From contig NZ_CP018620.1 in NCBI RefSeq assembly GCF_001908275.1, positions 992,001-1,056,000 of the forward strand: a DNA stretch of 64,000 nt, given 5' to 3'. Under the pieces are notes generated by a model. It saw only the letters and a list, made by a program, of their open reading frames with translations. It did no database searches and was not told the origin of the DNA. The stretch's first letter is position 1; every line of letters starts with the position of its first letter. This DNA is from Paenibacillus xylanexedens. Lineage in GTDB: Bacteria > Bacillota > Bacilli > Paenibacillales > Paenibacillaceae. Both the position numbers and the translations under genes were made by a program. This document shows positions 1 through 64,000 of this stretch, in pieces.

Positions 1-1
1 T

Positions 2-43
2 GTGCAACTGAAAGAGGATAAGCAATATGTGCGAGAGTACTAA
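2..43 (+). CDS. 3' end of an unknown CDS (partial)
   Basis: Frame 2 is open from the window edge and ends VQLKEDKQYVREY followed by TAA. A rho-independent hairpin lies 24 bases further on, which fits the end of a real gene. Only 13 residues are visible, so no family can be assigned. Confidence 0.5.
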   Translation: MQLKEDKQYVREY

Positions 44-66
44 GAAGATTTATTAAAATAGATGTG

Positions 67-93
67 ACGGCCACCATATTGGTGGTCGTTTTT
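67..93 (+). terminator. Rho-independent terminator
   Basis: A 9-bp stem (ACGGCCACC with GGTGGTCGT, one G-T pair) closes a short ATATT loop and runs into a T tract. It would end the gene that enters from the left. From here to the promoter at 268 I see no supported gene. Confidence 0.75.
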
Positions 94-267
94 ACGTTTG
101 GATGCCCTCCAATTCGGCCATTGGTGAGAACACGTCGAGTGTTGGTAAGTTGGCTAATTTTTAAAATCACAGGAACACATCCAAATGTTTTATTTATGAG
201 ATTGACGGTCAGTTCATGGGATAGGGTTCAGTGCAACATAACAAAAAAGAATGTCTGCAAAAACTAG

Positions 268-297
268 TAGACAATATGTATTTCTTTACATTATAAT
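268..297 (+). promoter_or_regulatory. Sigma-A type promoter
   Basis: TAGACA at 268-273 and a perfect TATAAT at 292-297 are separated by 18 bases. It points to the secreted PPC-domain gene starting at 426, giving a 5' leader of roughly 120 bases. Confidence 0.55.
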
Positions 298-425
298 CTA
301 ATTAATTCCATATTTTGAAAGGAGTGATTTGGAGCTTTTTCTGATCAGGCGTGTCTATGAACGAGGGAAAAGCATGAAGTCTCTTTGGCGTGCTAACTTT
401 TCAAAAGAAATGGAGGGAGAATGAA

Positions 426-875
426 ATGAAGAAAACATTGTATTCTGCAATTATGGTGACGCTTTTATCAGGATCGATTGTGGGTACGGCCTTGGCGGAT
501 AATTACGAGTCGAATGACACGTTAAGCACCGCGTATAAAATCCCAACGCAAACGGTGGCCACTCCCTACGGTCCGGCTTACTGGGGTGGAAGTGCTTGGT
601 CTTATCTATCATCCCCGACAGATGTAGACTACTTTACATTCAGAGGGCATGGCAAATCTGTCGTGCTGGGTTCTCCTTCCGGCTATGATTACGATTTGTA
701 CGCCTATGACAGCGCTGGAAATTTGGTTGCTTCTTCTACGAATACGTCAGGAGCGGATACGGTTCTTGTCGACTACAATAATGTATATTTTAAAGTGGTA
801 AGCAAGGATGGACGTTACAGCGATACAGATGCTTACAGCGTAACCTTTTATAAAAGGGATGTCTGGGTGCCGTGA
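426..875 (+). CDS. Secreted pre-peptidase C-terminal (PPC) domain protein
   Basis: This 149-residue protein starts with a clear Sec signal peptide (MKKTLYSAIMVTLL, cleavage likely after GTALA near residue 24). The mature part (DNYESNDTLSTAY, then DVDYFTF, YDYDLYAYD, and a closing YSVTFY strand) is a typical PPC beta-sandwich of the kind attached to secreted peptidases. Here the domain stands alone with no catalytic module, so it probably acts outside the cell as a binding or folding module; its ligand is unknown. The start at 426 is chosen because GGAGGG lies 8 bases upstream and the signal peptide begins there; an upstream in-frame ATG at 390 would put 12 charged residues before it. A promoter lies at 268 and a terminator at 941, so it is monocistronic. 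Confidence 0.75.
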   Translation: MKKTLYSAIMVTLLSGSIVGTALADNYESNDTLSTAYKIPTQTVATPYGPAYWGGSAWSYLSSPTDVDYFTFRGHGKSVVLGSPSGYDYDLYAYDSAGNLVASSTNTSGADTVLVDYNNVYFKVVSKDGRYSDTDAYSVTFYKRDVWVP

Positions 876-940
876 CCAGCTGGTGAGAGTAAAATAACGT
901 TAGGTATCGTAGACTTTAATGCTTACGTCTCATGAATAGG

Positions 941-977
941 AACTCTACCGCCTCAATGAGGTAGTAGAGTTTTATTT
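941..977 (+). terminator. Rho-independent terminator
   Basis: AACTCTAC pairs with GTAGAGTT and an inner CCTC pairs with GAGG, followed by TTTATTTATT. It separates the PPC-domain gene from the glycosyltransferase. Confidence 0.75.
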
Positions 978-1057
978 ATTCAAGCCAATGGTCTGGAAGA
1001 ATGGGTTACCATGTCCCCCACTTGAGTTCATTGGAAAATTTAATGGAGGTGAGTGCC

Positions 1058-2305
1058 GTGGCACGCGTATTAGTTGTGATGATGCCTGCAGAAGGGCATA
1101 TCAATCCGTCGCTCGGGTTAATCAAGGAGTTGATAGAGAGCGGAGATGAGGTCGTCTATTGTTGTACTGAAAAATACCGGACGAAGATTGAAGCGTTAGG
1201 TGCTCAATTTAAAGCTTACTCCTTCAACGAGGCAACCCTGCTCAACAATCCCAATATGAAGCCATTTGAAATCAAGCATCCGTACCAATTCTTATATATG
1301 ATTTTGAAAAAAATAATTCAACGGTTTATTCCGGATGTTCTGAATCTGATCGAAAATGAAACCTATGACTATTTAATTTTTGATTCCTTAATCGGCTGGG
1401 GCGGACAAATTTTGGGCGAAAAGCTGGGGATACCCACGATCTGCTCGACCAGTACCTTTGTTTTTGTAGAGCCTCTCGGGTCAGGTAATCATAATCTGAA
1501 GGATGACAATGAGGAGGTCCAGGAGCTATATAACGGTATTATGGAAATGTCTCAACAATTAGCTTCCCGGTTCAATGTGGTTGCGCCTTCTCTGGTGGAA
1601 CTTTCAGGGCATCCAGGACAACTGAAGATTGTCTATACAAGCCGCTATTTTCAACCCATGGGGGACAAGCTGGACGACAGCTTTGTGTTCACCGGCCCAT
1701 CCATTATCCCACGCAAGGATGCGCCAGCTTTTGCAAATGAATCTCTGTATGCTCTTTACAAACAGGCAGTTTATATTTCGATGGGAACCATTTTAAATAA
1801 GGATCTTGATTTTTATAAGCTTTGCTTCACGGCCTTTCGTAATTTGCCTGTGCAGTTTATATTATCTTCTGGGAAGGATACCGATATAGAGCCCATTGCT
1901 GATCTCATTCCTGACAATTTCATCATAAGACCCTATGTCCCTCAACTGGAAGTGTTGCAGTGTGTAGATGCTTTTCTGACACATGCAGGTATGAACAGTG
2001 CAAGTGAGGCTTTGTATTACAATGTACCGTTGATCATGCTCCCGTTAACCTCGGATCAGCCTCGTGTAGCAGGCCGGATACAGGAGTTGGGAGCAGGGGT
2101 CATCGTGGACAAAAATAACCTTACACCTGATGTGCTTAGAAACGCAGTATTAGAAGTGCTAGGTAATGCCTCCTACAAGGAGCATGCTGAGGTTATTGGG
2201 AAAACGTTACGCGATGCTGGCGGGTATAAGCATGCTGCTATGGCCATTAAGAACTTTATAGGCAATCAGCCGTTATCGGCCACGCCGATCTCTTCTTTTG
2301 AGTGA
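1058..2305 (+). CDS. MGT-family UDP-glycosyltransferase (YjiC-like)
   Basis: A 415-residue GT1-type glycosyltransferase of the macrolide glycosyltransferase/YjiC group, which moves glucose from UDP-glucose to small hydrophobic acceptors such as macrolides or flavonoids. The N-terminal acceptor half shows VVMMPAEGHINPSLGL; the C-terminal donor half carries the signature THAGMNSASEAL followed by PLTSDQPRVAGRI, the usual UDP-binding motif. I chose the GTG at 1058 because GGAGG sits 8 bases before it and translation then starts directly at the first beta-strand; the ATG at 1001 would add 19 residues without homology to the fold. Length is normal for the family. The acceptor cannot be read from sequence; self-protection against plant or microbial toxins is a typical role. 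It probably forms its own transcript, since 165 bases separate it from the next gene. Confidence 0.85.
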   Translation: MARVLVVMMPAEGHINPSLGLIKELIESGDEVVYCCTEKYRTKIEALGAQFKAYSFNEATLLNNPNMKPFEIKHPYQFLYMILKKIIQRFIPDVLNLIENETYDYLIFDSLIGWGGQILGEKLGIPTICSTSTFVFVEPLGSGNHNLKDDNEEVQELYNGIMEMSQQLASRFNVVAPSLVELSGHPGQLKIVYTSRYFQPMGDKLDDSFVFTGPSIIPRKDAPAFANESLYALYKQAVYISMGTILNKDLDFYKLCFTAFRNLPVQFILSSGKDTDIEPIADLIPDNFIIRPYVPQLEVLQCVDAFLTHAGMNSASEALYYNVPLIMLPLTSDQPRVAGRIQELGAGVIVDKNNLTPDVLRNAVLEVLGNASYKEHAEVIGKTLRDAGGYKHAAMAIKNFIGNQPLSATPISSFE

Positions 2306-2470
2306 AAAGGAGACTGCCTTTCATGAGAGCAAGACGAGAAAGCCATCACCCGCCTAAAACGGAGTGGTGGCTTCCAATTGATTCAAGCGCATATGGAGGG
2401 GTAGATAAACGGAGAGGGGCATTATTTTTACCATATTGTTCGTATACCTTTTGCAAAGGAGAGTCTTCAG

Positions 2471-3325
2471 ATGAATCATCGAATTCCGGAATATACATTG
2501 AACGATGGCTTGAAAGTGCCTGCAATTGGATTTGGTACCTATAGTTTAAAAGGTGAAGAAGGGGTTAAATCGATCGCGTCCGCAATGGATGCGGGTTATC
2601 GATTAATTGATACGGCGTATAACTATGAGAATGAGGCAACGGTGGGCAGAGCAATCAAACAAAGCTCCATCGCCAGAGAAGAACTGCTCATTTCCTCTAA
2701 GCTGCCGGGGCGTTATCACGCTCATGATAACGCACTTGTGGCGATTCAGGAATCCCTGTACAGAGCGGATCTGGATTATTATGACCTGTATCTAATTCAC
2801 TGGCCCAATCCGAAGAAGGACATGTATGTCGAGGCATGGCAATCGCTGATCGAAGCCAAAAAGCGTGGATATATCCGATCCATTGGAGTCAGCAACTTCC
2901 TGCCTGAGCACAATGAACGGCTGATTAAGGAAACGGGGATAGCGCCGAGTCTGAATCAGATTGAGCTGCATCCATTCTTCGACCAAGCCGATCAGCGGGA
3001 ACAGGATACGAAGCATGGCATCGTGAACGAATCCTGGAGTCCGATTGGACGTGGCAATGATGCTGTACAGGATATTCTGAAGGATGAGAACATTCTTCGG
3101 ATTGCGGAAACACATGGCAAAACGCCAACTCAGATCATTCTGCGCTGGCATGTTCAGCTAGGTTCCATTCCCATTCCGAAAGCTGGCTCCTTGCAGCATC
3201 AGCAGGAAAATATCGATATATTCGATTTTGAGTTGAGCACAGAAGAGATGCAGGTCATCTCTGCATTTAATCGTCCGGATGGACGGTTGTGGGATCAGGA
3301 CCCAAGCGAGTACGAAGAATTTTAA
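2471..3325 (+). CDS. Aldo/keto reductase
   Basis: A 284-residue NADPH-dependent aldo/keto reductase (AKR5-like, YvgN type) that reduces aldehydes such as methylglyoxal to alcohols in the cytosol. The catalytic tetrad is visible: Asp and Tyr in DTAYNYENE, Lys in LISSKLPG, and His in YLIHWP. The cofactor-binding C-terminal region IPIPKAGS is present. Start is fixed by AAAGGAG ending 9 bases before ATG. Length fits the family. The 165-base stretch before it holds only an open frame without codon support, overlapping the end of the glycosyltransferase. Confidence 0.9.
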   Translation: MNHRIPEYTLNDGLKVPAIGFGTYSLKGEEGVKSIASAMDAGYRLIDTAYNYENEATVGRAIKQSSIAREELLISSKLPGRYHAHDNALVAIQESLYRADLDYYDLYLIHWPNPKKDMYVEAWQSLIEAKKRGYIRSIGVSNFLPEHNERLIKETGIAPSLNQIELHPFFDQADQREQDTKHGIVNESWSPIGRGNDAVQDILKDENILRIAETHGKTPTQIILRWHVQLGSIPIPKAGSLQHQQENIDIFDFELSTEEMQVISAFNRPDGRLWDQDPSEYEEF

Positions 3326-3369
3326 AGAACGACGTATCCGACGGCTAAGTTGGTTGCTCTATAATCTAC

Positions 3370-3445
3370 CATCGGTGATCAGAAACCCCTGTGAATAAAC
3401 ATGGTAAAGCCTTCTGGCTCTACCGATGATATTCCGGGGTGTTTT
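3370..3445 (+). terminator. Possible structured terminator
   Basis: CATCGGT at 3370 pairs perfectly with ACCGATG at 3422, with a small AGCC/GGCT hairpin inside, and CCCC within the loop could pair with GGGG at 3436 just before a T tract. The arrangement would end the aldo/keto reductase transcript, but the folds compete and it is not a textbook terminator. Confidence 0.3.
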
Positions 3446-3470
3446 TGATACCTAGGGATGGCAGTCTGGT

Positions 3471-3512
3471 AAAAAGAAAAAGAGTGCCCTTGTCAGCCAT
3501 GACAAGAAGCAC
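3471..3512 (-). terminator. Rho-independent terminator for the alpha-mannosidase gene
   Basis: Read on the minus strand, GTGC-N2-CTTGTCA pairs with TGACAAG-N-GCAC around a TGGC loop and is followed by TCTTTTTCTTTTT. It ends the GH38 gene that lies upstream on this strand. Confidence 0.8.
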
Positions 3513-3557
3513 CCATAATATGAACGGCTATGCTACATATTCACCGAAAAATGCCGG

Positions 3558-6500
3558 CTACACTCTCGGAATCCGGAAGGTCAGAATCTCATACGGTTTG
3601 ATATCAAAAGAAATTCGACCATTTTCCACGGCGCATTCCGCTTCGTTGTTCTCGAGCAAATCACATGCGTACGCCGTAGCACCTGCTCCCTCAGGCAATT
3701 GCAGGGAAGCACGACTGCGGCGGCCATGTGCTTCGTAGACTCGGATGATCATATCATCGTTGTTCTCGGCTTTTTTGATAACCTCCAGCACGACATTGTC
3801 CTGATCGACCGATGCGAGTGACCATGTTCCCGGCAACGTACCGGTTTGCGATGCAATCTCACGGGCAACCAGCGGACGGTTGAGATCATAAGCGGCTTGG
3901 ATGACACGTCCCTCACGGAAGTCGCCCTGATGCGGATAGAGCGCGTAGGTGAATACGTGCTGCTCTTTGTCGGCATTTTCATTCGGGTACGTTGCGCTCT
4001 TGATCAGTGACAGTCGCATCACCGAGTTATGAATATCATATCCGTATTTGCAGTCGTTCAGCAGAGCAGCACCGTACCCGTTCTCCGCCAGATCGGCCCA
4101 CTTCTGCCCGCATACTTCAAACCGGGCTTGATCCCAGCTCGTATTACGGTGGGTAGCACGCTCAACGTTGCCGTACTGGATTTCGTAGACGGCCTTTTCA
4201 CTCCAGATATCCAGCGGGAATGCGGCTTTCATCAGCAAATGCTCTTGCTTCCAGTCCACAAACGTACGGAAATCAATCCGGCGTGTATGCGCATAGAAGA
4301 TGATCGTCTGCTCAATGACCGAGTCCAGGAACTGTCGCTTCACTTGAAGCACGGAACGTACTGGCCCACTTTCAACCCACTCCATCGACTGCAGGTCATT
4401 AATCTCCCACATATGCTGTTCATAATAATCGTCAATGTTCCATGCCTCGTATTCCGCAGGTCGATCCTCGAACACTTGCAACACGTTACCGCGCTTGCCA
4501 GACTGAAGCAGCTCACGGCCCTCCAGCTTGTCCCATACGGATGTGAATTCGGCACTTTCATTCAGGTGAATATCGTACCAAGGTGTATGGATGTGGCGCC
4601 GATCTGCTTCCCACTGTGCAACCGATACGCCCGCAACAAGCTCGCCTGTCAGATCCGGTGTAATTCGGAAGGATTTATACCCGGATGCAGGCACGTTTTC
4701 TGCAAGGAATACAAGTCCGCCTTCGGGAGTCCGCTGGCTTGGTACAGGGCGATCTCCATCATAAACGGTCACTTTTCTCGCAAAAGCAGGCAGTTCAACC
4801 ACATCCGTCCGTACAAATCCGGTCGTGTTAAATACTACAATGGCTTCGCCATCAGACGTAATTTGGCTTGCAATGCCGTTCAGTGCAATGTCTTTCAGCT
4901 CATCCGTGACACGCAGAACTTCTTCATATTGCTCTTTGGAATCCACATATACCTGCTCAATGGAGCTACCCGGGAGAATATCATGGAACTGGTTCAGCAT
5001 CGTCAGCTTCCATGCATGCTCCAGTGCATCGGTTGGATAGGCCGCCTGTGCATTCGAATGACGATGAATCATGGCATACAGCTCGGCATCAGCCAGTGCA
5101 AATTCGCTATGACGGTTGTACCGTTTGTTACGCGCCATGGACGTGTAGGTACCCCGGTGATACTCCAGATACAGCTCACCCGACCAGCGAGGAACGGAAG
5201 GAACATCCGCCAGATTTTGCTCCAGCTTCTCGAAAAACTCGCGTACAAAGGTACGTTTCACCGTGGGTACACCCGGCAATCCAATATCAAGTCGTCTGCC
5301 ATGCTCCAGCATCTCTTCGGTTGGTCCACCGCCGCCATCTCCGAATCCGAAACATTGCAGGACATCTGTATTGATGTTTTTGTTCTGGTATCGCTGCCAC
5401 GTGCCTTTTACTTGCGAAGCATTAAACCGACCATTATAGGTCGTTTCGAATCGGCGCTGCCTGAAATCGGGATGTTTGTCATAGTCTGTTGCTGTGATGA
5501 AATGGGTCAGGACCTCTGATCCGTCGATTCCTTTCCAGTACATCGTATCGTTTGGAATCTGGTTGGTATCATTCCAGGCAATTTTGGTTGTCATAAAATA
5601 ATCAATGCCGCTCTTGCGCATAATCTGCGGCATCGCTGCACTATAACCAAATACATCCGGTAACCAGAGCACACGGTTCTCCACGCCGAATTCTTCCTTG
5701 AAGAAACGTTTCCCGTAGATAATCTGACGGATCATGGATTCACCCGAAATCAGGTTACAATCGGCTTCCAGCCACATGGAACCTTCCGCTTCCCAGCGGC
5801 CTTCGGCCACCTTTTCTTTGATTTTCTCATATAGGGATGGGTAGTCTGCTTTCAGGTATGCATACAGCTGGGGCTGAGAGGACATGAAGGTATACTCTGG
5901 GAACTTGTCCATCAAGTAGAGTACACTCGCAAAGCTGCGAATGACCTTCTCCCGAGTCTGATCCAGCGTCCACAGCCATGCCACATCAATATGCGTGTGT
6001 CCGATACAGTGCACGGTAGGGATGTGATCACCGGCAGGGCGGATATCACCATAGACATGATCTTGCAGATATCGGCGCGCTTCCAGCACCGACGCATGGA
6101 ATTCTGCACTGTTTTCCTGACGCAAATCCAGCAAATTCACGGCTTTATTCAGATGTTCGACTAACTTCAGCCGCTCCAGATCATCCTCACGCAGCAGATC
6201 TGCAGCATCGAGTGCAGCCTTAAGATCGTAATATAGATCTGTGACAGGCTGATGATGCTCAGCGATATATACATTGAGAAAGACATCGGCTGCCGAAGTA
6301 CTACAGTACGCATATAAAGCCAGTTCGAATTCTTCACCTTTTGCCGCAGCAGGTGTCAGGTCAATCTCTGTATGGTTAACATCCAGACCACAGATCAATT
6401 CCCCATTGAGGAATGCCAGGAATTGCGGATTATCGTAATTCCAGATGTCATCAGCACCAGTAACGATGGCACAAACGACCTTTTTTCCTTCCATATGATC

Positions 6501-6728
6501 CGGAATTTGAATTCGGGTTTTGAAGCAGCTGTGTACATCTTTGCCACCCCAGCCATCACCCTTACGGAATACGTTCCAGGAGGAAGGGTCCTCATGCACC
6601 AGTTCCCAGGAGTGGTAACCACTTTCTTTATGATAAAGCTCAGGGATATATGTTTTTGAGGTCAGTCGTGCACGTTCCAAGTGTTTCACAATGGTATGGA
6701 TCCGAGTATACAAGGAATTCATTTTCAT
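3558..6728 (-). CDS. GH38 alpha-mannosidase (first of two)
   Basis: A 1056-residue glycoside hydrolase family 38 alpha-mannosidase, a zinc enzyme that removes terminal alpha-mannose. The N-terminal segment precedes the catalytic barrel, which opens with GHTHIDVAWLW (zinc ligands His246 and Asp248), carries the nucleophile Asp358 in WLPDVFGYSAAMPQI, and continues through FHDILPGSS to the C-terminal beta-sandwich domains. Length matches bacterial family members of about 1000 residues. No signal peptide is seen, so it works on imported oligosaccharides in the cytosol. ATG at 6728 follows AAGGTGGG by about 9 bases. It is divergent from the AraC regulator at 6928, and a cre site lies in the shared intergenic region. 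A paralogue with the same motifs is at 42224. Confidence 0.92.
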   Translation of the reverse strand: MKMNSLYTRIHTIVKHLERARLTSKTYIPELYHKESGYHSWELVHEDPSSWNVFRKGDGWGGKDVHSCFKTRIQIPDHMEGKKVVCAIVTGADDIWNYDNPQFLAFLNGELICGLDVNHTEIDLTPAAAKGEEFELALYAYCSTSAADVFLNVYIAEHHQPVTDLYYDLKAALDAADLLREDDLERLKLVEHLNKAVNLLDLRQENSAEFHASVLEARRYLQDHVYGDIRPAGDHIPTVHCIGHTHIDVAWLWTLDQTREKVIRSFASVLYLMDKFPEYTFMSSQPQLYAYLKADYPSLYEKIKEKVAEGRWEAEGSMWLEADCNLISGESMIRQIIYGKRFFKEEFGVENRVLWLPDVFGYSAAMPQIMRKSGIDYFMTTKIAWNDTNQIPNDTMYWKGIDGSEVLTHFITATDYDKHPDFRQRRFETTYNGRFNASQVKGTWQRYQNKNINTDVLQCFGFGDGGGGPTEEMLEHGRRLDIGLPGVPTVKRTFVREFFEKLEQNLADVPSVPRWSGELYLEYHRGTYTSMARNKRYNRHSEFALADAELYAMIHRHSNAQAAYPTDALEHAWKLTMLNQFHDILPGSSIEQVYVDSKEQYEEVLRVTDELKDIALNGIASQITSDGEAIVVFNTTGFVRTDVVELPAFARKVTVYDGDRPVPSQRTPEGGLVFLAENVPASGYKSFRITPDLTGELVAGVSVAQWEADRRHIHTPWYDIHLNESAEFTSVWDKLEGRELLQSGKRGNVLQVFEDRPAEYEAWNIDDYYEQHMWEINDLQSMEWVESGPVRSVLQVKRQFLDSVIEQTIIFYAHTRRIDFRTFVDWKQEHLLMKAAFPLDIWSEKAVYEIQYGNVERATHRNTSWDQARFEVCGQKWADLAENGYGAALLNDCKYGYDIHNSVMRLSLIKSATYPNENADKEQHVFTYALYPHQGDFREGRVIQAAYDLNRPLVAREIASQTGTLPGTWSLASVDQDNVVLEVIKKAENNDDMIIRVYEAHGRRSRASLQLPEGAGATAYACDLLENNEAECAVENGRISFDIKPYEILTFRIPRV

Positions 6729-6790
6729 GTTGGTTTCCCACCTTGGTTTGTAGTAAGTACAGGCTGTAGTCGTTGTTGGAGTTATAATAC

Positions 6791-6804
6791 TGCAAGCGCT
6801 AACA
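6791..6804. promoter_or_regulatory. Catabolite-responsive element (cre)
   Basis: TGCAAGCGCTAACA fits the CcpA-binding consensus TGNNANCGNWNNCW at every fixed position. It lies 63 bases upstream of the GH38 start codon, next to AT-rich promoter-like sequence on the minus strand, so glucose repression of the mannosidase is likely. Confidence 0.6.
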
Positions 6805-6842
6805 TATCAACTCTATCATAACAAAAGAGAAATGGGCGAAAC

Positions 6843-6897
6843 TACGTATTGTATGCTGAAAATAACGTATTTTTATTGCATTTCATGCTAAAATAAA
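6843..6897. promoter_or_regulatory. Direct repeats, candidate AraC-type operator
   Basis: ACGTATT occurs at 6844 and 6865, and ATGCTGAAAATAA at 6853 recurs as ATGCTAAAATAA at 6885. The tandem arrangement between two divergent genes, one an AraC-type regulator, is what binding sites for that family look like. Assignment is inferred from position. Confidence 0.35.
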
Positions 6898-6927
6898 CTC
6901 ATTAGAATCGGGATAGGGGGCATGTCC

Positions 6928-7851
6928 ATGACACCATCGGTTTTGGCATACGAGCAGGGATATGTGATCCATGTGAACGAGCCTGGAGATTCACTTTTTT
7001 ATCATCTGGATTATGACGAACGTTCCCATGAACTGAATATGGAGTTTCAGCATTTCCACGATTTCTATGAAATCTGTATTCTTCTGGATCGTACGGCTGC
7101 GCATATCATTGAAGGCAGTTTGTACGAGATTCAGCCGTATGATATCGTTCTGCTGAGACCCTCTTTACTGCACAAAACGCAATATCCCAAGGGAGTGCCA
7201 CCCAAACGCTTGATGATCACCTTTGCCATGCCACGGAATACACCCGGTCTTGAGAGCGGTTACACAGAACTGTTTTCGATCTTTGATGAATCAATTCCGA
7301 TATTCCGATTTACAGAAGAAAAGCGCCAGGCGGTAATGGCTCCTTTAAACGAAATCTTTTTCTTATCGCAGAATCCCTCCGCACTTCATTCGGTTGCAAT
7401 TCATAGCAAATTCGTTGAGTTTCTCTGTACAATCCATCGATACTCAGCGGAGAATAGCTACGTTCGTGAAGAGACAGGTTCGTCTATGTCGCAGCGGATG
7501 TATGCCATTGCTTCGTATATTCACAGCCATTATCAGAACGAGTTGTCCCTTGAGGAGATCTCCAAACGGTTTTTCGTGAGTGCCCATCATCTATCCCGTC
7601 AGTTTAACAAAGTCACAGGTTTTACGTTTACCGAGTATATTCAGATGACCCGAATACGTAACGCCCAACAAATGCTCCTGAACTCTAACCAAAAAATCAC
7701 CGAAATTGCAGCACAGTGTGGCTTCGCCAGCTTCTCTCAATTCAATCGCATTTTCAATAAACTGAATGGCATGTCACCGAGTGCATATCGCCGTAGCAGA
7801 CATTCACAGAGCGAGCGTGAACTGATATCTTTGGGTAGTCCTGAGCGCTGA
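6928..7851 (+). CDS. AraC-family transcriptional regulator
   Basis: A 307-residue cytosolic regulator. The N-terminal half looks like an AraC-type cupin sugar-sensing domain (FQHFHDFYEICILLD, then YEIQPYDIVLLRPSLLHK). The C-terminal 100 residues hold two helix-turn-helix units: LSLEEISKRFFVSAHHLSRQF and ITEIAAQCGFASFSQFNRIF, ending in MSPSAYRR. Start at 6928 is preferred over the ATG at 6922 because AGGGGG ends one base before 6922 but 7 bases before 6928. It is divergent from the GH38 gene, which it probably activates in response to a mannose-containing sugar; this is inferred from position. Confidence 0.88.
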   Translation: MTPSVLAYEQGYVIHVNEPGDSLFYHLDYDERSHELNMEFQHFHDFYEICILLDRTAAHIIEGSLYEIQPYDIVLLRPSLLHKTQYPKGVPPKRLMITFAMPRNTPGLESGYTELFSIFDESIPIFRFTEEKRQAVMAPLNEIFFLSQNPSALHSVAIHSKFVEFLCTIHRYSAENSYVREETGSSMSQRMYAIASYIHSHYQNELSLEEISKRFFVSAHHLSRQFNKVTGFTFTEYIQMTRIRNAQQMLLNSNQKITEIAAQCGFASFSQFNRIFNKLNGMSPSAYRRSRHSQSERELISLGSPER

Positions 7852-7933
7852 TTGAAGACAGAGATAATCTGGGGATGTCAGTGTAGATGTGTTGCATAAA
7901 TCGCGACAGCCAAGAATGTATAGAGGACAAATA

Positions 7934-7976
7934 AAAAAGGCAAACCCTCTAAGATACAAAGGGAATGCCTTTTTCT
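7934..7976. terminator. Bidirectional terminator
   Basis: AAAAAGGCA pairs with TGCCTTTTT, with CCCT and AGGG pairing inside, and T runs flank both sides. It separates the convergent AraC gene (plus) and the pdxA-like gene (minus). Confidence 0.8.
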
Positions 7977-8066
7977 TTTTCCTTCTATATAAAGATACGT
8001 CTACCTGGAGATGGTCCTCCTGATCAGACTCACTCTCTCGCTCATTTCCCCGTATGACGGCTACTC

Positions 8067-9068
8067 TTAAACTTGATCTTTCGGCGCCAACTCAATAGCG
8101 GAGCGGATGGCAGCCAGCATGCTTTTATCATCGGCGATATTTTTGCCGGCGATATCGAAGGCTGTACCGTGGTCAACGGATGTACGGATGATACCGCCTT
8201 TCAGACCAACGGTGATGTTCACGCCTTCCTCGATGCCCATTACCTTGATCGGCGCATGGCCTTGGTCGTGGTAGCACGCAACAACGATGTCGAAGTCACC
8301 GCGACCAGCGCGGAAGAAGAGTGTGTCCGCCGGGAGTGGACCAACAACGTTAATGCCTTCCAGCTGTGCACGTTCGATACCGGGCTGAAGTTTCTCTTCT
8401 TCTTCTCCATTACCGAACAAGCCGTTCTCTCCGGCATGAGGATTGATTCCGCATACGGCAACGCGCGGATTCTCAAAGCCTGCTTTTTTCAACGTATCAT
8501 GAGCAAGCTTCACGACGGTGTAGGTTCTTTCCGGGTTAATACTTGCAATGGCATCGATCAGACCCATGTGTGTTGTCAGGTGAATAACGCGCAGATTAGG
8601 CGTGGTCAGCATCATCGAGAAGTCCTGCGTATCCGTCAGGTCAGCCAGAATCTCGGTGTGCCCCGGATACAGGTGCCCCCCTTGATGCAGAGCTTCTTTG
8701 TTCAAAGGCGCGGTGCAGATAGAGTGAATCTGCTGTTTTTTGGCAAGATCAATGGCTTTGGCGAGAAACTGGAATGCTGCATCTCCCGCCACGGCAGATA
8801 TTTTACCGTATTCCAGATCCGCAGGAACGAGGTTCAGATCAATCACATCCACAGTACCGAATTCATACTTGGCTTCAGAAGGCTCTTGAATCGCGTTAAC
8901 GTTCAGACTTGAACCGATGACAGGCAACACACGCTCCAGAATCTTTGCATCACCGATAACGAGTGGATTGCACTGATCGTACATTTCTTGATGACCCAGT
9001 GCTTTCATAATAATCTCCGGTCCAATACCTGCTGCGTCGCCCATCGTAATTCCAATTGTAGGTTTCAT
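8067..9068 (-). CDS. PdxA-type dehydrogenase, likely four-carbon acid-sugar phosphate dehydrogenase (PdxA2)
   Basis: A 333-residue member of the PdxA family (GITMGDAAGIGPEI at the start, HLTTHMGLIDA, and the metal-site motif CYHDQGHAPIKVMG). Classical PdxA oxidises 4-phosphohydroxy-threonine in pyridoxal phosphate synthesis, but paralogues called PdxA2 oxidatively decarboxylate D-threonate- or D-erythronate-4-phosphate to dihydroxyacetone phosphate. Here the gene overlaps the DUF1537 kinase by 4 bases (ATGA), so the catabolic role is favoured. AAGGGGG precedes the start by about 10 bases. It is the last gene of the minus-strand unit, ending at a bidirectional terminator. Confidence 0.85.
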   Translation of the reverse strand: MKPTIGITMGDAAGIGPEIIMKALGHQEMYDQCNPLVIGDAKILERVLPVIGSSLNVNAIQEPSEAKYEFGTVDVIDLNLVPADLEYGKISAVAGDAAFQFLAKAIDLAKKQQIHSICTAPLNKEALHQGGHLYPGHTEILADLTDTQDFSMMLTTPNLRVIHLTTHMGLIDAIASINPERTYTVVKLAHDTLKKAGFENPRVAVCGINPHAGENGLFGNGEEEEKLQPGIERAQLEGINVVGPLPADTLFFRAGRGDFDIVVACYHDQGHAPIKVMGIEEGVNITVGLKGGIIRTSVDHGTAFDIAGKNIADDKSMLAAIRSAIELAPKDQV

Positions 9069-10360
9069 ACGAGAATACCCCCTTTTAATTTTTGAATCGC
9101 ATGGATAAAGACATCCGGTTTACCGAATCCGCCTGCTTTGGTAATCACATGCAGATCATCAATCCCTATAAACTTGGAGATCGGCACGCCGATTTCAAGC
9201 TCATCCAGCAACTCGAAGCCGCTAATATTCCATTTCAGACAGATTTGTTTTGCTGTATCACCGCCGGTCATGGATACCCCTTTGAACACTCCTTCTTCCA
9301 GCAGTCTGGCACAGATCTCACCCATCGCAAGTACAATCTCGTTGCTGACTTCCGTGTGATTGAGACCGCGAATTTCGCCCGTTGCTCGTGCCAGTTCGAT
9401 ATCCACCTGTTCAGCGGTGGAGTAGAGGACAACATCTTGTCCTTCCAGCGCTTTGTCTCGAACCTCGTTATAGACACGTTCCATCTCTTCCGCGCGGTCT
9501 GCGGTTGCGGATACCGCTTTGAAGGAATGGAAGGAGACTGAAGCTACGCGGGACTTGCGCATCAAGCGATGCAGCTGCTCTCGGGAGTTTTTGTTCACGC
9601 TGCCAACCACCGTTAGGATTGGACCGGGATTCTCCGGGATATCAAGTGACGCAGCCCTGGATTCCAACTTGTAATGTGCGGGGAGGTAATTGGCAATGCC
9701 CGCCGAACCTGCCCAAGTAAACGTATACTCCAACTCGCGAGTCATCTGCAGAATCAGTTCCAGATGTCTTTCTTCGGTGGAGTCCACCATTACATACGGG
9801 ATATTCTTTGTTTTCAACTGCTCTAGCTTAGTGCGAATATGATTCTGCCCGGCTTCCAGATCGGCGACGGTGATCTCGCCAACTTCGTACTTGGTCTGTT
9901 GTTTCAACAAGTCCGGAAGGTAGGAAATCGTTACAGGTGTCTTCGGATCATGGGCAATTTCAGTATCTGCCAGCGGAACGCCGTTCAGGTAATGGATTCC
10001 TTCCAATATCGTCCGGTTATTTTTTGGATAACCCGGGGCAATCATCATAAAGTCCGGCTTTACGACATCATATACAGCATCAATCTCGATGCCGATATTA
10101 CCGCGCATGGTGGAGTCCATTTTTTTGAAAATCGTCTCAAATCCGTTGTTCGTCAGCAATTCAGCAGCCTGATATACACGGTCATACGCTTCCTGCGAGG
10201 ATATGGAACGACTATCTGTATCAAAGACGACGGCATCGTAACGTGTAAGAGGGCCTTCATCTATATTAAAAAGAACACTGGTCTTCAAGCCGTGACGGGC
10301 AAGCTGCACCCCGCTGTCATTGGCACCGGTCAAATCATCTGCAATAATGGCTAATTTCAT
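9065..10360 (-). CDS. Four-carbon acid-sugar kinase (DUF1537 family, DtnK/OtnK-like)
   Basis: A 431-residue kinase that phosphorylates threonate- or erythronate-type acid sugars at C4 using ATP. The N-terminal domain has MKLAIIADDLTGANDSG and later KKMDSTMRGNIG, both hallmark motifs; the C-terminal domain carries the nucleotide-binding SMTGGDTAKQIC. The start at 10360 follows AAGGAGGG by 8 bases; the earlier in-frame GTG at 10384 lies upstream of that site. The family acts with PdxA-type dehydrogenases in acid-sugar breakdown, matching the overlap with the next gene. The exact stereoisomer cannot be told from sequence. Confidence 0.88.
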   Translation of the reverse strand: MKLAIIADDLTGANDSGVQLARHGLKTSVLFNIDEGPLTRYDAVVFDTDSRSISSQEAYDRVYQAAELLTNNGFETIFKKMDSTMRGNIGIEIDAVYDVVKPDFMMIAPGYPKNNRTILEGIHYLNGVPLADTEIAHDPKTPVTISYLPDLLKQQTKYEVGEITVADLEAGQNHIRTKLEQLKTKNIPYVMVDSTEERHLELILQMTRELEYTFTWAGSAGIANYLPAHYKLESRAASLDIPENPGPILTVVGSVNKNSREQLHRLMRKSRVASVSFHSFKAVSATADRAEEMERVYNEVRDKALEGQDVVLYSTAEQVDIELARATGEIRGLNHTEVSNEIVLAMGEICARLLEEGVFKGVSMTGGDTAKQICLKWNISGFELLDELEIGVPISKFIGIDDLHVITKAGGFGKPDVFIHAIQKLKGGILV

Positions 10361-10455
10361 GCAGTCATCCCTCCTTGTAAGCACAATTTAATAAAAAGTC
10401 CGTTCAGATCATCCATTAAGCACAGATTAAGCAAATTAAATCAGGTGATACCCAT

Positions 10456-11442
10456 TTATGTGGTTGGTCGTTGATTGTATTTCTCGACTCCACCTGATTT
10501 CTCCAGTCGTTTGGAGAGGAACCCGATGAAGATCGGCAACAGGATGGCTGTTGTTACAACGCTCGCTGCAATTTGCACCGTAGCAATCTCGGCAATTGGG
10601 CCAAATGAAGCATTAGCAGCCACGATGGCAGCAGGTGTACCTACGGCATTCCCGGCTGTTGAACCTTCGGAAGCACCCACGATGGGGTTCCAGCCGATGG
10701 CTTTAAAGAGCAGGAAACCGATTCCGCCCGTTAATAACACGGTTAACACACCCAGTAAAATTCCGCTAAGACCACCTTGAATGATGGAGGAGAAGCTAAT
10801 GTTCATACCCAGAGCAAATGCAAAGAACGGAACAAGTTTGTCACTGCCTTTATGCAGCCATTCCGCCAGATTGCGGTCCAGATTACCAATAATGACACCA
10901 ACGATGAGTGGAAGCAATACCGCAACAAAGGCCATAGGGGAAAACATACCGTTTGCAAAACCCATCGCACCAAAGATGGAGAGCGCTACCATGGTTAGGA
11001 ATGGACCATCGCTGAGCGCGAGGAATGGATAGGCTGCTTTGTCATCTTCTTTACCGTATTGACCAGCGAGTGCGATGTAAAGACCACCGTTAGAGTTGGT
11101 CATCGCAGCGATAATGGCAAGTGGGGCCAGACCCAGGAATAACCCGCTTGAGTCGGCAAACAAAATGGCAACGAGACCAAGTGCTGCACCGATTGCCCAC
11201 TTGACGACAAGCAAGGTAACACCCTTACCGACGGACGAACCAGCTGTTTTGAATGTAATCTGTGTACCGGCAATTAACAGGAACAGTGCAATCAATGTAC
11301 TGGAACTGTTAACGAAGAGAGCTTCCGTGAATCCGCCAATGCGCAAGGCATTTGGGAAGAATGTATTAATGGTTGCACCGAGTAACAGAGGAACGACCAT
11401 CATACCGCCAGGGATGCGATCTAAAGTTGCTTTAATGTTCAT
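10456..11442 (-). CDS. 2-keto-3-deoxygluconate permease family transporter (KdgT-like)
   Basis: A 328-residue integral membrane protein with about ten hydrophobic segments and the KdgT family signatures: RIPGGMMVVPLLLGA at the N-terminus, AMTNSNGGLYIAL in the middle, and GASEGSTAGNAVGTPAAI near the C-terminus. Family members import 2-keto-3-deoxygluconate by proton symport. Because it is first in a unit with an acid-sugar kinase and dehydrogenase, it more likely imports threonate, erythronate or a related acid sugar. AAGGAG lies 8 bases before the ATG. A sigma-A promoter with dyads lies just upstream. Confidence 0.88.
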   Translation of the reverse strand: MNIKATLDRIPGGMMVVPLLLGATINTFFPNALRIGGFTEALFVNSSSTLIALFLLIAGTQITFKTAGSSVGKGVTLLVVKWAIGAALGLVAILFADSSGLFLGLAPLAIIAAMTNSNGGLYIALAGQYGKEDDKAAYPFLALSDGPFLTMVALSIFGAMGFANGMFSPMAFVAVLLPLIVGVIIGNLDRNLAEWLHKGSDKLVPFFAFALGMNISFSSIIQGGLSGILLGVLTVLLTGGIGFLLFKAIGWNPIVGASEGSTAGNAVGTPAAIVAANASFGPIAEIATVQIAASVVTTAILLPIFIGFLSKRLEKSGGVEKYNQRPTT

Positions 11443-11473
11443 AGTAGTAGCTCCTTATGAAGTAATCGTTTTT

Positions 11474-11564
11474 ATGAAGCGCTTGCAGGGATTATGTTAT
11501 CCCATATCGTTTAATATAGCAACAATAAATTATTGTAAATTTTAAATAAACAATAAACTGTTTA
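11474..11564 (-). promoter_or_regulatory. Promoter and operator region of the acid-sugar operon
   Basis: On the minus strand TTTACA (11534-11539) and TATTAA (11511-11516) are spaced by 17 bases, a good sigma-A promoter. Three dyads surround it: ACAATAA-A-TTATTGT at 11522-11536 across the -35 and spacer, TAAACA-N6-TGTTTA at 11547-11564 upstream, and GGGAT-N6-ATCCC at 11488-11503 near +1. A cre-like but one-base-short sequence (ATGAAGCGCTTGCA) lies at 11474-11487. No -24/-12 (sigma-54) sequence was found. The two upstream dyads share ACAATAAA and are the best candidates for the PrpR-like regulator. Confidence 0.55.
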
Positions 11565-11586
11565 AAAATGCAACACATAAAGGCGA

Positions 11587-11627
11587 TAAAAAAGACGCAA
11601 ACTTAAAGTTAATCTTTAAGTTTACGC
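11587..11627 (-). terminator. Terminator overlapping the regulator's stop codon
   Basis: On the minus strand GCGTAAACTTAAAG pairs with CTTTAAGTTTGCGT around the loop ATTAA, which contains the TAA stop, and T6 follows. The left arm is the last codons of the regulator gene. Confidence 0.8.
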
Positions 11628-13291
11628 CATAATGTGGCCCTGTTAATCCCCAGACGCTCTGCGGCCTTCGATTGATTATTATTTTCCTCCTGGAGTACGA
11701 ACTGAATAACTTCCTTTTCGATGTCCTTCAGAGTTCCACTCAACTTCATTTGGCTTGAAACAGGTTGCTGATCCAGCAAGCGAGACAAGGTAGCCGTTGT
11801 AATTACATAGTCCTGTTCATTGAGTGCAGCCTGCTTGATCAGATGCTTCAACTGGTTGACGTTCATATGTGTGATCTGATCCCGGATCAGCTGTAGTGCA
11901 TCTTCTTTTATTCTCACCGCAGTAGTTCCGTATTTCTGGTAGTAACCCGTTAGGAAATGCTGCATCAGTGGAGCCAGATCCTCTGGTCTATCCGCAAGAT
12001 TTGGCATCATGATCGTATTAAGCTTCAGGTCGAGAGACCACTGTGGGTTCAAGGTCTGTTCCCCGAGTATAAACACGCCAATCCGGCTTTGAAGGCAGCT
12101 CTGGATAAAAGAGAGCAACTCGGGATCTTCGATACGTGCTTCCATACGGTTAATCTCTACATTCCGAACCTTGGCTAGTGGTATCTTGTGCAAATGACCG
12201 GGCGGAACTTGCGTGAGATCGATCTGTAATAGCAGCCCACCACCGGAGTGCATCTGATGAATGTGTTTGACCAGAAAAGATTTACCGGAATCCGCTTCAC
12301 CCAGCAGATAGATCGGTTCATGATGCTCGTATAGTGCCCGAATGTTCTTCAATACCGCCTGCATGGCAGGGGATTCAGCAACAATGGGCTCCATCGATGC
12401 GTCCGTGAACGTTGTTATGCCGAATTGTGCAAAGGCATAGGGTTGTCCTTTTTCCAGCATATATACCTTGTAGTTCTTGTTATCCAGGGTCGTTTCATAG
12501 GCGTTAACCGTGAGTTGGTAATCGTCCACCATGAACACATTTTGGATCTGGGATTGATGAAATTCCAGACTGGTATTGGTCAGATACATGTGATTATCGG
12601 TCAGCGGATTTTTCTCAAAATCGGTCAGGTTCTCGAATACAACTTCATTCCGTTCATTTAAAATAAGTAAATTGGGATGTTCCCGTGTAACGAGGTCATT
12701 CAGTATGATAGATATCGCATGATTTTTGCTCAAATAACGATAGACCAGCTGCGCATCCTCCATCGCTCTAAGGATGGATTCCTGTCCGGATTGGATCAAC
12801 AATCCCTCCAGACCATAGGTCTTCGCGGTGTTGACGGTGATCACATCTCCGACAATCTGTCGGTACCCGGAAGCTTTCAACTCCAAGAGTAATCGTGCCA
12901 CATCTTCCGAGCTATGTATGGTATAGACCTTGAGGGGCAGATCCATCAGATCAATAATCGATTGTGCACCAGAGGTGATGTTGGAGAAGCCAACAATGGC
13001 TGTTTGGCCGTTAAACTGGCTTGCCAGTGTAAGTGAACGAATCATATCATAGCCCGATAACTGCACATCAATGACGGGAATGGTCACTGCTTTTTTAATG
13101 AGTTGGGCGGTTCCGCCGCGGCTGATGATAATCTCTGCACCATTTTTCTCAGCTTGAGTTGCTAATTCCACACCGTTTGCCAAGTCGCCCACGTCCGTCT
13201 GAATGGTTAACTGGGGAAAACGAGGAATGCACTCTTGTATAATAGGAATCATCGATTCGTAGGGAGCAATAAAGTGAACTCGTGTACGCAT
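11609..13291 (-). CDS. PrpR-like transcriptional regulator with a reduced AAA domain
   Basis: A 560-residue regulator. Residues 1 to about 180 form a PrpR_N-type sensor domain (RVHFIAPYES, ELATQAEKNGAEIIISRGGTA, PVIDVQLSGYDMIRS). A PAS-like stretch follows (ILNERNEVVFENLTDF). Then comes an AAA region with a Walker A-like GEADSGKS (usual form GESGTGKE), but it is short and I find no GAFTGA loop, the element that contacts sigma-54. The C-terminus is a Fis-type helix-turn-helix (NNQSKAAERLGINRATLWRKL). It probably controls the kdgT-kinase-pdxA genes just downstream from a sigma-A promoter. A TATAAT box at 13328-13333 lies upstream of the start. Confidence 0.85.
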   Translation of the reverse strand: MRTRVHFIAPYESMIPIIQECIPRFPQLTIQTDVGDLANGVELATQAEKNGAEIIISRGGTAQLIKKAVTIPVIDVQLSGYDMIRSLTLASQFNGQTAIVGFSNITSGAQSIIDLMDLPLKVYTIHSSEDVARLLLELKASGYRQIVGDVITVNTAKTYGLEGLLIQSGQESILRAMEDAQLVYRYLSKNHAISIILNDLVTREHPNLLILNERNEVVFENLTDFEKNPLTDNHMYLTNTSLEFHQSQIQNVFMVDDYQLTVNAYETTLDNKNYKVYMLEKGQPYAFAQFGITTFTDASMEPIVAESPAMQAVLKNIRALYEHHEPIYLLGEADSGKSFLVKHIHQMHSGGGLLLQIDLTQVPPGHLHKIPLAKVRNVEINRMEARIEDPELLSFIQSCLQSRIGVFILGEQTLNPQWSLDLKLNTIMMPNLADRPEDLAPLMQHFLTGYYQKYGTTAVRIKEDALQLIRDQITHMNVNQLKHLIKQAALNEQDYVITTATLSRLLDQQPVSSQMKLSGTLKDIEKEVIQFVLQEENNNQSKAAERLGINRATLWRKLKD

Positions 13292-13327
13292 AATTTTCCT
13301 GCCTTTATAGAAAACTTTGATCCCCTT

Positions 13328-13333
13328 ATTATA
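13328..13333 (-). promoter_or_regulatory. Possible -10 box of the PrpR-like regulator gene
   Basis: A perfect TATAAT on the minus strand 37 bases before the start codon; no convincing -35 box is visible at 16-18 bases. Confidence 0.35.
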
Positions 13334-13519
13334 GCCAACTTACGAAGGAATGGCACCTATGGGGGAACCAGCCCTGTTGTGTCTGCAAAATGCTTGTGTG
13401 ATATGCCTTCATAGCTCTCCCGAATGGAATGTGATGAAGTACACTGAATCGAATCGTTATCTATCTCAAATTAATGCATAATTGCACACGATAAGTATAG
13501 AGAAATGAGGAGATTTCAT

Positions 13520-13738
13520 ATGGGAGACATTCATAAAGTAGCTGAGCCGGATCACATCATTAAGGATGTTGTCGGGAAGTTCCCGTGTAGGGTGCTGTGG
13601 AGTGAAGGCCGTCCATGTCTGGAGTATCAGAGGGAAGAGGATGTGGCGTTAATAACCGAATACGTCCATAAAACGTATAACGTTGAATTATTGGATGTGT
13701 TTTTCACAGAGGTGGAGAGCCTTCCGGTGGAGCCATAG
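13520..13738 (+). CDS. Small conserved-looking protein of unknown function
   Basis: A 72-residue soluble protein (MGDIHKVAEPDHIIKDVVGKF at the start, then an acidic, aromatic second half). I do not recognise the family. The start at 13520 is chosen because GAGGAG precedes it by 8 bases; an in-frame ATG at 13505 lies before this site. It stands alone between the PrpR-like regulator (minus) and the pspA operon. Confidence 0.6.
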   Translation: MGDIHKVAEPDHIIKDVVGKFPCRVLWSEGRPCLEYQREEDVALITEYVHKTYNVELLDVFFTEVESLPVEP

Positions 13739-13888
13739 TTAGGTAGGGATTTGTGGGATAGGAACAAAGGACTAAAGCCCATAATACCGATCCAAATCCG
13801 ATCGCAGATGAAAGTATGCAATTCATTAATGAACTGTGATTGAGGAAGAATGATACTGATAATTATGAGTGATTTTTTTGATTATAAG

Positions 13889-13918
13889 GCGACACTATAA
13901 AGTGCTCGTCTTTTCTTA
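13889..13918 (+). terminator. Possible weak terminator
   Basis: GGCGA-CACT-ATAA-AGTG-C-TCGTC forms an imperfect hairpin followed by TTTTCTT. It would end the small gene at 13520, 150 bases away. The rest of 13739-13969 shows nothing else clear. Confidence 0.35.
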
Positions 13919-13969
13919 TATTACGTTTTATAGTACGGATTTGGATCGTAGTAACTCCACTTCCAATCG

Positions 13970-13995
13970 TGAAATGTGAAACGTATGTGGGCGTA
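13970..13995 (+). promoter_or_regulatory. Sigma-W-like ECF promoter upstream of pspA
   Basis: TGAAAT at 13970-13975 and CGTA at 13992-13995 are spaced by 16 bases, matching the sigma-W consensus TGAAAC-N16/17-CGTA with one mismatch. The Bacillus subtilis pspA operon is a known sigma-W target, so the family context supports this call. Confidence 0.6.
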
Positions 13996-14043
13996 TTCAT
14001 GTATTATAGTATACATATGAACTTTTCGGAGGAGGAACAAGTA

Positions 14044-14748
14044 ATGGGAATCTTATCGAGGTTTAGAGACGTGATGAAGGCCAATGTGAACCACATGTTG
14101 TCTCGGGCGGAAGACCCGGAGAAAAGTGTGAATGAGTATATGCGCAACCTGAGTAGTGATCTGGGTCAGGTGAAGGCTGAAACGGCAGCGGTGCTGTCGG
14201 ATGAGAGCCGGGCGAAGCGAGCATTGGATGAGTGCAGCACCGAGGTCAAGAAGTTACAGCGGTATGCGGAAAAATCGGCGGAGTCGGGAGACGAAGATAA
14301 GGCACGCGGTTTTCTGGAGAAGAAAGTGAAGCTAGCTGACAAATTGAACGAATTACAGGCTGCCTATGAACGTGCTTCTGCCAAAGCGAAGATGATGAAA
14401 CATATGAATGATAAACTCGTTGCAGATCTGGGGAAATTGGAGGCGCGGCATGCAGAACTGAAAGGTCGCATGGCAGATGCAAAGGCGCAGCAACAGGCCA
14501 ACCAACGGAATGCATCTGCGGGCAGAGCTGATGCTGCATTGAAGGCCATGGAAGACAAGGCGAACCAGGCGCTGAATGAAGCAGAGGCTTTGGCAGAACT
14601 TCGTGCTGGGGCACAGGAAGATGATTTGGACGAATTAATTGCCCAGTTGGAGAGGGACATGAACGCAGATGCGGGTAATAATGAGAGTGCGTCGCCAAGT
14701 GCAGAGGAAGAACTCGCAGCGATTCAGGAAAAGCTGAAGAATAAGTAA
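14044..14748 (+). CDS. pspA: PspA/IM30 family membrane-stress protein
   Basis: A 234-residue phage-shock-protein A homologue, an ESCRT-III-like coiled-coil protein that binds stressed inner membrane. MGILSRFRDVMKANVNHML forms the N-terminal amphipathic helix, and DPEKSVNEYMRNLSSDL is the family signature; the rest is long heptad-rich coiled coil with an acidic, disordered tail. The start at 14044 has GGAGGAGG upstream and matches the family N-terminus; 25 further in-frame codons upstream are not supported. It is first in a four-gene operon with ydjG-, ydjH- and ydjI-like genes behind a sigma-W-like promoter. In Bacillus subtilis the equivalent operon protects against membrane-active compounds. 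Confidence 0.92.
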   Translation: MGILSRFRDVMKANVNHMLSRAEDPEKSVNEYMRNLSSDLGQVKAETAAVLSDESRAKRALDECSTEVKKLQRYAEKSAESGDEDKARGFLEKKVKLADKLNELQAAYERASAKAKMMKHMNDKLVADLGKLEARHAELKGRMADAKAQQQANQRNASAGRADAALKAMEDKANQALNEAEALAELRAGAQEDDLDELIAQLERDMNADAGNNESASPSAEEELAAIQEKLKNK

Positions 14749-14784
14749 TACGTTACACCATTTCGTTAACATTGAGGTGAGCAG

Positions 14785-15816
14785 ATGCCGGTTATTGAAT
14801 ATAAATGTCCAAACTGCGGCAGTGGCATGATCTTTGACAGTGTGTCAGGTGCATTATCCTGTCCCAGCTGCGGCCGCCAGGACAACATAGAGCAGATCCC
14901 CGATCCCTTGAAAAGACAAGTATTCACCGAAAACGAGGTCAAAGAATACCACTGTAACAGCTGCGGAGCTGACATTGTGACAGAACCGGAGACCAGTGCG
15001 ACGACATGTAGTTTCTGCGGTGCAGCGGTTGTACTCAGTGATCGGCTGACGGGCAATCTGGCCCCTGCGATGGTGATTCCTTTTTCGATCAACAAGGATC
15101 AAGCCAAGCAGGCTTTCAAAAAGTGGTGCAAAAACGGCCTTTTAACGCCAAGTGGCTTCATGTCCGCCGATCGGATTCAGAGCATTACTGGCATGTACGT
15201 GCCGTTCTGGTTGTACGAGTTACATAACAAAATCGAAGTGCATGGTCGTGGCACCAAGGTCAGATCCTACACCCAGGGCGACTACCATTACACGGAAACA
15301 CAGCACTTCGATATATACCGCCGGATTCGGCTGAATTACGTGAACCTGCCCATCGATGCATCGGAGAAAATGAAAGATGAACTGATGGATAAGCTGGAGC
15401 CTTTCCCATATAATCAGCTGAAATTGTTCAAGACCCCGTATCTGGCGGGGTACATTGCGGAAAAATATAGTTATACGGACGAGGAACTTTTTCCACGGGC
15501 CAAGGATAAAACGAGATCGTACATTGATTCTTATATTGCCTCAACTGTATCCGGATATACCAGCGTGAGCTACACGGACAAACAGATTAATACTACGCTC
15601 AAAAATGCGGACTATGTGCTGCTCCCAGTGTGGATGGTCAACTATGACTACAATCGGGCACAGTATACCTTTGCCATGAATGGTCAGACAGGTAAAGTGG
15701 TCGGTAAACCACCGATCAGCAAAGCCAAAGTGGCCGGATGGTTCGCAGGAGTCTCTGCGGTCTCGTTGTTGTCACTGAAGCTGGTTTCCTGGATGATGGG
15801 AGGTGGATTCTTATGA
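14785..15816 (+). CDS. ydjG: YdjG-like zinc-ribbon membrane protein
   Basis: A 343-residue protein with two N-terminal zinc ribbons (CPNCGSG...CPSCGRQ near residues 8-30, CNSCGAD...CSFCGAA near 56-76), a central soluble domain (ITGMYVPFWLYEL) and one C-terminal membrane helix (VAGWFAGVSAVSLLSLKL). This matches YdjG, which with YdjH recruits PspA to the membrane in Bacillus. It lies 36 bases after pspA and overlaps the next gene by 4 bases. The symbol is by domain content and gene order. Confidence 0.82.
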   Translation: MPVIEYKCPNCGSGMIFDSVSGALSCPSCGRQDNIEQIPDPLKRQVFTENEVKEYHCNSCGADIVTEPETSATTCSFCGAAVVLSDRLTGNLAPAMVIPFSINKDQAKQAFKKWCKNGLLTPSGFMSADRIQSITGMYVPFWLYELHNKIEVHGRGTKVRSYTQGDYHYTETQHFDIYRRIRLNYVNLPIDASEKMKDELMDKLEPFPYNQLKLFKTPYLAGYIAEKYSYTDEELFPRAKDKTRSYIDSYIASTVSGYTSVSYTDKQINTTLKNADYVLLPVWMVNYDYNRAQYTFAMNGQTGKVVGKPPISKAKVAGWFAGVSAVSLLSLKLVSWMMGGGFL

Positions 15817-16613
15817 GGAAAAGAACCCCTCTGGCCGTGATGGCTACGCTCATTTTACTTATGATAACCCTTGTCGCTCCGTTGTTTCCCATGTCATCGG
15901 CATCCGCAGCGGAGAGCAAAAATCTCATCTACGATGAGGCCAACTTGCTGAGTGAGCAGGAGATAAGTGAACTGAATCTACTTGCGAATCAGTATGGCGC
16001 GGAACGGCAGACGGACTTTGTTATTTTGACAACAAATAATGTTGAGAATCAGGATGTTATACTCTTAACTGAAGATTTTTATGATAAGCAGGAGCTAGGG
16101 TACGACAAAAAACTTGGCAATGCTGTCATATTAACGATGGATATGAATAATCGCGAAGTGTATCTGGCTGGATTTTATAAGGCAAAAGAATATTTGAGTG
16201 ATCAGCGACTAGATTCTATCCGTAACCGGATTACCTCTGAATTGTCCAGTGGGGATTATAAACTCGCATTTGAGAAATATATTGAGCTCTCTTACAAATA
16301 TATGGGGTATGAACCCGGTGTGAATCCAAACAACATTTTGTTCAACGGCTGGTTTCAATTGGGAGTATCTGTAGTTCTTGGCAGTATTGTTGTTGGTATT
16401 ATGACCTATCGTTCCGGAGGACGTGTCACGGTCAATCGTGCGACTTATGAGGATTCAAGCAATTCCAGTGTAATTGATCGTCAGGATCGTTACATCCGTA
16501 CAACCGTAACCAAGCGCAAAATCGAGAAGAACAATAACAACGGTGGAGGAGGCGGCGGTGGAGGTACCTCCCGAGGCGGTCATTCACACAGTGGAAGTAG
16601 AGGTTCGTTTTAG
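15813..16613 (+). CDS. ydjH: YdjH-like TPM-domain membrane protein
   Basis: A 266-residue protein: signal peptide or anchor at residues 5-30, an extracytoplasmic TPM domain (YDEANLLSEQEISELN, FVILTTNN, GNAVILTMDMNNREVYL), one membrane helix around 185-205 (FQLGVSVVLGSIVVGIM), then a basic tail ending in a glycine tract and SRGGHSHSGSRGSF. The start ATG at 15813 overlaps the ydjG stop (ATGA) and has GGAGGTGG before it, indicating translational coupling. In Bacillus YdjH and YdjG act together as membrane anchor for PspA. Confidence 0.82.
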   Translation: MRKRTPLAVMATLILLMITLVAPLFPMSSASAAESKNLIYDEANLLSEQEISELNLLANQYGAERQTDFVILTTNNVENQDVILLTEDFYDKQELGYDKKLGNAVILTMDMNNREVYLAGFYKAKEYLSDQRLDSIRNRITSELSSGDYKLAFEKYIELSYKYMGYEPGVNPNNILFNGWFQLGVSVVLGSIVVGIMTYRSGGRVTVNRATYEDSSNSSVIDRQDRYIRTTVTKRKIEKNNNNGGGGGGGGTSRGGHSHSGSRGSF

Positions 16614-16658
16614 TAACGAGTCTGCGAAGTATGTTAAATAGAAGGGATGGGAACGAGT

Positions 16659-17702
16659 ATGGGATTTTTCAGAAATCAATTTTCGAATGTGGTGGAATGG
16701 GAAGAGTTCAGAGATGACATGATATTTTGGAAGTGGAGCAACCGGGAGATCAAGAAGGGGAGTAAACTCATCATCCGCTCCGGTCAGGACGCCATTTTCC
16801 TGAATAACGGTAAAGTGGAAGGGATTTTCGAGGACGAAGGATCGTTTAATATTGATTCCGAGATCATTCCGTTCCTTTCTACCTTAAAAGGGTTCAAATT
16901 CGGATTCAACAGCGGCATGCGGGTCGAAGTATTGTTTGTAAATACCAAAGAGTTCACCGTGCGCTGGGGCACGCAAAGCCCGGTATTGATTCCGACTCCA
17001 CAACTCCCGGGCGGGATGCCGATTCGGGCCAACGGAACATTTAATTTCAGAGTAAGTGACTATGTGACCCTGATTGATAAGATTGCAGGCATCAAACAGA
17101 GTTATCTGGTCGAGGATGTCAAGATCCGAATCACTTCAGTGCTGGATCAGCTTCTAATGAAGTGGATTAGCCGTGAAGGGAAGGATATGTTCAACCTGCA
17201 GGCCAATGCATCGGATATTGCCAAGGGGATTCAGGAAGATCTGGATATGCAGATGATGGACATCGGAATTGGGATTACCGGTTTCCAGGTGATGAGCTTC
17301 AATTATCCAAAAGAGATTCAGGATATGATTACAAAGACCGCTTCGCATGAGATGATTGGTAATCTGCAAAAGTATCAGCAGGTCAGCATGACAGACGGCA
17401 TCTCATCCGGTAAAGTACAGGGCGGCGGCGCAGCTTCGGATATGGCGGGTATGATGATGGGTATGAATATGGCCAATGAAATGATGAAAAACATGAACCA
17501 GAACCAAGGCCAGAATCAGAACAACAATGCGGGTTCGTCTCAGAATCAGAATGCTGACCAGAAGCCAGCGGGCAATAGCAACGGTGATTCAGGTAACTCT
17601 CCATCTACAGAAGGCAACAAGAAGCCAAACTTCTGCCCGAACTGTGGAGCCAAAAATGAAGGAGCCAACTTCTGTCCGAACTGTGGTCAAAAACTGGGCT
17701 AA
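16659..17702 (+). CDS. ydjI: YdjI-like SPFH-domain protein with C-terminal zinc ribbons
   Basis: A 347-residue protein beginning GFFRNQFSNVVEWEE, the typical YdjI/virion-core-protein-like N-terminus. The SPFH-like domain runs to about residue 240 (GTFNFRVSDYVTLIDKIAG). A Met/Gly and Gln/Asn-rich linker follows, then a double zinc ribbon at the end (FCPNCGAKNEGANFCPNCG). The start at 16659 is preferred to the ATG at 16647 because AAGGG touches 16647 but is about 10 bases from 16659. Last gene of the pspA operon, followed by a strong terminator. Confidence 0.82.
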   Translation: MGFFRNQFSNVVEWEEFRDDMIFWKWSNREIKKGSKLIIRSGQDAIFLNNGKVEGIFEDEGSFNIDSEIIPFLSTLKGFKFGFNSGMRVEVLFVNTKEFTVRWGTQSPVLIPTPQLPGGMPIRANGTFNFRVSDYVTLIDKIAGIKQSYLVEDVKIRITSVLDQLLMKWISREGKDMFNLQANASDIAKGIQEDLDMQMMDIGIGITGFQVMSFNYPKEIQDMITKTASHEMIGNLQKYQQVSMTDGISSGKVQGGGAASDMAGMMMGMNMANEMMKNMNQNQGQNQNNNAGSSQNQNADQKPAGNSNGDSGNSPSTEGNKKPNFCPNCGAKNEGANFCPNCGQKLG

Positions 17703-17719
17703 TAAAATAAATACATGTA

Positions 17720-17768
17720 GGGCTAGGTTCGTAGTAAGTGAAATTACTGCGGAGCTAGCCCTTTTTTG
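17720..17768 (+). terminator. Rho-independent terminator of the pspA operon
   Basis: GGGCTAG pairs with CTAGCCC, and AGTAA with TTACT inside, followed by six T. Confidence 0.88.
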
Positions 17769-17841
17769 TTTGGAGTCATACTTAAAGCAACATGGAGTAG
17801 AGCAGAGGAACGGGTGCAGTCATTTAATTTTTATAAAAGAG

Positions 17842-17882
17842 TTGACAACCGATCATAAATCAATTATCTTTAACTTAAGATA
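17842..17882 (+). promoter_or_regulatory. Promoter with overlapping MhqR-like operator
   Basis: A perfect TTGACA (17842-17847) is 17 bases from TATCTT (17865-17870), which serves as the -10 box and is the left arm of the palindrome TATCTT-N6-AAGATA (17865-17882). A repressor bound here would cover the -10 box. The same palindrome recurs at 18200. Its layout, ATCT-N8-AGAT, equals that of the Bacillus MhqR box. Confidence 0.65.
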
Positions 17883-17947
17883 TTTAATTTAAATATAAAT
17901 AACAGCCAAGAACAAATATCTTTAATCCATTATGAGGAGAGATCAAG

Positions 17948-18178
17948 ATGATGATCCCAACATTGACCAGAATAAATGAACTTTCTAGAAAAGCCAAAGA
18001 GGGCGGATTGACGGAGATGGAGAAAGAGGAACAGGTTCGTCTTCGCCAGGAATATCTGCAAACTTTTCGTGGTTCGGTCAACGACATTCTGCTGAATGCA
18101 ACCATCTATGATCCAAACGGCGATGACGTGACTCCTGATAAATTGAAACAAGAACAGGCCAATCAAAATAAAAACTAG
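17948..18178 (+). CDS. UPF0291 (DUF896) family protein
   Basis: A 76-residue protein with the whole-family pattern: LTRINELSRKAKEGGLTEME, then RLRQEYLQTFRGSVNDILL, then DPNGDDVTPDKL. Members (YnzC type) are small helical-hairpin cytosolic proteins of unknown function. GAGGAGA lies 8 bases before the ATG. Placement behind an MhqR-like operator, next to a ring-cleaving dioxygenase, hints at induction by quinone or phenolic stress; this is inferred. Confidence 0.85.
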   Translation: MMIPTLTRINELSRKAKEGGLTEMEKEEQVRLRQEYLQTFRGSVNDILLNATIYDPNGDDVTPDKLKQEQANQNKN

Positions 18179-18199
18179 CATATAATTCGCTAGATCATA

Positions 18200-18217
18200 T
18201 ATCTTAATTTTAAGATA
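18200..18217. promoter_or_regulatory. Second MhqR-like operator
   Basis: TATCTT-N6-AAGATA, with the same arms and spacing as the site at 17865, lies 92 bases before the dioxygenase start codon. No convincing -35/-10 pair could be fixed around it. Confidence 0.6.
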
Positions 18218-18309
18218 ATACAAATTTACTATAAATAAATTAACTAACTCAAATACTCTAACATCTACTCAATTCAAAACATGCTTACCAAACCAAGGAG
18301 GAATTAATC

Positions 18310-19266
18310 ATGACTATGCAAACAGCAGGTATTCACCATATTACAGCTTTCGCAGGAGATCCACAGGCCAACGTTGATTTTTATGCCGGAGTTCTGGGAC
18401 TTCGTCTCGTGAAAAAAACAATCAACTTCGATGCACCTGATGTGTATCATCTGTACTTTGGAGACGAACACGGAAGCCCGGGTACCATCATTACCTTCTT
18501 CCCATCCGCTGGATCACCACGGGGCAAAATTGGCGGAGGTCAGGTCGGTATCACTTCCTATGTCATTCCTCCTGGGTCGATTGGCTTCTGGCAGAATCGG
18601 CTGGAACAGTATAACATTGAGGTAACCAAAACAAGTCGTTTCAATGAAGAGCTGCTTCAATTCGAAGATAGCGAAGGCCTGCGGCTTGAGCTTGTTGAAC
18701 GGGAAGAAGGAGCAACCAGCACTTGGACACACGAAGGGATTCCAACAGATAAAGCGATCAAAGGCTTCGGTGGTGCTGTCCTGTTCAGTGTTAATCCGCA
18801 AAGAACGATGGATGCTCTTGAGAAAATCATGGGATTTGTCAGAGTGAGTGAAAATGAAGAGTATGCCCGTTTCCGGTCCAGCGGGGATATCGGTAATGTC
18901 GTAGATGTTCCAGTGACCCGTATGGCTCTGGGTATGGGCGGCGCAGGAACCGTGCACCATATTGCATGGCGCGCCAAAGACGATGAAGAGCATGCACAGT
19001 GGAGTGAAGCTGTACGTGATTACGGGTACCAACCGACTCCAGTGCGGGATCGTCAGTACTTTAACGCAATCTATTTCAGAGAAGCTGGTGGCATTCTGTT
19101 TGAAATTGCTACAGATCCTCCGGGCTTTGCCAAAGATGAACCTGCTGATTCGCTTGGACAAAAATTGATGCTGCCTGAGTGGTTTGAGAAATACCGCCCT
19201 CAAATTGAGGACAATCTGCAACCAATTGTGGTAAGAACGCTTGCACCTGCTACAGCTGCGAATTAA
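18310..19266 (+). CDS. Ring-cleaving dioxygenase (VOC superfamily, MhqA/MhqO-like)
   Basis: A 318-residue extradiol-type dioxygenase made of two vicinal-oxygen-chelate modules. Metal ligands are likely His in AGIHHITAF (residues 9-10), His in GTVHHIAW and Glu in GGILFEIATDPPGF. Such enzymes open hydroquinone or catechol rings and detoxify quinones; in Bacillus the homologues are repressed by the MarR-type regulator MhqR. AAGGAGG sits 8 bases before the start, and the palindromic operator at 18200 fits that control. No marR gene is in the window, so the regulator would act in trans. Confidence 0.88.
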   Translation: MTMQTAGIHHITAFAGDPQANVDFYAGVLGLRLVKKTINFDAPDVYHLYFGDEHGSPGTIITFFPSAGSPRGKIGGGQVGITSYVIPPGSIGFWQNRLEQYNIEVTKTSRFNEELLQFEDSEGLRLELVEREEGATSTWTHEGIPTDKAIKGFGGAVLFSVNPQRTMDALEKIMGFVRVSENEEYARFRSSGDIGNVVDVPVTRMALGMGGAGTVHHIAWRAKDDEEHAQWSEAVRDYGYQPTPVRDRQYFNAIYFREAGGILFEIATDPPGFAKDEPADSLGQKLMLPEWFEKYRPQIEDNLQPIVVRTLAPATAAN

Positions 19267-19280
19267 TAAGAGTTCTATTA

Positions 19281-19443
19281 GAAAAAACCTGAAAACGAAG
19301 CGTTCGCCTAAAAGCTTTCTGAAAGAAAGCTACATCGGAAGCATATGCTATCCCCGGATTTTCCCTTAGGAAAAGGGAATCAAAAAAATCTGGGGATAAC
19401 AGCGATTGGAGGGTTATTCTGTCATCGGAGTGTAGGTGTAAAT
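19281..19443 (+). repeat. Dispersed structured repeat, copy A
   Basis: About 163 bases starting GAAAAAACCTGAA and ending GGTGTAAATG. It holds a CGAA/TTCG hairpin, an AAGCTTTC/GAAAGCTT-type hairpin, a long hairpin at 19349-19398 (TATCCCC pairing with GGGGATA, inner TCCCT with AGGGA), and a small ATT/GGT hairpin. Highly similar to copy B at 20764 and related to those at 29985, 31692 and 31864. It ends 25 bases before the ltrA-like start. Confidence 0.8.
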
Positions 19444-19468
19444 GAAAAACCTAAAGGAGCAACGAAGG

Positions 19469-20557
19469 ATGATGGAGAAAAAGGTTACCTGGCTGGAGCT
19501 GTTTTACGATCTGCTCTTTGTAGCAGCGGTCTCCAAAGCGGGTCATGTCTTGTTACATGCCGAACACGGAGTAATTACGTTTGAATATTTAATGAAGTTT
19601 GTGCTTATTTTTATCCCTGTTTGGTGGGCATGGGTCGGTCAGACCTTATTTATTAACCGCTATGGTCAAGATATCCTGATCCATCGAATATTCCTCATCC
19701 TTCAGCTCCTGTCCGTGATGGTCATGACGGCGAGTCTCTCTACCCATTTTGACCAATACTACTTGTCTTTCTTCGTGGGTTATATCGGTTCACGGGCTTT
19801 TACGGCGATTCAGTATCTGACGGTTCACAAGTCGAAAAGTGAGCATCAACAGCAAGCCGCTCGTTACTTGGGCATCTGTTTCCTCATTGGTATATTGATC
19901 TCATCGGGCTCACTATTCTTCGATTCCTGGTTGCGCTACTTGATTTTGTATGTGGGGATTGCCGTTGATATTTTGCTTCCGCTGATCGGACGCAAAAACT
20001 TGGTGAAAGTGCCCGTTCAGACCCATCACTTGTTGGAGCGTTTCGCGTTATTTACACTCATCCTGCTGGGTGAATCGGTGGTGAGCATTATCGCTGTGTT
20101 GCAAGCCGATCATTGGGATATGAAATCGATTTTGTTTGCCGCCTTTACGTCCATCTTTGTCATTGCGATGTGGTGGCAGTACTTCGACAACGTGGAGAAA
20201 AAGGTCAGCAAAGAGATCCAGACTGCCGGGCAAGCGATCATATACGGTCATCTGTTCATCTACATCTCCATGAGTATGATCGCTGCTTCAATTCAGCTGT
20301 TATATCAGAATCAGTTAAACTATGTGTTCATGCTAGGGTTTGTATTTGGATCAACGCTGTTGTATTTCTTGTCGACTTCCCTTGTGTTCCACCGCTACAG
20401 ACACGCACATCTGCGGCTGGGCCCGCGTCATCTGGCGGTCATGGTAGGGTTGCTGGTGGCATTTGTCCTTGTGGATCTGGTCTACCAGGTACCGGGTTAT
20501 GTCATCATGGGCGAAGAAATGTTATTCTTCCTGGTGTATGCGAAACTTACAACTTGA
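19469..20557 (+). CDS. LtrA-family (low temperature requirement A) membrane protein
   Basis: A 362-residue polytopic membrane protein with about ten hydrophobic segments. The N-terminal VTWLELFYDLLFVAAVSK and the later LLERFALFTLILLGESVVSII are the family signatures. LtrA was named from Listeria growth at low temperature; its molecular function is not established. The start at 19469 is chosen because AAAGGAG lies 9 bases before it; the ATG at 19442 falls inside the repeat element and has no ribosome site. A terminator follows at 20581. Confidence 0.85.
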   Translation: MMEKKVTWLELFYDLLFVAAVSKAGHVLLHAEHGVITFEYLMKFVLIFIPVWWAWVGQTLFINRYGQDILIHRIFLILQLLSVMVMTASLSTHFDQYYLSFFVGYIGSRAFTAIQYLTVHKSKSEHQQQAARYLGICFLIGILISSGSLFFDSWLRYLILYVGIAVDILLPLIGRKNLVKVPVQTHHLLERFALFTLILLGESVVSIIAVLQADHWDMKSILFAAFTSIFVIAMWWQYFDNVEKKVSKEIQTAGQAIIYGHLFIYISMSMIAASIQLLYQNQLNYVFMLGFVFGSTLLYFLSTSLVFHRYRHAHLRLGPRHLAVMVGLLVAFVLVDLVYQVPGYVIMGEEMLFFLVYAKLTT

Positions 20558-20580
20558 TATGCGTATCTCAAATGAAGAAC

Positions 20581-20612
20581 AGTCACGGACAACAGATGTC
20601 CGTGGCTTTTTA
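20581..20612 (+). terminator. Rho-independent terminator
   Basis: AGTCACGGAC pairs with GTCCGTGGCT (one T-G pair), followed by TTTTATT. Ends the ltrA-like gene. Confidence 0.85.
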
Positions 20613-20763
20613 TTATGCCGATAATCCTGGACATGTTTTAATTAAATAAATAAAGCACAAATCTAATTTAATTTCTTCTATAGAATCTGTTAATATGAGA
20701 CTAGGTACAAGTGAATCTACCAGATCATAGAATATCTTTTTATAAAATGAGTGTACGTTTTGT

Positions 20764-20993
20764 TATATAAATTGAACTAAACATTTACACGAAACGGAGA
20801 GGACAGAAAAAACCTGAAGAAGCGAAAGCGTTCGCCTAAAAGCTTTCTGAAAGAAAGCTGCATCGGAAGCATACGCTATCCCCGGATTTTCCCCATATAA
20901 GGGGGATTCATAAAATCTGGGGATAACAGCGATCGGAAGGTTATTCTGTCATCGGAGTGTCCAGTGTAAATATTCTTTAGTTCAATTTATATA
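20764..20993 (+). repeat. Dispersed structured repeat, copy B (most complete)
   Basis: A 230-base element bounded by a perfect 17-bp inverted repeat, TATATAAATTGAACTAA at 20764-20780 and its complement at 20977-20993, followed inward by TTTACAC (20784) pairing with GTGTAAA (20964). Inside are GCGAA/TTCGC, AAGCTTTC/GAAAGCT, a long hairpin TATCCCC...GGGGATA with inner TCCCC/GGGGA, and an ATC-GGAA-GGT hairpin. It ends 57 bases before the GH3 start. No open reading frame of note is inside. Confidence 0.85.
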
Positions 20994-21050
20994 GTTCATT
21001 TTATATATAGCGATTCGTAGGTATGGGGATGACAATCAGGAGGGAAATCA

Positions 21051-23834
21051 TTGAGCACACATCAAATCGGAGTTCCATTGGAAGGGTTTGCAGAGTTTAG
21101 TCGTACGGTTGCCGCAGAAGGAGCCGTTTTAGTCAGAAATGAAGGCCAAGTGCTTCCACTTCGTGAAAACGAAAACGTTTCAGTTTTTGGACGGATTCAA
21201 GTCAATTATTATCGCAGCGGCACAGGTTCAGGCGGTAGTGTTCATGTGGCCTACACAACGAATCTATTGGATGGTCTGCGCAGCAAAAAGAATATAACGG
21301 TCAATGAAGAGCTGGCAGCTGTCTATGAGAAGTGGATTGAGGAAAATCCATTTGATGATGGCGGAAAAGTATGGGCGGCTGAGCCATGGAATCAGAAAGA
21401 AATGCCTTTGACGGATGAACTTGTTGCACAGGCTAGAAGCAAATCCAGCAAAGCCATTATCGTGATTGGACGTACAGCAGGAGAAGACCAGGATAATGCG
21501 GATGCGCCAGGAAGTTACCAACTGACAGAAGATGAGAAAGCGATGTTGAAGCAAGTTACTTCGCAATTTGAACAAACAATCGTTGTGTTGAATGTCTCAA
21601 ATATCATCGACATGAGCTGGTTAAACGAAACGTATCTACATCCAATCCAAGGTGTAATTTACTCCTGGCATGGTGGTATGGAGGGTGGTAATGCGATTGC
21701 CGATGTGCTGGCGGGGGACGTTACACCAAGCGGTAAACTGACAGATACGATTGCATATTCCATCGAAGATTACCCTTCGACAAGCAACTACGGCAATGAG
21801 TTCAAGAACCTGTATCAGGAAGATATCTATGTAGGTTATCGTTATTTCGAAACGTTTCGACCTGAGCGTGTTCAGTTTGAATTCGGTTACGGCCTGTCTT
21901 ATACGACGTTTTTGGCTCAGCACGAAGAAGCAAAATCAGTGTCCAAAGACGGCGAAACCTACATTGAAGTTCGTGTAAATGTGACCAACTCAGGTACAAC
22001 ATATGCGGGCAAAGAGGTTGTGCAAGTTTATTATGAAGCACCACAAGGCAAACTGGGACAACCGGTGAAGGCTTTGGTGGCTTTTGGCAAAACAGGATTG
22101 TTGCAGCCGGGCGAGTCAGAAATTCTGACGATCAGCTTCCCGATCCATGCGATGGCATCTTACGATGATGCAGGCGTTACGGGCCATGCTTCCGCATACG
22201 TTCTGGAAGAAGGCACATACCGACTGCATGTAGGAACCAGTGTGAAACAAGTGCAGCATATCAGCATTGATTGCCAGGATGGCTATAGTATTGAATCTCT
22301 TCAATTGGTGGAGCAACTGCAAGAAGCGATGGCCCCAACTGAAGATTTTACACGGATGAAACCAGGTTCACGCAAGGAAGATGGATCTTATGAACTGACT
22401 TATGCAGAAGTACCGAAACGTAAGATATCCATGGCGAATCGGATTGAGCAGAATCTCCCGCAAACGCTGGAGCAGACAGGTAACCAGGGCCACAAGCTGA
22501 GTGACGTTAAGGCTGGCAAAGTGAGTCTGGAAACCTTCATCGCTCAACTGAGTGATCAGGATCTGGCGGCGATTGTCCGTGGCGAAGGCATGAGCAGTCC
22601 GCTCGTTACTTCGGGGACGGCATCTGCATTTGGTGGTGTCAGCGACAGCCTGTTTAACTACGGTATTCCGGTAGCATGTACGGCAGATGGCCCGTCCGGT
22701 ATTCGTATGGATAGTGGCGAGAAAGCAACACAGGTATCCATTGGTACGTTGCTTGCGGCGACATGGAATAAGGATCTTGTTGAAGAGTTGTATGTGATGG
22801 AAGGACAGGAATTGCTGAGAAATCAGGTGGATACCCTGCTCGGGCCTGGACTCAATATCCGCCGGAGCCCGCTCAATGGCCGGAACTTTGAGTACTTCTC
22901 CGAAGATCCACTGATCTCGGGTGTATTTGCCGCAGCGTGTACAAAAGGTATTATGAAGGGTGGTTCTAATGCGACACTGAAACACTTTGCCTGCAACAAC
23001 CAGGAGAAGCACCGCAGTAAAGTAGATGCTGTTGTCTCTGAGCGTGCACTGCGTGAAATTTACCTGAAAGGGTTCGAAATCGCTGTAAAAGAAGGCGGAG
23101 CAAACTCCATCATGACCTCCTACAACCCGGTTAACGGACACTGGGCGGCATCCAACTACGACCTGAACACCACGATTTTGCGTGGCGAATGGAATTTCGA
23201 GGGTATCGTCATGACCGACTGGTGGGCGATTATGAACGATGTGACCGAAGGTGGCGAGGCTGATCGCAAATACACCAACTGGATGATTCGTGCGCAGAAT
23301 GATCTCTACATGGTTGTACCGAACTATGGCGCAGAGATTAACGGCTGGGACGATAACACGATTGAATCCTTGGAAAATGGAACATTGACTCGCGGAGAGC
23401 TGCAACGCTCGGCGATTAATATCTGCAAGTTCATCATGAATGCACCAGTGTCCGGCAGAAAACACGAGATCGTGGAGAACGTCGCTTCGTTCCAAGCGAA
23501 TGCATCCCTATCTGCTGCAAAAGCTCAGGCGCTGGTTGAGAACGCACAGGTGAAACCTGCGGTAGCTGAACCCGTCTACATGAAAGTGGACGAGGCAGGT
23601 CATTATCGGATTATCGTACAGATCATGTCCCCTGAGCCGGAACTTGCTCAAAGTGCATGTAACCTGCTCCTGAATGACCAGTTGGTAACCACCATCCAAA
23701 CAAATGGTACGGAAGGCAAATGGATCAGACAGAAACTTGTCAAAGTAGATCTTGAAGCAGGACTGTATGAATTGAAACTGGACTTCACGAAACCAGGTCT
23801 CCAGATTGACTGGATCGAATTCAAACAGGTGTAG
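21051..23834 (+). CDS. GH3 glycoside hydrolase with permuted domain order
   Basis: A 927-residue family 3 enzyme (beta-glucosidase type) whose domains come in reverse order. The domain usually C-terminal comes first (EGAVLVRNEGQVLPL, residues about 20-240), then a fibronectin-III-like domain (AGKEVVQVYYEAP), then the catalytic barrel (CTADGPSGIRMD, LGPGLNIRRSPLNGRNFEYF, TLKHFACNNQE) with nucleophile Asp723 in GIVMTDWWA. The last 110 residues resemble a carbohydrate-binding beta-sandwich. Inverted GH3 enzymes are known. Start codon is TTG at 21051, supported by CAGGAGGG 6 bases upstream. No signal peptide, so cytosolic. Confidence 0.9.
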   Translation: MSTHQIGVPLEGFAEFSRTVAAEGAVLVRNEGQVLPLRENENVSVFGRIQVNYYRSGTGSGGSVHVAYTTNLLDGLRSKKNITVNEELAAVYEKWIEENPFDDGGKVWAAEPWNQKEMPLTDELVAQARSKSSKAIIVIGRTAGEDQDNADAPGSYQLTEDEKAMLKQVTSQFEQTIVVLNVSNIIDMSWLNETYLHPIQGVIYSWHGGMEGGNAIADVLAGDVTPSGKLTDTIAYSIEDYPSTSNYGNEFKNLYQEDIYVGYRYFETFRPERVQFEFGYGLSYTTFLAQHEEAKSVSKDGETYIEVRVNVTNSGTTYAGKEVVQVYYEAPQGKLGQPVKALVAFGKTGLLQPGESEILTISFPIHAMASYDDAGVTGHASAYVLEEGTYRLHVGTSVKQVQHISIDCQDGYSIESLQLVEQLQEAMAPTEDFTRMKPGSRKEDGSYELTYAEVPKRKISMANRIEQNLPQTLEQTGNQGHKLSDVKAGKVSLETFIAQLSDQDLAAIVRGEGMSSPLVTSGTASAFGGVSDSLFNYGIPVACTADGPSGIRMDSGEKATQVSIGTLLAATWNKDLVEELYVMEGQELLRNQVDTLLGPGLNIRRSPLNGRNFEYFSEDPLISGVFAAACTKGIMKGGSNATLKHFACNNQEKHRSKVDAVVSERALREIYLKGFEIAVKEGGANSIMTSYNPVNGHWAASNYDLNTTILRGEWNFEGIVMTDWWAIMNDVTEGGEADRKYTNWMIRAQNDLYMVVPNYGAEINGWDDNTIESLENGTLTRGELQRSAINICKFIMNAPVSGRKHEIVENVASFQANASLSAAKAQALVENAQVKPAVAEPVYMKVDEAGHYRIIVQIMSPEPELAQSACNLLLNDQLVTTIQTNGTEGKWIRQKLVKVDLEAGLYELKLDFTKPGLQIDWIEFKQV

Positions 23835-23841
23835 AAGATAA

Positions 23842-23895
23842 TCGGAAATATCAGGTGATAGCAACAATCGAAAGATTGTTCTGTCATCAAAAGTA
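23842..23895 (+). repeat. Fragment of the dispersed structured repeat (copy F)
   Basis: Only the 3' part is recognisable: a GGTGATAGCA stretch, then AACAATC-GAAA-GATTGTT, then CTGTCATC. The 7-bp stem capped by GAAA shows the small terminal hairpin of the family in its clearest form. Confidence 0.55.
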
Positions 23896-23914
23896 GAATA
23901 CGTGGGTACATGAC

Positions 23915-23943
23915 AAAGGACACCGTTCGCGGGTGTCCTTTGT
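23915..23943. terminator. Rho-independent terminator
   Basis: AAAGGACACC pairs with GGGTGTCCTTT around GTTCGC and is followed by GTTGT. Ends the permuted GH3 gene. Confidence 0.75.
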
Positions 23944-24023
23944 TGTAACACGGAATAGCTACTGTTATGATAATGTTATGAGATTCGTAGTTCTGAACAA
24001 TGGAGTCAGGGGTGTTGCGAGGA

Positions 24024-24215
24024 ATGAGAAATTATAATTTTTTGAGTCCAATCCTGCTGGTTGTGGTGGCGCTGATTGTAAGAGGCCTGGTGACTAACCT
24101 GGGAGTTCTTTTCGGACTATCACAAGAAGTGGCGAGTAATATTGCCATGATAGCCATGATTATTGCTGCACTGATTATGTTTAATCGAATGACGAAGGCT
24201 CGGCGTAGAAAATAG
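24024..24215 (+). CDS. Small membrane protein of unknown function
   Basis: A 63-residue protein with two hydrophobic helices (SPILLVVVALIVRGLV and EVASNIAMIAMIIAALIMF) and a basic C-terminus (KARRRK), which by the positive-inside rule points both ends into the cytosol. No family is recognised. An in-frame ATG at 24000 exists, but AGGGGTG lies about 9 bases before 24024, so the later start is favoured. Confidence 0.6.
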   Translation: MRNYNFLSPILLVVVALIVRGLVTNLGVLFGLSQEVASNIAMIAMIIAALIMFNRMTKARRRK

Positions 24216-24253
24216 AAAAGCTCGGATAACCAGAAGGTTATCCAAGACACGAA

Positions 24254-24277
24254 GACACCCTCCGGGTGTCTTTTTTT
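24254..24277 (+). terminator. Rho-independent terminator
   Basis: GACACCC-TCC-GGGTGTC followed by seven T. A preceding GATAACC/GGTTATC hairpin at 24222-24241 has no T run. Confidence 0.88.
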
Positions 24278-24431
24278 GTATTGACGTTCTGATCCTAACG
24301 TTTTAGACTATTGCTAATCGATAATAACATTATAAATAACAAAAATAACAAAACTCGTCAAACAAAGTATATGGTATCCGTTGCGCTCTCTATTTGCTAG
24401 CCCATTCCGGTCCCCAAAGGAGAATCCAATC

Positions 24432-24518
24432 ATGAAGATCATTGCCGACAAACCATATATTGTTCAGGACGGCCAGCCTTTGCAGATTTTCATCTGGAAG
24501 CTGACCGTCTTCAGATAA
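24432..24518 (+). CDS. Short ORF, leader peptide or gene remnant
   Basis: A 28-codon frame (MKIIADKPYIVQDGQPLQIF and eight more residues) starts 8 bases after AAAGGAG and stops 8 bases before a strong terminator hairpin. The sequence looks like the N-terminus of a larger protein, so it may be a decayed gene start; alternatively it could be a translated leader. The stretches 24278-24431 and 24569-24748 hold no other supported gene. Confidence 0.35.
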   Translation: MKIIADKPYIVQDGQPLQIFIWKLTVFR

Positions 24519-24526
24519 TGATGAAG

Positions 24527-24568
24527 AAGGACCGCAGGAGCGCTGATGAAGCGTTCAGTCGGTCCTTT
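24527..24568 (+). terminator. Rho-independent terminator or attenuator before cutC
   Basis: AAGGACCG pairs with CGGTCCTT and the inner AGCGCT with AGCGTT, followed by a short T run. It lies between the 28-codon ORF and cutC. Confidence 0.65.
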
Positions 24569-24748
24569 ATGTCATGGATCAGGCTGTGTGCAGTTCGAGT
24601 GATGTCTATCAATACTGGTTAACGATGCGAGGGTTGGGTGAGAATACGGGATTGCAATCTCGGAAGTATCTACTTACGACATAATGTCCTGCTGATGATC
24701 ACCTTAATACGCTGGAATAATCTACGATGAAGTGAAGGGAGCTACATT

Positions 24749-25519
24749 ATGGAAAGACAGCCTGTATTGGAAGTCATCGCTGTAGATGCGGCAGATGCCA
24801 AAGCAGCTGAGGAGGGAGGGGCTGATCGGATTGAGCTGGTGTCTGCGATGTCCGAAGGAGGACTTACCCCCAGTTATGGCGTCATGGAGCATGTGGTATC
24901 CCAGGTATCCATTCCGGTGTATGTCATGATCCGTCCCCATAGCCGCTCGTTCCGCTATAGCGCAGATGACATCCACGCCATGACCCGGGATGTACGCGTG
25001 GCGAGGGAACTTGGAGCCGCTGGCATCGTGATCGGCGCCCTCACCGGAGATGGTGAAGTGGACCTTTTATCCATGCAATTATGTATGGCCGAAGCTCAGG
25101 GTTTGGGCGTTACGTTTCATCGTGCTATTGATGTGAGCACAAGCCTGACTGAGGCGCTCAAGGCCATTAACACATTGGGCAACGTGGGGCGTGTACTTAC
25201 ATCGGGAGGAAAACAGACAGCACCTGAAGCGATGCAAGAACTGAAACAGCTTCAGCAATTGGGGCAAATCTTGAACATCGCTGTCATGGCAGGGTCGGGG
25301 GTCACCATAGAGGGAATTCAAACGCTAGTGAGGCAGACGGGTATCACGGAAATCCATATGGGATCAGGCGTGAGGTACAAAGGGAGCTTTAATTATCCCA
25401 TTGATCCACATTTGGTTGAAGAAGCCAAGCAGCAGTTATTGCTTGCATCAAGGCCATTCATGGACAGTAGTGCACTGAGTAGTGGTCCAAGCAAGGGTGT
25501 TGATATAGGGATGCGCTAA
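24749..25519 (+). CDS. cutC: CutC family protein
   Basis: A 256-residue TIM-barrel protein of the CutC family: LEVIAVDAADAKAAEEGGADRIELVSAMSEGGLTPS is the N-terminal signature (quoted in two overlapping parts: residues about 7-24 and 25-42), with IPVYVMIRPH, VTFHRAIDVS, RVLTSGG and IHMGSGVR following. The family was linked to copper tolerance, but its biochemical role is unsettled. Here it is 19 bases before a GH29 fucosidase gene and likely co-transcribed, a position often seen for CutC within sugar loci, hinting at a carbohydrate-related role. Confidence 0.88.
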   Translation: MERQPVLEVIAVDAADAKAAEEGGADRIELVSAMSEGGLTPSYGVMEHVVSQVSIPVYVMIRPHSRSFRYSADDIHAMTRDVRVARELGAAGIVIGALTGDGEVDLLSMQLCMAEAQGLGVTFHRAIDVSTSLTEALKAINTLGNVGRVLTSGGKQTAPEAMQELKQLQQLGQILNIAVMAGSGVTIEGIQTLVRQTGITEIHMGSGVRYKGSFNYPIDPHLVEEAKQQLLLASRPFMDSSALSSGPSKGVDIGMR

Positions 25520-25538
25520 ATAAAAGGAGTGATACGCC

Positions 25539-26999
25539 ATGAATCGTGAACTGCAACCAGCCGAATGGATTAAGTCCGCAGCACAGGTCAGCCCATCCGA
25601 ACGCCAGATGAGATGGCAGGAGATGGAGTTCTACGCGTTTATTCATTTTACGGTAAATACATTTACGGATCAGGAATGGGGCACTGGGGAGGAAGACCCG
25701 GCGATCTTCAATCCTTCTGAACTGAGCGCAGCGCAATGGGTGCAGGCGTGCAAGGCTGCGGGGATGAAGGGGCTGATTTTGACTTGTAAGCATCATGATG
25801 GATTTTGTTTGTGGCCCAGTCAATTTACAGCGCATACGGTCGCGGCTAGTCCGTGGAGGAATGGTAGGGGGGATTTGGTTCGGGAAGTTTCCGATGCCTG
25901 CCGTGAGGGCGGGTTGAAGTTTGGCGTGTACCTGTCTCCTTGGGATCGTCATGAAGCCACTTATGGAGATTCCGAGAGGTATAACGAGTTTTTCCTCCAA
26001 CAGTTGCGCGAGCTGCTTACGAATTATGGCGACATCTTCTGTGTATGGTTCGATGGTGCATGTGGTGAGGGTCCGAATGGCAAAAGGCAGGTCTATGACT
26101 GGGACGCCTATTATGCGCTTATTCGTGAACTTCAGCCTGAGGCTGTCATCTCGGTATGTGGCCCGGATGTTCGCTGGTGTGGCAATGAGGCAGGGCATAC
26201 ACGGGAATCGGAATGGAGCGTTGTGCCAGCGCATATGCAGGGTAATGAGAAGATTCAGGAGCAATCGCAACAGGTGGATGATGGTGAGTTCGCCACAAGG
26301 ATCAATACGCAGGACGGTGATTTGGGAAGCCGAGAGGTCATTCGTTCCCAAGGTGAGCCACTGATCTGGTACCCTGCCGAGGTGAATACCTCGATTCGCC
26401 CAGGATGGTACTATCATGCCAGTGAAGATGATCAGGTCAAAACACTGGAAGAACTGCTCGCCGTGTACTACGGTTCAGTGGGGGGTAACGCCACCTTTTT
26501 GCTGAATCTTCCACCGGATAGGCGTGGTCTCATTCACGAAACGGATGTGCAGCGACTACAGGAATTGGGAGATTCGCTGCGTACCATTTTTCAGGAAAAT
26601 TTCGCCTTGCAGGCGCTGGTAAAAGCATCGGAGACGATGGATGAACAACATGCCGTATCGGAAGTGCTGACGGAACGCCGGGATACGTATTGGTGTCCTC
26701 ACGAAGGAACAGAACAGGCTTGGATTGAGCTGGATTTGCAGGAAGAAAGATCATTTGACCGGGTGGTGCTGATGGAACATATCCAGACAGGTCAACGGAT
26801 TGAGCGTTTTACACTGGAGTCGCAGAGGGCAGATGGTGGTTGGGAAACGTTTTACACGGGGACGGTGGTGGGGCATAAGCGAATTTGCTGTTTCCCACAG
26901 GTCACATCGAGAAAGATGCGATTAAGCATTCATGAATCCAGATGGTACCCTACGTTGTCCGGGTTAGGCATATATCTGAGCGAGCGGGGAGGGTTGTAA
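25539..26999 (+). CDS. GH29 alpha-L-fucosidase (first of two)
   Basis: A 486-residue family 29 alpha-L-fucosidase. The barrel shows MEFYAFIHFTVNTFTDQEWG, LTCKHHDGFCLWPSQ, the nucleophile Asp172 in VWFDGACGEG and ATFLLNLPPDRRG. The C-terminal 130 residues (AWIELDLQEERSFDRVVLMEH to the end) resemble a discoidin/F5-8 type beta-sandwich. This layout is typical of fucosidases acting on alpha-1,3/1,4-fucose, which need two adjacent sugars. No signal peptide. It follows cutC by 19 bases and precedes the GH35 gene by one base, forming a cutC-GH29-GH35 operon. AAAGGAG supports the start. Confidence 0.9.
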   Translation: MNRELQPAEWIKSAAQVSPSERQMRWQEMEFYAFIHFTVNTFTDQEWGTGEEDPAIFNPSELSAAQWVQACKAAGMKGLILTCKHHDGFCLWPSQFTAHTVAASPWRNGRGDLVREVSDACREGGLKFGVYLSPWDRHEATYGDSERYNEFFLQQLRELLTNYGDIFCVWFDGACGEGPNGKRQVYDWDAYYALIRELQPEAVISVCGPDVRWCGNEAGHTRESEWSVVPAHMQGNEKIQEQSQQVDDGEFATRINTQDGDLGSREVIRSQGEPLIWYPAEVNTSIRPGWYYHASEDDQVKTLEELLAVYYGSVGGNATFLLNLPPDRRGLIHETDVQRLQELGDSLRTIFQENFALQALVKASETMDEQHAVSEVLTERRDTYWCPHEGTEQAWIELDLQEERSFDRVVLMEHIQTGQRIERFTLESQRADGGWETFYTGTVVGHKRICCFPQVTSRKMRLSIHESRWYPTLSGLGIYLSERGGL

Positions 27000-27000
27000 A

Positions 27001-28770
27001 ATGGCGGTGCTGATGTATAAAGGTTCACAATTTATGTATGATGACGAGCCCATTCGGATTATGTCGGGTGCCATCCATTATTTCAGAGTGGTCCCCGACT
27101 ATTGGGAGGATCGGTTACTCAAGCTGAAAGCCTGCGGTTTCAATACAGTAGAAACGTATGTGCCGTGGAATGTTCATGAGCTCCAGCCGGGGCAGTATTG
27201 TTTTGAAGGCATGGCTGATCTGGAACGTTTTATTCGCATTGCGGGAGATGTGGGTCTACATGTGATTGTTCGCCCAAGTCCTTATATATGTGCTGAGTGG
27301 GAGTTTGGCGGATTACCTGCCTGGCTGCTTGCTGATGATGATATTCGTCTGCGGTGTAATGATGCAAAATTTCTGGAGAATGTGGATCGTTACTATGATG
27401 TGCTTTTACCCAAATTGAAACCCCTTCTGAGCACCCTTGGTGGGCCGATCATCGCGATGCAGATTGAAAATGAGTACGGCAGTTTTGGCAATGATGCGAG
27501 CTACCTGCGATATTTACGGGATGGCATGGTGAAGCGCGGTATGGATATGTTGTTATTTACCTCGGACGGACCGACAGACCACATGCTGCAAGCGGGATCA
27601 GTGCCAGGGCATCTGGCTACGGTTAATTTTGGATCAGGAACGGAGGGAGCGTTCGCCAAGCTGCGTGAATATCAGACGGGCGAACCTTTAATGTGCATGG
27701 AATATTGGAACGGCTGGTTCGACCACTGGGGAGAGTCACATCATACCCGAGAAGCCGCTGATGTAGCTGGTGTGTTTGAGGAGATGCTTCGAGCGGGAGC
27801 TTCGGTTAACTTTTATATGTTCCACGGTGGAACAAACTTTGGATTTTACAACGGGGCGAACTGTCAGCAGAAGGATCAATACGAACCAACGATTACAAGT
27901 TACGACTACGATTCACTGCTTAGTGAATCCGGGGAGCCGACAGCGAAATTCCATGCGGTGAGGGACCTTATTGCTCGGTATAGCGATGAAGATCTGGGTG
28001 AGCTTGTGCTGCCAGAATCAAAGGGGACCATCGCTTATGGGCGGGTGGAGTTGAACCAGCAGGCATCATTACTGGCGCAGTTGGACCGGATATCAGCCCC
28101 GGTGCAGCGTACGAATCCGGAACCGATGGAGAAGCTGGGTCAGGATTATGGATTTATTTGTTATCAGACCCGAATATCCGGGCCCAGGGAGCGACAGGAA
28201 CTGGTGGTTCAGGAGGTGTGTGACCGTGCGCTTGTGTTTGTTGATAGGCAATTTCAGGGTGTATTGGAACGCGGAAATCCAGCATTATCGGTATCCTTTG
28301 AAGTGCCGCCAGGGGGCGTAGATCTATTGATCCTTGTTGAAAATATGGGGCGAATCAACTATGGCCCGTACCTGAGAGATCCGAAGGGAATCACCGAGGG
28401 TGTGCGACATGGCTTTCAATTTTTATATAATTGGACGATTCATTGTCTGCCATTAACTGATCTGTCGGATTTGCAATTTAGTGATGTGATTAGCGAAGCA
28501 ATTAATGAAGTACAGGGACCAGCATTTTATCAAGGAGAGTTTCATATCACGGATGTAAGAGATACTTTTCTGCGACTGGATAACTGGACCAAAGGGGTTG
28601 TATTTGTAAACGGATTCAATCTGGGGCGCTACTGGAATAAAGGACCGCAAAAAACGTTATATGTACCAGCCCCGCTCCTTCGTGAAGGTGAGAATGAAAT
28701 CATCGTATTCGAGCTTCATCAGACGTCTGAATTCGCCGTAACGTTCGTGGATACACCGGATTTGAGCTAG
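27001..28770 (+). CDS. GH35 beta-galactosidase
   Basis: A 589-residue family 35 beta-galactosidase. The N-terminal barrel has IMSGAIHYFRVVPDYWEDRL, ETYVPWNVHE, RPSPYICAEWEFGGLPAWLL, the acid/base Glu158 in QIENEYGSFG and the nucleophile Glu234 in CMEYWNGWFDHWG. Two C-terminal beta domains end with KGVVFVNGFNLGRYWNKGPQ, a family hallmark. No signal peptide. Many members favour beta-1,3-galactose. The gene starts one base after the GH29 stop. Confidence 0.92.
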   Translation: MAVLMYKGSQFMYDDEPIRIMSGAIHYFRVVPDYWEDRLLKLKACGFNTVETYVPWNVHELQPGQYCFEGMADLERFIRIAGDVGLHVIVRPSPYICAEWEFGGLPAWLLADDDIRLRCNDAKFLENVDRYYDVLLPKLKPLLSTLGGPIIAMQIENEYGSFGNDASYLRYLRDGMVKRGMDMLLFTSDGPTDHMLQAGSVPGHLATVNFGSGTEGAFAKLREYQTGEPLMCMEYWNGWFDHWGESHHTREAADVAGVFEEMLRAGASVNFYMFHGGTNFGFYNGANCQQKDQYEPTITSYDYDSLLSESGEPTAKFHAVRDLIARYSDEDLGELVLPESKGTIAYGRVELNQQASLLAQLDRISAPVQRTNPEPMEKLGQDYGFICYQTRISGPRERQELVVQEVCDRALVFVDRQFQGVLERGNPALSVSFEVPPGGVDLLILVENMGRINYGPYLRDPKGITEGVRHGFQFLYNWTIHCLPLTDLSDLQFSDVISEAINEVQGPAFYQGEFHITDVRDTFLRLDNWTKGVVFVNGFNLGRYWNKGPQKTLYVPAPLLREGENEIIVFELHQTSEFAVTFVDTPDLS

Positions 28771-28856
28771 AAAAAGGAAAATAGGTGAGCCAAACGATTA
28801 TTGAGAATTGTCGTGTCCGCCAGAAAAAGGTATACGTTGGGTATGGACAATGACTA

Positions 28857-29016
28857 GGGCGTGTCTGAAAACTCCGAAGGACGCAGATTTTGCCGAATTT
28901 TCGTTCCAAGCAAGGAAATTTTCTGCAGGCGTGCCGGGGCACGTCAAGGGAAAGTGACGCAGCAGGGGGCGAAAAGGTGGTAAAAGATGCACTTCAGTGA
29001 GTTTTGAGACACGTCC
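28857..29016. mobile_element. MITE-like element, 160 bp, no transposase
   Basis: The ends are inverted repeats: GGGCGTGTCTGAAAACTC on the left and GAGTTTTGAGACACGTCC on the right (2 mismatches in 18). TA flanks both ends, as for a TA target duplication. The inside has no open frame of note but a CGTGCC/GGCACG hairpin. It sits between the GH35 gene and the isomerase gene and leaves both intact. Confidence 0.75.
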
Positions 29017-29037
29017 TACAGGAGAGGATGAGGGGAA

Positions 29038-29904
29038 ATGAAAGTTGGACTCAGCACCTACAGTCTGCAACAAGCATTGGATCGCAAAGAATTGACCGTA
29101 CCAGATGCCATTCGTTGGATCGCCGATCAGGGTGGGGAACATGTGGAGATTGTACCGATGGGATTCAGTCTGATCGATAACCCGGAGTTGATTGATGAGA
29201 TTAAAGCTGCGGCAAAAGAGGTTGGAATTGATATTTCCAATTATGCCATCGGCGCCAACTTTGCTGTGCAGGAGGACGCCGAAGCGTTGGAGCAAGAGAT
29301 CCAGAATGTGATGCGACATGTGGATGTGGCTGCAGCGCTCGGTGTGAAGCTGATGCGTCATGATGTGGCTTTCCGCCCTGCACCAGAGGGAACCGTAGCA
29401 CAGTTTGAGATCGACCTGCCGGTACTAGTGAAGGCTTGTCAGCGCATAGCCGATTATGCAGCGGGTTTTGGAATTACAACAAGCGTTGAGAACCATGGGT
29501 ACTATGTGCAGTCGAGTGAGCGAATTCAGCGTTTGTTACACGAAACAGCGCGGAGTAACTTCAAGACCACACTGGATGTCGGCAATTTCCTCTGTGTGGA
29601 TGAAGATCCGGTGAGTGCCGTAAAAAATAACATTCCGTACGCGTCGATCGTGCACGCCAAAGACTTCTACTGGAGACCTTCCTACCGGAACCCCGGTGAA
29701 GGCTGGTTTCAAACCTCGCATGGCAATTACCTGCGCGGTGCCATTGTGGGCCATGGCGATATCGACATGCCTGAGGTGTTCCGTGTGTTGAAAAAATCCG
29801 GGTATGACGGATATATCTCGGTTGAATTTGAAGGCATGGAGGATTGCAAAACCGCCTCACGCATTGCCATGGATAACGTCCGCCGCCTATGGGAAGAGGC
29901 ATAG
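29038..29904 (+). CDS. Sugar phosphate isomerase/epimerase (AP endonuclease 2-like TIM barrel), paralogue 1
   Basis: A 288-residue xylose-isomerase-like TIM-barrel protein starting MKVGLSTYSLQQALD. Metal-binding type residues occur in GGEHVEIVPMG, TTSVENHGYYV, TTLDVGNFLCVDE and the C-terminal YISVEFEGMED. Such proteins isomerise or epimerise sugars or their keto forms. It is clearly related along its full length to the protein at 46273, sharing FKTTLDxGNF, NYLRGAIVG/NFLRGAIVG and RRxWEEA. It follows a MITE, so its transcription may have been separated from the GH29-GH35 operon. GAGGGG precedes the ATG. Confidence 0.85.
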   Translation: MKVGLSTYSLQQALDRKELTVPDAIRWIADQGGEHVEIVPMGFSLIDNPELIDEIKAAAKEVGIDISNYAIGANFAVQEDAEALEQEIQNVMRHVDVAAALGVKLMRHDVAFRPAPEGTVAQFEIDLPVLVKACQRIADYAAGFGITTSVENHGYYVQSSERIQRLLHETARSNFKTTLDVGNFLCVDEDPVSAVKNNIPYASIVHAKDFYWRPSYRNPGEGWFQTSHGNYLRGAIVGHGDIDMPEVFRVLKKSGYDGYISVEFEGMEDCKTASRIAMDNVRRLWEEA

Positions 29905-29984
29905 GGCTGAGTGCTTGTTTTAAATGAAATATGAATTGTTACGTATGGCTCAAACAGAAAGTTAGTTCAGTCAGAAAAAGTAGT

Positions 29985-30117
29985 GGAGGGGGCGAAATCG
30001 ATTCTGAAGAAACGAAGAGTTCGCCTTTATCACCGGATTTCCCCCTTTGGAAAAAGGGGATTAAAGAAATCTGGGGGTAAGAGCGATCGGAAGAACGATT
30101 CGCAACCGGAACGTCTA
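29985..30117 (+). repeat. Dispersed structured repeat, copy C
   Basis: A diverged copy: CTGAAGAAACGAAGAGTTCGCC with a CGAA/TTCG hairpin, then CCGGATTTCCCC pairing with GGGG and GAAATCTGG at 30031-30079, then GCGATCGGAAGAACGATT. It lacks the AAGCTTTC hairpin of copies A and B. It ends about 40 bases before the oxidoreductase start. Confidence 0.7.
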
Positions 30118-30160
30118 CCTGCTGGACGTCAATTATTTTATTTATGGAGGAATCAGCACT

Positions 30161-31219
30161 ATGTCCAAATTGAAAGTCGCCGTTATCGGTGCCGGATCAA
30201 TATCCGATTGCCATTTGCAAGCCTACGCCAGTAATCCGGACGTTGAAATATACGCCATCTGCGACCTGAATGCAGAACGTGCCGCAGAAGTGGCAAAGCA
30301 ATATGATGCACCTCATGTGTTTACCGATTACAAAGAATTGCTCGCACTGCCCGAGATTCATTCCGTCAGCATCTGCACATGGAACGACTCCCATGCGGAG
30401 ATTAGTATTGCTGCCCTGGACGCGGGCAAAAACGTGCTGTGTGAGAAACCGCTCTGCCAAACCGTGGAGGATGCCCTCGAAGTAGAGAAGGCCGTTCATC
30501 GCAGCGGAAAGCTGCTGCAAGTTGGTTTTGTTCGCCGCTATAGCGACAATGCACAAATTCTGAAGAAGTTCATCGATGAGGGTGAACTGGGCGAGATCTA
30601 TTATGCCAAAGCCTCCAGTCTGCGTCGTCTGGGCAATCCGGGTGGCTGGTTCTCGGATATCAACCGTTCCGGCGGGGGTCCGCTGATCGATATCGGGGTG
30701 CATGTGATCGACATTTGCTGGTATCTGATGGGCAGACCGAAGGTGAAATCCGTCTCCGCTAACGTGTCTAACCGATTGGGGAACCGCTCGAACATTAACA
30801 ATCTGTCGTTCTACAAAGCAGCCGACTACGACGCAGAACAGAACACCGTTGAGGATATGGCAAATGCCCTGATCCGTTTCGAGAACGGTGCGAGCCTGCT
30901 CGTGGATGTCAGCTTCACGCTCCATGCCAAAGCGGATGAGACTTCGGTCAAACTATATGGCGACAAGGGCGGTGCCGAGTTGGAGCCGGAAATTTCGATT
31001 ATTGGCGAGAAATTCAACACCATTTTGAACATGACTCCACAGGTGGATTTCAAATCATTCGATTTTATGGGATCGTTCCGCAACGAAATCAACCATTTTA
31101 TAGATAGCACGCAGGGCCGCAAAGAAACACTTAGTCCCGTCGAAGACGGCGTCGAGGTAATGAAAATGCTCTGCGCCATTTACGAATCAGCCCGTCAGGG
31201 CCGCGAAATCACACTATAA
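30161..31219 (+). CDS. Gfo/Idh/MocA family oxidoreductase
   Basis: A 352-residue NAD(P)-dependent sugar or cyclitol dehydrogenase. The N-terminal Rossmann fold shows LKVAVIGAGSISDCHLQAY, the catalytic lysine is in NVLCEKPLC, and GPLIDIGVHVIDICWYLMG in the C-terminal domain carries the usual substrate-site His. Family members oxidise myo-inositol, glucose derivatives and similar sugars. Placed between an isomerase-fold gene and a fucosidase gene, it probably acts on a sugar released by the surrounding hydrolases. Strong GGAGG precedes ATG. Confidence 0.9.
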   Translation: MSKLKVAVIGAGSISDCHLQAYASNPDVEIYAICDLNAERAAEVAKQYDAPHVFTDYKELLALPEIHSVSICTWNDSHAEISIAALDAGKNVLCEKPLCQTVEDALEVEKAVHRSGKLLQVGFVRRYSDNAQILKKFIDEGELGEIYYAKASSLRRLGNPGGWFSDINRSGGGPLIDIGVHVIDICWYLMGRPKVKSVSANVSNRLGNRSNINNLSFYKAADYDAEQNTVEDMANALIRFENGASLLVDVSFTLHAKADETSVKLYGDKGGAELEPEISIIGEKFNTILNMTPQVDFKSFDFMGSFRNEINHFIDSTQGRKETLSPVEDGVEVMKMLCAIYESARQGREITL

Positions 31220-31392
31220 AAGGGGCTTTGCAGTACGGAGTTGCTCCAAGTTGATACTTTACTACTCCCGTGGCATTGAAAGTTATGAGCATTTCGCTCC
31301 CTTTCAATGAAAAGCTCGCTCCGGGCGGGTATGGATTCGTCCTCTCGTCCCGCGATTGGAGCAGAGCATGGAGCGAGCGCTAACGAATCTGA

Positions 31393-31561
31393 GGCGTCTT
31401 ATTTAAGGCTCTGAAGCACCAGTAGAAATCTAAGAAACCTGAGACACGCTATATGAGAATTAACAGCAGTTTACAGCGTTTTTATCAGCTAATTTCGGGA
31501 AATAACGTGTCTGATGTTCCTTACAATTTAAAAAGAGGACCAAAAGGCTAAATAAGACGCC
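31393..31561. repeat. 169-bp palindromic repeat
   Basis: Outer arms GGCGTCTTATTTA (31393) and TAAATAAGACGCC (to 31561) are perfect complements. Inner arms AAATCTAAGAAACCTGAGAC (from 31426) and the matching CGTGTCTGATGTTCCTTAC region (to 31529) also pair well, so almost the whole stretch can fold into one long hairpin. No reading frame inside. Looks like a non-autonomous mobile palindrome. Confidence 0.65.
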
Positions 31562-31691
31562 CTGAATTCCTTAGAAAATTCTCTACCCATTCGCCAGGAT
31601 CAACCACTTGGATTTCGAGACGTTATAAACGCGCGGACATCCATCATCGTATATCTTCCTAAACTGAAGTTGAAGAGACGTCCTATAATAC

Positions 31692-31830
31692 TTACCGTTT
31701 ACACCAAAATGGTGAGTGCAGAACTAATCCAAAACAACGAAGCGCTCGCTCTCTGCCCGTGGATTTCCCTATAGAAATGAGGGAAATAAGGGTTTCATAG
31801 TAATTGAAGATGGCACCGCACTCGAAATAA
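31692..31830 (+). repeat. Dispersed structured repeat, copy E (decayed)
   Basis: Shows CCGTTTACACCAAAATGG, a CGAAGCGCTCG hairpin and ATTTCCCT pairing with AGGGAAAT, followed by a weakened 3' part (GAAGATGGCACCGCACTCG). Lies directly before copy D in tandem. The stretch 31220-31392 upstream holds only a CATTGAAAG/CTTTCAATG inverted repeat and no gene. Confidence 0.6.
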
Positions 31831-31863
31831 CAAAGTTACCTACGCCCTTAATAGTTAAACTAA

Positions 31864-32019
31864 GCGTTTACGCCAAAACGGAGAGGGCAGAACCAATCTG
31901 AAGAAGCGAAGCGCTCGCCTTTATCAACGGATTTCCAACAATTATAAAGTGAAATAAGAGAAATCAGGGGATAACAGCGATCGAAAGATGGTACTGCACT
32001 CGGAGTGACCAGGCGTAAC
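31864..32019 (+). repeat. Dispersed structured repeat, copy D
   Basis: TTACGCC (31868) pairs with GGCGTAA (32012) to close the element, where copy B uses TTTACAC with GTGTAAA. Inside are GAAGCGAAGCGCTCGCC, a weakened central hairpin, GGGGATAACAGCGATCGAAAGAT and CACTCGGAGTG. It ends 45 bases before the second GH29 gene. Confidence 0.75.
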
Positions 32020-32063
32020 ATGCATGGTTTATCTTTTATCCAATCCAGAGGAGATGAAACAGG

Positions 32064-33476
32064 ATGAGCGAAACCAAAGAAACCGTACTGGAGCAGGAAG
32101 AGCAGATCGTCGAAGCCGGGGTGCACAATTTTAGCAAAGAGGAAGAGTGGATCAAACCGGAAGATCCGCTGCTGAATGAGCGGCTAGAGTGGTTCAAGGA
32201 CCAGAAGCTGGGGCTGATGATGCACTGGGGGCCGTATTCTCAGCTTGGCCTCGTGGAATCCTGGGCGCTGAGCGACGAGGACGGCGATTGGTCGCGTGAT
32301 GACATCGACTGGACGGATGACATGGAAGACTTCAAGCGGGAATATTTCGATCTGAACAAAACCTTCAATCCGATTCGCTTCCAGCCTGAGGAATGGGCAC
32401 AAATGGCGGCAGATAACGGGTTCAAATACTTCCTGTTCACCACCAAGCACCATGACGGTTTCTGCATGTGGGATACCAAGACGACGGATTACCGGATTAC
32501 GGGTAAGGACACGCTTTTTCATACCCATAAGTATGCGGACATCTGTCGAGCACTGTTTGACGCTTTTCGGGCGAAAGGACTCGGCATCTCAGCGTATTTC
32601 TCCAAAGCGGACTGGCATACCCCGTATTACTGGGCACCGGGCATGGAGCGTGGACGTCATATGTGGCGCGGCCCTTCGTATGATCCCCATAAGTATCCAT
32701 GGTTGTGGGAGAAATTTGTGGAGTTCACACATGAGCAGATCATGGAACTGCTGACCAATTACGGGCGAATCGAATGTCTGTGGCTGGATGCCGGTTGGGT
32801 GCGCGAAGGTCGTCACGGTCAGGATATTAGGCTTGGAGAAGTCGTGGAACGGGCGCGTCAGACCACACAGCCTTGGCTCCTGTCCGCAGATCGCACCGTC
32901 GGTGGACCGTATGAGAATATCGTTACCCCCGAGCAGACCATACCGGAACATCCGATGAACATTCCATGGGAGAGCTGTATTACCGTGGGGAACTCCTTTG
33001 CCTTCGGATTCGATGATCAGTATAAAACGGGAAGACAGCTGGCACATATTCTACTCGAAGTCGTGTCCAAGGGCGGTAACCTGGCGCTGAATATAGGACC
33101 ACAACCCGATGGCCGTCTGCCAAAAGGGGCAATTCGAGGCATCAAGGGCCTCGGTGAATGGCTGGGTACTCACGGAGAAGGTGTCTATGGAACCCGGATA
33201 TGCGGGCCGTATTTTACGAAAGATTGGGCTTTCACGCAGAAGGAAGAGATCAACACCGTATATGCTTTCCGTTTATACCGAAACGAGAATGAGACCGTAC
33301 AACCACAGTTAACCATTCCTTATCTGGAAAAGGTAGAGCGTATCGAACTTATTGGTAGCGATGACGTACTTTCGTATCAGCAGACGGAAGATGGACTTCT
33401 CGTGGAACTGCCACAATCGGCTACAACCAGTGCAGCTCCGATCACATACACGTTCAGATTGGTCACAAGCGCATAG
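32064..33476 (+). CDS. GH29 alpha-L-fucosidase (second of two)
   Basis: A 470-residue family 29 fucosidase with an acidic 40-residue N-terminal extension before WFKDQKLGLMMHWGPYSQLG. Further motifs are FLFTTKHHDGFCMWDT, the nucleophile Asp242 in CLWLDAGWVREG, and GGNLALNIGPQPDGRLP. The C-terminal part is a short beta-sandwich. It differs clearly from the enzyme at 25539, so the two probably prefer different fucosyl linkages. No signal peptide. GAGGAG lies about 10 bases before the ATG. Copy D of the repeat lies just upstream and a terminator follows. Confidence 0.9.
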   Translation: MSETKETVLEQEEQIVEAGVHNFSKEEEWIKPEDPLLNERLEWFKDQKLGLMMHWGPYSQLGLVESWALSDEDGDWSRDDIDWTDDMEDFKREYFDLNKTFNPIRFQPEEWAQMAADNGFKYFLFTTKHHDGFCMWDTKTTDYRITGKDTLFHTHKYADICRALFDAFRAKGLGISAYFSKADWHTPYYWAPGMERGRHMWRGPSYDPHKYPWLWEKFVEFTHEQIMELLTNYGRIECLWLDAGWVREGRHGQDIRLGEVVERARQTTQPWLLSADRTVGGPYENIVTPEQTIPEHPMNIPWESCITVGNSFAFGFDDQYKTGRQLAHILLEVVSKGGNLALNIGPQPDGRLPKGAIRGIKGLGEWLGTHGEGVYGTRICGPYFTKDWAFTQKEEINTVYAFRLYRNENETVQPQLTIPYLEKVERIELIGSDDVLSYQQTEDGLLVELPQSATTSAAPITYTFRLVTSA

Positions 33477-33497
33477 AACCACATAGAACGCCATGTC

Positions 33498-33536
33498 AAT
33501 TCCGGGGGAGATATCACAGCCTCCGGGATTTTTTTA
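33498..33536 (+). terminator. Rho-independent terminator
   Basis: AATTCCGGGGG pairs with CCTCCGGGATT (two G-T pairs) and T7 follows. It separates the fucosidase from the ABC transporter operon. Confidence 0.8.
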
Positions 33537-33633
33537 CTTATACATAAGGAATACAATTCCCGACAGAAACGGCTCACAATCGCTTGCCACACAAGGATTT
33601 ATGGAATAAAGAGAAGTCGGAGAAAATTGCAAA

Positions 33634-33663
33634 TTGATAAAAGTTTACTGTGCGATGTACTAT
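33634..33663 (+). promoter_or_regulatory. Sigma-A type promoter of the sugar ABC operon
   Basis: TTGATA at 33634-33639 and TACTAT at 33658-33663, spaced by 18 bases, lie about 140 bases before the first permease gene. Confidence 0.5.
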
Positions 33664-33670
33664 CAAATAA

Positions 33671-33684
33671 AGAAAGCGCTACCT
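33671..33684. promoter_or_regulatory. Catabolite-responsive element (cre)
   Basis: AGAAAGCGCTACCT matches the CcpA consensus except the first base. It starts about 8 bases after the -10 box, i.e. across the expected transcription start, a usual position for repression of sugar-uptake operons. Confidence 0.6.
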
Positions 33685-33800
33685 GATATGAATGTTTACA
33701 TCATATTTGTTTAACAAGGAACTATGAACAGAAAAAAGGATGTTTAAGGGATTTGAATGTAATGTATTATTACACTTGAGGTGTAGAAGGAGTGACGCAA

Positions 33801-34778
33801 ATGAGTCGAGCTACGGAAAGCATACCCGCCAAGATGGAACTCCAGCAGAGGAAACATGTGGAGCCCAAGCGGCAGCATCCATTCATCAAAAGCCTCAAGA
33901 AACACTGGGAGCTCTACCTGCTCGTGCTGCCCCCGGTGTTGTATCTGTTGATCTTCAAGTACATCCCTATGGTGGGTGTCCAGATCGCCTTCAAGGACTT
34001 CAGTGTAGTCAAAGGAATCTGGGGAAGCCCGTGGGTCGGATTCAAACATTTTGAAGCCTTCTTCCAATCTCCAAACTTCTGGCTGTTAATCAAAAACACG
34101 ATAGGCATCAGCTTTTATTCCTTAATCGCAGGTTTCCCTATTCCCATCTTGCTGGCGCTGGCGCTGAATGAGATTCGAACGGGTTACTTCAAGAAGACCG
34201 TGCAGATGGTCACTTACGCTCCGCATTTTATCTCAACGGTTGTTATGGTATCCATTATCATTCTGATGCTCTCCCCGCATGTGGGCGTAGTAGACAAGCT
34301 GTTCACACTGCTCGGCTTCCCGATGACCAACTTCATGGGCATTCCGGAATACTTCAAATCGATCTATGTCTGGTCAGGTGTGTGGCAGGGCATGGGATAT
34401 TCATCAATTATATATATCGCAGCTCTTGCTGGTGTTGATCCATCTCTCTATGAAGCAGCAAAGATGGACGGCGCATCAAGGCTTCGGAAAATATGGCACA
34501 TCGACCTCCCATCGCTGGTTCCAGTCACCGTTATCATGCTGATTCTGAGTCTGGGCAGCATTATGGGCGTGGGCTTTGAGAAAATATACCTGATGCAGAA
34601 TCCGCTCAACACAAGCGCTTCGGAGGTCATCTCCACGTATGTGTACAAGGTGGGTCTGATCGGGGCAAATTTCAGCTTCTCCTCGGCAGTAGGATTCTTC
34701 AACTCCATTATCAACCTGATCCTGCTGGTTATCGTCAACGGCATATCGCGTAAAGTATCCCAGAACAGCTTGTGGTAA
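33801..34778 (+). CDS. Sugar ABC transporter permease 1 (LplB/YteP-like)
   Basis: A 325-residue permease with six membrane helices. HWELYLLVLPPVLYLLIFKYIPM is the N-terminal hallmark of the LplB group (given as one run of helix 1), and YEAAKMDGASRLRKIWHIDLP is the EAA loop that docks the ATPase. It pairs with the permease at 34794 and the lipoprotein at 35832 as a carbohydrate importer. AAGGAG precedes 33801 by 8 bases; an in-frame GTG at 33792 overlaps this site and is rejected. There is no ATP-binding gene here; this class uses a shared MsmX-type ATPase encoded elsewhere. Confidence 0.9.
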   Translation: MSRATESIPAKMELQQRKHVEPKRQHPFIKSLKKHWELYLLVLPPVLYLLIFKYIPMVGVQIAFKDFSVVKGIWGSPWVGFKHFEAFFQSPNFWLLIKNTIGISFYSLIAGFPIPILLALALNEIRTGYFKKTVQMVTYAPHFISTVVMVSIIILMLSPHVGVVDKLFTLLGFPMTNFMGIPEYFKSIYVWSGVWQGMGYSSIIYIAALAGVDPSLYEAAKMDGASRLRKIWHIDLPSLVPVTVIMLILSLGSIMGVGFEKIYLMQNPLNTSASEVISTYVYKVGLIGANFSFSSAVGFFNSIINLILLVIVNGISRKVSQNSLW

Positions 34779-34793
34779 AGGAGGAGCTTATCC

Positions 34794-35702
34794 ATGTTCA
34801 ACCTGATTAATCGTAACCGGATCAAGGACCCACTCGGTGACCGCATTTTCATGACATTCAACTATATTTTTCTGTTCGCCATACTGCTAACGGTGTTTTA
34901 CCCGCTCTTGTATATCATCAGTTCTTCGTTCAGCTCTTCACGAGCCGTGACATCCGGTCAGGTGTGGCTGTTCCCGGTCGACTTTAACATCAAGGCGTAC
35001 ATCTCCATTTTCAAAAGCCAACAGCTTATGCTCGGTTTCTATAACACGATCATCTACACCGTGGTGGGCACGTTCATTAACGTAGTGCTGACCGTCATGC
35101 TGGCATATCCTTTGTCACGCAAATCGTTCTATGGACGAGGGGCCATCATCATTTTCATGATGATCACGATGTTCTTTGATGGCGGTCTGATTCCCACCTA
35201 CCTCTTGATGAAGGATTTGCACCTGCTCGATACACGTTGGGCGATGTGGCTGCCTGGGGCGCTCGCAGTATTCCAGGTCATCGTGGCAAGGACTTTCTTC
35301 CAATCTTCCATTCCGGAAGAACTCGGGGAGGCCGCGGAAATGGACGGTTGCCGGGATATCCGGTATCTGATCAGCGTGGTTCTTCCCTTATCAAAGCCCA
35401 TTCTGGCGGTCATGACACTCATGTATGCCGTAGGTCACTGGAATGCGTACTTTGATGCACTGATCTACCTGCGTTCCGAGAAGTTGTTCCCTTTACAATA
35501 CGTGCTTCGCAATCTGCTCATCCTGAACGCGGCTGATCCGGCGATGCTCGCCAATACCAGCCAACAGATGCGGGACCAAGGGTTCGAGCAGGTGTTGAAA
35601 TATGCACTGATCGTTGTGGCGAGTATTCCAATTCTGATCATGTATCCATTTGTACAGAAGCATTTTGTTAAAGGGGTCATGGTTGGTTCCCTGAAAGGTT
35701 AA
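34794..35702 (+). CDS. Sugar ABC transporter permease 2 (LplC/YtcP-like)
   Basis: A 302-residue permease of six helices. FLFAILLTVFYPLLYIISSSFSS is the typical first helix of the YtcP group, and LGEAAEMDGCRDIRYLISVVLP is its EAA loop. GGLIPTYLLMKDLHLLDTRW is also characteristic. It follows the first permease by 15 bases with AAAGGAGGAG before ATG. Together the two permeases form the membrane channel of a carbohydrate importer. Confidence 0.9.
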   Translation: MFNLINRNRIKDPLGDRIFMTFNYIFLFAILLTVFYPLLYIISSSFSSSRAVTSGQVWLFPVDFNIKAYISIFKSQQLMLGFYNTIIYTVVGTFINVVLTVMLAYPLSRKSFYGRGAIIIFMMITMFFDGGLIPTYLLMKDLHLLDTRWAMWLPGALAVFQVIVARTFFQSSIPEELGEAAEMDGCRDIRYLISVVLPLSKPILAVMTLMYAVGHWNAYFDALIYLRSEKLFPLQYVLRNLLILNAADPAMLANTSQQMRDQGFEQVLKYALIVVASIPILIMYPFVQKHFVKGVMVGSLKG

Positions 35703-35831
35703 TCCTTGTGAGTTAAGCCCGGTTGCCTCTTGAAAGGAGGTGGAAGGAACACGCCGGCTTCCGGGGTAGATTTTATAAACGTGCAGTACAAGTCAATAAT
35801 TTGCCGTTATGAACAAAAAGGAGGAGTCAGA

Positions 35832-37469
35832 TTGAGAAAATCTTGGATTTCGATGTTGTTTCTGGTCTTTGCTTCGGTGGCTTTGTTGTCCGCATGCAGT
35901 TCATCCGAGGAGTCGGGTGGAAGTAGCGACGGTAGCGGGGAGAGCGGCGGTCCTGTAACCATGACCCTCTTTGCTCCGCAAGGCAAAGCGTCCATGGAAG
36001 AGAATGAATTCACCCAATTTATCGAAGACAAGTTCGACGTTACCCTAAAATGGGATCTGGCCCCAACGGACGCCTTGCAGGATCGTAGACAATTACTGCT
36101 GGCCAGTGGTGATTATCCCGAAGTGTTTCTTCACGGCAAGTTCACCACCTCAGACCTTCAAACCTATGGAAAACAGGGCGTGTTCCTTCCGCTACAAGAT
36201 CTGATTCAGAAGTATGGTCCGAATCTGACCAAGATTATGGAAGAGAAACCATACTTCAAAGAAGCCATTACGGCACCGGACGGCAACATCTATGCGCTGC
36301 CTATCTTCAATGAATGTTACCACTGTACGTATGCACAGAAATACTGGATCAACACGGAATGGCTCGATAATCTGGGTCTGAAAATGCCAACCACAACTGA
36401 TGAACTGTACACCGTTCTGAAGGCGTTTAAGACACAAGATCCAAACGGTAACGGGAAAGCGGACGAGATTCCACTCACGGGCGCACCGAACAAGTATGTA
36501 TGGAATGGCAATATTGATGCCTACCTGATGAATAGTTTTATATACAATGATAACGACAAATATCTGATCGTGAACGATGGCAAGGTGAGTTTTGCCGCCA
36601 ATCAGGAAGGCTGGAAGAAAGGGCTGGAGTACATGAACAAGCTCTATGCAGATGGCCTGATTGATCCGGCTTCCTTTACACAGAATGATCAGGCGATTGG
36701 ACAGCTGGGGAACAAGGAAGGCGATGAAGTGGTCGGCTCCATTACAACGGCGCTGGTCAGTTATCTCGTGAATACTTATGACAAAGATATCACCCGTCAC
36801 CAGCACTGGGAGATCGTTCCTCCATTGAAAGGACCAGATGGAGTGCAGACGACAGGCGCCACGCAGAGCGTAGGTGAGTTTGAGTTTGCCATCACCAACA
36901 AAGCGACAGAAGCACAGCAGATTGCCGCTATCAAAATTGTAGACTACATGTTCAGTGAAGAAGGTGCGCTGTACGCGGAGTATGGACCAACTGAAGGCAA
37001 AGGCTGGAAGAAGGCAGATAACGATGAGAAAAACATCAATGGCGAGCCGGCCAAATACAGCTACTACAACCTGCCTGAGCGTGATCCGAACGTTGTTGTG
37101 AACGAGAGCTGGTCACAGATCGGAGCGCATGACTTATCCAACACATTCCGTAATCTGTTTGCGGAAGGACAGAATCCTCTAGAAGCAGAGGGTTATGGTA
37201 CACGTCTGGCTCAAGCTACCAATGTGTATGAACCTTATGCACCCAAAGAAGTATACCCTGCGAACGTATTTATTCGTCCAGAGGATACGGAATCAGCTGC
37301 ACAACTGACTACGGCCATCAAGGATTATGTGCAGACGAATATGGCACAGTTCATTATTGGCAGCAAGAGCATTGATAAGGAATGGGATTCGTATGTCAAA
37401 GGCTTCGATGGTCTCGGACTGAGTAATTACCTTGAGATCTACCAGCGTGCTATTGAGAAGAATCAATAA
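35832..37469 (+). CDS. Sugar ABC transporter substrate-binding lipoprotein
   Basis: A 545-residue extracellular solute-binding protein of the LipO/YtcQ type. The lipoprotein signal is FLVFASVALLSAC, with Cys about residue 20 lipidated after the LLSAC box, followed by a Ser/Gly linker. The binding domain has VTMTLFAPQG, LLASGDYPEVFLHG, NECYHCTYAQKYWINTEWLDNLG and, near the C-terminus, FIRPEDTESAAQL. The start is a TTG at 35832 with AAGGAGGAG 5-6 bases upstream; 34 upstream in-frame codons are rejected because they would bury the signal. Length suggests a ligand larger than a monosaccharide. Confidence 0.9.
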   Translation: MRKSWISMLFLVFASVALLSACSSSEESGGSSDGSGESGGPVTMTLFAPQGKASMEENEFTQFIEDKFDVTLKWDLAPTDALQDRRQLLLASGDYPEVFLHGKFTTSDLQTYGKQGVFLPLQDLIQKYGPNLTKIMEEKPYFKEAITAPDGNIYALPIFNECYHCTYAQKYWINTEWLDNLGLKMPTTTDELYTVLKAFKTQDPNGNGKADEIPLTGAPNKYVWNGNIDAYLMNSFIYNDNDKYLIVNDGKVSFAANQEGWKKGLEYMNKLYADGLIDPASFTQNDQAIGQLGNKEGDEVVGSITTALVSYLVNTYDKDITRHQHWEIVPPLKGPDGVQTTGATQSVGEFEFAITNKATEAQQIAAIKIVDYMFSEEGALYAEYGPTEGKGWKKADNDEKNINGEPAKYSYYNLPERDPNVVVNESWSQIGAHDLSNTFRNLFAEGQNPLEAEGYGTRLAQATNVYEPYAPKEVYPANVFIRPEDTESAAQLTTAIKDYVQTNMAQFIIGSKSIDKEWDSYVKGFDGLGLSNYLEIYQRAIEKNQ

Positions 37470-37488
37470 TTGAAGGATTCAATATAGA

Positions 37489-37527
37489 GGCTGTCCCGTC
37501 TGTCACCCGTGACCGGGACGGTCTTCT
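37489..37527 (+). terminator. Hairpin, likely terminator of the ABC operon
   Basis: GGCTGTCCCG pairs with CGGGACGGTC (two G-T pairs) but only a mixed TTCTCCT follows, so termination may be partial and allow read-through. Confidence 0.5.
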
Positions 37528-37530
37528 CCT

Positions 37531-37558
37531 ATGACAACCCCACGTCATCCGATATAAT
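37531..37558 (+). promoter_or_regulatory. Sigma-A promoter of the membrane AraC regulator
   Basis: ATGACA (37531-37536) and a perfect TATAAT (37553-37558) are 16 bases apart. It lies between the ABC terminator and the regulator gene. Confidence 0.6.
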
Positions 37559-37644
37559 GTACTGAATGTTTATGGAAAATTAGCGATCAGCACAGATGTT
37601 TGTCGTCATTCAGCATGAACAGTAACGGTGGGGGGATCTCGGAG

Positions 37645-39864
37645 ATGAACAACAATTGGTTTAGACGTTTGCTGTTATCGTATCTGCCTGTTTTCTTTAT
37701 TGTGACGACCATTCTATTCTTCATTTTCTTTCAAGTGTTCAATGAACAGAACCGTAGAGAAGCGCTCAAGGCCAATGAATTTCTGGCCTCACAGGTTACG
37801 CAATATCTGGACAACTCCCTACGTTCCATCGACTTCAAGGTACTGCGTGAGATTTTGACCAACCCTAACTTGAAGAATTATTTCTCGGTATCTGGCAGCG
37901 ATGATGTGTATGCCGGCATTCAGGCGGTCCAGGTGGTTGATGAATTGAAAATAGAGTATCCGCTGATTGATTCAATTTATCTCGTTCGATACGGGGATGG
38001 CACGGTCTTCAGTAACGGGAAGGCTGTTCCGATTGAAGAGTTCCCGGATGCAGACTTTATTGCAGATAGCCGGTCAAGGGATGAACAGAAGTGGGCAGGG
38101 GCACGAGCGTTCCGAGCTTTTCCTTCGCAAGCGACGGAGCAGGTGATTACGATTGTGCGAAGTGTAGGAAACGGCAAAGGACTTGTGGTGACAAATGTGG
38201 ACCTGAGTACCCTGAGGAAATCCATTATGCAGATGTATGATCCGGAATTTACGTTTGTGAACATCTTCAACCGTTCGGGCGGCAATCTGTGGGATAGCAG
38301 CATGCCAGGAGGGGTTGCAGCTTCTACTAAAACCACGTCGGGAGAAGTCTTCTCCGAATTTACGTCGAGTTATAGTGGTTGGAAGGTGCAGACAGGTCTC
38401 AACAATGGAAAAATCGTCAAATGGACGCTGCAATTTTATAATATCTGGTTTGCCTTTGCTGTAGTGGTTGTGTTGATTGGTGTGGTGTGGGTGATCTATG
38501 TTACCCGCAGAAACTACAAGCCGATTCAGCAAATTGTCACGTTAATTCAGACCGTCTCTTCGCAGAAGCAATCGGGGCTGGGCTATGGCAAGGAGAATGA
38601 GTTTCGATTCATCCATACAACGCTGGAACGCATGATTGATCAGACGAGGCAATATCAGGAGGAGCACGAAGAGAATCTGATTTTGCAGAAAAAAATGTTC
38701 TTTCAGGAGTTGCTGGAGGGCACACGAGACTTTACGAGCACGGAGCTGACAGCGGAGATGAAGAAGTTCAAACTGCCTGAGCTAGAGCATCATTGGGCCG
38801 TCATGGTAGTTGAAATGGATCGGTATGATGCATTTGTGACGGAGTATCATGATCAGGACCAATCCCTCTTGAAATTTGTGTTATCCAGTATCCTGCAGGA
38901 GAGTGCGCGTCATGAAGGAACGGAAGTATGGGCTGAATGGATCTCCGATCAGCGTCTGTACGCCATCCTCTGGATTCCGGACATGGAACAGGCCGAGGAG
39001 ACTGAGCATCGATTGCTTGCTGGTTATCTGGACAGAATCGATCAGTATCTGAACTTCACCGTGACCATTGGTGTTGGTCGGGTTGCTGTCGATATTCGGG
39101 GGTTGAGAGCTTCATTGAAAGAAGCTGTACACGCGCTGGAGTACAAGGCTGTAATGGGGATAAATCGCATCATTCCGTGTAGTGATGTGCCGAATTCGAC
39201 CAATGATGTGTATGAGTTCCTGAAGACCATCTCACTGTTGGTACAGGCGATGCGTTTATCGGACGATGTCTGGGAAAAGCATTTTGAAAGACTGTTTGAA
39301 CAAATCGGTGAGTCCGTTCTGTCCCGTCAGGAGATTATGAATACGATCCAATTGTTATTCCAACATTACAATCGGGAATTCGCCGAACTTCCACGGGAGT
39401 ACCAGGATTCGTGGGCCGCTATATTCACCCCGCTTCTCCCAAGGCTTGAGGGCTGGGAGACCTTAGATGACCTGCGTAAGCTGTGTTGGGAAGGGTTCAG
39501 GGAACTGGCGCTGCAGATGCAGACGCTGCATTGTTCCCGAAAACACAGATCACATATTCTGGAGATTCGCAAATACATCGAAGAGCATTACAACAATCCT
39601 GATCTGTCACTGAACTACCTTAGTGATCTATTCGATATTAATCCGAAGTATCTGAGCAAGCTTTTCAAGGATGAGATTGGGGAGAAGTTTGTGGATCTGC
39701 TCATTAGTCATCGTATCGAAAAAGCCAAGCTGCTCATGCAGGAGACCGATAAGGCTATTCAGGAGATCAGTGAGGAAGTGGGATACACAAACTATAATTC
39801 CTTCAACCGGGCTTTCAAAAACGTGGTGGGTGTGGCACCAAGTGACTACCGCAAAGCCATGTGA
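37645..39864 (+). CDS. Membrane-anchored AraC-family regulator with extracellular sensor domain
   Basis: A 739-residue one-protein sensor-regulator. One membrane helix near residues 9-32 (LLLSYLPVFFIVTTILFFIFF) and a second near 262-286 (IWFAFAVVVVLIGVVWVIYV) bound a Cache-like outside domain of about 230 residues. The cytosolic part has a linker and a GGDEF-like region (FTVTIGVGRVAVDIRGLRASLKEA), and ends in an AraC-type double helix-turn-helix (LSLNYLSDLFDINPKYLSKLF and IQEISEEVGYTNYNSFNRAF). Start at 37645 puts the first helix near the N-terminus. It probably senses the imported glycan outside the cell and controls the flanking transporter and hydrolase genes; inferred from position. Confidence 0.85.
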   Translation: MNNNWFRRLLLSYLPVFFIVTTILFFIFFQVFNEQNRREALKANEFLASQVTQYLDNSLRSIDFKVLREILTNPNLKNYFSVSGSDDVYAGIQAVQVVDELKIEYPLIDSIYLVRYGDGTVFSNGKAVPIEEFPDADFIADSRSRDEQKWAGARAFRAFPSQATEQVITIVRSVGNGKGLVVTNVDLSTLRKSIMQMYDPEFTFVNIFNRSGGNLWDSSMPGGVAASTKTTSGEVFSEFTSSYSGWKVQTGLNNGKIVKWTLQFYNIWFAFAVVVVLIGVVWVIYVTRRNYKPIQQIVTLIQTVSSQKQSGLGYGKENEFRFIHTTLERMIDQTRQYQEEHEENLILQKKMFFQELLEGTRDFTSTELTAEMKKFKLPELEHHWAVMVVEMDRYDAFVTEYHDQDQSLLKFVLSSILQESARHEGTEVWAEWISDQRLYAILWIPDMEQAEETEHRLLAGYLDRIDQYLNFTVTIGVGRVAVDIRGLRASLKEAVHALEYKAVMGINRIIPCSDVPNSTNDVYEFLKTISLLVQAMRLSDDVWEKHFERLFEQIGESVLSRQEIMNTIQLLFQHYNREFAELPREYQDSWAAIFTPLLPRLEGWETLDDLRKLCWEGFRELALQMQTLHCSRKHRSHILEIRKYIEEHYNNPDLSLNYLSDLFDINPKYLSKLFKDEIGEKFVDLLISHRIEKAKLLMQETDKAIQEISEEVGYTNYNSFNRAFKNVVGVAPSDYRKAM

Positions 39865-39914
39865 TGTAAGTGCACCCGCCTAACTAATTCCGAACGCATA
39901 AGGAGAATGTGCAT

Positions 39915-42227
39915 ATGGACTATAAAGATGCTTCGCTTCCCATTCAGGAGCGGGTTCAGGATCTGATCGGACGGATGACAATGGCAGAGAAAATTGGACA
40001 ACTCATTCAGCCGATGGGATGGAAGACGTATGATAAAGCAGCTGATGGTACAGTACAGGTGACGGAAGAGTTCAAAGCGTACATGGAACAGGGGGGTGTC
40101 GGTTCTCTGTACGGTGTGCTTCGGGCCGATCCATGGACCGAAGTGACACTGGAAACGGGGCTTACTCCACGGCAGGGAGCCGTTGCCACAAATGTCATTC
40201 AGCAGTATGCCATGGAGCATTCCCGGCTGGGCATACCCATTTTGTTTGGGGAAGAGTGTTCCCACGGGCATATGGCGATCGGGGCAACAGTTTTTCCGGT
40301 ACCGTTAATGGTGGGAAGTACGTGGAATATGGAGTTATACCGCAAGATGTGTGAAGCCATCGCTGTGGAGACCCGGAGTCAGGGGGGAGCGGCAACGTAT
40401 TCCCCGGTGCTTGATGTCGTACGTGACCCGAGATGGGGACGGACGGAGGAATGTTTTGCCGAAGATCCCTACTTAATCGGTGAATTTGCAGTAGAAGCGA
40501 TGAAGGGACTGCAGGGTGACCGCCTTGATTCCAACCAGACGATTGTCGCTACACTTAAGCATTTTGCGGCTTATGGCAGCTCGGAGGGTGGGCGCAATGC
40601 TGCTCCAGTTCATATGGGCTTACGTGAATTACATGAAATAGATCTGTTGCCGTTCAAAAAGGCAGTGGAAGCCGGGGCTTGCTCCGTGATGACCGCATAT
40701 AACGAGATTGATGGCGTACCCTGCACGTCCAGCACGTATCTGCTGAATGATCTTCTGCGGGAGCAGTGGGGTTTTGATGGATTTGTCATTACTGATTTTG
40801 GTGCTATTCAGATGCTGGTCCATGGACATAACACCGCCGAGAACGGGGAGCAGGCGGTGGCACAGTCCCTTCAAGCAGGAGTGGATATGGAGATGTCCGG
40901 GTACATGTACCGCAAACATCTCGGTCAGGCGTTGGAGCAGGGAATGATCGAAGAGAAGGATCTGGACTTGGCTGTGTGGCGAGTGCTGGAGATGAAATTC
41001 AGACTTGGTCTGTTTGAACAACCTTTCGTAGATCCTGACTTTGCAGAACAGGTCATCGGATGTGAAGACCATACACAGCTGGCGAGGGAAGTTGCACAAG
41101 AGGGGATTGTTTTACTGAAAAATGAGGGAAATACTCTTCCGCTTGCCAAAACAGGTCCAAAGCTAGCTGTCATTGGTCCGAACGCGAACCATATCTATAA
41201 CCAGCTTGGAGACTATACCTCGCCACAGCCGAGAGAGCAGATCGTCACCGTACTGGATGGCATTATACGCAAGCTTGGTGCGGATTCGGGTCAGGTGCTG
41301 TACGCACCCGGCTGCCGGATTAAAGGCGATTCCAGAGAGGGCTTTGCACAAGCACTCGCCTGTGCGGAACAGGCCGATGTCATCGTGATGGTGATGGGTG
41401 GTTCCAGCGCCCGCGATTTTGGTGAAGGTACGATCGACTTGCGGACAGGTGCGTCTGTGGTAACCGATTATCCATGGAACGACATGGAGTGTGGCGAGGG
41501 CATTGACCGGGCTTCCCTGAATCTCATGGGTGTTCAATTGGAGCTGGTGCAGGAGGTACATAAGCTGGGAAAACCCGTTATCGTCGTCTATATCAACGGC
41601 CGCCCCATTGCTGAACCTTGGATTGATGAGCATGTCCATGCCATTGTGGAAGCGTGGTACCCCGGGCAGGAAGGTGGTAACGCTATCGCAGATATTCTGT
41701 TTGGCGATGTGAATCCATCTGGCCGCCTTACCGTCTCCATTCCCAAGCATGTTGGGCAACTTCCGGTCTATTATCATGCCAAACGCACTCGTGGCAAGCG
41801 GTATCTGGAGATGGATCTGGCGCCGCAGTATCCTTTCGGATATGGACTGAGCTATACCAAATTCAAATACGAGAATGTAAGAGTGATGCCAGAAATCATC
41901 GGCCTGGACGATGAAGCTCAGGTGATGGTTGAAGTCACGAATACCGGAGTAGTTGAGGGAAGCGAGGTTGTGCAGTTGTACATCACGGATGTGTCGGCTT
42001 CGGTTACGCGGGCTGAAATGTCACTTAAGGGTTTTCGTAAAATTCATCTGAAGCCAGGACAGACCCAGACCGTTACATTCCCTGTGCAAAAAGAACATCT
42101 CGCACTCATCGACTCTCGTCTCCAGTCTGTCGTAGAACCGGGTGAATTCAGGCTCATGGTTGGCCGCAATTCGGCTGACTGGAACGCTTGCAGTCTGCAT
42201 ATCCAGAAGGTGGGGGTGGAGGTATGA
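39915..42227 (+). CDS. GH3 beta-glucosidase/beta-xylosidase (BglX/XylA type)
   Basis: A 770-residue family 3 enzyme in the usual order: catalytic barrel first (MTMAEKIGQLIQPMG, FGEECSHGHMAIGATVFPVP, TYSPVLDVVRDPRWGRTEE, TLKHFAAYG, nucleophile Asp294 in GFVITDFGA), then the alpha/beta domain (EGIVLLKNEGNTLPL) and the fibronectin-III-like end. Related enzymes act on beta-glucosides or beta-xylosides, which cannot be separated by eye. ATG at 39915 has AAGGAG 9 bases upstream; the GTG at 39909 is too close to it. It overlaps the following GH38 gene by 4 bases. No signal peptide. Confidence 0.9.
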   Translation: MDYKDASLPIQERVQDLIGRMTMAEKIGQLIQPMGWKTYDKAADGTVQVTEEFKAYMEQGGVGSLYGVLRADPWTEVTLETGLTPRQGAVATNVIQQYAMEHSRLGIPILFGEECSHGHMAIGATVFPVPLMVGSTWNMELYRKMCEAIAVETRSQGGAATYSPVLDVVRDPRWGRTEECFAEDPYLIGEFAVEAMKGLQGDRLDSNQTIVATLKHFAAYGSSEGGRNAAPVHMGLRELHEIDLLPFKKAVEAGACSVMTAYNEIDGVPCTSSTYLLNDLLREQWGFDGFVITDFGAIQMLVHGHNTAENGEQAVAQSLQAGVDMEMSGYMYRKHLGQALEQGMIEEKDLDLAVWRVLEMKFRLGLFEQPFVDPDFAEQVIGCEDHTQLAREVAQEGIVLLKNEGNTLPLAKTGPKLAVIGPNANHIYNQLGDYTSPQPREQIVTVLDGIIRKLGADSGQVLYAPGCRIKGDSREGFAQALACAEQADVIVMVMGGSSARDFGEGTIDLRTGASVVTDYPWNDMECGEGIDRASLNLMGVQLELVQEVHKLGKPVIVVYINGRPIAEPWIDEHVHAIVEAWYPGQEGGNAIADILFGDVNPSGRLTVSIPKHVGQLPVYYHAKRTRGKRYLEMDLAPQYPFGYGLSYTKFKYENVRVMPEIIGLDDEAQVMVEVTNTGVVEGSEVVQLYITDVSASVTRAEMSLKGFRKIHLKPGQTQTVTFPVQKEHLALIDSRLQSVVEPGEFRLMVGRNSADWNACSLHIQKVGVEV

Positions 42228-45200
42228 TTCGAATTCAGCGATTCATCGAAGATCTGAAACAGCGGCAATGGCTGGATACGATCGAGCTTCCGGCGTGGGA
42301 GATGCAGAGGGCCAGATACATTCGGCCAGGGGAATACGAGTACGAACAGGCAGACAAGGCCATACAAAGCTTGAATCCGCTGAACAGCGTACATGGAACG
42401 ACGTATTTTCTGAGCAAATGTGTGGAGATTCCGGACAGTTGGGAGGATCGAGCTGTTGGGCTGGTCTTCGAGGCTGGAGGAGAAGGGCTGCTGAAGGTGA
42501 ATGGCATGCCTTATCACGGACTGGATCGAAATCACGGATTCGTACCCCTTCCGCGAAGTCGGGTAGGCAATACGCCGCAGTTGGAGATCGAACTCTACGA
42601 TCCAATTCCAGAGCCGCATGATCCACTCAACCGACAAGCTGTTATTCAGCCGCCTATTCAGGGCATTCGGGCAGCATTGGTTCATGTATATCAGCCACTG
42701 CAGAGCCTGATGTACAGCGTGACGGTACTCGCCGAGTCCCTCCGGGCATATAACGAGAAGGAGCCCAAGCGGATGGCACTTGTTCAGGCCATTCATCAGG
42801 TGATGGATAACATGTACAATGACCCGGAACGCTGGAGTGATGCAGCCTGGATACAGAACTTCGAATATGCATTAGCACAGTCGGTACAGCAGGAAGACCC
42901 GGAGGAATATCGAAGTGGCTTTATGCATTTGGTTGGACAATCCCACATTGATATTGCCTGGCTGTGGCCTGTACGTGAGACAGTTCGCAAGTCCAGTCGC
43001 ACGTTTTCGACCATGTGCACTTTGATGGACACGTACCCGGATTTTGTGTATTCCCAGAGCCAGCCGCAGTTGTATGCCTTCGTGAAGGATCATTACCCGG
43101 AGTTGTATGAGCGAGTAAAAGCACGCATTGCCGAAGGACGCTGGGAATTGGTTGGAGGCATGTGGGTGGAGCCGGATCTGAATATTCCGAGTGGCGAGTC
43201 GTTGGTTCGGCAGATCCTGTATGGACAGAACTTCTACCAGGCGGAGTTTGGCAAACGCTCCAACATCGAGTGGCTGCCGGATACCTTTGGTTACTGTGCT
43301 TCCTTGCCGCAGATGCTGAAGCTCGCGGATATTCCTTATTTTATGACCACCAAGTTGAATTGGAATGATACCAATGCGTTTCCGTATGACCTCTTCGACT
43401 GGGTAGGCATAGATGGCACTTCCGTGCTTGCGTATCTGAACCATGGGGTGAATGAACATACGCGTCCCAAAGATGTGGATGAACATTGGCAATCATTTAA
43501 ACAAAAGGATGTGCACCCTGAGCAAATGTTGCTTTACGGACATGGCGATGGTGGTGGCGGTGTGACGAATGAGATGGTGGAGTTTGCGGAGCGTTCCCAT
43601 TTGATGGTTGGACAGCCAATCAGCAAATTCAGCACAGCAGGGGCTTTTTTTGAAGACATATCATTAAATAATCCGACGTTGCCGAAATGGCACGGGGACT
43701 TGTATCTGGAACTGCATCGCGGAACGTATACAACTCATGCGAGGAACAAACGTAGCAACCGTAAGGCAGAGGTATTGTATCGGGAAGCGGAGATCTGGGG
43801 GCAATTTGCCGGGGCTTACGGCGCGCACACGAAGAATGATCTGGATGAAGGCTGGAAGTTGATTATGCTCAACCAATTCCATGACATTATTCCGGGAACG
43901 TCGATTCCAGAAGTTTACGTAACGTCCACCGAGGAATACACGAAAGTATTTGCATTAGGTACATCCGCACTGCGGGAAACGCTGGATACCCTTGCGGAGA
44001 ACATTGCAACAGATGAAGTGGATGGTCTTCCCTACATTATATTCAACAGCCTTGGCTGGGAACGTGGAGAGAATATCACCATTACAGGGGATGCCCACCT
44101 CGCCGGGGTGGCTGCATTTGATCGTCAAGGGAACCGTCTGGCCTGTGATCTTGAACAAAAGGAAGACCAGTATACGCTGCTCGTGCATGTTCCGTCGATT
44201 CCTGCTTTTGGGTATACAACCATATGGCTGCGCGAGGCATCGGATGTTATCCTTCCATTAAGGGAAGAAGAACGCTTCCCTTCCACATGGGAAACCGAAT
44301 TCTATACCCTTGAGTTCAATGACTTGGGAGAGATCACCCGATGGTATGACAAAACGGTAGGACGTGACTGGCTGAAGCCCGGTGATCGGGCGAATGAGTG
44401 GCAGTTTTTCCGCGACAAACCGACGTACTGGGATGCTTGGGATATCGATCCACGATTTGAATCCCAGCGAGCAGGTTCGGTGCAGTTGATCTCCAGAGAG
44501 GTTGTACAGCGCGGGGCTACGCGAGATGTACTGCGTTTGGTCTGGAAGCTGAATCAATCGGAGATTAGCCAGGATATCATTTTGCATCGTCACCAGCGGC
44601 GTGTTGACTTCCATACAAAAGTGAACTGGAAGGAGAGTCATAAGCTGCTCAAGGTGGCATTTCCGGTGGATCTGGTGGCAGCCAAAGCAGCCTATGAAAT
44701 CCCGTTTGGAGCGTTGGAGCGTCCAACTCATAACAACACCAGTTGGGAGCAGGCGCAGTTCGAGGTCTGTGGACATCGTTGGGCGGATATCTCGGAGGGT
44801 AACAGCGGTGTGAGTTTGCTGAATGATTGCAAGTACGGGTATGACATCAAGGATCGGACGATCCGCCTGTCCCTGCTTCGTGCCCCGAAATGGCCGGATG
44901 AACATGCCGATCAAGGCGATCATGAATTCACGTATTCGATCATGCCTCATCAGGGAGATTGGCGACAAGCCGCCGTGGTTCGCCGGGCGATGGAGCTTAA
45001 TCATCCGGTGGAGGTTGTTGCTGCGAGTCCATCTTCGGGTCACTTGCCAGGTGAACATACTTGGGTTCGGTTCCACAGTGAGCATGTCATTCTGGATGCC
45101 ATTAAGGCTGCAGAAGATGGCTCGGGAACGGTGCTGCGTTTCTACGAATCATCAGGAGGTCGGGAAACGGTGCAGGTTCAGTGGGCTGAAAAGGAAATCA

Positions 45201-45346
45201 AAGCGTCCATCATTAATCTGCTGGAGGATGAGATCCATCCGTTGGTTTGTCCAAACGGCACATTCGAATTGGCCTTTAAACCGTATGAGATCAAGTCGGT
45301 GAAACTTGTTGATATCAGTAATGAGTCGAACCTTACATTTACATGA
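42224..45346 (+). CDS. GH38 alpha-mannosidase (second of two)
   Basis: A 1040-residue family 38 alpha-mannosidase. Zinc ligands are in GQSHIDIAWLWPVRET (His241, Asp243), the nucleophile is Asp353 in WLPDTFGYCASLPQM, and FHDIIPGTS follows; the C-terminal half is beta-rich. It is related along its length to the enzyme at 3558 (shared NDCKYGYDI, FTYxxxPHQGDxR and KPYEI motifs) but clearly diverged. The start ATG at 42224 overlaps the GH3 stop (ATGA), with a G-rich ribosome site directly before, so the two are coupled. Cytosolic, as no signal peptide is visible. Confidence 0.92.
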   Translation: MIRIQRFIEDLKQRQWLDTIELPAWEMQRARYIRPGEYEYEQADKAIQSLNPLNSVHGTTYFLSKCVEIPDSWEDRAVGLVFEAGGEGLLKVNGMPYHGLDRNHGFVPLPRSRVGNTPQLEIELYDPIPEPHDPLNRQAVIQPPIQGIRAALVHVYQPLQSLMYSVTVLAESLRAYNEKEPKRMALVQAIHQVMDNMYNDPERWSDAAWIQNFEYALAQSVQQEDPEEYRSGFMHLVGQSHIDIAWLWPVRETVRKSSRTFSTMCTLMDTYPDFVYSQSQPQLYAFVKDHYPELYERVKARIAEGRWELVGGMWVEPDLNIPSGESLVRQILYGQNFYQAEFGKRSNIEWLPDTFGYCASLPQMLKLADIPYFMTTKLNWNDTNAFPYDLFDWVGIDGTSVLAYLNHGVNEHTRPKDVDEHWQSFKQKDVHPEQMLLYGHGDGGGGVTNEMVEFAERSHLMVGQPISKFSTAGAFFEDISLNNPTLPKWHGDLYLELHRGTYTTHARNKRSNRKAEVLYREAEIWGQFAGAYGAHTKNDLDEGWKLIMLNQFHDIIPGTSIPEVYVTSTEEYTKVFALGTSALRETLDTLAENIATDEVDGLPYIIFNSLGWERGENITITGDAHLAGVAAFDRQGNRLACDLEQKEDQYTLLVHVPSIPAFGYTTIWLREASDVILPLREEERFPSTWETEFYTLEFNDLGEITRWYDKTVGRDWLKPGDRANEWQFFRDKPTYWDAWDIDPRFESQRAGSVQLISREVVQRGATRDVLRLVWKLNQSEISQDIILHRHQRRVDFHTKVNWKESHKLLKVAFPVDLVAAKAAYEIPFGALERPTHNNTSWEQAQFEVCGHRWADISEGNSGVSLLNDCKYGYDIKDRTIRLSLLRAPKWPDEHADQGDHEFTYSIMPHQGDWRQAAVVRRAMELNHPVEVVAASPSSGHLPGEHTWVRFHSEHVILDAIKAAEDGSGTVLRFYESSGGRETVQVQWAEKEIKASIINLLEDEIHPLVCPNGTFELAFKPYEIKSVKLVDISNESNLTFT

Positions 45347-45384
45347 GAACGTAGAGTTACTCATTCAATCACAGGAGGTATGAC

Positions 45385-46260
45385 ATGAAATTAACGAATA
45401 AGATTGGTGTCATCGTGGATAGTTTTGGCGTAGGTGTACGGGAAGGGTTGAACAAAGCCAAAGACGTGGGTGCAGAAGGTGTGCAGATCTATGCCGTCAA
45501 GGGAGAGATGGACCCTGAAAATTTGTCACCTGCGGCGCGCAAAGAGTTAAAGAGTTACATCGATTCTCTGGGTCTTGAAATTTCAGCACTGGTCGGTGAC
45601 CTGGGTGGACATGGGTTCCAAGTCAAGGCAGATAATCCGTGGAAAGTAGAGAAGTCAAAACGGATCGTGGATCTGGCCCTCGATCTGGGCACCAACATTG
45701 TCACTACGCATATCGGCATTGTCCCACATGACCCTTCATCGGAAGTCTACGCTACGCTGCATGCTGCTTGTGAGGAACTGGGTCAATATGCCAAAAGTGT
45801 TGGCGCATACTTTGCCATTGAGACAGGACCGGAGACGGCTGCTGACTTAAAAGGATTCCTGGATACGCTGTCGACCAACGGAGTATCGGTGAATTTTGAC
45901 CCGGCGAATATGGTAATGGTGACCGGAGATGATCCGGCGCGGGGCGTTCATCTACTCAAGGATTACATCGTACATACTCATGTGAAGGATGGTGTGCGGC
46001 TGAAGGAAGTTGACCCACGAGACGTATACGGAGCGGTCGGTTATGCCCCTATGGATCACGATAAGATTGCCGAAATGGTCTCATCCGGAACGTTCTTCCG
46101 TGAGGTGCCGCTGGGCGAAGGTGGCGTTGACTTTGACGGATACTTTGCAGCGCTTCAGGAGATTGGTTACACCGGTTATCTGACGATTGAACGCGAGGTT
46201 GGTCATCAGCCGGAGGAGGATATTCGCAAGGCGGTTCAATTTATCCAACAATATCGATAG
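45385..46260 (+). CDS. Sugar phosphate isomerase/epimerase (xylose isomerase-like TIM barrel)
   Basis: A 291-residue TIM-barrel protein (IGVIVDSFGVGVREGLNKA, GAEGVQIYAV, TTHIGIVP, FAIETGPETA, NFDPANMVMV, HTHVKDGV, and a Glu in YLTIEREVG). These residues form the typical divalent-metal site of sugar epimerases. It is only distantly related to the isomerase-fold proteins at 29038 and 46273. AGGAGGT before the ATG gives strong translation. It lies 38 bases after GH38 and 12 before the next isomerase gene. Confidence 0.85.
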   Translation: MKLTNKIGVIVDSFGVGVREGLNKAKDVGAEGVQIYAVKGEMDPENLSPAARKELKSYIDSLGLEISALVGDLGGHGFQVKADNPWKVEKSKRIVDLALDLGTNIVTTHIGIVPHDPSSEVYATLHAACEELGQYAKSVGAYFAIETGPETAADLKGFLDTLSTNGVSVNFDPANMVMVTGDDPARGVHLLKDYIVHTHVKDGVRLKEVDPRDVYGAVGYAPMDHDKIAEMVSSGTFFREVPLGEGGVDFDGYFAALQEIGYTGYLTIEREVGHQPEEDIRKAVQFIQQYR

Positions 46261-46272
46261 GGAGCTGAGCAG

Positions 46273-47145
46273 ATGAAAGTGGGCCTGAGCACGTATAGTT
46301 TGTTGAACGATTTGAATTCGGGTGAGATGACGGTGCTGGATGTGATCGACTGGATTGCGGCGAACGGCGGCGAGCATATGGAGATGGTGCCTTACGGTTA
46401 TACCGTGGAGGATAATCATGATCTGGCGGATGCGATTCGGGAACGGGCAGCGACTGCGGGTATTGAACTGTCCAACTACTCGCTGCCAGCGAACTTCGTG
46501 CAGGAGACGGAAGAGGCGTTTGAAGAAGAGATGGCTCGGGTCAAAAGACATGTGGATGTGGTACACCGGATGGGTGTAAAACATCTGCGGCATGACGTCA
46601 CGGCGTTTACCCTGCCAAAGGAGAAGATGACCATCGCCTGGTTCGAGGAACATCTGCCTCTGATGGTGCGGGGAAGCCAGATCATTGCGGACTATGCCGC
46701 GCAGTTTGGCATCACGACAACCATTGAAAATCACGGCTTCAGTGTGCAGGCGAGTGATCGGGTGCAGCGTGTTCTGCATGCTGTAGATCGTCCGAATTTC
46801 AAAACAACACTTGATATTGGCAACTTCATGTGTGTGGATGAGAATCCGATCATCGGTGTCATGAAAAATCTGCCGTACGCTTCTCTGGTCCACTTCAAAG
46901 ATTTTTACTTCCGTCCTTATGATGAGCATCCGGGTGAGGGTGAATGGTTCACGACAGCCTACGGTAACTTCCTGCGAGGGGCCATCGTTGGACAAGGTGA
47001 CATTCCAATTCGTAAAATTGTAAAGCTGATCAAAGACTCCGGCTATGATGGCAACATTACGGTGGAGTTCGAGGGCATGGAGGAATGCAAATCCGCATCC
47101 AAAATCGCCATGGACAACCTGCGTCGCTTCTGGGAAGAAGCGTAA
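46273..47145 (+). CDS. Sugar phosphate isomerase/epimerase, paralogue 2
   Basis: A 290-residue TIM-barrel protein beginning MKVGLSTYSLLNDLNSGEMT, a close relative of the protein at 29038: shared motifs are FGITTTIENHGF, FKTTLDIGNFMCVDENP, NFLRGAIVGQGDI and ITVEFEGMEECKSASKIAMD. Last gene of the hydrolase operon, followed by a hairpin terminator. The substrate is probably a sugar derived from the glycan taken up by this locus. Confidence 0.86.
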   Translation: MKVGLSTYSLLNDLNSGEMTVLDVIDWIAANGGEHMEMVPYGYTVEDNHDLADAIRERAATAGIELSNYSLPANFVQETEEAFEEEMARVKRHVDVVHRMGVKHLRHDVTAFTLPKEKMTIAWFEEHLPLMVRGSQIIADYAAQFGITTTIENHGFSVQASDRVQRVLHAVDRPNFKTTLDIGNFMCVDENPIIGVMKNLPYASLVHFKDFYFRPYDEHPGEGEWFTTAYGNFLRGAIVGQGDIPIRKIVKLIKDSGYDGNITVEFEGMEECKSASKIAMDNLRRFWEEA

Positions 47146-47173
47146 CGAAGCATAACGAGGGAATGGATCAAGG

Positions 47174-47197
47174 GCCACTTTTCGAAGTGGCTCTTAT
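47174..47197 (+). terminator. Rho-independent terminator
   Basis: GCCACTT-TTCG-AAGTGGC followed by TCTTATT. It ends the glycan-use operon and touches the 3' end of the convergent MerR gene. Confidence 0.7.
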
Positions 47198-47955
47198 TGT
47201 TGATCATCAGGATTCTGGACTGTCCATCGGTCCAGGATCATTTCGATGTAACGCATGGTTTCCGTTGTCATACCATATACACGAGCTGACCGATCATCCC
47301 CTGGGGTGATATAATCCCAATATTTTTCTGCCAATTCTACATTCCCTTGAAAAGCCCTTTCAGCATAATCAGAGATTCGGATGGCCAGTAACCGTGAGGC
47401 TTCGGAATCTGGAGGTTCCATCTTGCATGTATGAACATCTTTAAGAATATCGGCCCATTCCATTGATAATGAATTGTTCTTATTATTCAGAGGTAACGAT
47501 TCCATTTCTTCAGGTGTAAAAACATCTTGACGGAACCTGCCCGGAGGCTGATCCAGTTCACGGATGAAACCCAGCATCTCATCCAGACTGATTGTACCGG
47601 AGGCTCTGATGGCATATAGGGTTGAAAAAAGAAGATGCTCGACCTTGCTTAATCTCTCCTGCTGTTCCTTAACGACGGCCAGTTGTTGTTCCAACGTATG
47701 ATTCCATAAAGTAAGGGTACTCTCTGGTTCAGAGCGAGCAGCATCCTGATCGAGGAATTCTCCAATCTCATTCAATTTAAAATGCATTTTCTTCAGAATG
47801 GTAATCTGCTGAAGCCGTAAAATATCCTTTTCACCATATAAGCGATACTGATTGTTCTCATTACGGACCGGTCGCAGTAAACCCAGCTTCTCATAATAAT
47901 GCAGTGTTCGGATGGATACTCCGGTATGTTTGGATAGTTGTCCAACGGTATACAA
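47194..47955 (-). CDS. MerR-family transcriptional regulator
   Basis: A 253-residue regulator. The N-terminal winged helix is YTVGQLSKHTGVSIRTLHYYEKLGLL, followed by RLYGEKDILRLQQI, a dimerisation coiled coil (TLEQQLAVVKEQQERLSKVE) and a C-terminal TipAS-like region (MEWADILKDVH, YWDYITPG). The start is a TTG at 47955 with GAGGGAGGG 9 bases before it; an in-frame ATG 75 bases upstream is not supported. It lies 16 bases after the CPBP gene and probably controls both from the promoter at 48868. Confidence 0.85.
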   Translation of the reverse strand: MYTVGQLSKHTGVSIRTLHYYEKLGLLRPVRNENNQYRLYGEKDILRLQQITILKKMHFKLNEIGEFLDQDAARSEPESTLTLWNHTLEQQLAVVKEQQERLSKVEHLLFSTLYAIRASGTISLDEMLGFIRELDQPPGRFRQDVFTPEEMESLPLNNKNNSLSMEWADILKDVHTCKMEPPDSEASRLLAIRISDYAERAFQGNVELAEKYWDYITPGDDRSARVYGMTTETMRYIEMILDRWTVQNPDDQQ

Positions 47956-47971
47956 CTGGCAGATCCCTCCC

Positions 47972-48847
47972 TCATGATTTATGTATTCTCCACCAGCGCC
48001 ATGCATTGAGCACCGCCAGAATGATCCCACCGACGAAGATTATCATCATATACAAAATAAATATTTCGGCCAACCCGTTATCTTGCGCGGTATAGTTTAA
48101 CAATGCCGGTCTATCACCTGGCATAACAACGAATCGGGCTACTTCCAGGTAAGCGATATGAAATCCGATGGAGGCCCATAAAGATCCGGTCAAACTGCGC
48201 AGAAGCTGTAACGTAATACCATAGGTCAAGAGCAGGATCATATAATCCAAGGTTATCCGGTTTCCGGCATCCATACCGACGAGCTCTTGCAATAGGCTGA
48301 CACTCATTGGAACCAGCAGAAAGAGTATGGTTTGAGTTACATAAGCGAAAAACACAGGAAGTCGCAGTCTGAAGCGTAATCCATCATAGACCATGCCTCG
48401 CATGGATAGTTCCTCTGGCAAAGCTTCGTACAAGAAAGCAATACAACTATTAAGTACGACCGCAAGGAACAGCTCGGCTGAGAAGTGCCACTCCGTAATC
48501 GTAATCCAGTTGTTCATACTTGCTATCGCCAACCCGATGAAGGCCAGAGAAGTGGCAAATAATGCGCCAAAGAGCAAGTGAATTATGCTTTTTCCTGTCA
48601 GAGGAAGAAGAACGGACTTCATATGGAAGTGTCTTCGAATGACGAATAGTACGGGCAAGACGATACTAATAATGACAACAGCTTGGGTGAGATGAACCAT
48701 CCAATCAGCAGCACCAATAGTGCTGACAAACTCCCCTGCGAGTGTAGCAAAAAACAGACCCAATGTCATCGTTAACCAACTCATTCCAATAATGGCTATT
48801 CCACTGCTGCGTCGTTTCTTGGTTACATGTTCAGTTGACATACTCAT
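47972..48847 (-). CDS. CPBP-family intramembrane metalloprotease
   Basis: A 291-residue polytopic membrane protein with about seven to eight helices. The CPBP (Abi) motifs are EALPEELSMRG, providing the Glu-Glu and Arg of the active site, and a later His in FHIAYLEVARF. Related proteins cleave prenylated or other membrane substrates, or give bacteriocin self-immunity. AGGAGGGG precedes the start by 6 bases. First gene of a two-gene operon with the MerR regulator. Confidence 0.82.
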   Translation of the reverse strand: MSMSTEHVTKKRRSSGIAIIGMSWLTMTLGLFFATLAGEFVSTIGAADWMVHLTQAVVIISIVLPVLFVIRRHFHMKSVLLPLTGKSIIHLLFGALFATSLAFIGLAIASMNNWITITEWHFSAELFLAVVLNSCIAFLYEALPEELSMRGMVYDGLRFRLRLPVFFAYVTQTILFLLVPMSVSLLQELVGMDAGNRITLDYMILLLTYGITLQLLRSLTGSLWASIGFHIAYLEVARFVVMPGDRPALLNYTAQDNGLAEIFILYMMIIFVGGIILAVLNAWRWWRIHKS

Positions 48848-48867
48848 GCTAATCCCCTCCTGAAGCC

Positions 48868-48899
48868 AGTCTAAACCCTCGAGTTAACGTCAGGGTCAA
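48868..48899 (-). promoter_or_regulatory. MerR-type promoter with dyad in an elongated spacer
   Basis: On the minus strand TTGACC (48894-48899) and TAGACT (48868-48873) are spaced by 20 bases, longer than the normal 17. A dyad ACCCT-N3-GTTAAC-N3-AGGGT fills positions 48875-48896. A 19-20 base spacer with such a dyad is the signature of MerR-activated promoters, so the operon is probably self-regulated. Confidence 0.7.
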
Positions 48900-48962
48900 G
48901 CAGGAAATCTGCCTATCAGAATATGGTTCTGCGCAAGGATTAAGTTACGAGCAGCACAAGTG

Positions 48963-48971
48963 TGGTATAAT
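48963..48971 (+). promoter_or_regulatory. Extended -10 promoter
   Basis: TGG-TATAAT is an extended -10 box 53 bases before the start at 49025; no clear -35 is seen. Confidence 0.5.
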
Positions 48972-49024
48972 GGATATATTCAGCCTGATAATAACTGGCT
49001 ATGGATAGGAGATGTCACTGATCT

Positions 49025-49252
49025 ATGCAGGTATTCGAGGACTGGAATCAGAAAGTAAAGAGGACGTTTAATGCTACGAACCCAGAGGTAGTATTGACGG
49101 TATCGGAAGCTGGAAGTTTGCTTGGTTTGACCAAAGACCAGATGAAACTGTACGTGGACAAGAACAAACTAACGAAGGTCCCGATCATGAGAAGTGTTCA
49201 CCGATACCTCTTATTGAAAAGTGAAATAGATAACATCGTTCAAGCTCGATAA
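49025..49252 (+). CDS. Small putative DNA-binding (excisionase-like) protein
   Basis: A 75-residue protein. VLTVSEAGSLLGLTKDQMKLYVDKNKLTKVPI looks like a MerR/excisionase-type helix-turn-helix (residues about 23-54) with MRSVHRYLLLKSEID as the wing; both segments are short and basic-acidic mixed as in such proteins. No integrase is nearby, so a phage role is not supported. The ribosome site AGGAGATG is 13 bases away, which is long. An extended -10 promoter precedes it. Confidence 0.55.
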   Translation: MQVFEDWNQKVKRTFNATNPEVVLTVSEAGSLLGLTKDQMKLYVDKNKLTKVPIMRSVHRYLLLKSEIDNIVQAR

Positions 49253-49331
49253 CTTCATAGGATTGAACACAACCATTTTACCGACAGGATTCGGGAGAGT
49301 GGTCTTTTTTTTATCTGAAAGGGGACGGAAC

Positions 49332-49892
49332 GTGCTGAATAAAGTGTCAAATTGGTTCTATCAGCGGGTGAATTGGAAATGGGTTGCAGCTGCGGTTGTT
49401 GTTTTTGCCTGTTTTATTGCATTCATTCTGCCCTCGCAGGCGGCAAAGTCGGAGGAAGCCACAGGTGGTGGGCAGTCCCCGGATTCATCGTTTCTGTACA
49501 CTGCGAATGATCTTTATCAGATGGCTGAGCATTATGGTGAAGCAGGGCGGAGCGCCTATATTCAGGCACGGTTCACATTTGATCTCATATGGCCGTTGGC
49601 CTATCTGTCCCTCTTGGTTGTTCTGTTATCGATACTCTATCGCGTGCTTCCGATAAAAAGTCGCTGGCGTTGGGTGAATCTGATTCCGGTCTTAGGTTGG
49701 GTTATGGACATGCTTGAAAATATAGGTGCCTCCTTGATCATGTATCGTTATCCTGAACGTACGCCTGTGCTTGCTGAGCTCACTCCGATATTTACCCTGT
49801 TAAAATGGTGCCTGATCTATGCCAGTTTTGCAGCACTGGTTCCGGGTGTTCTGATCACGGTTCTCTACTATATACGCAAGCGTAAGAAGTAG
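49332..49892 (+). CDS. Membrane protein of unknown function
   Basis: A 186-residue protein with four hydrophobic segments: WVAAAVVVFACFIAFIL near the N-terminus, then an outside loop of about 60 residues (Gly/Ser/Glu-rich), and three more helices, closing with RKRKK. The family is not recognised. The GTG at 49332 is chosen because AAAGGGG is 7 bases upstream; 23 earlier in-frame codons from ATG 49263 have no ribosome site. Confidence 0.6.
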   Translation: MLNKVSNWFYQRVNWKWVAAAVVVFACFIAFILPSQAAKSEEATGGGQSPDSSFLYTANDLYQMAEHYGEAGRSAYIQARFTFDLIWPLAYLSLLVVLLSILYRVLPIKSRWRWVNLIPVLGWVMDMLENIGASLIMYRYPERTPVLAELTPIFTLLKWCLIYASFAALVPGVLITVLYYIRKRKK

Positions 49893-50059
49893 TGGAGAGA
49901 GGGATGGATTAAGAATATGTTGGTAACCCTAATCGTGTAAAGGTCCGCAGAGATGAGTGGAGAAATATACGCTTGTCAAAGGACAACCTGTTCATATATA
50001 CTCATGTCGCAAGTGACGTGAATCGTATAATTACAAGAGCCCAAGGAGATGAAGAACGC

Positions 50060-50488
50060 ATGTCGATCAGCTTGAATGTGTATGTGATAACAGATGGTAA
50101 TGGACGTGAAGCGGTAGATTTTTATCAAAAGGCATTTGGAGCGGAAGTGCTCGCGCTTCAAACATTTGGCGAAGGTCCATCCGACCCTAATCATCCCATC
50201 CCGCCAGAAGCGAAAGACCGTATTATGCATGCTTCTTTGCAGATTGGCAGCTCGGTATTAATGTTGTCCGACACATTTCCAGGCATGCCGTACACCATAG
50301 GTAATCATGTTAGTATTACTGTGAACACGGATACTGTGGATGAAGCCAAAGCAATTTTCAGCCAACTGGAAGATGGCGGGGTAGTGGAAATGGCGATACA
50401 AGAGACGTTCTGGAGTCCAGCCTACGGCACGGTTGTCGACAAATTCGGCGTACATTTTCAGATTAATGCTACGCCTGGACAAGCTTAA
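50060..50488 (+). CDS. VOC-family (PhnB-like) protein
   Basis: A 142-residue glyoxalase/bleomycin-resistance fold protein. AVDFYQKAFGAEVLALQTFGE and RIMHASLQIGSSVLMLSD, then HVSITVNTDTVDEAKAIF and SPAYGTVVDKFGVHFQIN are the PhnB-type signature segments. Such proteins are metal-dependent or binding-only and often of unknown substrate. The start at 50060 has AAGGAG 11 bases upstream; 29 codons upstream in frame are rejected. Confidence 0.8.
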   Translation: MSISLNVYVITDGNGREAVDFYQKAFGAEVLALQTFGEGPSDPNHPIPPEAKDRIMHASLQIGSSVLMLSDTFPGMPYTIGNHVSITVNTDTVDEAKAIFSQLEDGGVVEMAIQETFWSPAYGTVVDKFGVHFQINATPGQA

Positions 50489-50522
50489 GAGCGTACTCTT
50501 CACTAATATAAATTTCAAATGG

Positions 50523-50567
50523 AAAAAACCTCCGCGAGCTGCCTTGAGCAGGTATGGAGGTTTTTTT
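50523..50567. terminator. Bidirectional terminator
   Basis: AAAAAACCTCC pairs with GGAGGTTTTTTT, with CTGC/GCAG inside. It serves both the VOC gene and the convergent gene at 50605. Confidence 0.85.
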
Positions 50568-50604
50568 GCTTTTTTTGTAATGACTCTTGATTAATCTTCC
50601 TTGA

Positions 50605-51462
50605 TTAGTCTTCCTTCTGAATCTTGGAAGGATTGTTGATTTTAAAAGGAACCGGGTTACGTGTCAGCTTCTTCTTGATAATTTTCGCTTCAAACGTGAT
50701 AACGTCTCCCACTTCGAGTTCCTGTTTCTTAACCGTAGCACTGTGGCTGGACCAGGCTTCCCCAACATCGATGACGTCTGGCTCCGTAATGGTAACTGCT
50801 TCGTAGATGATGACTTCATCATCATTGTCAGAGAAATGATTCGGTACGGTGGTGAACTCTTTGACAACGGCACTCATCTTCACTTTGCCTTCAGGCAGAT
50901 CAATCTTGACGCTCTTAGCTTTGCTTGCTGTTTTGGCTTTGGGTTTGGCTACACTGGTTGCTCCAGACTGAGGTCCAACATACTCTTCAACAAGCCCATC
51001 CGGATCACCCTTCATCCCCGAGGAGAATTCATCTGTGTCCGTGTCGTCCGAATCATCCGGATCCGGCGGAATTTCATCCAGGTTAACCAAGGCATCTGGA
51101 GTTTGCGTAAGTTCAGCAGGGGTAACTGGTACGACTGTATCCGAAGTTGAGGGTTCTATGCTTCGATCTGACCCGGCATTACTTATGCTTCTGGCACTGT
51201 AACTGGACGCTTGCATTTCCTTCAGATAAGACGGGTGAATACAATGTTTTTGACCATTATCCAGTTGAATAACGGCTGCCATGTGATCCACATATCCAAT
51301 GATGGTGCACGGCATGTTTAATCCGTTTCCTTTATAATAGAACGTTTTGAGTTTGGTCGCTTTACCGGAAAGCAAGCCCCACTCCTGACATTTCTCAATC
51401 AGTTCATCTTCGTTATCCAGCGCAATAAAATCCTGCGGTTCAATCATAAATGCGTATGTCAT
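50605..51462 (-). CDS. Uncharacterised protein with acidic linker
   Basis: A 285-residue soluble protein in three parts: an N-terminal domain (MTYAFMIEPQDFIALDNED to about residue 85), a low-complexity linker that is acidic (PPDPDDSDDTDTDEF) and then basic (AKPKAKTASKAKSVK), and a C-terminal domain (EGKVKMSAVVKEFTTV to the end) that looks beta-rich and may be OB-like. I do not recognise a family. Two starts are possible: 51462, with GGAAGG upstream, or ATG at 51510, adding 16 residues; the former is preferred. Confidence 0.6.
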   Translation of the reverse strand: MTYAFMIEPQDFIALDNEDELIEKCQEWGLLSGKATKLKTFYYKGNGLNMPCTIIGYVDHMAAVIQLDNGQKHCIHPSYLKEMQASSYSARSISNAGSDRSIEPSTSDTVVPVTPAELTQTPDALVNLDEIPPDPDDSDDTDTDEFSSGMKGDPDGLVEEYVGPQSGATSVAKPKAKTASKAKSVKIDLPEGKVKMSAVVKEFTTVPNHFSDNDDEVIIYEAVTITEPDVIDVGEAWSSHSATVKKQELEVGDVITFEAKIIKKKLTRNPVPFKINNPSKIQKED

Positions 51463-51610
51463 ATGGAATTTCCGCCCTTCCAATCCATTCTTCATGTTCA
51501 TCGTTTCCAAATTACAACCAGTGTATCACAAATGAGCATTTTGCATAAATCGAAACGCCGAAATCTGTACTCGGAGATGAAGATTCTCAAAGCCTGCTTA
51601 CAGAGGCCTA

Positions 51611-51619
51611 TGCTATAAT
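51611..51619 (+). promoter_or_regulatory. Extended -10 promoter
   Basis: TGC-TATAAT, 66 bases before the YtxJ-like gene; no strong -35 box. Confidence 0.5.
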
Positions 51620-51684
51620 TTGATCAGAATAAAGGGTGAGAAGTTGTTGCCTTGATATACATAGTTTAAGAAGGGAAGATCTGC

Positions 51685-52224
51685 ATGAAGAAAAAAGTAA
51701 ATCATCAAGCTGTATGGCTTGCTATAGGAACGGCTATGGGAGTCAGCATTGGTACGGCTACACAGCAGCTTGGACTCGGGATTGCTTTTGGCGTGGCGCT
51801 TGGCATAGTGATTGGTTCGGTGGTTAGCAAACGTGCGGGGTCAGACTCGGAACATATGCTCAGCGAACATGTCCGTGAATTGCACAAACCAGATGACTGG
51901 GAAGACGCGCTTCATCGCTCGAAGGATCATCCGGTGCTTATCCTGAAACACAGCACAACTTGTCCAACCAGTGCGAGAGCGTACAGAGAGTTTATGGCGT
52001 TTGTAGGCACCCATGCATCAGATCCCAAACAACCCATGGATTACCGCATCGTCAAAGTGATTGAAAATCGCTCGTTATCCCGTCATATTGCAGAGGAAAC
52101 AGAGGTTCATCATGAGTCACCACAGGTACTTCTGCTCGATCAGGGAAAAGTCGTCCATCATACCTCTCATGGCAAAATCACAAAAAAGAGATTATTGCAG
52201 TGGGCACAGAATCCATTTGGATGA
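51685..52224 (+). CDS. Membrane-anchored YtxJ-like bacilliredoxin
   Basis: A 179-residue protein. Residues about 8-48 are a glycine-rich hydrophobic hairpin (AIGTAMGVSIGTATQQLGLG, then IAFGVALGIVIGSVV) ending in KRAG. Residues 60-178 form a thioredoxin-like YtxJ domain with the single Cys93 in KHSTTCPTSARAYREF; YtxJ proteins are predicted to use one cysteine to resolve bacillithiol-mixed disulfides. The usual YtxJ is about 108 residues, so the membrane part is an addition. ATG follows GAAGGGAAG. Bacillithiol use is known for Bacillales. The hydrophobic part could be an anchor for membrane-bound substrates. Confidence 0.78.
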   Translation: MKKKVNHQAVWLAIGTAMGVSIGTATQQLGLGIAFGVALGIVIGSVVSKRAGSDSEHMLSEHVRELHKPDDWEDALHRSKDHPVLILKHSTTCPTSARAYREFMAFVGTHASDPKQPMDYRIVKVIENRSLSRHIAEETEVHHESPQVLLLDQGKVVHHTSHGKITKKRLLQWAQNPFG

Positions 52225-52272
52225 AGTGTATGAGATAGTTTTACTTTAAAAATATCAAAAAAAATCATATCT

Positions 52273-52301
52273 TTGCACACGAACTTCGATTAAAATATAA
52301 C
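52273..52301 (+). promoter_or_regulatory. Sigma-A promoter of the two-gene XRE-ImmA module
   Basis: TTGCAC (52273-52278) and TATAAC (52296-52301) are 17 bases apart, 34 bases before the first gene. Confidence 0.6.
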
Positions 52302-52334
52302 TTGTCTTCATATTTATGAATCGGAGTGATCTAT

Positions 52335-53093
52335 ATGGAACAATATAAGTTCAAGTCGGAACATAGTCAGATGCTTGTTGATGCTATTGTTGAAGGATAC
52401 CGCGAATATATTGATCACCGTAAAGATCGGAAGAGAAACATGAAGATTAGTTCAGCCTTTGCCTGGACAAAGGGAAATTTTATTGAGAGCAAAATCGCAG
52501 ATTATTGCGGTGAACAAGGATTCACTCACAAGAAATCCAAAGCAGGTTTAACATGGGATTATCTCCAGTTCACACATGAAGAATCAAAAGTTCTGTTTCT
52601 GATAAAGAACGCAGCCTACTTTAATGAGCATAGTTTTTCCAGTGCCAAGCTACCTACGGGCGTTGACAACAAAGGTGCTTTCCGTACCTATTTACACGAT
52701 CTCTCCAAGATTAATAACGATCTGGAATTTTCTTTGATTCAACCACGCCGTAATGAACATGGCGAGTTGGAGAGGGTTGAGCAACTTTCTTTTCCAATCT
52801 CAGAGAGTCAGGTCAGCCGTGTGAAAGAAGAACTTGAACATCTTGCATCTACATATAATGAGTTTCATATACTCACTTATGCTATTGATGATGCATATCA
52901 AATTTCGAAGGTTCAGCATTATCTGCCCAATCCGCATGATAATATAGCTTATTTTATAGAAGATTTGTCGGATCTGATCTCAGGTGCTGAGTTAAATGAG
53001 AGTGACCGTGAGGTACTTGCACCAGATATGGAAGATATCGTTGATCCGGCGGCTTATGATATCGAAATTTTGGAAGAAGAACAGCGAGGTTGA
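52335..53093 (+). CDS. Uncharacterised protein paired with an XRE-ImmA/IrrE gene
   Basis: A 252-residue soluble protein; no family is assigned with confidence. The middle part (FIESKIADYCGEQGF, TWDYLQF, VLFLIKNA) has the spacing of a nuclease-like D...hhhIK arrangement, but this is a weak visual match only. The C-terminus is very acidic (LAPDMEDIVDPAAYDIEILEEE). The start at 52335 has CGGAGTG 8 bases upstream. It is 38 bases before an XRE-ImmA/IrrE gene with one promoter before both, so the two form an operon. Confidence 0.65.
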   Translation: MEQYKFKSEHSQMLVDAIVEGYREYIDHRKDRKRNMKISSAFAWTKGNFIESKIADYCGEQGFTHKKSKAGLTWDYLQFTHEESKVLFLIKNAAYFNEHSFSSAKLPTGVDNKGAFRTYLHDLSKINNDLEFSLIQPRRNEHGELERVEQLSFPISESQVSRVKEELEHLASTYNEFHILTYAIDDAYQISKVQHYLPNPHDNIAYFIEDLSDLISGAELNESDREVLAPDMEDIVDPAAYDIEILEEEQRG

Positions 53094-53131
53094 TTCCTTG
53101 GTAGTTCGCAGTCCAGTAAGGAGGGAGCAGC

Positions 53132-54328
53132 ATGTTCGTTGGTGAAAATTTGACCAATTTACGGATCATGCATGGATATTCGAGAAAGCAACTCTCCGAA
53201 CAATTAGGTGTGACAGAACAAGCAGTCTGGCAATATGAAAATGCGTATACCTCTCCCAAAGTGCCAATTGTGAACGAGTTGAAACGCATTTTTAGTGTGA
53301 AAAGCAAGTATTTTTATGCAAAAGATATGTTAACAGAGCATATGAATTCCGCCAATATTGATGTCATGAACATCGCCTATCGTTCGAAAGTAATGAATGT
53401 CATCTCAAAGACACAGACAGAAGCAAAACATGTAGCATATCTAGATACGTTCATCAATTATATTACCGCTCAGATTAGCCTCCCCACGCTGAAGATCATC
53501 AAGCTGCGGGAAGAGGTCATTGAATACATGAATCACTCTGACGATGATCGTAAGACTCAGATCCATTATGTTGCCCAACTTGCGAGACAACGGCTGAATA
53601 TGGAGCCATCCACGAATGAAAATCTAATGTTCTGGATTGAAAAAAGCGGTGTGTACGTTTTTGAGAAAGCAATTGGTGAAGAAATTGATGCGTACAGCCT
53701 GTGGACACGGAACGATCGTCCATTTATCATACTGGGCAACATCAAACGTTCCGCGGTTCGCAGGAATTTCGATATTGCACATGAACTTGGTCATTTGCTG
53801 CTTCATTATCGTCTTGAGTTTGTCAATCTGGATCGGAAAGAACATAAATTGATCGAGAATGAAGCCAATCTGTTTGCGGGTGCCTTTTTATTGCCTGAGG
53901 AAGAGTTCGCATTGGACATGAATGATATCACGCACAAGACAAATCCCGATCAGTATCTTGACTTAAAAAAGAAATGGAAGACTTCACTACAAGTGTTGGG
54001 ATACAGAGCAGCACATCTAGGAATGATGGAAGCTAAGGATCATCGGAACTTTTATGCGGCGATGCACCGAAGAGGATATTTGGAAAGAGAGCCGTTCGAT
54101 TCTACAATTCCACTTCAGAAGCCGATGCGTATCAAAACCATTATTGACCTGCTCTCCAAGAAAGGTCTTGTAGATATCCGTTATATGATTGAGGAGGATT
54201 GGAAAGTGGAGACTTCTTTCTTTCATCATATGACAGGAATAAACACGGACTTTTTTAACAAGTACATGACGAACAAGCCTGAAACTAGCATTCAAAATGT
54301 TAGGAAAATGCCTACACGCAGTTCTTGA
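53132..54328 (+). CDS. XRE-family regulator with ImmA/IrrE metallopeptidase domain
   Basis: A 398-residue fusion: an N-terminal XRE helix-turn-helix (LRIMHGYSRKQLSEQLGVTEQAVWQYENA), a helical linker, and an ImmA/IrrE zinc peptidase domain with HELGH at residues 217-221 in FDIAHELGHLLLHY and a later ENEANLFAGAFLLP that gives the third ligand. ImmA-type peptidases cleave repressors to trigger phage, mobile-element or stress responses; here DNA binding and peptidase are in one chain. Good ribosome site AAGGAGGG. The preceding small gene is probably its partner. A strong terminator follows. Confidence 0.85.
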   Translation: MFVGENLTNLRIMHGYSRKQLSEQLGVTEQAVWQYENAYTSPKVPIVNELKRIFSVKSKYFYAKDMLTEHMNSANIDVMNIAYRSKVMNVISKTQTEAKHVAYLDTFINYITAQISLPTLKIIKLREEVIEYMNHSDDDRKTQIHYVAQLARQRLNMEPSTNENLMFWIEKSGVYVFEKAIGEEIDAYSLWTRNDRPFIILGNIKRSAVRRNFDIAHELGHLLLHYRLEFVNLDRKEHKLIENEANLFAGAFLLPEEEFALDMNDITHKTNPDQYLDLKKKWKTSLQVLGYRAAHLGMMEAKDHRNFYAAMHRRGYLEREPFDSTIPLQKPMRIKTIIDLLSKKGLVDIRYMIEEDWKVETSFFHHMTGINTDFFNKYMTNKPETSIQNVRKMPTRSS

Positions 54329-54386
54329 AATGACGGGTAGGTAATAGATTGGCACGTAATGGATTGCTCCGTATAAAAATGATGAT

Positions 54387-54432
54387 AGACCCGTTCTTTT
54401 CAGCCCAGAGCTGAGGAGATCGGGTCTTTTTT
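54387..54432 (+). terminator. Rho-independent terminator
   Basis: AGACCCG pairs with CGGGTCT, inner CAGC with GCTG, then T6. It ends the XRE-ImmA operon and separates it from kdp. Confidence 0.85.
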
Positions 54433-54545
54433 ACGCTTTTTTTACACCTATGGAGGCATTTCTTTACCCCTTTTTTACAGCGTTTCGTATTACGATTTTA
54501 CATGTAGCAGTTGCAGAGAACGGTAGAGAGAGGGAGGAAGGGCGC

Positions 54546-54632
54546 ATGGTGAATGATGCCACGATGATTGGATTGGTTGTACTGCTGTTTGGGGTGTTTT
54601 GGGGATTTGTGAAATTTTGCGAAAAGGCTTGA
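54546..54632 (+). CDS. 28-residue membrane peptide upstream of kdpF
   Basis: MVNDATMIGLVVLLFGVFWGF and seven further residues form a single membrane helix with a short KFCEKA tail. GGAGGAAGG lies a few bases upstream of the ATG and translation stops 23 bases before kdpF, so it is probably the first cistron of the kdp operon. No family name is known to me; it may be a second small Kdp-complex subunit. Too short for many automatic gene callers. Confidence 0.55.
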   Translation: MVNDATMIGLVVLLFGVFWGFVKFCEKA

Positions 54633-54655
54633 GGGTAGAGAGGGGGAGGAGCGAA

Positions 54656-54733
54656 ATGATTGTCATCGGCATGATTGTACTCGCACTGGTGATTTATCTC
54701 GGTTATGTGCTGGTGAAACCAGAGAAATTCTGA
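54656..54733 (+). CDS. kdpF: KdpF, small subunit of the K+-transporting ATPase
   Basis: A 25-residue peptide, MIVIGMIVLALVIYLGYVLV plus KPEKF, a single membrane helix typical of KdpF, which stabilises the KdpFABC complex. It lies 58 bases before kdpA, with GGGGGAGGAG before the ATG. The KPE ending is characteristic for KdpF. Confidence 0.85.
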   Translation: MIVIGMIVLALVIYLGYVLVKPEKF

Positions 54734-54791
54734 TGCTGACGATGTACGTAATGCGGAACAAGGGAACGTCGAATAGGGAGGAAATGCGGAT

Positions 54792-56471
54792 ATGGGTATC
54801 GGTGTAGTGCAAGTAGCGGTAACGCTACTGATCATCCTGCTACTGGTGAAACCGGTGGGGAAATATGTAGTGAACGTGTTTGATGGACAGCGAACGGGGC
54901 TGGATCGGGTTTTTGGCGGGCCGGAGCGACTGCTCTATCGAGTGATGGGGGTACGTGCGAACGAATCCATGGGGTGGAAAAAGTACCTCACGGCCGTTCT
55001 CCTCTCCAACTTTGTAATGTTGGTGTTGATGTTTCTGGTGCTGCGGCTGCAAAAATATTTACCGCTCAATCCGGATGGAATCGGCAATATGCCAGCGGCG
55101 CAGGCATTTAATACGGCGGTTTCGTTCATGACAAACACGAACTGGCAGTCGTATACGGGCGAGAATGCCCTGTCGTATCTGTCACAGATGCTGGCCGTGA
55201 CGTTTCCGATGTTTACGTCGGCAGCAACGGGATTTGCGGTGGCTATTGCGTTCATTCGCGGGCTGATAGGCCGCCGGGATGAACTGGGGAACTTTTACGT
55301 CGACCTTGTACGGTCGATTACGAGAATTTTTTTACCACTGAGTTTCATCGTGGCCTTGTTCCTCGTGTTCCAGGGTGTGCCTCAGACACTCGCGGGAGCG
55401 GTGAACGCAAACACGCTGGAAGGCGCGCAGCAGACGATTTCACGTGGACTGGTCGCCTCACTGGAGTCGATCAAACACATTGGCACCAACGGCGGTGGCT
55501 GGTTTGGAACCAATGCTGCACATCCATTCGAGAATCCGACGGCCCTGAGCAATCTGGTGCATATCGTTTGCATGATGCTGTTGCCTACTGCACTGGTATA
55601 CGCCTTTGGCTTGATGGTCAATAACCGGAAGCAGGGTTGGGCACTGTTCGCAGCGATGAGTTTTCTTTTCCTGGTGATGTTGACCACCGTATTTGTCTCC
55701 GAATATCGCGGTGTACCCGCGCTGGATGCAGTAGGTCTTCAAGGCAATATGGAGGGGAAAGAGGTCAGGTTCGGCATACCGGAGTCGGCCTTATTCACAG
55801 CGGTCACGACGGCGGCTACAACAGGTTCGGTCAACAATATGCATGAGTCGCTCACTCCACTTGGAGGCATGGTATCACTGGCTCAGATGATGCTTAATAA
55901 CGTGTTTGGTGGCAAAGGGGTAGGACTGATCAACGGACTGTTGTATGTGATTCTGGCTGTGTTTATCTGTGGATTGATGGTGGGACGAACACCTGAGTTC
56001 CTAGGCAAAAAAATCGAGGGCAAAGAGGTGAAGCTCGCATCTATCGCCTTGCTCATTCATCCTTTGATTATTCTGGCGCCAACGGCAATCGCGCTTATGC
56101 GGCCTGAAGCCATTGCGTCCATCTCGAACGGGGGCATGCATGGTCTGACCGAAGTTCTCTATGCTTTTGCCTCGGGTGCAGCCAATAATGGATCGGCCTT
56201 TGCCGGACTAAATGCCAATACAGACTTTTACAACATCGCAATTGGTATCGTTATGCTGCTGGGAAGGTACGTTTCAATGATTGCCATGCTGGCTATTGCG
56301 GGTTCACTCGCCACCAAACGGGTTGTTCCGGTAACTACAGGTACGCTACGTACACACACGCCTCTATTTGCTGGCATTCTGGTTATGATGATTGTTGTTG
56401 TCGGCGCACTCACATTCTTCCCTTCACTTGCTCTTGGACCGATTGCAGAGCATCTGGCGATGATTCAATGA
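54792..56471 (+). CDS. kdpA: KdpA, K+-binding channel-like subunit
   Basis: A 559-residue subunit with about ten membrane helices that binds K+ in a potassium-channel-like filter. Signature segments are [20 protein letters not shown] (residues near 112), [18 protein letters not shown] (filter loop near 233), [21 protein letters not shown] and [15 protein letters not shown]. Length is normal. GGAGG precedes the start. Part of the kdpFABC-kdpDE locus. Confidence 0.95.
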
Positions 56472-56538
56472 TGGTTATGACAGGGAAACCACAGATGGAT
56501 CAGCACAAGGACGTAACGTATGGAGGTGGCAGCGCACG

Positions 56539-58680
56539 ATGAATGCAGTCGAACGAAAGAAGGAGCAGACGATGCAACACATGAATACAGAAATGTTTAG
56601 AACGAAGGGCAATGAGCCGGATAACAACCGAGGTAATATTCAACGTGATCCCGGATCGAAACGGTCGTTAAGCAAGGATATGATACTTCAGGCTTCACTG
56701 GATGCGTTCAAAAAGCTAAATCCGGTGGTCATGATCAAAAATCCGGTCATGTTTATTGTTGAGATTGGTACATTCATTACGCTCTTACTCTGCATCAATC
56801 CCGATCTATTCACCGCATCCGAGGCTGGGCGCGGGTACAACATCGCCGTGTTTTTCATTTTGCTGTTCACGCTGCTGTTCGCTAACTTCGCGGAGGCACT
56901 TGCGGAAGGAAGAGGCAAGGCGCAGGCGGATACGTTACGCAAAACGAAGTCGGACACCATGGCCAATCTGGTGCAGAAGGATGGAACGGTTAGGCAAGTG
57001 TCTTCGACCCAGTTGAAAAAAGGCGATATGGTCCGTGTGGAGGTCGGTGAACTGATCCCGACGGACGGTGAGATTTTGGAAGGCTTGGCCTCCATTGATG
57101 AATCGGCCATTACGGGAGAATCCGCACCGGTTATCAAGGAAGCAGGAGGCGATTTCTCCTCCGTTACCGGAGGTACACGTGTCGTGTCCGATTATATCGT
57201 CATGCGTGTTCAGACCGATCCGGGTGAGTCATTCCTTGACCGGATGATCTCTCTGGTTGAGGGTGCTCAGCGCCAGAAAACACCCAATGAAATTGCGCTG
57301 ACAACCCTGCTCGCCGTATTAACCCTGATCTTTCTGATTGTTATTCTGACGATGGTCCCGATGGCGAATTACCTGGGTATTCGACTGGATCTGGCGACCC
57401 TGATCGCACTGCTCGTCTGCTTGATCCCAACTACAATCGGGGGATTGCTATCCGCTATTGGTATTGCCGGAATGGATCGTGTGACGCAGTTTAATGTGCT
57501 CGCCATGTCAGGTAAAGCGGTAGAAGCGGCCGGGGATATCGATACGTTGATTCTGGACAAAACAGGAACGATCACATACGGAAACCGTATGGCATCTGAA
57601 TTCATTCCAGTTCAGGGCATTACTTCATCAGAGATGACGCAAGCTGCTTTACAGGCTTCTGTGCGAGATGAGACCCCGGAAGGGCGTTCTGTTGTGGAAT
57701 TGGCAGGCAAACAAGGCCAAAGTTGGTCTGAGACGGGGTATGCCAATGCGGAAAATGTGGAGTTCACGGCAGAGACCCGGATGTCTGGTCTGAATCTGAT
57801 CAGCGGAATGAAGATCCGCAAAGGAGCGGTGGATGCAATCAAACGTTATATTGCTTCCGAAGGAGGTCGTATACCGGTAGATCTGGATGAGATTGCAAAT
57901 CGTATTGCGAAGGCCGGAGGCACGCCGCTTGCTGTTGCCATCGATGGACGAATCTACGGTGTGATCTATCTGAAAGACACTGTGAAGCCAGGGCTGAAGG
58001 AGAAGTTCGCTGAGATGCGCGCCATGGGCATCAAGACCATTATGTGTACAGGCGACAATCCGTTAACCGCAGCGACCATAGCGCTGGAAGCGGGCGTGGA
58101 TGATTTTATTGCCGAAGCGAAGCCCGAGGACAAGATTGCGGCGATCAAAAAAGAGCAGCAGGAGGGCAAACTCGTCGCCATGACGGGCGACGGTACCAAC
58201 GATGCTCCTGCTCTGGCGCAGGCCGATGTGGGCCTGGCGATGAATTCGGGCACCATGGCGGCCAAAGAAGCGGCCAACATGATTGACTTGGATTCAGACC
58301 CGACCAAGTTATTGTCGGTGGTCTCCATTGGCAAGCAGCTACTGATTACACGCGGCGCACTGACAACCTTTTCGATATCCAATGATATCGCAAAATATTT
58401 TGCCATCATTCCAGCCATGTTTATTCTCGCCATGCCGCAGCTTCAGGCACTTAATATTATGAATCTGGCTTCGCCGCAGTCCGCAATCCTGTCGGCGCTG
58501 ATCTTCAACGCCATTATTATTCCACTGCTTATTCCCATCGCGATGAAAGGGGTCAAGTACCGGGCGATGTCAGCCGAACGACTGCTTGGTCGCAATGTGT
58601 TCATCTATGGCGTAGGTGGTGTGATTGTACCTTTCATCGGCATTAAGCTGATTGACATGGTACTGTCGGGGATTCTTTAA
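56539..58680 (+). CDS. kdpB: KdpB, P-type ATPase subunit
   Basis: A 713-residue P-type ATPase that drives K+ uptake. An extra hydrophilic N-terminal region of about 45 residues precedes the membrane domain. Catalytic Asp340 is in [16 protein letters not shown]; the TGES motif (ITGESAPV), KGA ([10 protein letters not shown]) and the hinge motif [18 protein letters not shown] are intact. GGAGGTGG is about 9 bases before 56539. Typical family length is 670-690, so the first 30 residues may be a lineage extension or a later start at 56572 may be used. Confidence 0.94.
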
Positions 58681-58741
58681 CGAGATAACAACGCTTATCA
58701 AAATTATTCTTTTATCCTAATGAATTCAGGAAGTGATCTGT

Positions 58742-59302
58742 ATGAACATGTTCTTGCCCGCTATACGGTTATCGGTCGTACTTATGCTGATATGCGGTCT
58801 AATCTACCCGCTTGTAACGACTGGTGTAGCCCAACTTCTGTTTCCTGCGCAGGCGAACGGCAGTCTGATTACGCAAGATGAGAAAATCATCGGATCGTCA
58901 CTGCTGGCGCAGGAAATCCAATCGCCAGGGCTGTTCCAGCCCCGGGCATCAAATGCCGGTTATGACCCAACGGCTTCAGCCGGTTCAAATCGCGCCGTAG
59001 CTTCGGAGGAATATATCGGCGAGATGAAGGAAAAGATTGCTCAGCTCCAGCAGGAAAACACGGGATTGAAGCAGATCCCTGCTGATCTCGTGACGGGTTC
59101 AGGCTCTGGACTTGATCCGGATCTCTCTCCCGAAGCCGCTGAGGCACAGATCCCGCGCATTAGCAAAGCTACGGGGCTTAGTGAACAGCAGCTTGTGCAA
59201 CTTGTAAATGAGCATACGGAAGGTCGTCAGATGGGTATATTCGGGGAACCGCGTGTAAATGTAACGGCTCTGAATCTGGCGCTGACAGCAGAAATGAACT
59301 AA
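58742..59302 (+). CDS. kdpC: KdpC subunit
   Basis: A 186-residue subunit with one N-terminal membrane helix (FLPAIRLSVVLMLICGLIYPLV) and a periplasm-facing domain (GSSLLAQEIQSPGLFQPR, TGSGSGLDPDLSPEAAEAQI, VNLALNLAL-like end). KdpC stabilises the KdpA-KdpB contact and raises ATP affinity. The start at 58742 has AGGAAG 8 bases upstream; a GTG at 58733 overlaps this site. Confidence 0.92.
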   Translation: MNMFLPAIRLSVVLMLICGLIYPLVTTGVAQLLFPAQANGSLITQDEKIIGSSLLAQEIQSPGLFQPRASNAGYDPTASAGSNRAVASEEYIGEMKEKIAQLQQENTGLKQIPADLVTGSGSGLDPDLSPEAAEAQIPRISKATGLSEQQLVQLVNEHTEGRQMGIFGEPRVNVTALNLALTAEMN

Positions 59303-59390
59303 CGAACATATTAGCCTGCTCACGATATATCGGGAGGGGCTTTCTCCATTTTTTTCATCCTATTTTTAAAGGAAAGGGGGAGAGGGACGG

Positions 59391-61730
59391 ATGGAAGACA
59401 GCTTCAAGCGCAAGTCACCGGAAGAGATGTTGAGGATGATTAGGAAGCTGCAGCAGGGTACGCTCAAAATCTACATCGGCCCAGTCAGCGGATCGGGCAA
59501 AACGTATCACATGTTACGAGAAGGGAATACGTTGCGTGAGCAGGGCATTGATGTGGTCATCTGCGCTGTCTCCACAATGCGCAGACCGGAAACGGTGGAA
59601 CAGCTTGGCGCACTCGAACGAATTCCAAGCATTCACTGGTTACGCCAGAGTGATGATGTAGAGATGAAGGATCTGAACCTGGATGCACTATTGGCGCGTA
59701 ATCCGGAGGTTGTGCTGGTGGATGGTTTGGCACATCGTAACAGAGAAGGTGCTCGGTATGCTACCCGGCTGGAGGACATTCAGTTTTTGCTCCGAAACAA
59801 CATCAGTGTAATGACAACGGTGAATGTGTATGAGCTGGAAGGGTATACCGAGCTGGCACGACAACTTACGGGTATCGCAGCAGAACATACGGTACCTGCG
59901 GATACACTGGAACTTGCGGATGAAGTCAAGCTGATTGACGTCACGCCGGAAACGATACTGAGCCGTCTGGCAGAAGGTCATTTGAAGGGGCATGAGGGAG
60001 AAGCAGTATTTCGTCAAGGTAATCTGGGTATTCTGCGCGAATTGGCCCTGAGATTGGTGGCAGAAGGGGTGAATGAATCCCTGCGTGAGCATCGGGAGGA
60101 GATGGGAATTACCGTCACAACAGGCATCATGGAGCGGATTCTGGTGTCTACGCAATATCATTGGAACGGCTCCAGCTATATCCGGCGTGGGCAACAGATT
60201 GCCAAACGGCTGAATGGTGATTTGTGCGCCGTGGTTTTCCGGAATATGAAGCAGCCATTAACCAAGGAGGCAACCGTATTTCGGCGAAATATGATCAAGA
60301 TGGTGGAGAAGTTTGGCGGCCATATGGAGGAGTTGTCTATATTACACCGTCGCAACATCCCGTCTACACTGGCGCGTTATGCCATGGAGCACCAGATTAC
60401 CCGGATTGTGATGGGGCACTCCCGGCGTACGCGCTGGCAGGAATTGTGGCAAGGGTCCGTTGTTAACTCGCTACTACGCAAATTACGTGGTGTGGATCTC
60501 TTTCTGGTTGCTGATCGAGCGGCCAGGGAGGGTGAACGTGTAGTTCCGGCCAAGGTTAACGATGTGGAGTCACTGACATACCGCAGACTAAGCGAGCAGG
60601 AAATGAAGGAACAGATTGGCCAGATTCAGCGCGGCACATTCAAAATATATATCGGAGCCGCACCAGGTGTAGGCAAAACCTACATGATGCTGCGAGAAGG
60701 CAATGATTTGCTCCGTAAGGGCATCGATGTGCAAATCGGCTTGCTGGAGACACATGGGCGGGCAGAAACCGTGGAGCAGATGGGTCACCTGTCTGTGATC
60801 CCTCGCGCGAAGCGCGATTATCAGGGAACTCGTCTGGAAGAGATGGATACGGAGGCCATTCTGCATCTTTGCCCAGAAGTGGTGCTTGTGGATGAACTGG
60901 CGCATACGAATGTACCCGGGAGTGTCCGGCAAAAGCGTTATGAAGATGTCCTGCTCCTGCTGAATGCAGGCATCTCGGTGATTACCACAATGAACGTACA
61001 GCATCTCGAAAGTCTGAATGATGCCGTTGAACATATTACCGGTGTTCGTGTCTGCGAGACCGTACCGGATCGGATCATTCAGATGGCGGATGAGGTGCAG
61101 CTGATTGATGTGGCACCCCAAGCCTTGCGGCAGCGCATGAGGGAGGGTAAAATCTATGCAACTGCCAAGGTCGAGCAAGCCCTTGCGAATTTCTTCAAAA
61201 TTGGCAATCTGATTGCCTTGCGAGAACTTGCTCTGCGCGAGCTGGCGGACGATGTCGATGAACGGCTTGAAGCACAGCAGGCCAATATTGCACTTCGAGG
61301 ACCTTGGCGCAGACAGGAAGCGGTCTTTGTATGTGTAAGCAGTGATCGTCATGCCGAGCGGCTGATCCGGCGTGGATTCCGTATGGCTTATCGTCTAAAA
61401 GCCATCTGGCATGTACACCATATCCACATCGGTGAGTCCATGAGTGACGAAGTGAAGTGCCATCTGGAAGCGTTGGAGCAGCTGACGATTCGGCTTGGTG
61501 GTCAATTTCATATTCATCACAGTCCAAGGCTGCGCGATGTACCTGAGATTTTGGCAAGAAAGGCATCGGAGGCGAGAGCAACCCAGTTGGTAGTCGGGCA
61601 GGCAAGACGGGTGTGGTGGCTGAATGGCTACCGCGGCTCAGGTTCGGTGGTCAACCGACTTGTACGCTTGTCGCGGCATCTGGATGTATTGATCGTTGCA
61701 GATTACGATTATGAACTGAGCGGGATGTGA
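59391..61730 (+). CDS. kdpD: KdpD-type sensor protein with tandem duplicated sensor domains, no kinase
   Basis: A 779-residue cytosolic protein made of two KdpD N-terminal units. Unit 1 (about 1-390) has a P-loop GPVSGSGKT (30-38), a Walker B-like region VLVDGLAHRN (Asp111, Gly112) and a USP-like half. Unit 2 (about 400-779) has P-loop GAAPGVGKT (422-430), the standard LVDELAHTN (Asp501, Glu502) and a second USP-like half. Each unit ends similarly (VDLFLVADRA and LDVLIVADYD). The histidine kinase is in the next gene. In the first unit the Walker B Glu is replaced by Gly, so it may bind but not turn over nucleotide. Confidence 0.85.
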   Translation: MEDSFKRKSPEEMLRMIRKLQQGTLKIYIGPVSGSGKTYHMLREGNTLREQGIDVVICAVSTMRRPETVEQLGALERIPSIHWLRQSDDVEMKDLNLDALLARNPEVVLVDGLAHRNREGARYATRLEDIQFLLRNNISVMTTVNVYELEGYTELARQLTGIAAEHTVPADTLELADEVKLIDVTPETILSRLAEGHLKGHEGEAVFRQGNLGILRELALRLVAEGVNESLREHREEMGITVTTGIMERILVSTQYHWNGSSYIRRGQQIAKRLNGDLCAVVFRNMKQPLTKEATVFRRNMIKMVEKFGGHMEELSILHRRNIPSTLARYAMEHQITRIVMGHSRRTRWQELWQGSVVNSLLRKLRGVDLFLVADRAAREGERVVPAKVNDVESLTYRRLSEQEMKEQIGQIQRGTFKIYIGAAPGVGKTYMMLREGNDLLRKGIDVQIGLLETHGRAETVEQMGHLSVIPRAKRDYQGTRLEEMDTEAILHLCPEVVLVDELAHTNVPGSVRQKRYEDVLLLLNAGISVITTMNVQHLESLNDAVEHITGVRVCETVPDRIIQMADEVQLIDVAPQALRQRMREGKIYATAKVEQALANFFKIGNLIALRELALRELADDVDERLEAQQANIALRGPWRRQEAVFVCVSSDRHAERLIRRGFRMAYRLKAIWHVHHIHIGESMSDEVKCHLEALEQLTIRLGGQFHIHHSPRLRDVPEILARKASEARATQLVVGQARRVWWLNGYRGSGSVVNRLVRLSRHLDVLIVADYDYELSGM

Positions 61731-61737
61731 ATGGATA

Positions 61738-63330
61738 TTGTCTGAACGAATAAAAAAAGAAACACTGCCATCCCATGGGAAACGGATTTCGGCATATGTA
61801 TGGGTGACCCTTGGGGTGACGCTGCTAACTTTGCTGCTTCATGCCATCGGCATGAGTGGTGATTTGGTTAATGTAGCGCTTGTATACCTGTTTCCCGTTC
61901 TGGTGAGTGCTGTGTATTGGGGAATGGGGCCAGCCGTATATGCCGCGAGTTTTAGTGTCATTATGTTTGACTTCTTCTTTGTCCCGCCATATCTGAGCTT
62001 TACGGTTGAGGATTTAAGATATCTCATCTCCTTTGTTGTGTATCTTGCGGTGGCGATCCTGACAGCCAGTCTTGCAGGTCGGTTGCGACAACAACTGGAG
62101 ATGGTAAAAGCACGCGAGGCCACGACTAACTCCCTATACGCATTGAGTCGTCAGATGACAGCTATTACGGATCTGAATACATTACTGTTTAACATTGCAA
62201 CCCAAGTATCGCTTACCCTAGGGAAGCCGGCGGCTGTGTATCTTCCAGATGGGCAGGGGGATCTGCTGGTTACAAGCTCTTCTACACCCGAATCAGAAGG
62301 GGAAAAGGATGTCTGGGGAGATGGAGAGTCGGAGATTGCCATTGCCAGATGGGTGTATCATCACGGACAGATCGCAGGTAAGGGATCATCCGCTTTACGG
62401 GAATCTCCCGGACTTTACGTGCCGCTACGCACAGAGGAGCAGATTCATGGCGTGCTCGCTGTGAGCATGGACGCTGGTGAGGTTCATGAACAGCAAGAAC
62501 AGCTTCGTTTGCTGGAAGCATGCGGAGGACTGGCCGCAGGTGCCATTGCCCGAGTGAAGCTGGCGGAAGAGGCCAGATTGGCGCAGATCACTGCCGAATC
62601 GGAGCGCATACGCACAGCGCTGCTGGACTCTGTCTCTCATGAGTTGCGTACGCCCCTAACCGCCATTATCGGCTCGGCTACGGGATTGTTGGAGAATGAT
62701 ACTCTTTTTACACCCGAGGATCGGAGAGAATTAACAGACAACATTCGGGATGGAGCTTTGCGTATGAATCGTCTCGTCACGAATCTGCTGGGTATGGTTC
62801 GGCTGGAGAGCGGCATGTTGCAACTGAATCGGAAATGGTGTGACGTGGGGGACATGATCAGCGTTGTACTGACACAGGTTCGGGAATTCAGTCCGCATCG
62901 TAACATTCAAGTTGAACTGCCTGATGATCCGGCCTTCATTTACGGAGATGAAGTATTGCTGGAGCAGGTACTGGTCAATATCATCAGTAACGCCATCAAA
63001 TATTCGCCTGATGAGAGCCCGATTGTCATCACTGTGGCAAGCGATAAGAGTACAGATCAATTGACGATCTGGGTAGCTGATCAAGGCATCGGTATAACGG
63101 AAGCGGAAAGATTGCGTATATTTGATAAGTTCTATCGCTCAGAGTCGACTCAGCATGTCACAGGAACGGGGCTTGGTCTGGCGATCTGCAAAGGCATTGT
63201 GGAAGTCCACGGAGGTTCCATTGGGGCAGAGCCGAATCCGGGCGGGGGGACGAGAATGCGTATAGATATCCCCCTGGAGGCTCACGGATCACGGTTTCCC
63301 TATTCAGAACAAGGAGAGGTTGAAGAATAA
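61738..63330 (+). CDS. kdpD: KdpD-type sensor histidine kinase (separate from sensor domain)
   Basis: A 530-residue membrane kinase corresponding to the C-terminal half of KdpD: four membrane helices with a DUF4118 region (residues about 20-110), a GAF-like domain (about 130-275), HisKA with His301 in DSVSHELRTPLTAIIGSATG, and HATPase with NIISNAIKYSPDES, ADQGIG and GTGLGLAICKGIVEVHGG. The start is TTG at 61738, 7 bases after the sensor's stop, with a weak ribosome site, suggesting coupled translation. The reading frame is different from the sensor's, so a frameshift in a once fused gene is the alternative. KdpE follows. Confidence 0.87.
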   Translation: MSERIKKETLPSHGKRISAYVWVTLGVTLLTLLLHAIGMSGDLVNVALVYLFPVLVSAVYWGMGPAVYAASFSVIMFDFFFVPPYLSFTVEDLRYLISFVVYLAVAILTASLAGRLRQQLEMVKAREATTNSLYALSRQMTAITDLNTLLFNIATQVSLTLGKPAAVYLPDGQGDLLVTSSSTPESEGEKDVWGDGESEIAIARWVYHHGQIAGKGSSALRESPGLYVPLRTEEQIHGVLAVSMDAGEVHEQQEQLRLLEACGGLAAGAIARVKLAEEARLAQITAESERIRTALLDSVSHELRTPLTAIIGSATGLLENDTLFTPEDRRELTDNIRDGALRMNRLVTNLLGMVRLESGMLQLNRKWCDVGDMISVVLTQVREFSPHRNIQVELPDDPAFIYGDEVLLEQVLVNIISNAIKYSPDESPIVITVASDKSTDQLTIWVADQGIGITEAERLRIFDKFYRSESTQHVTGTGLGLAICKGIVEVHGGSIGAEPNPGGGTRMRIDIPLEAHGSRFPYSEQGEVEE

Positions 63331-63331
63331 C

Positions 63332-64000
63332 ATGAACGCACCACTAGGGGCTCGCATACTGGTGATCGATGATGAGCCGCAGATTCGCAAATTGCTCAAG
63401 GTCACCCTTCAGGCACACCAATTCGAACTCCACGAGTGTGGGGATGGCGAAGAGGGCGTTATTCAGGCCAGTATTGTACATCCGGATCTGATCATCCTTG
63501 ATCTTGGTCTGCCGGGCATGTCTGGCATGGAGGTCCTTCGCCGGATTCGCGAATGGTCACAAGTGCCAATTATTGTGCTGACAGCGAAGGATCAGGAGGG
63601 AGACAAAATTGCTGCGTTGGATGCTGGTGCAGATGATTATGTGACCAAACCATTTGGAATGGGTGAGTTAGTTGCCCGTATTCGGGTGGCGCTGCGTCAT
63701 GTAGCCAAAACAACGGATGAGCCAATACTGCGCTTCGGATCACTCACGATTGATCTAGCCCAAAGGCAGGTCGAACTGGAGGGGGCTTTGGTCAAATTAA
63801 CCCCAACGGAATATGAGATGCTGAAGGTGCTTGCCTCCAATGCAGGGAAAATCATTACGCAGCGCCAGCTTTTACAGCAAGTATGGGGAGGGCATCATCA
63901 TGAGTCCGACAGCCATTATCTTCGGGTATATGTGGGACATCTGCGTAAAAAATTAAATGAAGATCCAACGAATCCGCGGTACATTCAGACGGAGCCTGGC
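63332..64000 (+). CDS. kdpE: KdpE response regulator (partial, cut by window end)
   Basis: 223 codons are visible with no stop before the edge. The receiver domain begins ARILVIDDEPQIRKLL, with phospho-acceptor Asp57 in LIILDLGLPG, then DAGADDYVTKPFGMGELVARIRVALR. The OmpR-type winged helix follows (LTPTEYEMLKVLASNAGKIIT, then HHESDSHYLRVYVGHLRKKL, ending YIQTEPG at the edge). Only about 10 residues are missing. It is two bases after the kinase stop, with AAGGAGAGG upstream, and would activate kdpFABC. Confidence 0.93.
   Translation, partial: MNAPLGARILVIDDEPQIRKLLKVTLQAHQFELHECGDGEEGVIQASIVHPDLIILDLGLPGMSGMEVLRRIREWSQVPIIVLTAKDQEGDKIAALDAGADDYVTKPFGMGELVARIRVALRHVAKTTDEPILRFGSLTIDLAQRQVELEGALVKLTPTEYEMLKVLASNAGKIITQRQLLQQVWGGHHHESDSHYLRVYVGHLRKKLNEDPTNPRYIQTEPG

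What the first reader, a model, noticed from the sequence alone, without database searches (positions are those of the whole stretch)
19281..32019. Family of dispersed, structured intergenic elements just upstream of genes
Seen in sequence: five copies (19281, 20764, 29985, 31692, 31864) and a fragment (23842) share a common plan. Copy B has closing stem TTTACAC/GTGTAAA, copy D has TTACGCC/GGCGTAA: the A-T pair is replaced by G-C with pairing kept. The GCGAA/TTCGC or CGAA/TTCG hairpin, the long central hairpin (inner TCCCT/AGGGA, TCCCC/GGGGA or CCCC/GGGG) and an ATC-GNRA-GAT terminal hairpin recur with altered but compatible bases. Copies A, B, C and D end 25 to 57 bases before the start codons of ltrA-like, GH3, oxidoreductase and fucosidase genes, all in the same orientation. 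Inference: either a structured RNA in leaders or a non-autonomous mobile palindrome. Caveat: every gene from 13.5 to 47.1 kb is on the plus strand, so orientation is weak evidence.
Basis: partly seen in the sequence, partly recalled or inferred. Interest (0 to 1): 0.75.

Follow-up and report, generated by a model that had tools for sequence, protein, structure and literature searches.

The report
Jumping structured RNA leader elements
A soil bacterium carries well over a hundred copies of a short mobile DNA element whose body encodes a preserved folded RNA that often lies just in front of genes, so a transposon appears to be scattering a ready-made RNA module.

Summary
In detail: five copies and a 3' fragment, one family.

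(1) Mobile: at least 165 places in this genome, some partial. Intact copies end in inverted repeats (18 bp at the 5' end, 21 bp at the 3' end) shared with IS630-family transposons of congeners. Copy B shows a TA duplication against a relative's single-TA site; relatives have empty sites.

(2) Structured RNA: a ~150-nt fold found in 210 of 247 genomes of the order, in no Rfam family tested. In 97 copies, 25 column pairs covary beyond a tree-based null, all within the 37 annotated pairs. G-U exceeds A-C 147:36, marking the + strand.

Between co-directional genes 85 copies are sense, 22 antisense; 41 of 107 end 40-59 nt before the start codon. In another genus orthologous copies persist before leuA (5 of 5 genomes) and icd (4 of 5).

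Most likely a MITE-borne cis-acting leader RNA; its molecular effect is untested. Against: antisense copies pair as well as sense ones, and orientation is confounded with replication.

The parts
19255..19447 (+). Copy A, long form, 5' end lost; runs into the first codons called for the ltrA-like ORF (19442-20557)
   Evidence: L121 keeps the 5' end, and L126, L134, L192 have short forms at the same place
20741..20763 (+). Remains of an older copy (left of copy B)
   Evidence: matches arms of the older copy in L124 and L126
20764..20765 (.). Left TA of the target duplication of copy B
   Evidence: L124 has one TA at this point, GTTTTGT-TA-GTTC
20766..20991 (+). Copy B, complete long-form element with both inverted repeats (RNA core 20784-20971)
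20838..20876 (+). Extra ~39-nt module of the long form (two small hairpins)
   Evidence: long against short copies; repeated at L197 and L200
20992..20993 (.). Right TA of the target duplication of copy B
20994..21012 (+). Remains of an older copy (right of copy B)
23840..23888 (+). 3' fragment of a copy, just after the GH3-like ORF (21051-23834)
   Evidence: BLASTN, 49.1 bits against 31.0 for the best control; ORF
29972..30125 (+). Copy C, short form without intact IS630-type ends, before the Gfo/Idh-type oxidoreductase ORF (30161-31219)
   Evidence: orthologous spot
31698..31841 (+). Copy D', short form, degraded
   Evidence: 79.7 bits with R1; not found with R2 at E<=0.01
31867..32020 (+). 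Copy E, short form; core ends 43 nt before the fucosidase-like ORF (32064-33476)

Best explanation
It is a miniature inverted-repeat transposable element (MITE) of an IS630-family transposon whose body is a conserved, sense-strand structured RNA. SHOWN: (a) terminal repeats shared with IS630-family transposons of congeners, one TA target duplication, empty sites. (b) A selected fold: closing stem P1, a GC-[GNA or GNNA]-GC mini-hairpin P2, a short helix P3 (UCGC/GCGA type), a long arm P4. (c) Sense bias and a preferred place 40-59 nt before start codons. INFERRED: an IS630-type transposase moves the element in trans into TA sites (the C and G beside the TA hint at CTAG). Copies that land between a promoter or upstream gene and the ribosome-binding site are tolerated or kept; there the RNA is transcribed as a leader or intercistronic segment and acts in cis, most likely as a folded spacer that protects or processes the mRNA while leaving the ribosome-binding site free. 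Some copies become fixed leaders (leuA and icd in another genus).
For: Mobility: IS630-type transposons with the same ends, L345 in G006 (0 and 0 mismatches of 21), L358 in G086 (0 and 1), L360 (3 and 1), L362 (2 and 2); TA duplication with a pre-insertion site; empty sites. RNA: 32 distinct distant rows, 35 of 37 pairs changed on both sides, score 0.683 against 0.205 shuffled and 0.088-0.183 slid; 0.227 against 0.104 in this genome; 0.365 against 0.142 in relatives; tree-based null, 25 of 10,878 column pairs at E<0.05, all 25 annotated. Strand: G-U 147, A-C 36 without majority-GU pairs; 26 of 29 informative pairs favour G-U. Copies with decayed ends (n=69) pair 93.1% against 94.9% in intact ones (n=59), with 164 against 37 double-changed paired cells. 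Place: 85 sense, 22 antisense (p=6e-10); 41 of 107 with the core end 40-59 nt before a same-sense gene. leuA copies in 5 of 5 and icd copies in 4 of 5 genomes of one genus, element more conserved than the spacer beside it, no IS630-type ends.
Against: Antisense copies in co-directional spacers pair as well as sense ones (94.3%, n=20; 93.7%, n=85; p=0.50), so the fold may serve the element, not the host gene. Pairing does fall a little with end decay (rho -0.27, p=0.001), and decayed copies also hold more broken cells (176 against 111). Orientation also follows replication (112:38); sense bias is 77:14 for leading-strand genes but 8:8 for lagging-strand genes. In the distant set the G-U excess is weak (39:24, p=0.08). 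The alignments are fitted to the structure, and the structure was refined on A3. The TA duplication rests on one site. No transcript data.
Confidence: 0.6

Rival explanations
1. Selfish MITE only: the fold is kept because the element itself needs it (as a DNA or RNA intermediate, or to be harmless when transcribed), and the host gains nothing. Sense orientation reflects purging of harmful insertions, or a bias of insertion tied to replication.
For: Equal structure in sense and antisense copies; orientation follows replication too; many internally deleted or end-decayed copies.
Against: G-U bias marks one strand as RNA-like; copies with decayed ends carry many compensatory changes; leuA and icd copies stay conserved between diverged flanks without IS630-type ends; site C holds a copy in every locus with both flanks aligned in the rows seen.
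Confidence: 0.25
2. Riboswitch or other ligand-sensing leader picked up by a transposon.
For: Three-way-junction RNA with conserved unpaired positions; sense leaders at a preferred distance; some tandem copies.
Against: Neighbours read so far belong to different pathways (leuA, icd, fucosidase, GH3, oxidoreductase; my reading of translations); no terminator above chance in the one stretch scanned, 29900-32100.
Confidence: 0.07
3. A family of trans-acting small RNAs multiplied by transposition.
For: Compact fold; intergenic; about a quarter of copies not sense to the downstream gene (42 of 149).
Against: Preferred distance to start codons and sense bias; 0 promoter-like sites in 29900-32100 where shuffles give 2.5 (other copies not scanned); P1 is rewritten between copies.
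Confidence: 0.05

Closest known systems
BOX elements of Streptococcus pneumoniae (PMC3049150, passages read)
   Same: Short repeats with terminal inverted repeats, a predicted RNA fold and an inner module of variable number; sometimes transcribed in leaders; an IS in trans proposed as mover
   Different: BOX is over-represented between convergent genes, and the word covariation does not occur in that text; here copies are mostly sense in co-directional spacers, 25 pairs covary beyond a tree-based null, and the core spans an order
RUP repeats of S. pneumoniae (named in PMC3049150; the IS630 link is recalled)
   Same: Small MITE tied to an IS630-family transposon
   Different: No conserved multi-branched RNA core known to me
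IS630-family transposons of Paenibacillus
   Same: Same terminal repeats; TA target (IS630 and CTAG recalled)
   Different: They hold a transposase and no RNA core: 0 matches in 13 of the 23 loci
Rfam leader RNAs and riboswitches
   Same: Compact, covarying, sense, in leaders
   Different: No Rfam match; mobile; neighbours of different pathways

Membership tests
MITE of an IS630-family transposon | Short, without transposase gene, many copies | tested here: met
   about 195 or 232 nt, at least 165 places, some partial
MITE of an IS630-family transposon | Terminal inverted repeats shared with an autonomous partner | tested here: met
   L345 and L358 in congeners; none in this genome; 50 of 150 copies have both ends within 3 mismatches of 18
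MITE of an IS630-family transposon | TA target-site duplication | tested here: inconclusive
   one site against a true pre-insertion site; elsewhere TA merges with TATA-rich ends
MITE of an IS630-family transposon | Presence or absence at orthologous sites | tested here: met
   sites A and B
MITE of an IS630-family transposon | Body derived from the partner (seen in some MITEs, not defining; recalled) | tested here: not met
   0 core matches in 13 IS630 loci
Structured RNA family | Covariation above phylogeny | tested here: met
   25 pairs at E<0.05 in 97 sequences, own script, not R-scape
Structured RNA family | Transcribed and folded as RNA | not testable with these tools
   no RNA-seq; the G-U bias is indirect
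BOX element | boxA-boxB-boxC sequence modules | not tested
   modularity by analogy only
Riboswitch | Neighbouring genes of one pathway | tested here: not met
   neighbours read differ; the 150 copies here were not annotated as a set
Known Rfam family | Match above gathering score | tested here: not met
   0 in the window, 0 in 20 loci of distant copies; only chance-level hits at E 1.4-9.4 in 31600-32100

The most novel reading that the evidence does not exclude
A general-purpose leader RNA domain that travels as DNA-transposon cargo: a conserved cis-acting RNA, shared by much of an order of bacteria, that different transposon ends have picked up and dispersed in front of unrelated genes, where some copies became fixed regulators (leuA, icd, and the oxidoreductase site, where one subtype replaced another in place).
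Probability: 0.35. Interest if true: 0.88.

Novelty: new variant of a known kind. Interest (0 to 1): 0.74.

Why it matters
Small bacterial repeats are usually treated as junk with incidental hairpins. Here the hairpin is a selected RNA by the kind of evidence used for riboswitches, in over a hundred copies in one genome, with a known family of transposons as the likely mover. That makes an old question testable: whether transposons supply bacteria with ready-made RNA regulators. It also gives a family to annotate in front of many Paenibacillus genes.

Tried and rejected
Rfam gave no family. Autonomous element in this genome: 20 regions chosen round repeat ends hold ordinary copies, remnants, internally deleted copies and two IS110-type insertions, no transposase framed by the repeats (by eye and pattern scan), and PF13358 has no match here. 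Promoter or terminator: in 29900-32100 only, 0 promoter-like (2.5 expected) and 2 terminator-like sites (2.6 expected), one of which (30111-30129) overlaps the end of copy C. Shared sites between genera: of 30 context loci compared with the neighbours of the 150 copies, three neighbour kinds recur besides two generic ones: the fucosidase-like gene (32% identical), a DnaJ-like gene (77%) and the oxidoreductase (67%); leuA and icd do not recur. A first tree-null run with 15 replicates could not reach E<0.05 and gave 0 significant pairs; 240 replicates were then run. R1's automatic structure was replaced by a hand-made one on A3. The empty-site script stopped with an error part way, and the output was cut. 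Literature: listings only, CC-licensed library only; no paper on such a Paenibacillus element in the rows shown. Weinberg 2017 was not held.
Full report
WHAT IS THERE. The window is G000:C1:992001-1056000 of a 7.1-Mb genome. Orthologous loci come from Paenibacillus species such as P. amylolyticus, P. xylanexedens and P. pabuli. The five copies and the fragment are one family, although copy D' and the fragment are too degraded for model R2. DNA searches scored 40 of 208-230 candidates each. Model R1 listed 150 places, its cap. Realigning the fetched loci with R2 gave 162 distinct places, partial ones included; three more appear only.

ANATOMY. Complete copies are about 195 nt (short form) or 232 nt (long form with a ~39-nt module of two small hairpins). 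The module is repeated at L197 and L200. Outside TTTACAC/GTGTAAA, intact copies have terminal inverted repeats CTATATAARTTGAACTAA: 50 of 150 copies have both within 3 mismatches of 18, and 132 places match TATATAARTTGAACTAAA within two mismatches against 2 for the reversed control. In the window only copy B has both ends intact.

THE MOVER. Of 39 genomes searched for the DDE_3 domain (PF13358), 11 have a match and G000 has none. In L345 (G006) the 21-bp ends CTATATAARTTGAACTAAAGA frame the transposase without mismatch; L358 (G086) has 0 and 1 mismatch, L360 3 and 1, L362 2 and 2; others match at one end, weakly, or not at all. The repeat's 3' end, read inward, is CTATATAAgTTGAACTAAAGAaTaTTTACAC (62 copies); the 5' end is cTATATAAgTTGAACTAAaCATTTACAC (70 copies), so 18 bp are shared at that side. 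A search with the L345 body matched 17 of 60 genomes of the genus, many matches short, none in G000. No RNA core was found in 13 of the 23 DDE_3 loci.

INSERTION SITES. 75 named loci round the ltrA-like gene were fetched. At site A the window and L121 have the long form, L126, L134 and L192 the short form, L124 and L125 internally deleted forms, L122 and L141 none. At site B nine loci are filled in the rows seen (L134, L126, L124, L192, L121, window, L130, L129, L136), and L127 and L137-L140 are empty with the flanks of L136 nearly intact. Copy B sits inside an older copy: L124 keeps GTTTTGT-TA-GTTC where the window has GTTTTGT-TA-[element]-TA-GTTC. This is the only clean TA duplication found.

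THE RNA. R2 was built on A3, 41 matches (32 distinct) from 11 genomes. On it 92.1% of cells pair, 35 of 37 pairs change on both sides, and the score is 0.683 against 0.205 for shuffles and 0.088-0.183 for slid partners. In this genome the score is 0.227 against 0.104 (107 rows), in relatives 0.365 against 0.142 (81 rows). These alignments are fitted to the structure. A tree-based null of my own on 97 distinct copies gives 25 of 10,878 column pairs at E<0.05, all 25 among the 37 annotated. The fold: P1, whose sequence is rewritten between copies; a mini-hairpin GC-[GNA or GNNA]-GC whose pairs switch to AC/GT or GT/AC together; P3 of type UCGC/GCGA, also UUCC/GGAA and CCGC/GCGG; a long arm P4; and a recurrent ACC...AAUCAA motif near its tip (by eye).

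WHICH STRAND. In 162 places G-U is 388 against 37 A-C; without pairs in which G-U is the norm 147 against 36, 26 of 29 informative pairs in the same direction. In the distant set the excess is weak, 39 against 24, p=0.08.

PLACE. Genes were called with a simple codon-usage script. Of 149 copies with both neighbours, 85 are sense and 22 antisense between co-directional genes, 22 divergent, 20 convergent. Of 107 copies with a same-sense gene downstream 41 have the core end 40-59 nt before the called start, median 49. Orientation also follows replication: 112 leading, 38 lagging; 77:14 for leading-strand genes and 8:8 for lagging-strand genes. The two causes cannot be fully separated here. The origin used (0.72 Mb) lies in an unsampled gap between about 0.69 and 0.99 Mb, the terminus near 4.35 Mb.

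DEPTH. R2 matches 210 of 247 genomes of the order (Paenibacillales in GTDB terms, recalled) at E<=1e-5, 33 of 45 genera. In a draw of 398 genomes of the class 39 match, 38 of them in the order and one outside (G322, E=6e-6). In one genus, five genomes with 2-3 matches each were looked at: all five have a copy in the ilvC-leuA spacer, 42-47 nt before leuA, and four have one in the citZ-icd spacer; the three matches of the fifth (G145) do not lie at icd. Gene names are my reading of translations; for two icd loci the script chose an earlier start inside the element. The element is conserved there while the spacer beside it is not, with paired changes such as TTTGTC/GACAAA to TTTGCT/AGTAAA. The ends are at chance level for the IS630-type repeat (6-10 mismatches of 18). 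In three genomes of another genus a copy precedes a fucosidase-like gene. Three of four G051 loci printed are framed by another inverted repeat, GAGCGTGTTCAAAAAGG (by eye), which suggests other transposon ends.

SITE C. In the rows that I saw, every locus with both flanks aligned (11, the window included) has more than 200 nt there. Twelve loci, chosen because a model matched, were aligned: they hold two subtypes with different P1 and P4 sequences, with or without the long module. L137 keeps the outer arm of the other subtype, so one copy seems to have replaced another in place.

AGAINST A HOST ROLE. Antisense copies pair as well as sense ones (94.3% against 93.7%, p=0.50). Copies with decayed ends pair slightly less (93.1% against 94.9%; rho -0.27, p=0.001), yet carry 164 double-changed paired cells against 37; some may be other subfamilies rather than old copies. 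Neighbour sites differ between genera apart from three recurring kinds. The fold could serve the element itself.

VERDICT. A MITE of an IS630-family transposon carrying a conserved RNA. Mobility and the selected fold are shown; transcription and a cis effect on mRNA are inferred. (listings) show no report of it, and Rfam has no match. BOX elements of pneumococcus are the nearest known kind (PMC3049150, passages); a MITE review does not mention Paenibacillus (PMC10969869, passages).

Noticed in passing
L199 (G000:C1 near 744016) and L200 (G000:C1 near 3714001): An IS110-type transposase gene or the same end sequence abuts a terminal repeat at two places, as if an IS110 element targets these repeats (family recalled from the translated start, not searched).
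   Followed up: partly
L094/L102 and L109/L116 (G009), L103/L117 (G030), L099/L114 (G058): Two or three copies in tandem with a unit of about 300 nt in genomes with few copies.
   Followed up: no
L097, L106, L113 (G051): Copies framed by a different inverted repeat, GAGCGTGTTCAAAAAGG, possibly ends of another IS family.
   Followed up: no
L304 and G000:C1:5680680-5680867: In two genera a copy lies just past the 3' end of a DnaJ-like gene, in opposite orientations.
   Followed up: no
L319 (G121): A copy near an oxidoreductase 67% identical to the one after copy C, but antisense and 359 nt away.
   Followed up: partly
G322 (same class, other order): Single match outside the order at E=6e-6, not inspected.
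   Followed up: no
A3 columns 143-145 and 162-168; tip of the long arm in the copies: Recurrent ACC...AAUCAA motif of unknown cause.
   Followed up: no
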